Source: a virus. Taken from it: a stretch of DNA of 32,414 bases. The stretch is from the IMG/VR virus record IMGVR_UViG_3300006033_000077, positions 1 through 32,414 of that record, one strand, 5' to 3'. Positions within the stretch are counted from its first letter, which is position 1. Each line of letters begins with the position of its first letter. This document shows positions 1 to 32,414 of this stretch, in pieces. The notes beneath the pieces were generated by a model. The model did not search any database, was not told where the DNA came from, and saw nothing but the letters and a program-made list of their open reading frames with translations. Made by a program: the position numbers and the translations under genes.

Positions 1-403
1 GTATCTTTTTGTGTGGTTCAATCTTCTTATTCTTGCTAAATAAATCTTTAACCATATCCGTTTCTTTGATACTAATTGTAATAAAATGATTTTCTGTATG
101 GATAATCGCAAAAGGAGTTGTCGTATATGCATTCTTACTATTCTTTACTGGATCATAAAGTGGAACATCTAAAATGATCAATTTAGCATTGTCTTCCGTA
201 TCGATATGTGCGTTTTCTTCTTCATCAAGTGCACTACTTATAAATTCAGTTGGCACACTAAGTTTTGTCTTTAACCACTCTACTTCTTCAGTTGTTGGTG
301 CGGTTACTTCAATCCATGAACCGTTGATTAACTCGGTATGTTCTAAAATGTTGATGTTGTTTTTTTCTAGCTTCTTGTTTGTTTCATAATATTGTCTAAT
401 CAT
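1..403 (-). CDS. corA: CorA-family magnesium transporter, N-terminal part (cut by window edge)
   Basis: The first 134 residues are visible; the gene runs off the left edge. They match the cytoplasmic N-terminal domain of Gram-positive CorA-like Mg2+/Co2+ channels: an early WIEVTAPTTEE segment (residues 30-40), the ALDEEENAHI stretch (58-67), and LIILDVP (75-81) followed by TTTPFAIIHTE (94-104). The two C-terminal membrane helices with the GMN signature lie outside the window, so the call rests on the N-domain alone. The ATG at 401-403 overlaps the end of a 17-codon leader ORF, and an AAGGA lies about ten bases upstream, so translation may be coupled. This is a host gene and marks the left flank of the prophage remnant. 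Confidence 0.8.
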   Translation of the reverse strand, partial: MIRQYYETNKKLEKNNINILEHTELINGSWIEVTAPTTEEVEWLKTKLSVPTEFISSALDEEENAHIDTEDNAKLIILDVPLYDPVKNSKNAYTTTPFAIIHTENHFITISIKETDMVKDLFSKNKKIEPHKKI

Positions 404-449
404 TGCTCACACATCCTTTTGGAGCAGATAGACGTGATGTCTTCTTCAT
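396..449 (-). CDS. 17-codon leader peptide overlapping the corA start
   Basis: A short ORF (MKKTSRLSAPKGCVSND) begins with ATG behind a strong AGGAGG-type site (AGGAGGAAAGAAA) and ends eight bases inside the corA coding region. Its position suggests that ribosomes on it control or couple to corA translation. Leader peptides control some bacterial Mg2+ transporter genes; whether this one does is inference. I do not recognise the peptide. Confidence 0.5.
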   Translation of the reverse strand: MKKTSRLSAPKGCVSND

Positions 450-504
450 TTTCTTTCCTCCTAATTTTATTTTTTAAATCCATTAGAAGGTAATTTGAAC
501 GTGA

Positions 505-606
505 CTAACTAACACTCTCGTTTTCAACGTGCGAATGTATAGTTAAAAAAGCCTGAGTCATTTGATTCAAACTACCCTTTTGTATTCGCTCGTGATCCGA
601 TTCCAT
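505..606 (-). CDS. 33-residue small ORF in the corA leader
   Basis: ATG at 604-606 behind AGGAGGTGAATAACTA, an excellent ribosome site, encoding a hydrophilic peptide that begins MESDHERIQKGSLNQ and ends ENESVS before TAG. It is about 30 bases downstream of a clear -10 box and about 55 bases upstream of the second leader ORF, so one transcript should carry both peptides and corA. No membrane segment is seen. It may be a leader peptide or a small host protein; function unknown. Confidence 0.5.
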   Translation of the reverse strand: MESDHERIQKGSLNQMTQAFLTIHSHVENESVS

Positions 607-635
607 TAGTTATTCACCTCCTAAACATCGTTGAT

Positions 636-641
636 ATTATA
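636..641 (-). promoter_or_regulatory. -10 box of the corA leader promoter
   Basis: The minus strand reads GTGATATAATATC, a perfect TATAAT about 30 bases before the first leader ORF. No good -35 hexamer stands 16-18 bases upstream (TTTTTA at best). The box lies only 30 bp past the phage gpT stop, so the prophage edge must fall in about 642-670. Confidence 0.5.
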
Positions 642-670
642 TCACTTAATTATCATAATAAAAACCCCAA

Positions 671-904
671 TTATATTAAAAATGCATCTATATCAGCTTG
701 TGAAGCCTGTCGTTCAGATTTGTTTCCAGAGATAACTTTCATTTCTAGTTGAACCAATTCGAAGTATGTCGTTAAATCAAAGTACCTTGAATCTTCAATC
801 GATATGCCTAGATGAGCCAAGTTAAAGATAATGTTTGAAGTTGCACCAAACTCGGGCTCATCATTTGGACTGTGGGGATGGTTTGGTGCCTTTTTGGAGA
901 GTGC
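671..904 (-). CDS. gpT-like frameshift extension of the tail assembly chaperone
   Basis: This open frame has no start of its own. It lies in the +1 (equivalently -2) frame relative to the chaperone at 861-1211, is open from 904 (in-frame TAG at 905-907) and ends at TAA 671-673. A slip at the Lys codon AAA 891-893, in the run CAAAAAGG, joins the frames: -2 re-pairs AAA on AAA, +1 gives AAG. The fused product would be about 179 residues. The added part has GATSNIIFNLAHLGISIED and ends QADIDAFLI. Tailed phages commonly make a G and a G-T chaperone by such a shift to load the tape measure protein. Here no tape measure gene follows, so this is the last phage gene on the left. Confidence 0.65.
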   Translation of the reverse strand, partial: ALSKKAPNHPHSPNDEPEFGATSNIIFNLAHLGISIEDSRYFDLTTYFELVQLEMKVISGNKSERQASQADIDAFLI

Positions 905-1211
905 CTAACATCTCCCCGATAGTTTGCGATAAAATGCCTAATTCTTCGGTATCGCTCAAAATGCCAAAATCAAGTGTCATCAAAAAATCGTTGTAGGATG
1001 TTTTGCTGAATGGTCGATGAAGCACATAAATAATTCGGAAGATCGTATCGATCACGAGTGAGAAGTCTTCTTCTTTGATATCTTTACCCTTTTCAAGTTT
1101 TTTGATATCACTGAATAGTTCAGATCCGAATACATTACGATAATCGATGATTGTGAATAGTGACGAGTGGAGCTTGTACTCCTTATCACCTAGTTTAATC
1201 ACTTTTTCCAT
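861..1211 (-). CDS. Tail assembly chaperone (gpG-like)
   Basis: 116 residues, directly after the major tail protein gene, the usual place for the gpG chaperone that coats the tape measure protein during tail assembly. It starts KVIKLGDKEYKLHSSLFTII, typical of short Gram-positive phage chaperones, and has no membrane segment. The stop TGA is followed by a second open frame reachable by frameshift at 891-896. Call rests on position, size and the frameshift architecture more than on sequence motifs. Confidence 0.7.
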   Translation of the reverse strand: MEKVIKLGDKEYKLHSSLFTIIDYRNVFGSELFSDIKKLEKGKDIKEEDFSLVIDTIFRIIYVLHRPFSKTSYNDFLMTLDFGILSDTEELGILSQTIGEMLGTLQKGTKPSPQSK

Positions 1212-1224
1212 GTTCAGTTACTCC

Positions 1225-1791
1225 TTAGATGAATGTTGGTAAGACTGGCGATGTCGATAGGAAGTTCGTATAGTTCGTATCTCCAACACTTGCGATAACA
1301 CGAAGGATCAGATTATTTCCTGATTCGATTGGGCGAGCAGTGATGGTAAGAGAGATTGAATTGGCTTCAATGGAGTCCGCTTTCGATTTGCTTGCATCCC
1401 CTGAAGGTGTAGCTGTGCATAGGTAATACCAAATACGACGAGCTTTAGCATCGCCTTGAATTTCATAACCCAATGCGAAGGTCTTTGTTTCATTGTTAAC
1501 CACTTCGACAAAGTTGCCATTGGTGTCTGTCTTGAATCCAAAGATATCCTTCTTAAATTCATCATCAATCTCAGTGAATTTGAGGGTGACTGTTGAACCT
1601 GAATTAGAGACTAGGGTTGCGATAACCTTATCGTCTGCATAGACTTGTGAGCTACCACCGATGATTTCGGTAGTGATTTCTTGAGCACCAACCAGACGCT
1701 TTGGTGTCCCAAAAGTCCAGGAACCATCTACTGCAATTGTAGCTAGTGCATAATGAACATTGGTAAGTCCGAATGTGACTTTATTACTCAT
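1225..1791 (-). CDS. Major tail tube protein (phi13-like)
   Basis: 188 residues that resemble the phi13-type major tail proteins of Gram-positive siphophages: the N-terminus SNKVTFGLTNVHYALAT, the beta-rich middle with KRLVGAQEI and ADDKVIATL, and ALGYEIQGDAKARRIWYYLC near residues 107-126. It polymerises into the tail tube. The ATG at 1789-1791 overlaps the preceding gene by eight bases. Its presence, with the chaperone after it, shows a long non-contractile tail was once encoded. The length is normal for the family. Confidence 0.8.
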   Translation of the reverse strand: MSNKVTFGLTNVHYALATIAVDGSWTFGTPKRLVGAQEITTEIIGGSSQVYADDKVIATLVSNSGSTVTLKFTEIDDEFKKDIFGFKTDTNGNFVEVVNNETKTFALGYEIQGDAKARRIWYYLCTATPSGDASKSKADSIEANSISLTITARPIESGNNLILRVIASVGDTNYTNFLSTSPVLPTFI

Positions 1792-2134
1792 ATTTTATTT
1801 CCTCCTGTTTGATTTCATAAACTCTGGTTACCGAGTTATCGTCATTGACGTATTCTGTAATCATTTGATAATTAAAACCCGATTGATATAGAGCTGATTC
1901 TAATTGCTCCTCAATTGTGGGTTCTTTTGATTCTGTTACAAGTGTGATTTGATAGGTGATGATGCGAACTGCTGATTTGTTATCCGCATAGGTTTGCACC
2001 CTATCGCTGATTTCTTGATAGACAACAAATGGATATACATGGAGTTCGTTTGCATCGACTATGTTCGTTCCATAGGTGACCTTGTTGGGTAAAATACCAT
2101 TAAGCAACAGGAATATTTGTTCTAGAAAACTCAT
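1784..2134 (-). CDS. Tail terminator / DUF3168-like tail component
   Basis: 116 residues between the HK97 gp10-like gene and the tail tube gene, the standard slot for the tail terminator that caps the tube. It contains VYPFVVYQEIS (residues 33-43) and a region of alternating beta strands (IITYQITLVTES), consistent with the DUF3168/gpU fold. It overlaps the upstream gene by four bases (ATGA) and the downstream one by eight. Assignment is by synteny and general character. Confidence 0.65.
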   Translation of the reverse strand: MSFLEQIFLLLNGILPNKVTYGTNIVDANELHVYPFVVYQEISDRVQTYADNKSAVRIITYQITLVTESKEPTIEEQLESALYQSGFNYQMITEYVNDDNSVTRVYEIKQEEIKYE

Positions 2135-2517
2135 GCGGATCCACCTCTTTCAATAATCGACTTGATTTTCTCAACCATATCCGGTGCGAATGCATCGAAA
2201 GCTGGTCGCATGAATGGACGTGGTCCCACAAATTTACCACCACGATGTGTAAATCCAAACTCAAGTAAATGAGTTAACCTTCCTTTAGTGCTTGAATAGA
2301 TGGCGATTCTCTTATTGATGCCTTCACCCTCAGGAATAGCAACAAACGATTCTGCAAACCCATATGCCTGACCACTCTTTGGTGCTTTTGATTGAATGTA
2401 AGAAAGTACTTTATCTGCGGTTTCGTCTAGTACTTTTTCCATTTCTTTGATGACATCTTCTGCATAAGATTCGACAAGCTCACTAATTCCAAGTGCTAAT
2501 TCATCCAATGAGACCAT
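2131..2517 (-). CDS. HK97 gp10-family head-tail / minor tail protein
   Basis: 128 residues from the ATG at 2515-2517, chosen because AAAAAAGGTGATATTG lies just before it; the frame is open further upstream but without a ribosome site. The C-terminal half GGKFVGPRPFMRPAFDA is the hallmark of HK97 gp10-like proteins, preceded by HLLEFGFTHR. The N-terminal 50 residues are helical. It acts at the neck during head-tail joining. It overlaps the preceding gene by 17 bases and the next by four. Confidence 0.8.
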   Translation of the reverse strand: MVSLDELALGISELVESYAEDVIKEMEKVLDETADKVLSYIQSKAPKSGQAYGFAESFVAIPEGEGINKRIAIYSSTKGRLTHLLEFGFTHRGGKFVGPRPFMRPAFDAFAPDMVEKIKSIIERGGSA

Positions 2518-2839
2518 CAATATCACCTTTTTTAATCTTTGTTTCAACAAAATAAAGCTCAATAAACTGACCGCTGATGTAAGTTCGCTCGACTTTATAA
2601 ACCTTTGAATCAATCAATGCATGTCTAGAACCATCATATAAGAAGCTCTGAATTTTGACTGCAACATCAATTCTGATGTCTGTTTTCTTGCTTTCATAGT
2701 ATTCTTTTGAAGTCACTGAAAGATTAATCCCAATAACCTCTTTAGAACTGATAAGGACTAGTTTTCGATTGCCTATGGAATCTGGTGCGTTGTCTAGTTT
2801 TAGAAGCGTTAATTTGATGTTGGGAGAACTTGGAAACAT
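2501..2839 (-). CDS. Head-tail joining (head closure) protein
   Basis: 112 residues in the position of the SPP1 gp16-like head closure protein, between the connector and gp10-like genes. It shows the expected beta-rich pattern with YYESKKTDIRIDVAVKIQS (residues 47-65) and YKVERTYISGQFIELYF. The start ATG is fused to the stop of the upstream gene (TAATG), which suggests translational coupling. Confidence 0.65.
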   Translation of the reverse strand: MFPSSPNIKLTLLKLDNAPDSIGNRKLVLISSKEVIGINLSVTSKEYYESKKTDIRIDVAVKIQSFLYDGSRHALIDSKVYKVERTYISGQFIELYFVETKIKKGDIDGLIG

Positions 2840-3126
2840 TAGGAAGTACTTCCTTTCGTGAATGATAGCTGTTTGATGAGCATTTCAAAACTCTTCGGAA
2901 GTTCTTTCACCGATCCATCGTTCTTAAAACCAAAGAACGTCTTACAGTAAATAAGGATGAGGGAATCCACGATTGGGACTCCCTCACCATTTACGACATC
3001 ATCGGCCACACCGACAGAACGAATGAGTTCCTTACAAGCCTCAATATGAGACAACAACTCCTCATCAGCATATGTTTCTGTTAGAGGAATCAAGAGTGCT
3101 TTCTTCACTGTATCGAGTATGGCCAT
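2839..3126 (-). CDS. Head-tail connector protein (gp6-like)
   Basis: 95 residues directly after the major capsid gene. The pattern of a helical N-terminus (AILDTVKKALLIP), EELLSHIEACKELIRSVG, and a conserved VDSLILIYCKTFFGF segment fits the small HK97 gp6-like connector that docks below the portal. A GGAGGAACTAA site precedes the ATG. Stop and next start overlap. Confidence 0.7.
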   Translation of the reverse strand: MAILDTVKKALLIPLTETYADEELLSHIEACKELIRSVGVADDVVNGEGVPIVDSLILIYCKTFFGFKNDGSVKELPKSFEMLIKQLSFTKGSTS

Positions 3127-3142
3127 GATTTAGTTCCTCCGA

Positions 3143-4273
3143 TTAGGCGGCGGCTTTCTTCTTGATACGAAGGAAACCTTTATAACCTACCACATTGCCA
3201 CCAGTGAATACGGATGCTTTGTAGCAGATAATGCCATCTTTAAATTTATAATCTGTCGATTTGCCGATTTCAACCGGTGAGAAGATAGGCACTTCATAGT
3301 TCTTGAGTGAACCATAAGCCATCGCATACTCACCTGCAGTGGTTGCACTATCAGCGATCGCTTTGCAATGTGAGTTGATCACATATGGAATGCCATCGAT
3401 GGTCTGATTGATGTAATCAACGGTATGAACCTTACGACCTTCGGAAGTACGAAGACCAGCAAATGCACGCAAGTCATTCTTATTCAGGATGAGAACTGCA
3501 CCACCTTCGACTTCTTCATCGCCACCATAAGCAAAGATGATGTCATCTAAAGTTGTGTCAGTGATTGCGGATAGTTCAAGCGGAGTCGTATCCGATAATG
3601 CAACTGCTTGTTCGCTGAAGATGCCAGTGAAGGTGTTCGATGTTCCAGCACCACGTAGGATTTGTTCAGAGATTTTCTTCTTCAAGGATACATTGATGTT
3701 TCTAAGTACCTCTGCTTGATAAGGAATACTTGGAAGCTTTTCAAGTTCTTCTGTGATTTCGGTGTAGGCAGTAATCTTAACCTTCGTAATGGTGACATAA
3801 CCAAATGTAGGTTCAGTCTCATTGTAGGGTTGCCCTTCAAGGGTTGTTCCAGCAATACCATTCGATTTCACAAATGATTTCTTGTAGGTTTCACCACCGT
3901 TAAGGTTGATGATATTGACCTTGTCCACCAAAGTAGATACTTGGGCATACGGAACTGGTGCGAGGTTGTTTGATACGGTTTCAGGAACCAAAACTTCCGA
4001 ACTGGATACTTGGATAACTCGATTCTCACGGAGCTGTTTACCGCGTAGTTCTAGGGTTTCCTTATTGTCAGTGCGTACATCAATGACAATTGGTTTGACA
4101 TCAACTTTGGATGCAATCATCATCTTTTTATCGATGACAGAGCGTTCCTCTTGTAAGGTATTGCATTCAGCATCGAATGCTTCCAATTTTGTTACATCAG
4201 ATTCTGCTTCAGCAAGGGAACGAATCTCGGTTAAGCGTGCTTCAATTTCTTTACGTCTTTTTTCTAAATTCAT
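3143..4273 (-). CDS. HK97-fold major capsid protein
   Basis: 376 residues, the usual length for HK97 capsid precursors. Residues 1 to about 65 form a charged helical delta domain (RRKEIEARLTEIRSLAEAES, then EERSVIDKKMM) that acts as internal scaffold and is removed by the prohead protease encoded upstream. The rest has capsid signatures: SSEVLVPETVSNNL, AYTEITEELEKLPS, GGAVLILNKNDLRAF and a C-terminal TGGNVVGYKGFLRIK. A GGAGAAAAAATC site precedes the ATG. No sign of damage. Confidence 0.92.
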   Translation of the reverse strand: MNLEKRRKEIEARLTEIRSLAEAESDVTKLEAFDAECNTLQEERSVIDKKMMIASKVDVKPIVIDVRTDNKETLELRGKQLRENRVIQVSSSEVLVPETVSNNLAPVPYAQVSTLVDKVNIINLNGGETYKKSFVKSNGIAGTTLEGQPYNETEPTFGYVTITKVKITAYTEITEELEKLPSIPYQAEVLRNINVSLKKKISEQILRGAGTSNTFTGIFSEQAVALSDTTPLELSAITDTTLDDIIFAYGGDEEVEGGAVLILNKNDLRAFAGLRTSEGRKVHTVDYINQTIDGIPYVINSHCKAIADSATTAGEYAMAYGSLKNYEVPIFSPVEIGKSTDYKFKDGIICYKASVFTGGNVVGYKGFLRIKKKAAA

Positions 4274-4292
4274 GATTTTTTCTCCTTTTGAT

Positions 4293-4883
4293 TTAGTAGT
4301 TTGTTTTGATACGAATCTTCTTTTTCATCACTTCAACATGTTGTTTCTGCTCTGCTAACTCCATAGCCTTTAGTTCTACATCCATAGACTCTAAAGAACG
4401 AGCATATATACTGGTTGAATCGTAGGCTGGTGTGTCTACCACTGAAACATCATAGAGCCTTCCGATTTTAGTGATGGTACGTTTAGGGATTTTGCCTTCT
4501 TTATTCCAGGACTGTTCTTCAACAGTGAAAGCAAAACTCATCTTATCAAGTAAGCCACTACGGACCATCTTGTAGATGTCTTGATTGGATTGGGTATCGA
4601 CTAATTCAGCTTGTACTTTAAGCCCAATGTTATCGACAGATAGTGTCAGTGATTTATTCTTCGTACGAGCGATGATAAGGAAAGAATCCATATGGTTGTA
4701 TTTCATAGGGACGTCTTTCATTTGGGTATTTTCTAGTGCTCGATGATCGATAGATTCAACGAAACCGTACTCTTCATTTCCGATGAGTGTTTCCTGGTTG
4801 AACACAATCGCATAACCTTCTAAGGTCATCTTACCTTCAGCTTCTTCAAACTTAACATCCGCAAGTCTTGTTTCTTTAATCAT
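4293..4883 (-). CDS. HK97-type prohead protease
   Basis: 196 residues of the U35/HK97 prohead protease family, which cleaves the capsid delta domain during maturation. Visible features: the N-terminal EGYAIVFNQETLIG (22-35), the catalytic His64 in KYNHM, Ser116 in KMSFAF, and DVSVVDTPAYDSTS (145-158). Residues after about 165 form a charged, helical Lys-rich tail, often a self-cleaved segment. The start overlaps the end of the 66-residue upstream gene by eight bases. Order portal-small ORF-protease-capsid is standard. Confidence 0.9.
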   Translation of the reverse strand: MIKETRLADVKFEEAEGKMTLEGYAIVFNQETLIGNEEYGFVESIDHRALENTQMKDVPMKYNHMDSFLIIARTKNKSLTLSVDNIGLKVQAELVDTQSNQDIYKMVRSGLLDKMSFAFTVEEQSWNKEGKIPKRTITKIGRLYDVSVVDTPAYDSTSIYARSLESMDVELKAMELAEQKQHVEVMKKKIRIKTNY

Positions 4884-5076
4884 TGGTTCTCACCTCTATT
4901 TTTGGTTTGATAGGTTTTCCCTCAAGGGTGTATTCAAGTTCTGAATCCTTGTAGTGAAAACTCATAATCTTATTCTCTTTGCAAAACTCATCGATAATTT
5001 CTGATTTTGCTTTCTGCGTTTCTAGAATCACTTTGAGTGCTTCTTTTGATATCGTTCCATTAACTGAGACTTTCAT
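4876..5076 (-). CDS. Small protein between portal and protease
   Basis: 66 residues from the ATG at 5074-5076, which follows GAGGAGAACAAAG; the upstream extension of the frame lies inside portal and is not used. It begins MKVSVNGTISKEALKVIL and ends PKIEVRTND. It overlaps the portal 3' end by 17 bases and the protease start by eight. No membrane segment or known motif is seen. Small genes in this slot occur in many HK97-like phages, but I do not recognise a family function. Confidence 0.7.
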   Translation of the reverse strand: MKVSVNGTISKEALKVILETQKAKSEIIDEFCKENKIMSFHYKDSELEYTLEGKPIKPKIEVRTND

Positions 5077-6274
5077 CTTTGTTCTCCTCACCAATCTGGT
5101 ATTTATTTGCCTTATCCGCATCCACAAAGTTGAGCGATTGCAGTCGCTTGTTTCCACCCTCAATAGGTTCTAGTCCAAGTAATGCTCTGGATTCATTTAA
5201 GGTCATGATCCCTAGGCTCATCAGTTTTTCGATGGCACTCACTTTTGTATTCCAGCTTGCATACTGCAATCGTTCACTATAGAAAATAATCTCTTCACCA
5301 CGAGTTAACTCATTCTCTGTGAGTAGTCCCAAAGAAAAAGCCTCTGATAGCTGAATGGCTAGAGGCTCAATGGTTGACTCATAAAACGAGTTAAAATCTT
5401 CTTCACTATATTTGTTTGCGAAGATCGGTGCTGATACACCAAAATAATCGAGTATTTTGGATTGTAAGAATTCGAGTGTTTCTTTGTCAATCAACTTAGG
5501 ATCGACTGTTAAAGGTACATATTCCGACTTTAAATCAATGGGAATGATGGAGCTTCCTTTAGTGCTGATAGAATCGTTGAGAGCTAAGTCAAAGAGCTCT
5601 CTTTGTTTCTTCTTGTCAGCTTCTGAAAGCATCCCATTCATTTTGATGATCCCTTTAATCTGCATCGATGATCTAACTGCGTTATCAATACCTTGAAGCA
5701 CATTCTCATTGATAGTGATTGTTTTAAGTATCGCTTCATGATCACCTGATGATCCGTTTCCACCAAAGATGTCATTGGAAGCAAAGTACTTCCTCAAGTG
5801 GATGACATTCTCATAGGGGAGTGTGAATTGTTGGCCATCCTCAAAGTAAAACTTCAAATAGTAACCATCTGCATTATCTACTATTGCTTCTACCAAAATC
5901 GGTCGGAGTGGATAGAGCGCTTTAAGCCCACCATTCAACGAATCAAACATCGGATACACGAACGCATTGTCATTCAGTAACAATAACGTAATCACCTTAT
6001 AGATAAAGTCATAAGGTGTCATGAGTGAGTTAGGCTTATGCTTCAATAAGAAAGACAGTCGACCTTGTTTCTCGGTTACTGTCTTATCTGCTTCAGTTTT
6101 AATGTATCTTGGTTTGAGTTTTGCACATTGGCATGCTACACGATCAATACATATCTTAACCACATCACTCTTTGAGATATTGTTTCCAAATGGAGTGAAT
6201 ATGGTATTTTTTTGATTCAATAACTGAAAGGTATTTGTTGAACCTTCCTTTTTCTTTCTAGTAAATATGCCCAT
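5060..6274 (-). CDS. HK97-family phage portal protein
   Basis: 404 residues, full length for HK97-type portals, which form the dodecameric DNA entry ring. Seen are the N-terminal KICIDRVACQCAKLKPRYI (41-59), LLKHKPNSLMTPYDFIYKVI, NDNAFVYPMFD and the C-terminal SIKL-type stem and crown region with LLGLEPIEGGNK near the end. GAGGTGATCTG precedes the ATG. The preceding 78 bases separate it from a plus-strand cargo gene; in an uninterrupted phage, portal would follow terL directly. Confidence 0.92.
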   Translation of the reverse strand: MGIFTRKKKEGSTNTFQLLNQKNTIFTPFGNNISKSDVVKICIDRVACQCAKLKPRYIKTEADKTVTEKQGRLSFLLKHKPNSLMTPYDFIYKVITLLLLNDNAFVYPMFDSLNGGLKALYPLRPILVEAIVDNADGYYLKFYFEDGQQFTLPYENVIHLRKYFASNDIFGGNGSSGDHEAILKTITINENVLQGIDNAVRSSMQIKGIIKMNGMLSEADKKKQRELFDLALNDSISTKGSSIIPIDLKSEYVPLTVDPKLIDKETLEFLQSKILDYFGVSAPIFANKYSEEDFNSFYESTIEPLAIQLSEAFSLGLLTENELTRGEEIIFYSERLQYASWNTKVSAIEKLMSLGIMTLNESRALLGLEPIEGGNKRLQSLNFVDADKANKYQIGEENKDESLS

Positions 6275-6277
6275 CAG

Positions 6278-6346
6278 ATCACCTCATTCTTTAAAACTAT
6301 CGCAAGAAACCACATTAAATGAACTATAATATACACATGAGGTGAT
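6278..6346. promoter_or_regulatory. Divergent control region between portal and HEPN gene
   Basis: Two perfect 10-bp inverted arms (atcacctcat 6278-6287, atgaggtgat 6337-6346) carry the two opposite ribosome sites, one for portal and one for the plus-strand cargo gene. Between them the plus strand has a perfect TATAAT at 6325-6330, about 22 bases before the cargo ATG; its -35 is poor. The arms may be coincidental ribosome sites or an operator. Confidence 0.5.
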
Positions 6347-6352
6347 TTTGCG

Positions 6353-6958
6353 ATGGAAGATTTATATTTTGATACTAAAAATCTGAACAAAACAAATAAG
6401 CAAAAATTTAATTCTCGAAAAGCTCAAATCAACAAAAGTAGTGATTCAGCTGTTCTTCAATCGATAATAACTGAAACCGGATTACTAGCAATTTTATCTC
6501 AATCGGTCGAGTTCTTACTAGAATTCACTGAGAAGTTTTCTATCCTAATTCAGGATGAATCAAACAAGATTGTAATTAAGGAAAGAATTCGAAAGCTTCT
6601 AAAGAACCAAGAAAGCATAGATATTAGTGATGTTAAGACATCAAGATTAGATACATTAATTAAGAACGCCAAAAAGTCCGAGTATTTTAATCTTAAGTCT
6701 TTAGAACTACTCGACGAAATTCGAAAAACCAGAAACTACTTTGTCCATAATTTTCTTATGCAAAACATAATCGATTTTTACAATAACTCCGCTTTCAAAA
6801 AGAAAGCCTTAAAAATACTAGTTTTAACTAATATCTTGCTGACTCAATTGATAAATGATTTCTATGACACATTTATGACAAAGACATCTCTGATGGATAG
6901 TGAGATTACTAATTTGTTCGCAGAGTTGAAATTTAACTTCACAAACAATGCTTTATGA
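6353..6958 (+). CDS. HEPN-motif cargo protein inserted between terL and portal
   Basis: 201 residues on the strand opposite to the whole structural operon, with its own -10 box and a TGAGGTGAT ribosome site. The protein is helical, Lys/Asn-rich and without membrane segments. Its middle holds LLDEIRKTRNYFVHNF (119-134) with R127-x4-H132, the RX4-6H signature of HEPN ribonuclease domains. HEPN proteins commonly act in toxin-antitoxin and abortive-infection systems. The stop abuts the terL stop with no gap. Position and orientation are those of a moron, probably expressed from the prophage to exclude other phages. No partner antitoxin gene is adjacent. HEPN is my reading of a short motif. Confidence 0.6.
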   Translation: MEDLYFDTKNLNKTNKQKFNSRKAQINKSSDSAVLQSIITETGLLAILSQSVEFLLEFTEKFSILIQDESNKIVIKERIRKLLKNQESIDISDVKTSRLDTLIKNAKKSEYFNLKSLELLDEIRKTRNYFVHNFLMQNIIDFYNNSAFKKKALKILVLTNILLTQLINDFYDTFMTKTSLMDSEITNLFAELKFNFTNNAL

Positions 6959-8599
6959 CATCATGTTTTGATAATCTATCTTATACCTATTCAAAACTGC
7001 ATACGCAATGATGAGTGCTACTGTTCCATCAATTCGCTTGTACTTGGAGTTAAGTTTTGATGGTTGAATATTGCCATTCAAGTCTACTTTGGCTTGGGTG
7101 TTAGACAAACACCATTTCAAGATCGGATTATTGTCGTAGTTGATCAGCTTATTCTTTAGATCTGCTTCCAGTTGTTTCATTGGTTCCGATAAGGAGTAGA
7201 CACCTTGACGAACTTTCTCCATGTTAAATCCTAGCTCTTCCATTTCTTTAATCCAATATTGAGAATTCCAGGGGTCGAATCCTACCCAAAGAGGTCTAAT
7301 CTGGTGTTCTTGAATCATTCTCATGAACCACTGAGTCACCAATGAAAAATCGTTCTGACTTCCATCTGTGAGTGTAATTAACCCTCGCTTAATCCAAATA
7401 TCATACGGTACGTTATCTTCTTCCATGCGTTTCTTAACAACATCGCTAGGCATAAAGAAATGTGCTAAAACATACTTCTTTGTATCATCCTTTTTCTGAA
7501 TGACCAGAACGGCTGCAGTTAAATCGGTAGTTGAAGATAAATCGACTCCACCGATAGCATAGGAGTTCTTGAGTGTATTTACTTCATATTTCGCTTCGTT
7601 ATTTAAGTCATCAAAAGACAACCATGCACCTTGATCCACTTGTTTGATATTGAAATCTTTACATAACATGGTCACTCTTGTTGAGTGGTCATTTTTTGAT
7701 TTGTTCATCACATCTTCGAGATACGAGGAGAGTTTTACCACACCTAAACTGGGATTAGATTTCACCCAATTCTTAGGGTCATCATATATTTCTTGGGTGT
7801 TGTCTTGGGTATATAACCAGGGAAGTACACGTTCATCAGTGATTTCGCCTTTTAGCATCTTTCTTGCATAGTCTAATTTGTTATCGAGGAATCCACCCAC
7901 TGTGGTTCCTTCAGTTGTGATGATGAAGATTAGTGGTTCCTTCTTTGTTGACTGACTTTGCTTGATGGCATCATATACTTTTGAATCTGTCATTTCATGC
8001 ACTTCATCAATACAACCAACCTCAATGTTATAACCATCTTTATTTCTGCTTTGAGCTGATAATTTCTTGATTTTGTTCTTGGTTTTCGGAGAATAGATGA
8101 AGAATATATTCTTTTTGCTTCGTTTCTCATTTGATAAAGCAGGGGATTGTTCACGCATGTTATTGATCTCTTCAAAGAGAATGTTCGCTTGCTCACTCGT
8201 GTTTGAAGCACATACGATATCTACTCCACCTTTAGAAAGAAAAAATTCAGCAAGGTCAATCCCTGCGATGAAGGTTGTCTTTCCATTTTTACGTGCAATC
8301 AGTAATATGACTTCATTAAATCGTCTTAATCCAGTCTCAGCAATCTTAAATCCATAGGCTGTTTGAATGATTGCCTTTTCCCAAAGTTCCAAGATGAAGG
8401 GTTGTCCATTGAATGGAGACTTCGTATGCTTGCAGAAGGTTTCGATAAAATCGATTCTCATGTTTCCTGGTTTTTCATCAAAGTCATATCGAGGGTTAAC
8501 CATATCATCCATCAGTTTTCGAAGGGTGCTCTTTAACTCCTCTCCAGCTAGTATTTCATTGGACATCACTTTTTGGTAGTACTCTATAAGATAGTTCAT
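6953..8599 (-). CDS. terL: Terminase large subunit (Terminase_1 type)
   Basis: 548 residues, full length. The ATPase has Walker A ARKNGKTT (102-109) and Walker B CIDEVHE (196-202); the C-terminal RNase H-like nuclease begins with GGVDLSSTTD (350-359, D353) and has VGFDPWNS. It translocates phage DNA into proheads and cuts it. Start ATG overlaps the terS stop (ATGA). Its TAA directly abuts the TGA of the convergent HEPN gene, leaving no room for a terminator between the two. Confidence 0.95.
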   Translation of the reverse strand: MNYLIEYYQKVMSNEILAGEELKSTLRKLMDDMVNPRYDFDEKPGNMRIDFIETFCKHTKSPFNGQPFILELWEKAIIQTAYGFKIAETGLRRFNEVILLIARKNGKTTFIAGIDLAEFFLSKGGVDIVCASNTSEQANILFEEINNMREQSPALSNEKRSKKNIFFIYSPKTKNKIKKLSAQSRNKDGYNIEVGCIDEVHEMTDSKVYDAIKQSQSTKKEPLIFIITTEGTTVGGFLDNKLDYARKMLKGEITDERVLPWLYTQDNTQEIYDDPKNWVKSNPSLGVVKLSSYLEDVMNKSKNDHSTRVTMLCKDFNIKQVDQGAWLSFDDLNNEAKYEVNTLKNSYAIGGVDLSSTTDLTAAVLVIQKKDDTKKYVLAHFFMPSDVVKKRMEEDNVPYDIWIKRGLITLTDGSQNDFSLVTQWFMRMIQEHQIRPLWVGFDPWNSQYWIKEMEELGFNMEKVRQGVYSLSEPMKQLEADLKNKLINYDNNPILKWCLSNTQAKVDLNGNIQPSKLNSKYKRIDGTVALIIAYAVLNRYKIDYQNMMS

Positions 8600-8934
8600 G
8601 CCATATTCGCTTTCTTGAGAAACTCATCAAAGGCATCATCACCATCAATCACGTTCTTACCCATGATTGAGTTGAGTGTCTTGATGACTGTTCCATACGA
8701 GTTGATAAGCTTAGTGTAGTATTTAGCAGCTTCTGTTTGTCTTTGAGCACCTTTGCTTGAAACTTGAACAGCACCATACTTTCGTATTTGTTCTTGAAGA
8801 ACACCAAGTTCAACCTTCATAAAAGCGGCTTGCTCAATAAGGTTATCGACTAGTTGAGTTTTAGTCTCATCGACCGATGAAAAAAGCGACCGAAGTCGCT
8901 CAATCTCAATATTCACATCTTTTATCTTAGACAT
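8596..8934 (-). CDS. terS: Terminase small subunit, P27 family
   Basis: 112 residues with the P27-type pattern: an N-terminal helix (IEIERLRSLFSS), LIEQAAFMKVELGVLQEQI (33-51), and AAKYYTKLINSYGTVIKTLN (69-88). It binds the packaging start site and hands DNA to TerL. GAGGTACTGAA precedes the ATG; the stop overlaps terL. In related phages an HNH nuclease gene sits directly upstream; here three genes separate them. Confidence 0.85.
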   Translation of the reverse strand: MSKIKDVNIEIERLRSLFSSVDETKTQLVDNLIEQAAFMKVELGVLQEQIRKYGAVQVSSKGAQRQTEAAKYYTKLINSYGTVIKTLNSIMGKNVIDGDDAFDEFLKKANMA

Positions 8935-8947
8935 TTCAGTACCTCAC

Positions 8948-9139
8948 TCAGTTGACTCTTTCTACTACCTCAGAGTTTATGACTTCTATCAAATCTTCTT
9001 CAGGAATGATTGCTAACCCACCCCAAGTTCCATGTAGCTGATCAAGCCCATCTATGTATTCGATGATTCCTTCACGGCCGTTGTATTGGTCTTCACCTTT
9101 CATGCTAATGATTCTTATTTTATCCCCAATTTTGTACAT
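8948..9139 (-). CDS. DUF4314-like small protein
   Basis: 63 residues beginning KIGDKIRIISMKGEDQYNGR, then EGIIEYIDGLDQLHGTWGGL and a C-terminal IIPEEDLIEVI, the pattern of DUF4314, a small beta protein found in phages and mobile elements. Function unknown. An AGGAGGTAACCAGT site precedes the ATG. It lies between a terminator and terS, and so may be the first gene of the packaging transcript. Confidence 0.7.
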   Translation of the reverse strand: MYKIGDKIRIISMKGEDQYNGREGIIEYIDGLDQLHGTWGGLAIIPEEDLIEVINSEVVERVN

Positions 9140-9140
9140 A

Positions 9141-9193
9141 CTGGTTACCTCCTATGGTTAGTAATACATATCACTCTAAAGAGGACAAATAGC
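9141..9193 (-). promoter_or_regulatory. Weak candidate promoter for the packaging operon
   Basis: After the terminator at 9197-9220 the minus strand has TTGTCC, 16 bases, TATTAC, each matching four of six consensus positions, with a small CTCTTTAGAG palindrome between. It would drive DUF4314-terS-terL. Weak by sequence; the placement behind a terminator is the main support. Confidence 0.25.
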
Positions 9194-9196
9194 AAG

Positions 9197-9220
9197 AAAA
9201 AAAGCCACTCAAATGGCTTT
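9197..9220 (-). terminator. Rho-independent terminator at the end of the DUF4238 gene
   Basis: The minus strand forms AAAGCCA-TTTGAG-TGGCTTT (7 bp) followed by a run of T. The hairpin includes the stop codon of the DUF4238 gene, so this cargo gene ends its own transcript. Confidence 0.8.
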
Positions 9221-10123
9221 ACCTTCAATGTTTTTGAAAGCAGTTAGAATATCCTCGTTTGTGGCAAACAAAGATTCCATTGATGCTTTCTTGATGTGAT
9301 TGTTAAGTTCAATCACCTTGATCTTATCGATATAGGGAAATTGACTATTTTCACTCTTACTAATATAGAATAGTGCTTTCTTAGGAGATAATGGATAGTA
9401 TAGAACTAGTTTAGTAGGTGGTTCCAGAGTGCCATCATAATTTCCTTCTAGATTAACAATTGGCTGATCACCTGTAATAAATTCTATTTCTGTATCATTA
9501 TTGATAACTTTCATATCATAGTCCCTTGTTAATCCAAAAGCAAGATTGTATGCAAAAATGTAGTTCATGAAGCTTGTTATAGCAATACGGTTGACTCCAA
9601 GTTTGTCTATATCCACCCATGCATTTTCAACTCTAATTCGATTTGCTTTAGTTCTAGTCCATTGCATGGATACATAATAATTAAGTGAAAAGAATTCTTC
9701 AGGTGATAATTCGTAGTTTTCTGATTTAATTTTTTTTAATAGAGGGATTGCATCTGATTCAATCAATGAATGGTAGTCTTCGTGAAAATTTACGCTTAAT
9801 TCATCTAAAAATTTTTGGGATCCCTCATCTTTGCTACCAAAAAAATCCATAATAGATTCAAAATATTTTGGTGAGTTATAGAACTTTAGTTGACTTTCTA
9901 CCATTGACCTAACACTATCTGTTTGATCACTAAAAAACAGCCTTATAAAAGCAATATCTTTTTCACTTAAAGGAATGTCTTTGTAAAAATATTTTTCAAC
10001 TGCTGTATTCTCAGTACTTGTTCTAAATATAGTATTTTCTCTTAAGCAACATATTTGATTATTTGAATCTGCCCATTCGTTTAAGTAGAATTGCCATACA
10101 TAGTGTTGTCTCTTTTTCTTCAT
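9209..10123 (-). CDS. DUF4238 domain protein
   Basis: 304 residues. The N-terminus KKRQHYVWQFYLNEW (3-17) is the recognisable start of DUF4238, followed by ICCLRENTIFR and later TGDQPIVNLEG and LVLYYPLSPKKALFY. The family is widespread in bacteria and sporadic in phages; its biochemical role is not settled. GAGGATGACAT precedes the ATG. A terminator at its stop and an unusual structured spacer upstream mark it as an inserted cargo gene within the HNH-terS interval. It is more AT-rich than the structural genes. A defence or toxin role is possible but unsupported by the sequence. Confidence 0.75.
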   Translation of the reverse strand: MKKKRQHYVWQFYLNEWADSNNQICCLRENTIFRTSTENTAVEKYFYKDIPLSEKDIAFIRLFFSDQTDSVRSMVESQLKFYNSPKYFESIMDFFGSKDEGSQKFLDELSVNFHEDYHSLIESDAIPLLKKIKSENYELSPEEFFSLNYYVSMQWTRTKANRIRVENAWVDIDKLGVNRIAITSFMNYIFAYNLAFGLTRDYDMKVINNDTEIEFITGDQPIVNLEGNYDGTLEPPTKLVLYYPLSPKKALFYISKSENSQFPYIDKIKVIELNNHIKKASMESLFATNEDILTAFKNIEGKAI

Positions 10124-10183
10124 ATGTCATCCTCTAACCTAACAATAGATTCTCAAAAAATCTGCTTTCCATTTTTTAATTGC

Positions 10184-10230
10184 CCCCCTGTGCGGTACCC
10201 TTCAAAAAGGGTATTAAGTCAACCCGGGGG
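10184..10230. repeat. GC-rich nested inverted repeat
   Basis: In an AT-rich spacer, a 7-bp hairpin taccctt-caaa-aagggta (10196-10213) is enclosed by ccccc (10184-10188) and ggggg (10226-10230). No T-run follows on either strand, so it is not a standard terminator. It sits between the GIY-YIG stop and the DUF4238 start and could be an RNA element or an insertion scar. Confidence 0.5.
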
Positions 10231-10231
10231 A

Positions 10232-10795
10232 TCATTTCCTCTTATTACCAACATATGGTTTATATTTGTCATGCATCAAAGTCTCAATAGCCCCTGCAAT
10301 AATCCAAGAATTTGAATTAATTTTCTTATCAAACAAAAAACCATACACTTCTATATTTGAAGCTACGATTAATCTATTCGGATGTTTGATTTTAAGTGCA
10401 CCAGTCCCATTTGGCTCACTCGCAAAATGAGGATGCATTCTTGATAGAAAACTATCGGAAGCTTTTCCTACATATAGTGCATGACCAGCATCAAATGTAG
10501 CTGGTTTTGGAATATTCACAGGAGATCCACCAGTCACAGGATCAAATTTTGCTGGTCGGTCGATTGTATTGATCATTCGAAAAATATAAACTCCTGTTCT
10601 CCCATTAGCTGCTTTCCACAAGTCAGGAGATTTTTCTTTGTTAATATCATCATTGAAATAAATAACACGTTTAACAGCGTTCCAATTAACATCTACAATG
10701 TTGGTTTTATTACCTGAACTAAGATAGTTTTCAATTTGGATAAAATCATCAATAATTATTTTATTAAGATCACCCAGTATATTTAATAAGCTCAT
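10232..10795 (-). CDS. GIY-YIG-like nuclease in the packaging region
   Basis: 187 residues from the ATG at 10793-10795, chosen for GAGGTGTAATC before it. GIY-YIG marks: GVYIF (68-72), LYVGK (107-111), Arg119 (FLSRM), Glu171 (GAIETLM) and a terminal Asn184, in the right order for a complete catalytic domain. The GIY-to-YIG spacing is long because of an inserted loop, residues 74-104. It follows the HNH gene and has its own -10 box. It may be a homing-type or cargo endonuclease, or a companion nuclease at the packaging site. Confidence 0.65.
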   Translation of the reverse strand: MSLLNILGDLNKIIIDDFIQIENYLSSGNKTNIVDVNWNAVKRVIYFNDDINKEKSPDLWKAANGRTGVYIFRMINTIDRPAKFDPVTGGSPVNIPKPATFDAGHALYVGKASDSFLSRMHPHFASEPNGTGALKIKHPNRLIVASNIEVYGFLFDKKINSNSWIIAGAIETLMHDKYKPYVGNKRK

Positions 10796-10817
10796 GATTA
10801 CACCTCGTTTACAACAT

Positions 10818-10823
10818 ATTATA
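10818..10823 (-). promoter_or_regulatory. -10 box upstream of the GIY-YIG gene
   Basis: The minus strand reads TTTGATATAATATG with a perfect TATAAT about 22 bases before the ATG. No good -35 is seen. It would give the GIY-YIG cargo gene independent expression. Confidence 0.4.
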
Positions 10824-10839
10824 TCAAATAACATTTACT

Positions 10840-11136
10840 TTACCGAGGTTTTTCTGGATTTATTAGGTTTCCATCTTTATCGAATCTAACTTTATTACTG
10901 AAACGTTCATGTTCTTGATTGTGACATTCTCTACAAAGTAGTTCCAAGTTATCTTGATTGAGGCTAACAGATGAATCATTCACATTCTCAACAGTCAGTC
11001 TTTCCTTGTGATGGACTTCGATTCCAATCTGTCCACATCGTTCACAAAGACTATTGACAGATACAATCTTAAGTTCACGAGCCGCAAGCCATACAGGTGA
11101 CTTATAGAAGTTATGCAGAACGTTTGGCTTTTTCAT
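10840..11136 (-). CDS. HNH endonuclease (packaging-associated)
   Basis: 98 residues with a complete HNH fold: zinc ligands C31-x2-C34 and C68-x2-C71, catalytic-site EVHHKE (40-45), N63 in DNLELLC, and HNQEH (72-76). Small HNH proteins beside terS are required for terminase cutting in several HK97-like cos phages. Here cargo genes split HNH from terS. Its start lies 26 bases inside the metK 3' end, with only a weak AAAGAAG site, so it is likely coupled to metK translation. Confidence 0.88.
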   Translation of the reverse strand: MKKPNVLHNFYKSPVWLAARELKIVSVNSLCERCGQIGIEVHHKERLTVENVNDSSVSLNQDNLELLCRECHNQEHERFSNKVRFDKDGNLINPEKPR

Positions 11137-12250
11137 AGGCTTCTTTTAGTTCAGCTGCTTTTGCTTCTACATGCTCCCATCGAACTGGTAAATCTTCACG
11201 ACCCATGTGTCCATAAGCTGCTAACTTTTGAAACTTCACTTTTTCAAACTCTAGCTCTTTTCTAATATTTGCTGGTGTAAAGTTAAAGTATTGTTTTACC
11301 AACTCAAGCAAGTCTTCATCAGCTAACCTACCCGTACCAAAGGTATCAATCGAAACAGCTACAGGGTTTGCTACTCCAATAGAATAGGACACACAAACTT
11401 CGCACGTGTCGGCCAATTCTGCCGCTACAAGGGCTTTTGCTACGTATCTGGCATAATAACTCGCACTGCGGTCAACCTTGCTTACGTCCTTACCAGAAAA
11501 GGCTCCACCACCATGTTTTGCGTATCCACCATAGGTATCAACTATAATCTTTCTACCGGTTAAACCAGAGTCTCCATAAGGTCCACCAATGACGAATGCA
11601 CCTGTAGGATTGATGAGAATATTGATACCAGATAGATCCTTACCAATCATTGGTTTGAGCACTTCTTCAATGATGATTTCTTTGGCAACGATTAGATTTG
11701 CATTCGGTCTTGTTTGTGCAGATACGATGATGGTATCGTAAGCGAATGGTTTACCATCTAAATACCTAACCGACACCTGACATTTGCCGTCCGGACCAAA
11801 GATGTGATTGTATTTCGTTTTACGAAGCGTATCTACTTCTTTAGCAATGTCATGTGCTACTACAATTGGAAGTGGCATCAGCTCAGGAGTCTCTTTGCAA
11901 GCGAAGCCATACATCATGCCCTGATCACCTGCACCTTGTTGATGATCTAGCGTTTCATTAACTCCTAGAGCAATGTCCGGTGATTGTTTGGATATTTTTT
12001 CAAGCACACAAAACTCATCGTCATAGCCAATGTCCTTAAGTACTTGTTTTGCGATTTCTGAATACTCAACTTTTGCTGTGGTTGTAACCTCACCAAAGAT
12101 AACGATTAAATCATCCTTGATGGCCGACTCAACTGCTACTCGTGCTAATGGATCTTGTTCCAAAATGGCATCGAGTATTGCATCACTGATTTGGTCACAT
12201 ATTTTATCTGGATGTCCACTAAAGACTGACTCGCTTGTTATGATTTTCAT
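11111..12250 (-). CDS. metK: S-adenosylmethionine synthetase
   Basis: 379 residues, full length, making SAM from methionine and ATP. Family marks are intact: GHPDK (12-16), GAGDQG (106-111), NPTGAFVIGGPYGDSGLTGR and GGGAFSGKDVSKVDRS. An AAAGGAAATAATCT site precedes the ATG. The gene overlaps HNH by 26 bases and lies in the same direction and neighbourhood as a phage ParB-methyltransferase, so it likely raises SAM for phage DNA methylation. It could be a captured host gene; nothing shows damage. Confidence 0.95.
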   Translation of the reverse strand: MKIITSESVFSGHPDKICDQISDAILDAILEQDPLARVAVESAIKDDLIVIFGEVTTTAKVEYSEIAKQVLKDIGYDDEFCVLEKISKQSPDIALGVNETLDHQQGAGDQGMMYGFACKETPELMPLPIVVAHDIAKEVDTLRKTKYNHIFGPDGKCQVSVRYLDGKPFAYDTIIVSAQTRPNANLIVAKEIIIEEVLKPMIGKDLSGINILINPTGAFVIGGPYGDSGLTGRKIIVDTYGGYAKHGGGAFSGKDVSKVDRSASYYARYVAKALVAAELADTCEVCVSYSIGVANPVAVSIDTFGTGRLADEDLLELVKQYFNFTPANIRKELEFEKVKFQKLAAYGHMGREDLPVRWEHVEAKAAELKEAYEKAKRSA

Positions 12251-12295
12251 AGATTATTTCCTTTCTAATTAAATCTATTATTTTATTTCTTTTGG

Positions 12296-12301
12296 TATAA
12301 T
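12296..12301 (+). promoter_or_regulatory. Extended -10 promoter of the plus-strand unknown gene
   Basis: TTTTGGTATAATATC has TG-N-TATAAT, an extended -10 box, about 31 bases before the ATG at 12333. It lies in the 82-base divergent gap with metK. Confidence 0.6.
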
Positions 12302-12332
12302 ATCATTAAAGACAAAATACTTGGAGGATAAA

Positions 12333-12788
12333 ATGGAAATACTAAAACAAAAGTTTTTTTATAATGAGCTCGTACCATTACAATCTGTTACTGAAGAAAG
12401 ATCATATCAAACTTTTCCTAAGATTATTCATTATGTAGCTCTAGACATTTCTAAAGATGAGTATGATTTGAAAGAGAAACAATACATCTTTTGTGCAATT
12501 TATGAAAATTATATTAGAATTGTAGAAATGTGGGATGCTTATAGTCAAATTCATAGGCGCTTTGTAGCATATTGGCGTGGCAATGACTATGCTACTGCGA
12601 AGAGTTCATTAGATTTATTGTTGAATAGAAGGGAATATCAATTATTCACTAGAATTGATAATAAAACAGGAAAACTCATGGTAAAACTTGAACCTACTAC
12701 AATTGAATTACCTACTTATACTGAAAAAGATGTAAAGGATATATTAAAAGAGATTCGTATAAGAGAGCATTCAGACGATATTGAATAA
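12333..12788 (+). CDS. Unknown plus-strand cargo protein
   Basis: 151 residues from the ATG directly behind GGAGGATAAA; a TTG twelve bases earlier overlaps that site and is unlikely. The gene is opposite to all its neighbours, has its own extended -10 promoter and ends in a terminator, so it is a self-contained unit between metK and the methyltransferase. The protein is soluble and aromatic-rich (FCAIYENYIRIVEMWDAYSQ, then VAYWRGNDYATAKSS). I recognise no family. Moron-type candidates include an anti-restriction or exclusion protein, but this is inference from position only. Confidence 0.7.
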   Translation: MEILKQKFFYNELVPLQSVTEERSYQTFPKIIHYVALDISKDEYDLKEKQYIFCAIYENYIRIVEMWDAYSQIHRRFVAYWRGNDYATAKSSLDLLLNRREYQLFTRIDNKTGKLMVKLEPTTIELPTYTEKDVKDILKEIRIREHSDDIE

Positions 12789-12802
12789 ATCATTAATTTT
12801 TC

Positions 12803-12827
12803 AAAGCCTACGCAGTAGGTTTTTTTT
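12803..12827 (+). terminator. Rho-independent terminator after the unknown plus-strand gene
   Basis: CCTAC-GCA-GTAGG extended by a G-U and A-U pairs, followed by eight T, 15 bases after the stop codon at 12786-12788. Confidence 0.85.
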
Positions 12828-12911
12828 ATTGTCTCTATATTAAATATGCTCCATAAATGTATATCATTCTAATGGCTTTTTTTATCGAGTCATTTCAAAA
12901 CTAAAAACTCA

Positions 12912-14123
12912 CTATAGTGTTAAATTTTGAAAGTCCTCGATGGTACCAACTGGAATCTTCTCGCCATTTCGGATCAGATAGCATTCGTCACTTGATCCTT
13001 TGTATTTGATATAGCGTTTGACAATAACATCGACGAATCGTTCATCGAGTTCCATCAAGCGTGCTTTTCTTTGAAGCTGATCGGATGAGATTAAAGTTGA
13101 TCCAGAACCACCAAACAAGTCGAGAACAATTTCACCAACTCGAGATGAGTTCGCAATCGCTCTTCCACATAGTTCAAGAGGCTTCATTGTAGGATGTTCT
13201 TCATTTCGTTTGGGCTTGTTGTATTCCCAGATGGTATCTTGCGTGCGGTCATCAATAAAGTAATGAGCAGCACCTTCTCTCCATCCATAGAGGATTGGTT
13301 CATGTCTCCAGTGATAATCTTGTCTACCAAGAACAAGAGCATTCTTTACCCAAACCAAACACTCAGCTAACTTAAAGCCAGAGTTCTTGAATGCATTTCT
13401 AAAATTGAGTCCTTCAGTATCTGCATGACAAACATAGATGGCACCACCTGGTTTTGTATGATTGAACATATTCTGAAATGCACTATATAAAAAAAGATAG
13501 AAAGTATTATCTTCCATCTTGTCGTTTTTGATTTTTCCAGCTGTTCCTTCATAGTCAACATTGTAAGGCGGATCGGTAAACGTGAGGTCGACTTTGTCAT
13601 CTTGAATCAATCTATCTACGCTTTCCTTAATCGTTGCATCACCACACATGACTCTATGATTCCCAAGTAGGTAGATGTCATCTTTCTGCGTATAGGGTGT
13701 TTCGCTAATCTCTTCACTTGGATCGAAGTCGTCATCGGTAGCATTGTCTGGGACATCGGATTCTAAATCTTCAAATCCAAACTGAGACATATCCATTTCG
13801 ATGGATGCGAGTTCGCTCTCGAGTTTTGAAAAGTCCCATGTTGCAAGTTCTGCAGTTTTGTTATCTGCCAAACGAAAGGCCTTGATTTGCCCTTCTGTGA
13901 GGTCATCCGCAACAATGCAAGGAACACTTGCTATTCCTAGTTTAAGGCTCGCTTTGAGCCTCGTGTGGCCTGCGATAATCACATCATCTTTCGTAATTAC
14001 AATTGGTACTTTGAATCCGAATTCCTCTATACTATTCGCAACAGCATCGATGGCTGCCTCATTATTTCTTGGATTGTTTTCGTACTCTTTCAGTTCCGAT
14101 ACTTTCTTCATCACGATATTCAT
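12912..14123 (-). CDS. ParB-domain DNA methyltransferase
   Basis: 403 residues from the ATG at 14121-14123, which lies nine bases after GAGGAGG; two later Met codons are possible. Residues 1 to about 90 are a ParB/sulfiredoxin-like domain (NNPRNNE, AGHTRLKASLKLG). The rest is a beta-class amino-methyltransferase: DPPY (184-187) comes before HPTMKP (310-315) and DLFGGSG (335-341). It likely methylates adenine or N4-cytosine in phage DNA using SAM, perhaps to evade host restriction. It overlaps the upstream HTH gene by 62 bases. No cognate endonuclease is adjacent. Confidence 0.9.
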   Translation of the reverse strand: MNIVMKKVSELKEYENNPRNNEAAIDAVANSIEEFGFKVPIVITKDDVIIAGHTRLKASLKLGIASVPCIVADDLTEGQIKAFRLADNKTAELATWDFSKLESELASIEMDMSQFGFEDLESDVPDNATDDDFDPSEEISETPYTQKDDIYLLGNHRVMCGDATIKESVDRLIQDDKVDLTFTDPPYNVDYEGTAGKIKNDKMEDNTFYLFLYSAFQNMFNHTKPGGAIYVCHADTEGLNFRNAFKNSGFKLAECLVWVKNALVLGRQDYHWRHEPILYGWREGAAHYFIDDRTQDTIWEYNKPKRNEEHPTMKPLELCGRAIANSSRVGEIVLDLFGGSGSTLISSDQLQRKARLMELDERFVDVIVKRYIKYKGSSDECYLIRNGEKIPVGTIEDFQNLTL

Positions 14124-14583
14124 TGATCCATTCCTCCTCACCTTTTTCTAAGCGTTTAGCCATTAGCTCAATTTCCGCTTTCTTTTCGTTATACTCAATA
14201 CCAAACTTTGTAATGAGTAAGTATTTAATCGCTGCAATATCTGGAAGAGATTGTTTCTTGAACTTAGTGATACGTTTTTTAGTTCCAGTCTTGGTCTCTT
14301 CAATCACGGTTTGTGTTTCTTCGTATTCAAAACCTATCGCTCGTTGATACACAGCATCAAGGAGTTTATGTTTCAGTTCCTCATCTCCATACTGAAAAGC
14401 GTTATTCAATTTAGGATGAGCCTTCTTTAGTTTGATAATTGTTTTCTCGGTGATACCTAGATATTCAGCGACCTGTCTTTGGGTAGCTCTTTTGGATACC
14501 ATTTCTGATATCGATTTGAGTTTGTCATCAAGATATCCTGATGCTTCCCATTTTTCGTATAGGTCAAGCATTTTTCCTTTCAT
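14062..14583 (-). CDS. TerS-like HTH protein
   Basis: 173 residues with a helix-turn-helix at 35-56 (QRQVAEYLGITEKTIIKLKK), then DAVYQRAIGFEYEETQTVI and a Lys-rich C-terminus. The pattern resembles terminase-small-subunit-like DNA-binding proteins found ahead of phage methyltransferase genes. A P27 TerS already sits next to terL, so this one may be an accessory packaging factor or a regulator. Its ribosome site (TTGGAGTGATTAA) lies inside an 8-bp stem, so translation is probably controlled. It is cotranscribed with the methyltransferase. Confidence 0.7.
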   Translation of the reverse strand: MKGKMLDLYEKWEASGYLDDKLKSISEMVSKRATQRQVAEYLGITEKTIIKLKKAHPKLNNAFQYGDEELKHKLLDAVYQRAIGFEYEETQTVIEETKTGTKKRITKFKKQSLPDIAAIKYLLITKFGIEYNEKKAEIELMAKRLEKGEEEWINEYRDEESIGTERVRKQSKK

Positions 14584-14591
14584 TTAATCAC

Positions 14592-14637
14592 TCCAACTGT
14601 AGATAAAAAACTGTAATAACTCACCAGTTGGAATACT
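14592..14637 (-). promoter_or_regulatory. Shine-Dalgarno-sequestering stem with competing P1 strand
   Basis: On the RNA, TCCAACTG (from 14632-14625) pairs perfectly with CAGTTGGA (14599-14592), covering the GGAG ribosome site. The bases at 14637-14630 (AGTATTCC) can instead pair perfectly with GGAATACT at 14719-14712. The two stems share 14630-14632, so they exclude each other. Confidence 0.6.
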
Positions 14638-14657
14638 ACAAGTATCTCTGCAAAAAC

Positions 14658-14684
14658 AAAAAAAGAATCCATTTCTGAATTCTT
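14658..14684 (-). terminator. Candidate attenuator in the methyltransferase-operon leader
   Basis: The minus strand forms AAGAATTC-AGAAAT-GGATTCTT (8 bp including one G-U) followed by TTTTT-G-TTTTT. It lies 75 bases ahead of the TerS-like ATG and inside the long-range 14630-14637/14712-14719 stem. It may act as a conditional terminator or end a small RNA. Confidence 0.5.
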
Positions 14685-14695
14685 AATTGTTTCTA

Positions 14696-14719
14696 GGCTG
14701 GTTTTAAAGCCAGTATTCC
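14696..14719 (-). ncRNA. First arm of a riboswitch-like leader
   Basis: GGAATACT (5' strand of the outer stem) is followed at once by the hairpin GGCT-TTAAAACC-AGCC. Together with the attenuator hairpin and the closing strand at 14630-14637 this makes a three-way-junction-like fold of about 90 bases. No known riboswitch consensus is recognised. Confidence 0.45.
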
Positions 14720-14763
14720 ATAATTTGTTGCCTTGTGACTACACCTATGTACATTTTAATATT

Positions 14764-14815
14764 ATCATACCCTTGACAGTTTCACAATGGTTCATTGGGG
14801 TTCACAGTAGTTCAA
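14764..14815 (-). promoter_or_regulatory. Promoter with 10-bp-phased TGAAC repeats
   Basis: The minus strand carries TTGAAC, TGTGAAC, ATGAAC and TGTGAAA at about 10-base spacing, one helical turn, running into TTGTGA, 17 bases, TAATAT. Same-face repeats over and ahead of a -35 suggest a bound activator; the ArpU/RinA-like regulator encoded at 15395-15805 is a natural candidate. This would drive the leader and the TerS-like/methyltransferase operon. Confidence 0.45.
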
Positions 14816-14817
14816 TA

Positions 14818-15024
14818 TCAAACGAATTTTGGATTACTACGATAATCTAAGGAGACTAGATAATAATGACCATAAATCTCGACTTCTTCACCAATTACAA
14901 AATTAAATGTTTTTTGTCTTTGATACATATCTGGATAAGTCACTATAACAGTTGCTCTACCAGATTTTTTCTCTTGGTTACTGTCCCAAGACCATCTTAT
15001 AAGTAATATTGTTGGTTTGTTCAT
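14818..15024 (-). CDS. Small conserved-looking hypothetical protein
   Basis: 68 residues behind AGGAGAAGATT, starting NKPTILLIRWSWDSNQ and containing ATVIVTYPDMYQRQKTFNF and EEVEIYGHYYLVSLDY; probably a small beta-rich soluble protein. A -10 box lies upstream (15074-15079). Its stop codon is at the edge of the phased TGAAC repeats. I recognise no family. Confidence 0.55.
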   Translation of the reverse strand: MNKPTILLIRWSWDSNQEKKSGRATVIVTYPDMYQRQKTFNFVIGEEVEIYGHYYLVSLDYRSNPKFV

Positions 15025-15073
15025 AATCTTCTCCTAGCTTTCGTCATATTTTATATCGAATAGTTACTTCTAT

Positions 15074-15079
15074 ATTATA
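15074..15079 (-). promoter_or_regulatory. -10 box upstream of the 68-residue gene
   Basis: The minus strand reads CAATGTATAATATAG with a perfect TATAAT about 50 bases before the ATG and just downstream of the terminator at 15122-15153. -35 match is poor. Confidence 0.4.
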
Positions 15080-15121
15080 CATTGACCACCTAAATTTATA
15101 GTAATTCCAAAGCATTTTCAT

Positions 15122-15153
15122 AAAAAAGTGAGTGGCTAAGAACTTCACCACTC
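15122..15153 (-). terminator. Terminator after the TGA-containing small ORF
   Basis: The minus strand forms GAGTGG-(12)-CCACTC, 6 bp, followed by ACTTTTTTA. It lies 11 bases after the TAA at 15164-15166 and closes a single-gene transcript. Confidence 0.7.
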
Positions 15154-15163
15154 TTGATTTCTC

Positions 15164-15328
15164 TTATTCTTTTTTTGTAATCAGTATATACATTGATACA
15201 CCAATAAGAATTAAAGTTCCTGAAATCCCAACTCAAAGTAGACTCAGTGTAAAGCTGCTAAATGGAAACACAACTCAAAATCACACTACTGCTACAAGGT
15301 TGGGAAGAACACTTGAAAGTTTCTTCAT
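15164..15328 (-). CDS. Possible UGA-as-Trp small membrane protein (or pseudogene)
   Basis: An ATG behind AAGGAGGAAGAATATT opens a 55-codon frame with no TAA or TAG until 15164-15166 but three TGA codons, at positions 16, 18 and 32. Read as Trp they give a sensible hydrophobic protein: MKKLSSVLPNLVAVV-W-F-W-VVFPF, then SLL-W-VGISGTLILIG and a charged ITKKE end, that is, two membrane spans with a basic start. In the standard code only a 15-residue peptide is made. Promoter and terminator flank it closely. It may be recoded, a gene from a UGA-Trp mollicute, or a gene decayed by TGG-to-TGA changes. Holin-like and small-toxin roles fit size and shape only. Confidence 0.45.
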
Positions 15329-15381
15329 AATATTCTTCCTCCTTTTTAAATTTTTGTGGTCAAAGTACAACCACTTTTTAA

Positions 15382-15410
15382 ATTATATAATTAATTATTC
15401 AATTTGTATA
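15382..15410 (-). promoter_or_regulatory. Promoter of the TGA-containing small ORF
   Basis: The minus strand has TATACA (15405-15410), exactly 17 bases, then a perfect TATAAT (15382-15387), 54 bases before the ATG. Between them and the ATG is a GTGGT-(9)-ACCAC hairpin at about 15355-15375. The -35 lies inside the end of the late-regulator gene. Confidence 0.6.
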
Positions 15411-15805
15411 CCTGATAGAGCGGTTAAATGCCATCTCTTCACAGTTGATCTAGAAATATACATCTTATTTGCTATGACGTTCCAACTTTCCCAATCTATA
15501 TAACGATAGATGAGTAGTTTTTTATGTTCAATGTCACCAAGTTTATCAATAACTGATATGATTTCGCATTTGATTATTTGTAGTTGTTTTTCAAGGTCAG
15601 CAATTTGCAGCTTTTTTTCCAAAGCCTTATGAATCCACTTAGTGAAGGGTGCATCAAGACTTCTTGTTCCATCCACACGTATAGCATCAAAGTTCATGCC
15701 AGGAATTGAGTTCGCAAGTCGCTCATACTCTTTAATTTCGTCTTGCATGTGTTTTAAATCTAATTCCAAGTAATGATATCTACTTAGGTATTGCTTAACA
15801 TCCAT
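15395..15805 (-). CDS. ArpU/RinA-like (DUF1492-type) late transcription regulator
   Basis: 136 residues. The first 100 are helical with heptad-like character (LELDLKHMQDEIKEYERLA, then LEKKLQIADLEKQLQII); the C-terminus has LIYRYIDWESWNVIANKMYI followed by SRSTVKRWHLTAL, a sigma region 4-like helix-turn-helix. This layout is typical of ArpU/RinA/DUF1492 phage regulators that switch on packaging and structural operons. It stands at the end of the replication block and ahead of the structural block, as expected. AGGAGGAGTTGAG precedes the ATG. The phased repeats at 14764-14815 are a possible target. Confidence 0.78.
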   Translation of the reverse strand: MDVKQYLSRYHYLELDLKHMQDEIKEYERLANSIPGMNFDAIRVDGTRSLDAPFTKWIHKALEKKLQIADLEKQLQIIKCEIISVIDKLGDIEHKKLLIYRYIDWESWNVIANKMYISRSTVKRWHLTALSGIQIE

Positions 15806-15821
15806 CTCAACTCCTCCTTCA

Positions 15822-16238
15822 TCAACTCACATCTTCTTTCAATTTACTGAGCAAGTTGATTTCAATTGATATACCAGTTGGATCATCCGACCATATCTTT
15901 TCAACATGCTCCACAACCACCTGTGCATCATCTATCCAAAAGCCAACTTCAGTCATACAGTCTTTGAGCATCTTCTGTAGGTTATCGGTGTCTGGCTTTG
16001 TTACTCTCCACTCAAAGTGCTTATGTCTTTTGCCTTTTGGGAATCTCCATATCACATCAAGCTGAATCGCATCATTCATCGGCTCATTCGGTTTGAATGG
16101 TTTTAAATGTGTGATTAATTCTTTTCTTGCTTGCTTCAATTTTTCAGGTTTATAAAACGCAGGCTTATTGTTAACAAGAGCAACCTTATTTTGTTGAGCT
16201 GTAATAGTTGGCGGATCTAGTAGTAGGAATATTTTCAT
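15822..16238 (-). CDS. rusA: RusA-family Holliday junction resolvase
   Basis: 138 residues with the RusA core: KPDTDNLQKMLKDCM (81-95), Asp83 and Asp85, and GFWIDDAQVVVEHVEK (99-114) with Asp103, Asp104 and Lys114. These acidic residues bind the metal for junction cutting. It resolves recombination and replication intermediates before packaging. AAAAAGGAGAAACCC precedes the ATG. A long hairpin and a repeat array lie just upstream of it. Confidence 0.92.
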   Translation of the reverse strand: MKIFLLLDPPTITAQQNKVALVNNKPAFYKPEKLKQARKELITHLKPFKPNEPMNDAIQLDVIWRFPKGKRHKHFEWRVTKPDTDNLQKMLKDCMTEVGFWIDDAQVVVEHVEKIWSDDPTGISIEINLLSKLKEDVS

Positions 16239-16281
16239 GGGTTTCTCCTTTTTTTGATTTTTTTAGTGAAGAAAGGCAAGT

Positions 16282-16349
16282 GCTGACGATGAGGCATTTG
16301 TTTGGGATAGGGGTCACTCAATCCCCTATCCTACAAACGATGCGTCAGC
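16282..16349. repeat. Long imperfect hairpin upstream of rusA
   Basis: The core is a perfect 9-bp stem ggatagggg/cccctatcc (16305-16313, 16323-16331) with a 9-base loop, extended by gttt/aaac and closed by gctgacg/cgtcagc (16282-16288, 16343-16349). At 68 bases with many G-C pairs it is far more stable than its surroundings. It could be an origin feature or a structured 5' leader of rusA. Confidence 0.7.
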
Positions 16350-16378
16350 GAGTAGCGAAGCGAAACATATATATAAGC

Positions 16379-16467
16379 CCTTTCGTCACTTTGCGAAGAT
16401 AGGGATATTTTCCTTTATTCGTCGTTTTGCGAAGATAGGGAATTCCACCCTTTATTCGTTTTGCGAA
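16379..16467. repeat. Three imperfect tandem repeats (34-36 bp), possible origin iterons
   Basis: The unit runs gatagggaa/t...cctttattcgt..ttttgcgaa, at 16434-16467 and 16398-16433, with a shorter degenerate copy at 16379-16397. An AT run (tatatata, near 16368-16375) separates them from the long hairpin. Iterons, an AT-rich stretch and a hairpin directly after the primase-helicase gene are what a phage replication origin could look like; unproven. Confidence 0.55.
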
Positions 16468-16471
16468 TATG

Positions 16472-18466
16472 TTACTTTCTATAAACATTTCCTTTTGATA
16501 GTAGATAATCACTTTCAAATTCCGATACACGTTTTTGTACTGTTCGTACACTTATTCCAAGATAATTCGCAAGCTCATCAGTAGTACAAAATTCTCTATC
16601 TGATAAACAAATATCGAATGCAGCATCGAAATCATCTTTTCGAGATTCTGTTGTTTGGTTTCGTTTTCCACTTTTTTCAAGGTTGGCCTTTGGGTCTCCA
16701 TCTGCATAGTGTCTAGAAAGAATGCCTTTATCATCAACTCTATGAATCGGATATTCAAACCAGAAGTTCACGGGTTTAAAGTTTTTAAATTCACGCAAGC
16801 TACTCTCTAGTCTCCATGCAGTCGATGATAAAACATCGGCATTTTGTGCCATGAATTCATCACTTGTTTCTAGTTGAATCATATCGAGTTGAGCGTCTGG
16901 ATCACGTGCGAAAACTCCACTACCACTCGCTCTATCCATTGCTCTTTTGAATCCTTGAGCACCCTTTGAGTGATGATGACTGTAGATAATCGTACACCCA
17001 GTTTCTTTGCTTATTTTATCAAAAATATTAGTGAAAGCACCCATTTGCGAAGCGTTGTTTTCATCCCCAGTAATCACCTTGTAAATCGGATCTAATATGA
17101 TGGCTTCGTATCCCTTATTTTTGACTTTTCGTATAATTTTTGGAGCCAACTTATCAAGTGGCATTGAACTTCCACGAAGACTCCAAACCACAAAATCCTG
17201 TTCGTATTTTGGTTCAACACCGAGTGCAAGGTGTATTTCATCAATACGGTTACCACAGCTTTTTTCATCAATTTCCAGATTCACATAAAACACTCTGGTC
17301 TTTTTACACTGAAAACCTAACCATTTTCGTCCTTCTGATAAGGCAATAGCTAATTCAATTAATAAGAAACTTTTTCCTGCTTTAGAAGAACCTGAAATAA
17401 GCATTTTGTGTCCAACACGAACAATCCCTTCAATAAGTTGAGGTTCTAAGAACTCCTTCTTGGTACGAATTTGTCCACTTGTCTTTTCTTGAGGTAATTC
17501 TTCTGATTCTCCTTCAACAAAATCCATCCATTCGTTCCAGTTGCGTCTGCCAATGTTTGTATCCACTAATGTTTGGAGAACCCCGTTTCTAGTAACTCCA
17601 GGTAGTCTAGATAATCTTGATGGGTTTCGATTCGCTGTATCAACTTTGAGTCCATTTTTATCCAGAAAACCATATAAATATTCGACACGTTTTCGATACT
17701 CTTCAGCATCTTTCGCATCAACCTTAACGATTGCATGTAGGCTTTTACCTGCACTATGAACTAAGCAAGCAATCGGCAGTTCAAACTTTCGATAAATAGC
17801 ATCTTGTTCTGGGATTGGAATCGTGTCAAATTCGACCAATGCGTAGGTATATCTTGTGATGTTTTCATTCTTTACACCTGTTGCATCGACTGGATTAAAT
17901 CTAATCCAAGCACCACATTCATCCTTCCAATCACCAATGACAGCCCCAATATCATCAGGATGCTTTTTAAGTAATTCGATTAACTCTTTCGCTGTGCGAT
18001 CGTATTGCCCTTTACCTGGCATCCATTTACCTTTGCTATCTTGCCATACATCATTTGTCACATACCCTACAAATTCATCTTCTTTAAAGAGTATTTCAAG
18101 ATAAGTGATGAGCTGTTCTGTTGGTTTTTTATCAATCTTGGGTTCATAAATCATGCCATCACCATCGTATTCAATAATATCGTCCCATTCCATCAAGCCA
18201 TCATTAATTCTAGTTGGAGGAATCCAACCTGCATCTTTTGCAAGCTTTACAATTGTTCCACCAGAAACGGGATGAGAGGAGCCGATAAAGCCCCTCCATT
18301 TTCTTTCACATTCACCGTCTTTGTATCTTGAATCATTCTTGCTCCAGTTATCCCAAATAGAACATTCATATCCTTCAGCTTTTAAAGCCATACCGATATT
18401 AATCCATTCTTGGTAGGAAACTTTAGATACATCAATCTGTTTTAATGCTTCCAAAATACTGTCCAT
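16472..18466 (-). CDS. Primase-helicase replication protein
   Basis: 664 residues in three parts. Residues 1-85 are a PriCT-2-like domain (SYQEWINIGMALKAEG, GGTIVKLAKDAGW). Residues about 195-300 look like an archaeo-eukaryotic primase-type core (ALVEFDTIPIPEQ, HSAGKSLHAIVKVDA 237-251, NPSRLSRLPGVTRNG). From 345 a RepA/AAA_25-type ATPase follows: Walker A GSSKAGKS (359-366), AIILDPIYKVITGDEN and IIYSHHHSKG. The C-terminus carries a small HTH (TDELANYLGISVRTVQKRV). It should initiate and unwind at the phage origin. It begins just after the SF2 helicase stop. Confidence 0.85.
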   Translation of the reverse strand: MDSILEALKQIDVSKVSYQEWINIGMALKAEGYECSIWDNWSKNDSRYKDGECERKWRGFIGSSHPVSGGTIVKLAKDAGWIPPTRINDGLMEWDDIIEYDGDGMIYEPKIDKKPTEQLITYLEILFKEDEFVGYVTNDVWQDSKGKWMPGKGQYDRTAKELIELLKKHPDDIGAVIGDWKDECGAWIRFNPVDATGVKNENITRYTYALVEFDTIPIPEQDAIYRKFELPIACLVHSAGKSLHAIVKVDAKDAEEYRKRVEYLYGFLDKNGLKVDTANRNPSRLSRLPGVTRNGVLQTLVDTNIGRRNWNEWMDFVEGESEELPQEKTSGQIRTKKEFLEPQLIEGIVRVGHKMLISGSSKAGKSFLLIELAIALSEGRKWLGFQCKKTRVFYVNLEIDEKSCGNRIDEIHLALGVEPKYEQDFVVWSLRGSSMPLDKLAPKIIRKVKNKGYEAIILDPIYKVITGDENNASQMGAFTNIFDKISKETGCTIIYSHHHSKGAQGFKRAMDRASGSGVFARDPDAQLDMIQLETSDEFMAQNADVLSSTAWRLESSLREFKNFKPVNFWFEYPIHRVDDKGILSRHYADGDPKANLEKSGKRNQTTESRKDDFDAAFDICLSDREFCTTDELANYLGISVRTVQKRVSEFESDYLLSKGNVYRK

Positions 18467-18475
18467 TGTATCCTC

Positions 18476-20053
18476 CTATGGTTGATAGCTGGATGCACTG
18501 ACACCTCTTGGTAACATCCATCGATTTTCTGCGATTCGAGTAATCATATTGCTTGCTGCATCAAATGCCCACATGCCGACATGAATGAAACCGTAACGTT
18601 CCAAGAAACGGATTTGTTTTGGTGTAGCTAGTCCTTCAACTTGTCTGTTCTTTAATTTTTCGATGAGTAAACTTGCCATACCACAGTTAGAAACTGAGTC
18701 AGGGTAGATACCATGTTTTTCTAAATACTCGAGTTGTCTTGTCGTTGCAGGTGCCATCTCCCATGAGAAGGTTGGCTCGTAATTTGCTAAGTCTTCAGCA
18801 GCTATTGAAAAAGCATATTGAATTGGATCAACGAGTTTTTGTTGCTTTCTACGCATCGCTGCTAGTTCTCTTGCAAGAGCGTCTTCACGTTCCTTAATGA
18901 CGTCGTTTTCCGCCTCAAGTTCCGCTGAAAGCAGGTCAATGCCACTTTCCTTATCCATCATCTTCTGGTCAATTCGCTTAGCAAGTTCTGCATCTTTGGA
19001 GACAAGTGCTGAAGGTCGACATAAATCGTGACGCTCCGTCATCCAAAGAAAATCAAGTAAAAGTAATTCTTTCTTATTAGGGAAGAGTCGCATACCACGA
19101 CCGACCATTTGTTGATATAAACTTCTAATTTTCGTAGGTCTTAAAACAATGATGCAATCCACAGCTGGGCAGTCCCAACCTTCAGTAAGGAGCATCGAAT
19201 TACAAAGCACATCGAATTCACCAGCTTTAAAGTCGGCTAAAATTTCATCTCTATCTTCGCTATTGCCATTAACTTCAGCGGCCTTGATGCCATGTAAGTT
19301 TAGTAGTTCACAAAACTTTTGTGATGTTTTCACCAATGGCAAGAAAACGACCGTTTTTCGACCTTTACAGTACTTTAGCATTTCGAGTGCTATCTGATTG
19401 AGGTAAGGTTCAAGTACTGATCCAATCTCACCCACTGCATAATCTCCATTTGAGAGACTCACACTATGAATGTCGAGTTCAAGTGGAATCATCTGGGCTT
19501 TGACTGGGCAAAGATAACCATCCCTAATGGCTTGATGAAGGGAATACTCATACGCTTTAGAATCAAAGTATTTCCCTAGACTTTTCTGATCAGAGCGATC
19601 AGGAGTCGCTGTTACACCGAGTACATTCGCACCATCAAAATGAGTTAAAATACGTTGATAGGTGTCACTCATTGAATGATGGGCTTCATCGACTACGATG
19701 GTTTTGAAGTAGTCTTTCGCAAAGCTTGTAAGTCGTTTTTCTTGGGATAGAGTTTGTACGGATGCAACAGTGACACGTTTCTTTGAACCGATGGAGGAAG
19801 ATTCAGCCTTTTCCAAAGCTGAATCCAATCCACTCGTTTCCTTTAACTTTTCTGAAGCTTGATCGAGCAATTCACCACGATGTGCTAGGATGAGTGCTTT
19901 ACTCCCATCTTGAGTCTCTTCTTCAACAACCTTTGAGAAAACGACTGTCTTTCCGGTTCCTGTAGGTAATACCAATAGAGTCTTTTGACGCCCATCTTTC
20001 CATTCATTACGTATCGCTTGAACTGCTTCGTTTTGATAAGGTCTTAGTTCCAT
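18476..20053 (-). CDS. DEAD/DEAH-box (SF2) helicase
   Basis: 525 residues with all main SF2 motifs: Walker A PTGTGKT (30-36), VDEAHH (121-126), GVTATP (146-151), LLTEGWDCPAVDC and QMVGRGMR (315-322). A variable charged region and two repeated ATxxQ(x)xLE(k/r)xG segments follow: TTRQLEYLEKHG and TPKQIRFLERYG, seen in phage-type helicases. It likely unwinds or remodels replicating phage DNA. Start ATG has AAGGAGGTCATCATT before it and lies inside the end of the preceding nuclease gene (47-base overlap). Confidence 0.92.
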   Translation of the reverse strand: MELRPYQNEAVQAIRNEWKDGRQKTLLVLPTGTGKTVVFSKVVEEETQDGSKALILAHRGELLDQASEKLKETSGLDSALEKAESSSIGSKKRVTVASVQTLSQEKRLTSFAKDYFKTIVVDEAHHSMSDTYQRILTHFDGANVLGVTATPDRSDQKSLGKYFDSKAYEYSLHQAIRDGYLCPVKAQMIPLELDIHSVSLSNGDYAVGEIGSVLEPYLNQIALEMLKYCKGRKTVVFLPLVKTSQKFCELLNLHGIKAAEVNGNSEDRDEILADFKAGEFDVLCNSMLLTEGWDCPAVDCIIVLRPTKIRSLYQQMVGRGMRLFPNKKELLLLDFLWMTERHDLCRPSALVSKDAELAKRIDQKMMDKESGIDLLSAELEAENDVIKEREDALARELAAMRRKQQKLVDPIQYAFSIAAEDLANYEPTFSWEMAPATTRQLEYLEKHGIYPDSVSNCGMASLLIEKLKNRQVEGLATPKQIRFLERYGFIHVGMWAFDAASNMITRIAENRWMLPRGVSASSYQP

Positions 20054-20657
20054 AATGATGACCTCCTTTTAGAAATTCGATGTAATCTGATATAATATCC
20101 CACCTATCGAGATAACCATCGTATTTACTGTTATTCTCTCCAATACTGATTTGCTTATTGCTCATTACTGTTGAACTTGGTAAAATATACATTCTGATTA
20201 TTTCATCAATATCATCGAGTGCTACCAGTACATATACATCGCAAGTTGCATATTTTTTGCCCGTTCTAAAGGTGTAGAAATTTCCTTCCTTACCCTTATA
20301 AAGATGACTAGACTTAACATCAATCTTTAGGCAATCATTAACCAACAGATCATAAGGAAAATTCTGTGACATTTGTGATACTATGAATCCTTTATCCTCC
20401 AGAATATTCTTAATGAGTTTTTCGTATTTCTTGCCTGTTGTTGTTTCGGATTCTTTGATTGGAAGGCCTAATTCGTTTGCTAAGCCATACCAGCCACCAT
20501 CTCTCCTGGAGATGGCGACCGACAAAGTACAACTATTAGTAAATTCGATACATTCTTTTCTTGTAGGCATTCGATTAAGTTTTAGTCCTTCTATAACTTC
20601 CATCACTTCATTACGTATCAAGTCATCAGACCATTTAATTCCGTGTGTGTATCCCAT
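20007..20657 (-). CDS. PD-(D/E)XK-like nuclease
   Basis: 216 residues. The C-terminal two thirds carry YEKLIKNILEDKGFIV (78-93), FPYDLLVN (D103) and KIDVKSSHLY (D113, K115): the E...D...DxK layout of PD-(D/E)XK nucleases. The N-terminal 70 residues (MPTRKECIEF, SVAISRRDGGWYGLANELG) are a helical DNA-binding-like repeat also seen near homing-type nucleases. CGGAGGTAAATT precedes the ATG. It sits in the replication operon, so it may process phage or host DNA, or be an inserted endonuclease gene. Confidence 0.65.
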   Translation of the reverse strand: MGYTHGIKWSDDLIRNEVMEVIEGLKLNRMPTRKECIEFTNSCTLSVAISRRDGGWYGLANELGLPIKESETTTGKKYEKLIKNILEDKGFIVSQMSQNFPYDLLVNDCLKIDVKSSHLYKGKEGNFYTFRTGKKYATCDVYVLVALDDIDEIIRMYILPSSTVMSNKQISIGENNSKYDGYLDRWDIISDYIEFLKGGHHYGTKTLSKRSSSSDT

Positions 20658-20698
20658 AATTTACCTCCGTACGTTTTTGTTTTTGAGAACGATAACTC

Positions 20699-21157
20699 TT
20701 AGTTAAAAGGTAAATCGTCTGGAAGAAAGTTTTCTTCGTTATAATCGATGAAGCGATCAACATCATTGATGAATTTCTCTTCACCATTTTGGTTCGTGTA
20801 TGAGCGCTGTTTGAAATGAGCTCTACCTTTTGAACCAATCACATTATTCCAATTCATCGTAAGTTTCTCACCATGCTTCTTCTGACCAATACTTCTAAAG
20901 AATGCAGAAATACGCCACTCGAGGGTACGGTACAAAATGAGATCAAACTTGACAGAAGTGGTGCCTTCCTTAGCTTCAACTTGCACAGTGATGGTCGCTT
21001 TATTACATGCTGGCACCTTTGGACCACCGTTAAATCTGCCGCGTTCAAAGTTTGTAACTGTAAAATTGTAATCACCTTCAGGTAGTAAGACATACTCCTG
21101 ACCATCTTCTGAGATTTCGTCATTCCATCCCATAAACATATCTTTATTTTCAATCAT
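20699..21157 (-). CDS. DUF669 protein, SSB-like
   Basis: 152 residues typical of DUF669: DMFMGWNDEISEDGQEYVLL, LPEGDYNFTV, and KVPACNKATITVQVEA. The last residues, LPDDLPFN, copy the acidic aromatic tail of single-stranded DNA-binding proteins, which recruits replication partners. DUF669 genes are regularly found beside the Sak4-like ATPase as here, so it probably coats single strands during phage recombination or replication. Confidence 0.85.
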   Translation of the reverse strand: MIENKDMFMGWNDEISEDGQEYVLLPEGDYNFTVTNFERGRFNGGPKVPACNKATITVQVEAKEGTTSVKFDLILYRTLEWRISAFFRSIGQKKHGEKLTMNWNNVIGSKGRAHFKQRSYTNQNGEEKFINDVDRFIDYNEENFLPDDLPFN

Positions 21158-21159
21158 GA

Positions 21160-22128
21160 TTATTGTTCTCCTTTTTTATTTTTTATTGATTCAACAATTT
21201 TCTTCCAATTCGGAATGATCCATCGTGTAATAAAGTCGTCTGAATAATTGCTTATTGGTTCTGAATCTTGATAATGTCCCTTTGCGGCAACCACCTTTTG
21301 AAGGTCGACATCTGTAATCCCAGAGTCTGCAATCATCTTGTTAAGCTTCTCTACAAGTGCAACACTGGTAATTTCTCTAGGGTCAGGGAAGCGTACGACT
21401 TCTTTTCTAACTTTGGGTTCTTCAAATAAGTGTTGAATTGAAGCAAAGTTGAGTTCCAGTTCTTCTGGTAAGTTAAATCTGTTTTTCGCATCATAGGTTG
21501 GGTTGTGGGTGGTGTATAATACACGCTTTCCACCTTGTGCTTTTTTGGAGTTGTTTTCTGTTGTTACTACATAGATTTTGTAGTTCACAAAGAACAGAGC
21601 ATCAGACCACTCTTTGATAAGTGGTGCCACTTGTCGTGTGAGTTTCATTTCATAGCGATCAAATGCACCTTGTTCTTCTGGGAGTTCGAACTTTCTAGGT
21701 TTTGCATGAGCCGTAACAACAACATTGATACCTACTTCGATTAATTCATCCAACAAGCTGAGTAATTTTGAGAATTCATCTAGTAAATAGACGTAGCCCT
21801 TACCGTATGTAAAATCTTCTATATTGTTTTTTCGATACTTCTCGCAGACAGCATTCGTACATAATGTTTCCGCCCAGTCTGCAGTATCCAAGACTACCGT
21901 CTTACAGATAGTTGAGTTGTCGTAGATCTCTTTAACGATAGCGATGAGCTCGTTCCAAGACTTGTTGCATTTGATTCGTCTGATATTTAAATTGCTTGTG
22001 CCACCTTCGGTATCGATGAATAATGGGTCTGGAAATTGACTAGCAAAAGTTGATTTACCAATTCCCTCCGGACCATAGATGACAATCTTGAGTGGTCTTG
22101 TTTCTTTTCCTTCAATGATGTTTAGCAT
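21160..22128 (-). CDS. Sak4-like RecA-fold ATPase
   Basis: 322 residues: Walker A GPEGIGKST (19-27), IDTEGGTSNLNIRRI, Walker B TVVLDTADW (77-85), and VVVTAHAKPRKFE. This is the AAA_24/Sak4 group of short RecA-related single-strand annealing factors. It forms a recombination set with the nuclease upstream (TAATG stop-start overlap) and DUF669 downstream. Confidence 0.85.
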   Translation of the reverse strand: MLNIIEGKETRPLKIVIYGPEGIGKSTFASQFPDPLFIDTEGGTSNLNIRRIKCNKSWNELIAIVKEIYDNSTICKTVVLDTADWAETLCTNAVCEKYRKNNIEDFTYGKGYVYLLDEFSKLLSLLDELIEVGINVVVTAHAKPRKFELPEEQGAFDRYEMKLTRQVAPLIKEWSDALFFVNYKIYVVTTENNSKKAQGGKRVLYTTHNPTYDAKNRFNLPEELELNFASIQHLFEEPKVRKEVVRFPDPREITSVALVEKLNKMIADSGITDVDLQKVVAAKGHYQDSEPISNYSDDFITRWIIPNWKKIVESIKNKKGEQ

Positions 22129-23309
22129 TAGTTTTTATCTCCTTCTTCGATGATAGTGACCTCTTCACGAGTGTCAGTTTTTGGTACTAAAACGATGGCT
22201 CCAGCTTGCATGGCGATATAAGGTCCAATGAGTTCGTTGAGTTTGTCTTTTCCGATTCGTTTAGTGAGTTCAGTAATTCCTGCAACCTTTCTAGGTGCAT
22301 AAGGATCAATGCCAGTTGCTTCACAAACTTTTACAACTGCATCCTCATCGACAATCTTTCTTGATCCCTTTGATTGAACGAGTTTGAAGTTTGACCACTT
22401 GTGTCCATTCATGGCCTTCTTAAGAGCGAATTCTTTCACGTCTTCTGCAAACTGAATCAACTCATCCAATTGGGGAAGGAATGCTTCAATTTGGGCATCT
22501 GTTAAGGTTGCGATGGGTTTCTTGATTTCTTTTGTCAGTTCAAGATTGGCTTCTGCTCGCTTTGCACAGATGGCTTTTCCTGCACAATAACGACAGTACT
22601 TACCTACTTTTGCTTCTGGATTATCGACTTTCGTTCGTTTAACAGCTGGAATCAATACACTTGCTTCAAACTGAAGTAGCTCTTCAATGGGCATTTCATA
22701 ATCGTTGGTGTTTGAAATCACTGGTTGATAGATGACGAGTCTGACTTTTTTCACTGGATAGATATCTTTGTATGACTTGTAAAAGTAAAGTGCATAGATA
22801 CCCAGCTGGGAGTTGAATTGTCCTGATTCACTATCGAATGCATACACAGGAGTTCTACCTGTCTTTAAATCGATAACCGTCAGCGTACCACCATCAACTG
22901 ATGAAATAATGCCGCAATCTAATGTGCCCCCTGCATCTTCATCAAAGTTCATGTCTAGGTGTTGCTCGATGACGATGAGTGGTTCATCATCCGATCGCTT
23001 TCTTTCAAATTCGATCGCCTGGATGACAAAGTCTGCATAGCCATCAGCGATTTCTTGCATTTCTTCTGAGTACATGTCGAGTCCTTTGATGACATCCTCA
23101 ACCGTTTTGATTTCACTTTCATAGTCAACTAGGCTAAGTGACTTACTGATTAGTGAAGCACCTAACTCGTGACACTGTGTTCCAAACTCTGCTTGTGGGT
23201 TGCTCTCCTGGCTTGAACCATCGTTAAGCAATGTACTAAGTGGGCAGTTCAACCAAGTACTACTTTTACTTGGGCTATACTTTCGACTATGACTTGTTGG
23301 TGTTGGCAT
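22128..23309 (-). CDS. DUF2800 RecB/AddB-like nuclease with likely Fe-S cluster
   Basis: 393 residues from the ATG at 23307-23309, chosen for GGCAGGTGAGAAGA. The nuclease core has H47 (GTQCHELGA), D131 in GTLDCGII and VIDLKTG (D147, K149), as in RecB-type PD-(D/E)XK enzymes. Cys21, Cys239, Cys242 and Cys248 have the one-plus-three spacing of the 4Fe-4S cluster in AddB and Cas4-type nucleases. It probably resects double-strand ends for the Sak4-like ATPase. It overlaps the preceding small gene by 23 bases. Confidence 0.85.
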   Translation of the reverse strand: MPTPTSHSRKYSPSKSSTWLNCPLSTLLNDGSSQESNPQAEFGTQCHELGASLISKSLSLVDYESEIKTVEDVIKGLDMYSEEMQEIADGYADFVIQAIEFERKRSDDEPLIVIEQHLDMNFDEDAGGTLDCGIISSVDGGTLTVIDLKTGRTPVYAFDSESGQFNSQLGIYALYFYKSYKDIYPVKKVRLVIYQPVISNTNDYEMPIEELLQFEASVLIPAVKRTKVDNPEAKVGKYCRYCAGKAICAKRAEANLELTKEIKKPIATLTDAQIEAFLPQLDELIQFAEDVKEFALKKAMNGHKWSNFKLVQSKGSRKIVDEDAVVKVCEATGIDPYAPRKVAGITELTKRIGKDKLNELIGPYIAMQAGAIVLVPKTDTREEVTIIEEGDKN

Positions 23310-23508
23310 TCTTCTCACCTGCCTTTTCATGGATTTCGATACCGGATACCGATTCACTTGGAGCAATAATCAATACTCGATTCTTCTTTCCAAATAACTT
23401 GTTGAATAGTTTTTTCGGAAAGTGCTCCACAGTTGACTCGATGATGTTCGTACTTTCATCGTCTTGATCGACTAGATTGATCCGAACTTTGTGCTTTTTG
23501 TCTTTCAT
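23287..23508 (-). CDS. Small charged protein ahead of the nuclease
   Basis: 73 residues behind AGAGGTAAATCC, very Lys-rich: KDKKHKVRINLVDQDDEST, then HFPKKLFNKLFGKKNRV and a hydrophilic tail. It overlaps the DUF2800 start by 23 bases, so translation is probably coupled. No family recognised; size and site match small early proteins that precede DUF2800 genes. Confidence 0.55.
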   Translation of the reverse strand: MKDKKHKVRINLVDQDDESTNIIESTVEHFPKKLFNKLFGKKNRVLIIAPSESVSGIEIHEKAGEKNANTNKS

Positions 23509-23562
23509 GGATTTACCTCTTTCTAGAAGTGCTTATTGCCTTCTAAGTCTTAGTCCGCAAAA

Positions 23563-24195
23563 TTACCTCAAAAGTTCGGGTTGTGCTGAAAAATGTTCAA
23601 TTATTTTTTTCTCGAGTGTTTTTACACGCTCTGAAACAGTACTTTTTGAAAGACCAAGCTTCTCACATACCTCAGATTGTTTTAACTCTTGTATATAGAT
23701 AAGGTCGTAGAGTTCTTGCATGGTTTCTGGCAGGGTAGCAACGTACTCCCTGATTATTTCGAGTTTCTCATTGTAAAAATTAGAATCCTTATCGTGTGCA
23801 GATAAAGAAGCTTCATATAGCAAATTGCTTTTATCTTCATGGGAATCTTCGTCATCTCCAAAAGCATCAAGGCTAAGGATTCGATCTGGCTTATCATAAG
23901 GATTAGGCTCACAAGGGTGCTCAATAGCCCATTTCTTTTTATTTGCTATCCGTTCTTGACGTTCCTGGTTGTCTTCGTTGTTGATATATTTAAGGTTCGA
24001 TCTTACTTCTGCATCGTCATATCGATGGAGTTCCATGATTGTGGTATCTGTGATTGACTCATCGATTTCTACAAATCGAGTACCCGATGCATAAATCTTT
24101 GTAGACTTTCCAGGTTCAAAAATCACCTTGTCCCCGTTAGCAAATAAATAAGTGTATGTCATTCTTTTCGATGCTGACGTCTTACGTAACTTCAT
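23563..24195 (-). CDS. Sigma-70 region 4-like early regulator
   Basis: 210 residues from the ATG at 24193-24195 behind CGGAGGTATTTTTT. The N-terminus TYTYLFANGDKVIFEPGKS (13-31) and HRYDDAEVRSNLKYI are typical of phage sigma-like factors in Bacillota. The C-terminus has MQELYDLIYIQELKQSEVCE then LGLSKSTVSERVKTLEKKI, a region 4 helix-turn-helix. No region 2 is evident, so it may modulate host polymerase rather than act as a full sigma factor. It is the first gene of the early operon. Confidence 0.78.
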   Translation of the reverse strand: MKLRKTSASKRMTYTYLFANGDKVIFEPGKSTKIYASGTRFVEIDESITDTTIMELHRYDDAEVRSNLKYINNEDNQERQERIANKKKWAIEHPCEPNPYDKPDRILSLDAFGDDEDSHEDKSNLLYEASLSAHDKDSNFYNEKLEIIREYVATLPETMQELYDLIYIQELKQSEVCEKLGLSKSTVSERVKTLEKKIIEHFSAQPELLR

Positions 24196-24346
24196 AAAAA
24201 ATACCTCCGTTTCAGTTTTTAAAGTTGCTGAAAGGAGGTACATTCATTTTTTGCAGAAATGACTATTTTAAGGCGTCGCAAAAAGAAAGGTTAATTGAAT
24301 AACTCCATTCAGTTTGCAGGCCATCCTTCACAATAGTCAGTACTGC

Positions 24347-24418
24347 AGTATTAAATTTATGCACTTCATTGTGACCAGCTTAGCTAAGGCTGTGAAGTAC
24401 CTTTTTAGATTTAATACT
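24347..24418 (-). ncRNA. Structured 5' end of the early-operon leader
   Basis: Three nested perfect stems: 10 bp (24347-24356 with 24409-24418), 8 bp including one G-T pair (24361-24368 with 24393-24400) and 4 bp (24376-24379 with 24389-24392), capped by the loop ttagctaag, itself nearly palindromic. The promoter -10 is about 13 bases upstream, so the RNA should start at the base of the outer stem. No known RNA class recognised. The same DNA could be an operator. Confidence 0.6.
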
Positions 24419-24430
24419 TAATCCAAGTGC

Positions 24431-24440
24431 ATTATAGCAA
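24431..24440 (-). promoter_or_regulatory. Early promoter (extended -10)
   Basis: The minus strand reads ATTTGCTATAATGCAC: TG-N-TATAAT, an extended -10 that needs little -35. It faces the sigma-like gene across a leader of about 230 bases (24196-24424) that holds the structured element and a small open frame. Confidence 0.6.
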
Positions 24441-24485
24441 ATCAGTATTCTTCAATTTCGGAGCCAGTTCCGAGTGTTTTAAAGC

Positions 24486-24535
24486 AAAAAAAAGACTTCA
24501 TACAGAAATCTAATTAGTTTAGATTGTATAAAGTC
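24486..24535 (-). terminator. Terminator of the GIY-YIG/ImmA operon
   Basis: The minus strand forms a long hairpin: GACTTTATACA and ATCTAA pair with TTAGAT and TGTATGAAGTC around an ACTAA loop, then eight T. It separates the defence island from the phage early promoter. Confidence 0.85.
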
Positions 24536-24577
24536 CAATTTATAATGCTATTTATCGTAACACGTTACGAATTTTTT

Positions 24578-26485
24578 TTACGGAAGTTGTGTTTTATTAG
24601 AGTCGAGTAGATATTTATTCCATCTATCAAGACCTTCATCATAATGTAAATCTATTAAATTACAATAGATCATGTCGTCTTCACTGTAGCTTTTGGTAAT
24701 GATTATCCCTGCTTTTTCCAATAGTAAGTAAGTTATTTTTGGATGAATTCTTAATCCAGCACATATTGCAAGTAATTTTTCTTTTGAGGGTTTACTTTCT
24801 CCACTTACATATGATTTTATTGTTTTATCTGTAATAGATGTTAGTTTGGAGATTTGATAGTAATTTGGTGTCCCATCAGGTTTTAAATACCCCAGTTCCT
24901 TGACAACTTCAAAAAGATCTTCATGGAATTCACCATTTAGTCTTTTATGCAAAGTCACAGCTTCTTTAGCATTTTCTATTTCATCTGCAAATTTCTCTAA
25001 TTCTTTATTGTTAGGTGAATCTTTATCATAATCTGCAGGAACATATTTATTTTTTGCTTCTGGTCTACAAAGAAAATTTGATGCTAAATAAGTTTTATAT
25101 TGTTCATTGTTTACTTGAACTTCTCTTTTTGAAAAAATAAATGCACATTCATCAAGATGCTCAAGTGCATATGGCGTTAATTGCTTTAGCCCTTGATTAT
25201 TTATTGTTACATACTTAGGCGAATTAACAACTACCAACCCATTAATATACGTTATTTTTCCTTCTTGAGACAACCTGAAAAGATTATCATTTGTTCTAAT
25301 TTGTATGACGGAATCTATAAAATCAACAACATAGGTTTGGTTTCTATTTAATTGTTTTGAATTAAATGAAAAGTCTGGTGTTTTCTCGCCATTGACATAG
25401 TTGTTTATTCCCTTTGCTTGATGATAACCTAAGTCAATAAGTCGAATTTTAGCTGCTAGTTTAGAAACTTTAAAAAATTCTGCTAACTGATCAATAACTA
25501 TTTGAAGTTTATATGCTTCGCTTTGAAGTGGAAATAGTTTGCCAATTTCATCTCTCAATTGATGATATTTCATTCTTGTGGTTTTAGCAGGCATAAGAAT
25601 TCTAGGAGCCAACATGGTTGCTTGCCATTCCATCAAATCAAACGCTTTTTGTTCTTCATTACTTAAAATATTATTTTCCTGTTTAACTCTATAAACAATC
25701 GATTTTGAAGAATTATTGATAATCTTTTGTAGTTCGAAAAATTTAGAATGCAATTCAATATGCACACATTCATGAATAATTGTGTTATTTATACTCCCCA
25801 AACCATTGATTTTATTAATATCTTTATTGATTAAAATTGAGTTTGGTTTAATTTTTTTGAGAACAATTTTCTTCTCTTTGTCATACACTTCTTCTTTTGA
25901 TTCGCTAAAAAAAGCTTTTCCGTATACTTCATTGCTTAATGGTGCATAATAAGCATGAACACCTATGTTTTGAAGTATATTTTTCATCGGTAATGCCATT
26001 GGAGTATCAAGTGCTTCTTTGTAATACTTTACTAGAAATGCTTCGGCTCTCTTTTCTAAATCTTCAGTGGGTATATATGGAATCGCATATTGTGATAGTG
26101 CTTTTTTATATGGATAAGGATCACTAATATATTCTTCAACATCGGCTATTTCAAAGTTTCTTATTCCATTATCGAATATACCAAAGCATGTGACAATAAA
26201 CCACAAGTTCTTCACATCATCTTCATAATCATTTTGTTTGTTTCCGGATATAATAAACTCAGCTGAAACAGTTATCTTAAACTCATCTTTATCTTGGAAA
26301 ATGTCATCCCTATAATAAATTTTTTCAATAGATATATCTTCAAGTTTGACATAGGTAGGATTAGGATTTGAATTTGTCCTGAAGTTTAATTGAGTTCGAT
26401 TAATTAAAAAGAATTTCTTAACTTCTTCAAATATATCATTGTAATAGAGATCATCTATATATTCTCTTATTGAATTATACTTCAC
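24578..26485 (-). CDS. Large ImmA/IrrE-like metalloprotease with C-terminal HTH
   Basis: 635 residues from a GTG behind AGGAGGAGGATTTT. Residues 1-150 are an unknown N-domain. The zinc protease motif HECVH is at 238-242, with Glu286 (MEWQATMLAPRILMP, 285-299) as third ligand, as in ImmA/IrrE (COG2856). The C-terminal 100 residues hold an XRE-like HTH (YYQISKLTSITDKTIKSYVS) and a helical tail. ImmA-type proteases cleave repressors; here protease and DNA-binding domain are in one protein, which suggests a sensor-regulator. It is second in an operon after the GIY-YIG gene. Confidence 0.8.
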   Translation of the reverse strand: MKYNSIREYIDDLYYNDIFEEVKKFFLINRTQLNFRTNSNPNPTYVKLEDISIEKIYYRDDIFQDKDEFKITVSAEFIISGNKQNDYEDDVKNLWFIVTCFGIFDNGIRNFEIADVEEYISDPYPYKKALSQYAIPYIPTEDLEKRAEAFLVKYYKEALDTPMALPMKNILQNIGVHAYYAPLSNEVYGKAFFSESKEEVYDKEKKIVLKKIKPNSILINKDINKINGLGSINNTIIHECVHIELHSKFFELQKIINNSSKSIVYRVKQENNILSNEEQKAFDLMEWQATMLAPRILMPAKTTRMKYHQLRDEIGKLFPLQSEAYKLQIVIDQLAEFFKVSKLAAKIRLIDLGYHQAKGINNYVNGEKTPDFSFNSKQLNRNQTYVVDFIDSVIQIRTNDNLFRLSQEGKITYINGLVVVNSPKYVTINNQGLKQLTPYALEHLDECAFIFSKREVQVNNEQYKTYLASNFLCRPEAKNKYVPADYDKDSPNNKELEKFADEIENAKEAVTLHKRLNGEFHEDLFEVVKELGYLKPDGTPNYYQISKLTSITDKTIKSYVSGESKPSKEKLLAICAGLRIHPKITYLLLEKAGIIITKSYSEDDMIYCNLIDLHYDEGLDRWNKYLLDSNKTQLP

Positions 26486-26511
26486 AAAATCCTCCTCCTA
26501 TACTTGAGGTA

Positions 26512-27357
26512 TTATCTTGGATACACTTCTTCTAAAGTTTTACCATCCTTTGTTTTCCATACTTTCCAACCACTATTACTACCAAGAGAAACGATATCAG
26601 CAGCTGTGCTTGGCGAATTAAATGCATAATCTTTTACAAACAATAAAACTCCATTAACTTCATCAATAATACCTTCATCAATTAGTTTATCTCTAAATTT
26701 TAATTCGTTAGATTCTTTCTTATGTTTTGTTGGCTCAGCTCGAGCAATTGAACCTTTAAGTACAATAAATTTCTCATCGATAAAAACACCTTGTGCATCC
26801 CACAGACTGTCTTTGCTCTTAAAATAAAATCTAACTTCTTCGGATAGATGTTCTTTTTCAACTTCAGGAACAAACACATAAAATCCTAATGCTTTAACTA
26901 ATGTCTTAATAGTCTCAAAGTAAATTAAACATTCATTCATCTTAGATTCTGGAATCGAGGTAAATTTCCCACCATTTCCATTTTCAACTTTAAATCGATC
27001 AGTTTCAATTGCTTTTTGAATCATGAGTTGTTCTAAGTAAGTTAAATGAGCTTTATCAAATGTACCACCTAAGTTTTGTATGGTGTAGACTCCATCCCAG
27101 AAGTCTTTTTTCTTTTTATGATCTTGCAGTCTAGTATAAATGTTTTCTGATTCACCAATGTAGACCATTCTATCACCAGAAGTATCAACACCAACTAAAA
27201 TATAGCAACCTATTGTATCAAGATCAACTTTACGATTATCAATTTCAGATTTTGTTACATATATTATTTTTATAGCTTCTGTAGTGATGCGTGCTTGGCT
27301 TACTTTAGTTGCGTCACCAGTCGGTAAATAGATTTCAATTGTCTTGGCTAAAATCAC
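26512..27357 (-). CDS. GIY-YIG nuclease with C-terminal DUF4357
   Basis: 281 residues from a GTG behind GAGGGGGGTTTATT. Catalytic marks: GCYILVG (50-56), VYIGES (65-70), Arg76 (IYTRLQDH), Glu109 (YLEQLMI) and Asn126. The C-terminal 65 residues, ELKFRDKLIDEGIID, LLFVKDYAFNSPSTAADIV, then NSGWKVWKTKDGKTLEEVY, match DUF4357, a domain often seen in genes near restriction systems. It likely cuts DNA or RNA as a defence effector. It has its own promoter and is followed 26 bases later by the ImmA/HTH gene. Confidence 0.85.
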   Translation of the reverse strand: MILAKTIEIYLPTGDATKVSQARITTEAIKIIYVTKSEIDNRKVDLDTIGCYILVGVDTSGDRMVYIGESENIYTRLQDHKKKKDFWDGVYTIQNLGGTFDKAHLTYLEQLMIQKAIETDRFKVENGNGGKFTSIPESKMNECLIYFETIKTLVKALGFYVFVPEVEKEHLSEEVRFYFKSKDSLWDAQGVFIDEKFIVLKGSIARAEPTKHKKESNELKFRDKLIDEGIIDEVNGVLLFVKDYAFNSPSTAADIVSLGSNSGWKVWKTKDGKTLEEVYPR

Positions 27358-27397
27358 AATAAACCCCCCTCAAAATTGTGGTTAATAAATTAATAAT

Positions 27398-27426
27398 ATT
27401 CTATCATTTTTTACATGTTTTGTATA
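27398..27426 (-). promoter_or_regulatory. Promoter of the GIY-YIG/ImmA operon
   Basis: TATACA (27421-27426), exactly 17 bases, TAGAAT (27398-27403) on the minus strand, placed after the res terminator and about 41 bases before the GTG. The -35 hexamer is the same as that of the TGA-containing small ORF. Confidence 0.6.
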
Positions 27427-27446
27427 TAATGCGGTTACGCGAACAC

Positions 27447-27484
27447 AAAAAAGCGACTCAACTCAATTAAGAGCTGGGTCGCTT
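27447..27484 (-). terminator. Terminator of the mod-res operon
   Basis: The minus strand forms AAGCGAC..AGCTC-TTAATT-GAG..GTCGCTT with small internal mismatches, then six T, 64 bases after the res stop. Confidence 0.85.
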
Positions 27485-27547
27485 CATTAATTATGGCAGT
27501 AAAATGATTTTCAATGGGACTACCAATAAATATCCTAAATGTATCAA

Positions 27548-30157
27548 TTACAAGGATCTTAAAATATCAAGAAAATCGTTTAATTTGTAGGCTCCAGGAA
27601 AATTCATATCCCTATCTTTATATACCATGTAGTATTTAAACTTGTTAGTAGATTCGTTTTGCCAAATTCTACCTAGTTCAGCCTTGCGTTGTGTTGATTC
27701 TCCAGCGAACTGTTCGCCCTTAACTTCTAGTAAAATGAATTTTCCACTCTCAGTGATAATCCAAAAATCAGGATAGTGATTTATAAAACCATTGATATGA
27801 AATTCATTTGGTTTTCTTTCCATTATTCTATGCCAACATTTTACATTGGGCATTCCAGCAACTAGTCGAATAATATCGAGTTCAGTATTATTTAAATCAT
27901 CCATTTCTTGATGATAAAATGATTTGCTAATAGCCGCTGTGGATTTGCTAGGTCCGATAGCATTTGGAAATTTGTAATTATATTTTACTACTATGCTTCC
28001 TTTTTCAATATTTTTCTTAAAAATTGCATATGCATGTTCTTCTTTTAAATATTCAATAAAAAGTTTTATTTTGTAAGAAACTGAAAACACATTATCTCTT
28101 ACAGCGAGAAGTTCATCTTGCTTTAAGGAATCAACAATTCTTTTAATATACATTTTTAACTCTGTTGCAGTTAAGCTGTTAATCCCCTCTAATTGCTTAT
28201 AAATAGTATCGACTAAAGTGCTCCTTAATCTCTCGTCAGGAACTTGAGACAAATAAGCTTTGAAGTGTGCTAGTTCTCTACCACTCATTTGCGAGGTTCT
28301 TACTCTAGACTCGTGACCCTGAGATTCTTCGATATCAATTTTAACAACTTCATCAGTGGTTTCTGATAGATTGGTCGGGATTGGTTTATCTTGTAATGAA
28401 AACTCGTCAAGTAAAATTTCTTTAGTTACTAGTGCTTCGGTTTCACTAAAGATGTTAGGGGAAACACTAGTAAAAAATTGAGGTATTTGGATTTCATCAA
28501 GAAGGCTTCTATATTCGTAGTTAACCTCAGCAACATTAATCAAATCTTTTTCTGCCCCAAAAATCCCGCCAAAATCAGTTTCTTCAGCTTGACTGCTATA
28601 ATTATTGTGTAAAACATTTGCTTGATTCAGCATATCGTTTAAACTAGAATTTTCCGTTTGATTCTTTTCTTGGTTTATTAGCTCAGTTTTCACATCTTCA
28701 ACATTAAACTCAAAGTCATTAGTATCTTCATCTGTCGTGGTTGCTTGACTATATACAGCCACTTGTTTTTGAGCTTCCTTCTCATCTTCTTGTATATCAA
28801 AAGCACGATAATCTTTATCTGAAAAACCTGCCGAATTCAGTCCAGACAAAACCTTTGCTAAAGTAGAATTGAAATCATTTGATGAGGTAATAACATATGA
28901 CATGTTTAAAAGGTTATTATCGTAATTTCTTACATATGGCTGTCTTAATATTCTTCCAACAATCTGTTCAACATCAACAGATGACGTTTTATTAGCCAAT
29001 GATGCAAGTATATAAGCAAATGGGCAGTCCCAACCTTCTTTTAATGCATTAACAGTAATAATGTATTTGATTTTACAGCTATCGCTAAGCAGATCAACAT
29101 TCTTTAACTCATTAATATTTGCCGTTTTAATTGCTATTTCCTCTTCTGGAATACCAATACTAGTTAATTTTTGTTTTAAGACCTCAAATGTGGTATTGTC
29201 TTCATCATTCTTTGGTTGTGCTTGAAATAAGATAATGGGACGTATGTATATTCCGGTAGTTGATTTGTTTTCTTGTGCAATCTTATCAATCTTTGATCTC
29301 AAGTCTAGAGCATCAATAATTACCTGTTTTTGAGATGGTCTATTATATACAATTACAGGCAGTTTTACCATTTTTTCTTTCTTGAGTTGCATAGCATCGA
29401 CAAAACTTATAACATTGCTATTTTTTCTTGGTGTTGCAGTCAAATCCAAAACAATAGAGGGATTAAGATCTTTTAACATTATCATACTTAAATCACTAGT
29501 AGCATTATGGCTCTCGTCAACAATTATTACTGGATTAAGGTGATTAAAGACCTGGATCAATGATGTTATATCTGCACCATCTACTGTAGGTTCATTTGAC
29601 TTATAGTCTTTCGTAAAACTAGATAAATTGCTGTTTTCCTGATATACTTTTCTTCCTTCTTTATTACGAATTCGAAAAGAATCAAAACTCATGACAAAAA
29701 TACTGAGCTGCTCGTTTACAGTGGTTACATTAAAATTTTGTCCATTTAATGCTTCAGATTTTGAATAAATCTCAATTCTAGATGAAAAATCACTATTTAA
29801 TTTTTGTCTATATGGATGATTTGCATTTTTTAGATTTGTAAGTGTTTGAGACAAAATGGTCTCAGAAGGAACCAACCATAATACAACTTTCTTATTTGCA
29901 GGTAAAAAATCAAAAATGGTTCTAATTGCTGAACTTGCGATAAAAGTTTTCCCACCACCTGTTGGTACTTTTATACAAATTTGGGGAGAGCCGTCAAGTT
30001 CATCAACGAATTTTTGTATCCCACCAAATCCAACATTAACACCTTTACTTAACCACAAATTTTCATACGCTTCCTTTGCACTATTTGTTAGTTTATATTG
30101 ATATAGATATTCACTAATATCTCGTAAAACTTTCTTTTGATAATTTTTTAACTCCAT
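27548..30157 (-). CDS. res: Type III restriction enzyme, Res subunit
   Basis: 869 residues. The SF2 translocase has Walker A PTGGGKT (65-71), VDESH (213-217), LDLTATPR (238-245), KEGWDCPFAY and a VEQIVGRILRQP motif VI. The C-terminal nuclease shows HYPDFW (794-799, D797) and LLEVKGEQ (E811, K813), a PD-(D/E)XK site typical of Res. Acting with Mod, it moves along DNA from unmodified sites in inverse orientation and cuts about 25 bases away. Length and motifs are complete, so the enzyme looks functional. It starts 12 bases after the mod stop. Confidence 0.92.
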   Translation of the reverse strand: MELKNYQKKVLRDISEYLYQYKLTNSAKEAYENLWLSKGVNVGFGGIQKFVDELDGSPQICIKVPTGGGKTFIASSAIRTIFDFLPANKKVVLWLVPSETILSQTLTNLKNANHPYRQKLNSDFSSRIEIYSKSEALNGQNFNVTTVNEQLSIFVMSFDSFRIRNKEGRKVYQENSNLSSFTKDYKSNEPTVDGADITSLIQVFNHLNPVIIVDESHNATSDLSMIMLKDLNPSIVLDLTATPRKNSNVISFVDAMQLKKEKMVKLPVIVYNRPSQKQVIIDALDLRSKIDKIAQENKSTTGIYIRPIILFQAQPKNDEDNTTFEVLKQKLTSIGIPEEEIAIKTANINELKNVDLLSDSCKIKYIITVNALKEGWDCPFAYILASLANKTSSVDVEQIVGRILRQPYVRNYDNNLLNMSYVITSSNDFNSTLAKVLSGLNSAGFSDKDYRAFDIQEDEKEAQKQVAVYSQATTTDEDTNDFEFNVEDVKTELINQEKNQTENSSLNDMLNQANVLHNNYSSQAEETDFGGIFGAEKDLINVAEVNYEYRSLLDEIQIPQFFTSVSPNIFSETEALVTKEILLDEFSLQDKPIPTNLSETTDEVVKIDIEESQGHESRVRTSQMSGRELAHFKAYLSQVPDERLRSTLVDTIYKQLEGINSLTATELKMYIKRIVDSLKQDELLAVRDNVFSVSYKIKLFIEYLKEEHAYAIFKKNIEKGSIVVKYNYKFPNAIGPSKSTAAISKSFYHQEMDDLNNTELDIIRLVAGMPNVKCWHRIMERKPNEFHINGFINHYPDFWIITESGKFILLEVKGEQFAGESTQRKAELGRIWQNESTNKFKYYMVYKDRDMNFPGAYKLNDFLDILRSL

Positions 30158-30168
30158 GAGAATCCCTC

Positions 30169-31743
30169 CTATAACCTAGATATGTCACGTGGTATTTTTT
30201 TGAAAACAATACCATATTTATCAAGCTCTTTGTAACCGATAGTGCATTTATCGGCATAAATAATATAAACTTCATTCTTTTTAACTAACTTTGATAAAAA
30301 ATCGTAATTCAAGTTCGTGACTTTATCCTTCTCATAGAAAAAATAATAATCTGTCAAATCCTTTGTACCTAGAAAATACTTATTATCTGTTTTGCTATCA
30401 ATACGTTGTTTTGTTTCCATAAAGAAAATGTACTCTCTTATTTTATCTTCATGAATTGATTCATTTAGATTACCATCTGCTTTGAACATTGGATCTCCAA
30501 GTTCATAAAAAGTAAAACTTGAATCCGGTGGAACATCATTCATCTCAATTGCTTTTTTCAATCTTTCAGCTGTTATAGTTTTAGCATAATCCATCAATTC
30601 TATTAAAATGAACTTTCTATTTCCATTGTCTTTATTTAGGTTCATGACTGAATGAGCAGTAGTACCAGATCCAGCAAATGAGTCTAAAACTGTTATATCG
30701 TTACCTAAATTAACCATTCTAATCAAAAATTCAATCAATGATGTAGGTTTTGGATAGTCAAAATTAGTTATCCCATATCTCTTTAATTCTTTCTTAGCAT
30801 CTTCATTTGTTCCAACACCTATAGAACTATCAATCAAGTTTTGCGGAATCTTTAACTGTTTTTCCCCTACTCTTTGATATCTTATAGAAAATGCTTTTGA
30901 CTTAATTAAAAAATAAGTTCCTTCACTAATTTCGCTCTCAATGGTGCTTTGAATCCACTTGAACTCACCTTCTAAGACTAAAGGTGTAAAGTTTACGCCA
31001 TTTTTCACTTCAACGGGTTCAATTAGCTTTACTTTATTTCCTTTAACAGAATTATATACACCATCTGGTATTTTGAACTGAACTGATTTTATTGGAAATA
31101 CTACCACTTTTCTTGGGTTGCCCGAGTTCAGTAATGGTGCATCTCCACCATCAATAAAACCTTGAGAAAATTGGTGGCTTGTATCTAAATTTTTCGCATA
31201 GCATATGACATATTCAACTTTTCTTCTTATTTTTTTTGATAAGGCAGGAGCTGTAGATGTTTTTTCCCAATGATAAATTCCAACGAAATTATTGGATCCA
31301 AAAATTTCATTCATTATGAGTAGCAAATTTGCTATTTCGTTATCATCGAGGCTTATAAAAATATATCCCCTTTGAGACAGCAACTTCTGAAGTAGTTTTA
31401 ATCGAGGATACATCATACATAGCCATTTATCATGTCTTGACAAATCTTCGGCATCAGCACCCACAACCTCACCTAGCCATTTAAGTATTCTTGGGTCATT
31501 TACATTATCGTTATAAATCCATTTCTCCTTACCAGTATTATAAGGGGGATCAATATATATAAAATCAATTCTACCTTCGTATTGTGGCAATAAAGATTTT
31601 AAAGCTTCTAGATTATCTCCATGAATGACCATGTTCTCACTACTATTACTATTAAATGTGTACTCTTCATTCAAAATTCTATACGGAATTTCTTGATGAT
31701 GATTGATTACTTTCTCTTTTCCAATCCATTCTAACGTAGGCAT
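30169..31743 (-). CDS. mod: Type III DNA methyltransferase, Mod subunit
   Basis: 524 residues, beta-class adenine methyltransferase: DPPYNTG (65-71) comes before DSFAGSGTT (354-362); residues about 190-330 between them are the target recognition region. It methylates one strand of an asymmetric site and forms the complex with Res. GGAGTGAGATA precedes the ATG. An extended -10 promoter and a hairpin leader lie upstream. No tandem repeat tract typical of phase-variable mod genes is seen in the coding region. Confidence 0.92.
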   Translation of the reverse strand: MPTLEWIGKEKVINHHQEIPYRILNEEYTFNSNSSENMVIHGDNLEALKSLLPQYEGRIDFIYIDPPYNTGKEKWIYNDNVNDPRILKWLGEVVGADAEDLSRHDKWLCMMYPRLKLLQKLLSQRGYIFISLDDNEIANLLLIMNEIFGSNNFVGIYHWEKTSTAPALSKKIRRKVEYVICYAKNLDTSHQFSQGFIDGGDAPLLNSGNPRKVVVFPIKSVQFKIPDGVYNSVKGNKVKLIEPVEVKNGVNFTPLVLEGEFKWIQSTIESEISEGTYFLIKSKAFSIRYQRVGEKQLKIPQNLIDSSIGVGTNEDAKKELKRYGITNFDYPKPTSLIEFLIRMVNLGNDITVLDSFAGSGTTAHSVMNLNKDNGNRKFILIELMDYAKTITAERLKKAIEMNDVPPDSSFTFYELGDPMFKADGNLNESIHEDKIREYIFFMETKQRIDSKTDNKYFLGTKDLTDYYFFYEKDKVTNLNYDFLSKLVKKNEVYIIYADKCTIGYKELDKYGIVFKKIPRDISRL

Positions 31744-31763
31744 TATCTCACTCCATTCGACAT

Positions 31764-31810
31764 AAGAGTTATTTTCATAATGTTTTTTATGAAACTTAGG
31801 CTACACTCTT
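31764..31810 (-). promoter_or_regulatory. Hairpin in the mod leader
   Basis: tttcataa (31773-31780) and ttatgaaa (31787-31794) form a perfect 8-bp stem, enclosed by aagagt/actctt (31764-31769, 31805-31810). It lies between the promoter and the mod ribosome site and may control mod-res expression. Confidence 0.4.
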
Positions 31811-31834
31811 TTTATAATCGATTAATCTTATATA

Positions 31835-31843
31835 ATTATACCA
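31835..31843 (-). promoter_or_regulatory. Extended -10 promoter of mod-res
   Basis: The minus strand reads AATGGTATAATTATA: TG-N-TATAAT, about 90 bases before the mod ATG. The rest of 31844-32020 is AT-rich and shows no gene or clear repeat. Confidence 0.55.
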
Positions 31844-32023
31844 TTTAATCATTGACTTTTAAATGTAATAATCGAAAGTTATATTCACTAAAAGATTGAT
31901 GATTTGACTCCTAGTATCAATAGGAACTTATAAAGTAATACTTTAGATATTATTTCACTAATAGAAATTTGATTTAATGCTCATAGATATCTGCTATCAT
32001 ATACAATCGGTAATATTTTGGTA

Positions 32024-32130
32024 ATCGTGTAAAATTTTAGCACCCCCACCCAAATCGTGTAAAATTTTTAGCACCCCCTCTTCACATCGTGTAGAAATTT
32101 TAGCACCCCTCACTCATATCGTGTAGAAAC
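32024..32130. repeat. Four tandem repeats resembling IS21-type terminal repeats
   Basis: The unit atcgtgta(a/g)aa..ttttagcacccc occurs at 32024, 32054 and 32086, with a cut-off copy (atcgtgtagaaac) at 32118; spacing 30, 32 and 32. Repeated 20-odd-base units with short spacers are characteristic of the ends of IS21-family elements, but no istA or istB gene is present. It is probably one end or a remnant of such an element, or a target array for a DNA-binding protein. Confidence 0.5.
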
Positions 32131-32253
32131 TGATGTTGCTACTGAAAATTGCTTGTTAGTTTCAGCTTCCCTAAATTGACACGACTGTGCTAAAAAGCGT
32201 GAAAATCGATTAATAATTGGCATTTTTTCGATGTTTAGGCTAAATTTAAGCAC

Positions 32254-32283
32254 AAAAAAAGGCCTGATTAGTGTATCAGACCT
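32254..32283 (-). terminator. Terminator downstream of tRNA-Leu
   Basis: On the minus strand AGGTCTGAT-(6)-ATCAGGCCT (9 bp with one T-G pair) is followed by seven T, 12 bases after the tRNA 3' end. Confidence 0.85.
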
Positions 32284-32295
32284 ATTCTAGTTAGA

Positions 32296-32382
32296 TGGTG
32301 CGGACGATGAGATTTGAACTCACACGACATTAACTGTCACATGCCCCTCAAACATGCGTGTCTACCATTCCACCACGTCCGC
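32296..32382 (-). tRNA. tRNA-Leu (anticodon GAG), CCA encoded
   Basis: The minus strand folds as a class II tRNA: acceptor GCGGACG/CGTCCGC, D-arm with GGTAGA, anticodon stem CATGT/GCATG around TTGAGGG with anticodon GAG, a long variable arm (TGACAGTTAATGTCG) and T-arm GTGAG-TTCAAAT-CTCAT. Discriminator A and encoded CCA follow. Its 3' end faces the defence island, the usual side for tRNA-targeted integration, but no second copy of the 3' end is found at the left phage edge. Confidence 0.95.
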
Positions 32383-32386
32383 CATT

Positions 32387-32410
32387 AAAAAAGGTGCGAA
32401 CACCTTTTTT
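32387..32410. terminator. Bidirectional terminator upstream of tRNA-Leu
   Basis: A perfect palindrome AAAAAAGGTG-CGAA-CACCTTTTTT: a GC stem with a stable tetraloop flanked by A and T runs, able to stop transcription from either side, five bases from the tRNA 5' end. Confidence 0.75.
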
Positions 32411-32414
32411 ATCC

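Follow-up and report, generated by a model that had tools for sequence, protein, structure and literature searches.

A conserved four-helix leader RNA, candidate translational switch, in front of the terS-like gene of phage late operons

A late operon opening with a terS-like gene runs on the minus strand of the IMG/VR virus record IMGVR_UViG_3300006033_000077, which has been analysed over its whole length of 32,414 nucleotides (hereafter the window). A sequence-only reading had described in front of this gene two stems excluding each other, one of which hides the Shine-Dalgarno site, and had suggested that SAM might be sensed. The locus thus raises the questions whether the leader is a genuine structured RNA, whether it switches the expression of the downstream genes, and which factor could trigger it.

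The leader (14720-14589, minus strand) is made of a four-helix junction and a downstream competing stem, denominated S. All the elements of the sequence-only reading were found on the minus strand at the place assigned to them, but several had to be redrawn. The 8-bp stem around two hairpins is present, as are the hairpins; it closes, however, a four-helix junction, and is 9 bp long, because the outer pair U14720-A14629 extends the core pairing of GGAATACT (14719-14712) with AGTATTCC (14637-14630). Helices P3a and P4 had been missed, and the second U-stretch following hairpin P3b, counted as part of a T-run, is a strand of P3a. The stem hiding the Shine-Dalgarno site overlaps the 3' strand of P1 as described, but measures 11 bp, not 8. 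All features are listed in Table 1.

Table 1. Position of the leader elements and of the surrounding genes in the window
Feature	Position	Strand	Basis or remarks
DUF1492/ArpU-type late regulator, candidate activator of the repeats	15395..15805	-	Pfam DUF1492; PHROG 36 transcriptional regulator
Four imperfect 10-bp direct repeats TGAAC..., probable late-activator site	14775..14814	-	sequence
Probable late promoter TTGTGA-17-TAATAT	14759..14787	-	by eye; spacing kept across relatives
Whole junction element P1-P4	14629..14720	-	covariance model match and RNAalifold consensus of 61 relatives
P1, 5' strand TGGAATACT	14712..14720	-	pairs with 14637-14629
P2 hairpin GGCT/AGCC	14696..14711 (14711-14708/14699-14696)	-	comparison
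P3, basal helix P3a carrying P3b	14652..14694	-	comparison
P3a AGAAAC/GUUUUU	14694-14689/14657-14652	-	AU/GC and CG/UA/AU exchanges
P3b terminator-like hairpin AAGAATTC/GGATTCTT with U-run	14658..14684; stem 14684-14677/14670-14663; U-run 14662-14658	-	
P4 hairpin GCA/UGU, loop GANANANN	14638..14651 (14651-14649/14640-14638)	-	RNAalifold
P1, 3' strand AGTATTCCA, common to P1 and the SD-hiding stem	14629..14637	-	sequence, comparison
Alternative stem S TATTCCAACTG/CAGTTGGAGTG over the SD	14589..14635 (14635-14625/14599-14589)	-	11 bp
Shine-Dalgarno GGAG of the terS-like gene	14591..14594	-	sequence
terS-like gene, directly under the leader	14062..14583	-	PHROG 309 terminase small subunit, E 4e-23
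ParB-like/DNA methyltransferase gene, overlaps terS	12912..14141	-	Pfam N6_N4_Mtase and ParB_N; PHROG 498
metK, S-adenosylmethionine synthetase	11111..12250	-	three Pfam SAM synthetase domains
HNH	11136-10840	-	late operon
Small gene beside terL	8934-8596	-	PHROG 1066 (unknown function in PHROGs)
terL	8599-6953	-	late operon

Homologous leaders were collected by a terS search, which yielded 55 IMG/VR loci, by DNA patterns for the two halves of the leader, which yielded 55 and 61 stretches, and by an alignment-based search, which added further viral loci and host genomes. Distinct close leaders, 61 in all, were aligned without structural information, and a covariance model was built and then used to find divergent members; the E-values of the model are rough. 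The model finds a single match in the window (14628-14722, 102.9 bits). The folding energy of the window sequence, taken alone, is mildly unusual (z -2.4).

From the structure-blind alignment of the 61 leaders, RNAalifold returned P1, P2, P3a plus P3b, and P4 unprompted. Paired cells amount to 98.1% in this alignment (slid controls 36-52%), to 97.2% in a core set of 39 sequences, and to 97.9% in an alignment of 59 sequences (slid controls 34-54%), which is fitted to the model and, like the others, composed of relatives that are not independent. When the inferred substitutions were re-thrown on the tree, 76.5 ± 4.4% of the cells were paired, and none of 1000 runs of this tree-aware null reached the observed 97.9%. 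An all-column-pair covariation scan with the tree null had little power, and helices were therefore tested instead. P1 (97.3% paired vs 83.1 ± 7.7%, P=0.003), P2 (99.6% paired, P<0.001) and P3b (99.2% vs 57.9 ± 8.9%, P<0.001; double changes <0.001) all exceed the null, as do the double-changed cells of P3a (P<0.001) and P4 (P=0.009). Double-sided changes occur at 19 of the 27 pairs in the set of 59 sequences. P2 reads GACT/AGTC in L189 and GGGT/ACCC in L271 (L numbers designate leaders and loci), P4 is GCG/CGU in L265, L266, L272, L301 and L311, and P1 is rebuilt in L266 as GGAATAACT/AGTTATT. One P4 pair is G-C instead of A-U in 7/59 sequences. A G.U pair is invariant at one position of P3a and at one of P4 (59/59 sequences), which favours recognition of RNA rather than of DNA. 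In the aligned leaders, conservation is far higher at the junction nucleotides than in the periphery. The four-helix structure is very probably real. Both stems of the original proposal are maintained among relatives by compensatory changes, and for intact phages the comparison showed neither a lack of compensation nor a loss of the stems with the gene order kept.

Two other features of the leader were examined and discarded. A small ORF, such as ATGGAATACTGGCTNTAA, does not account for the conservation, as start and frame are not kept and loop lengths vary by non-multiples of three; on inspection, L189 was seen to swap a TGG codon for TGA while repairing P2. The local hairpin ATACT-TGT-AGTAT is not conserved beyond the clade of the window.

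Since the 3' strand of P1 is also part of S, the P1 and S folds are mutually exclusive, as originally proposed. The energies of the two states differ by 1.2 kcal/mol in the window, and by 0-5 kcal/mol across all 61 leaders. The S duplex of the window (-14.8) is stronger than that of shuffled sequences (-4.7 ± 2.0, P=0.004). S recurs with different letters on the ribosome binding site (RBS) of L050 (TGTTCTAACTG/CGGTTAGGGTG, P 0.044); in L265, ATTTCACTTTC pairs with AGGAGGTGGAAA over the AGGAGG region (P 0.006), and duplexes of yet other sequence lie on the RBS of L337 (P 0.006) and L311 (P 0.040). Taken by itself, S is no better than chance in L119 (0.31), L190 (0.80), L262 (0.38), L272 (0.40) and L335 (0.43). 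Judging from the sequences, mutual exclusion of P1 and S appears conserved in most, not demonstrably all, lineages. In divergent leaders the RBS is often buried in the minimum-energy fold. In most L112- and L119-type leaders P1 is already favoured in the free RNA, and the resting state may therefore vary between lineages.

The RNA is kept under different promoters. The TGAAC repeats upstream of the late promoter recur in the clade of the window; they are too imperfect to be called by TRF, and the promoter is missed by a consensus promoter scan. Four imperfect direct repeats ahead of late promoters are the binding sites of Ltr regulators (PMC13123087), and the window shows a similar layout, with four repeats ahead of its late promoter and a DUF1492-type gene upstream of them. 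The likeness concerns the start of transcription, not the RNA, and other clades have the RNA without the repeats. In these, a short inverted repeat replaces the TGAAC units, and the promoter, located by eye, abuts P1. The RNA is thus not tied to one transcription system. The inverted repeats (TGCC..GGCA, TGCT..AGCA) are located just upstream of the -35 box in L112-, L119-, L015- and L261-type leaders.

All the intact leaders are found directly 5' of the same terS-like gene. Wherever an intact late operon is covered far enough downstream, the order terS, ParB-methyltransferase, metK, HNH, terL is kept, in phages whose MetK is ~90% down to ~50% identical; exceptions are the degraded prophages L369, L370, L372 and L373, and contigs that end early. 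Relatives occur in Tenericutes/Acholeplasma-type bacteria, which lack a cell wall, and divergent members were found by the covariance model in Mycoplasmatota genomes and in phages. Numerous metagenomic phages carry the RNA, as does at least one sequenced strain, Tenericutes bacterium MO-XQ, which also gave the only credible match among plasmids. The MO-XQ 'plasmid' (L119, CP017949.1, 93 kb) hosts RNA, terS, methyltransferase, metK and terL, and looks like a phage-plasmid; a second copy is located on the chromosome (L203). No leader similarity was detected among 50,697 phage records, and nothing above noise was found beyond Acholeplasma/Izemoplasma-type phages in the genome and phage collections searched. 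The 398 genomes of the Roseburia phylum gave only marginal matches, about the number expected by chance. The leader of a Roseburia prophage, L223 (TTTTATTTTGCAGAG), and Candidatus Scybalomonas L349 resemble the element, but their identity with it could not be established; both are kept as leads. At 1501-1589, L349 matches the model with 40.7 bits; the match has a perfect closing stem (GTAGAA/TTCTAC) and a hairpin plus U-run, and no ORF of at least 70 aa lies close downstream. In L361 the 5' half of the element precedes another ORF, and the 3' half is decayed.

The element fits no catalogued RNA. The sole gathering-level match of Rfam 15 to the window is a tRNA. Hits to the leader at E<=10 are at chance level and include no SAM family, divergent members behaving likewise, in keeping with the initial remark that no known SAM riboswitch is seen. 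SAM-I (S-box) riboswitches fold as a four-way junction including a kink-turn and a pseudoknot, and usually act through a terminator platform. The leader shares with them the four-helix junction and SAM-related neighbours, but P2 is a hairpin of 4-6 bp with a variable loop, partners of a kink-turn or pseudoknot were not seen, and the platform is the RBS. The aptamer-like junction core, and a P1 3' strand alternating with the stem over the Shine-Dalgarno site, are shared with translational riboswitches sequestering the RBS, from which the element differs in preceding one phage gene only and in having no Rfam family. The element shows two traits of riboswitches, a conserved aptamer-like domain in the 5' leader and an expression platform exclusive with the P1 state, the latter weak in some lineages. 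Autogenous leaders of the ribosomal-protein type are likewise tied to one operon and have structure that overlaps its first RBS; the candidate regulator would here be a terminase small subunit-like protein of phage, or a methyltransferase. Riboswitches have been called a rare feature in phages, and the glutamine riboswitch of phage Melnitz, which is phage-encoded, resembles a known bacterial class (PMC9004378). Like that riboswitch, the leader described here is a phage-borne structured cis element, but it fits no known class. It is best read, from sequence comparison, as a new class of cis-regulatory leader RNA, which is itself a known kind.

The mechanism that best accounts for these features is a translational on/off leader controlling the first late gene, to which we assign a probability of roughly two in three. 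When the trigger is missing, the RBS-hiding stem S would compete with P1 or prevail over it, and terS would be poorly translated. A factor, which may be a metabolite or a phage or host protein, would bind the conserved junction, stabilise P1, free the RBS and turn on terS; the methyltransferase would be turned on along with it by overlap or coupling. Transcription would be set separately by the late promoter, the TGAAC repeats being probably bound by the DUF1492/ArpU-like protein. P1 would correspond to the on state and S to the off state, a direction that we infer.

Other mechanisms must be weighed against the translational switch. Much of the covariation would be expected also of a leader that is always on or always tuned, and P1 is located, by eye, at the predicted 5' end of the mRNA in several clades, as expected if a static structure protected this end or fixed the translation rate; one strand is nevertheless kept complementary to two partners in divergent lineages, and a static leader is unlikely. 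Equally unlikely is a transcription attenuator, modelled on the antitermination systems of lambda (tR'/Q and put RNA), in which P3b and the U-run would stop late transcription unless a phage factor intervenes. The terminator-like hairpin noticed in the sequence-only reading lies right after the late promoter, and is indeed kept with strong compensation in nearly all members, but it is peripheral to the core. In L301 and L311, P3 consists of a plain 6-bp hairpin that lacks the U-run, and another terminator-like hairpin is found immediately 5' of the junction, so the terminator is separable from the latter. As the junction is 3' of the terminator in L301 and L311, and P1 and P4 form only after it, the junction cannot control the terminator. 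Moreover, the U-run is partly a strand of P3a, no conserved antiterminator pairing exclusive with the terminator, before the U-run, was detected in the RNAalifold consensus or on inspecting the alignments, and a consensus terminator scan does not list P3b. Next to terS one could also expect a packaging or recognition site acting at the level of DNA, such as cos/pac or a TerS binding site, and the leader contains short invariant sequence blocks. Yet compensatory changes between strands tens of nucleotides apart are a feature of RNA, P3b pairing is kept despite variable sequence, and the G.U pairs are invariant, which makes such a site very improbable.

The identity of the trigger is a distinct issue. 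In one version of the translational switch, the terS-like protein or the ParB-methyltransferase may bind the junction or S and adjust its own synthesis; this autogenous control, a sizeable possibility somewhat short of even odds, overlaps with the preferred reading. The association with one gene is strict in every intact member, as is usual in autogenous leaders but not in metabolite riboswitches, and favours a protein trigger at least as much as SAM; the terS-like gene and the methyltransferase are constant partners. TerS alone does not need the RNA, however, as homologues lacking it exist (L395 and L398). That these, effectively one lineage, also lack methyltransferase and metK agrees rather with a new class of metabolite riboswitch linked to SAM metabolism (SAM, SAH or methionine), which we regard as a doubtful alternative. 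In all the intact phages with sufficient coverage, the RNA is followed by both metK and a SAM-using methyltransferase gene, and the marked conservation of the junction nucleotides also speaks for this reading. On the other hand, Rfam SAM families do not match, the element never precedes host SAM genes in the genomes searched, and the RNA is missing in Streptococcus and Erysipelothrix phages with metK and methyltransferase, and in a phage of Faecalibacterium that carries metK and a gene with a ParB domain. In the window metK is several genes away from the RNA, and an ORF on the opposite strand (12321-12788) separates it from the methyltransferase. SAM sensing is possible, the hint coming solely from the metK/methyltransferase neighbourhood. 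A riboswitch gating packaging and DNA-modification genes on the SAM or SAH derived from the phage's own MetK and methyltransferase is slightly more doubtful still.

Structured RNAs gating phage late genes have been rarely described, and an explicit two-state model is available for the translational switch proposed here. The leader is a compact target in the search for a ligand or protein, and through it one can test whether a phage uses its own mRNA to time packaging and genome methylation. The L301:1427-1487 and L311:1427-1487 sequences, in which the junction has a minimal P3, represent a natural minimal version of the element.

Other features of the window deserve mention. Two genes are small-terminase candidates, the PHROG 309 terS (14062-14583) and the PHROG 1066 gene (8596-8934). 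The minus strand region 24578-31743 hosts a type III restriction-modification pair (MTase_III, 30169-31743; REase_III, 27548-30157), adjoined by a PDC-S14 candidate defence gene (26512-27357) and by a weakly capP-like gene (24578-26485). A tRNA-Leu (GAG) gene at 32296-32382, at the edge of the record, is a possible attachment site.
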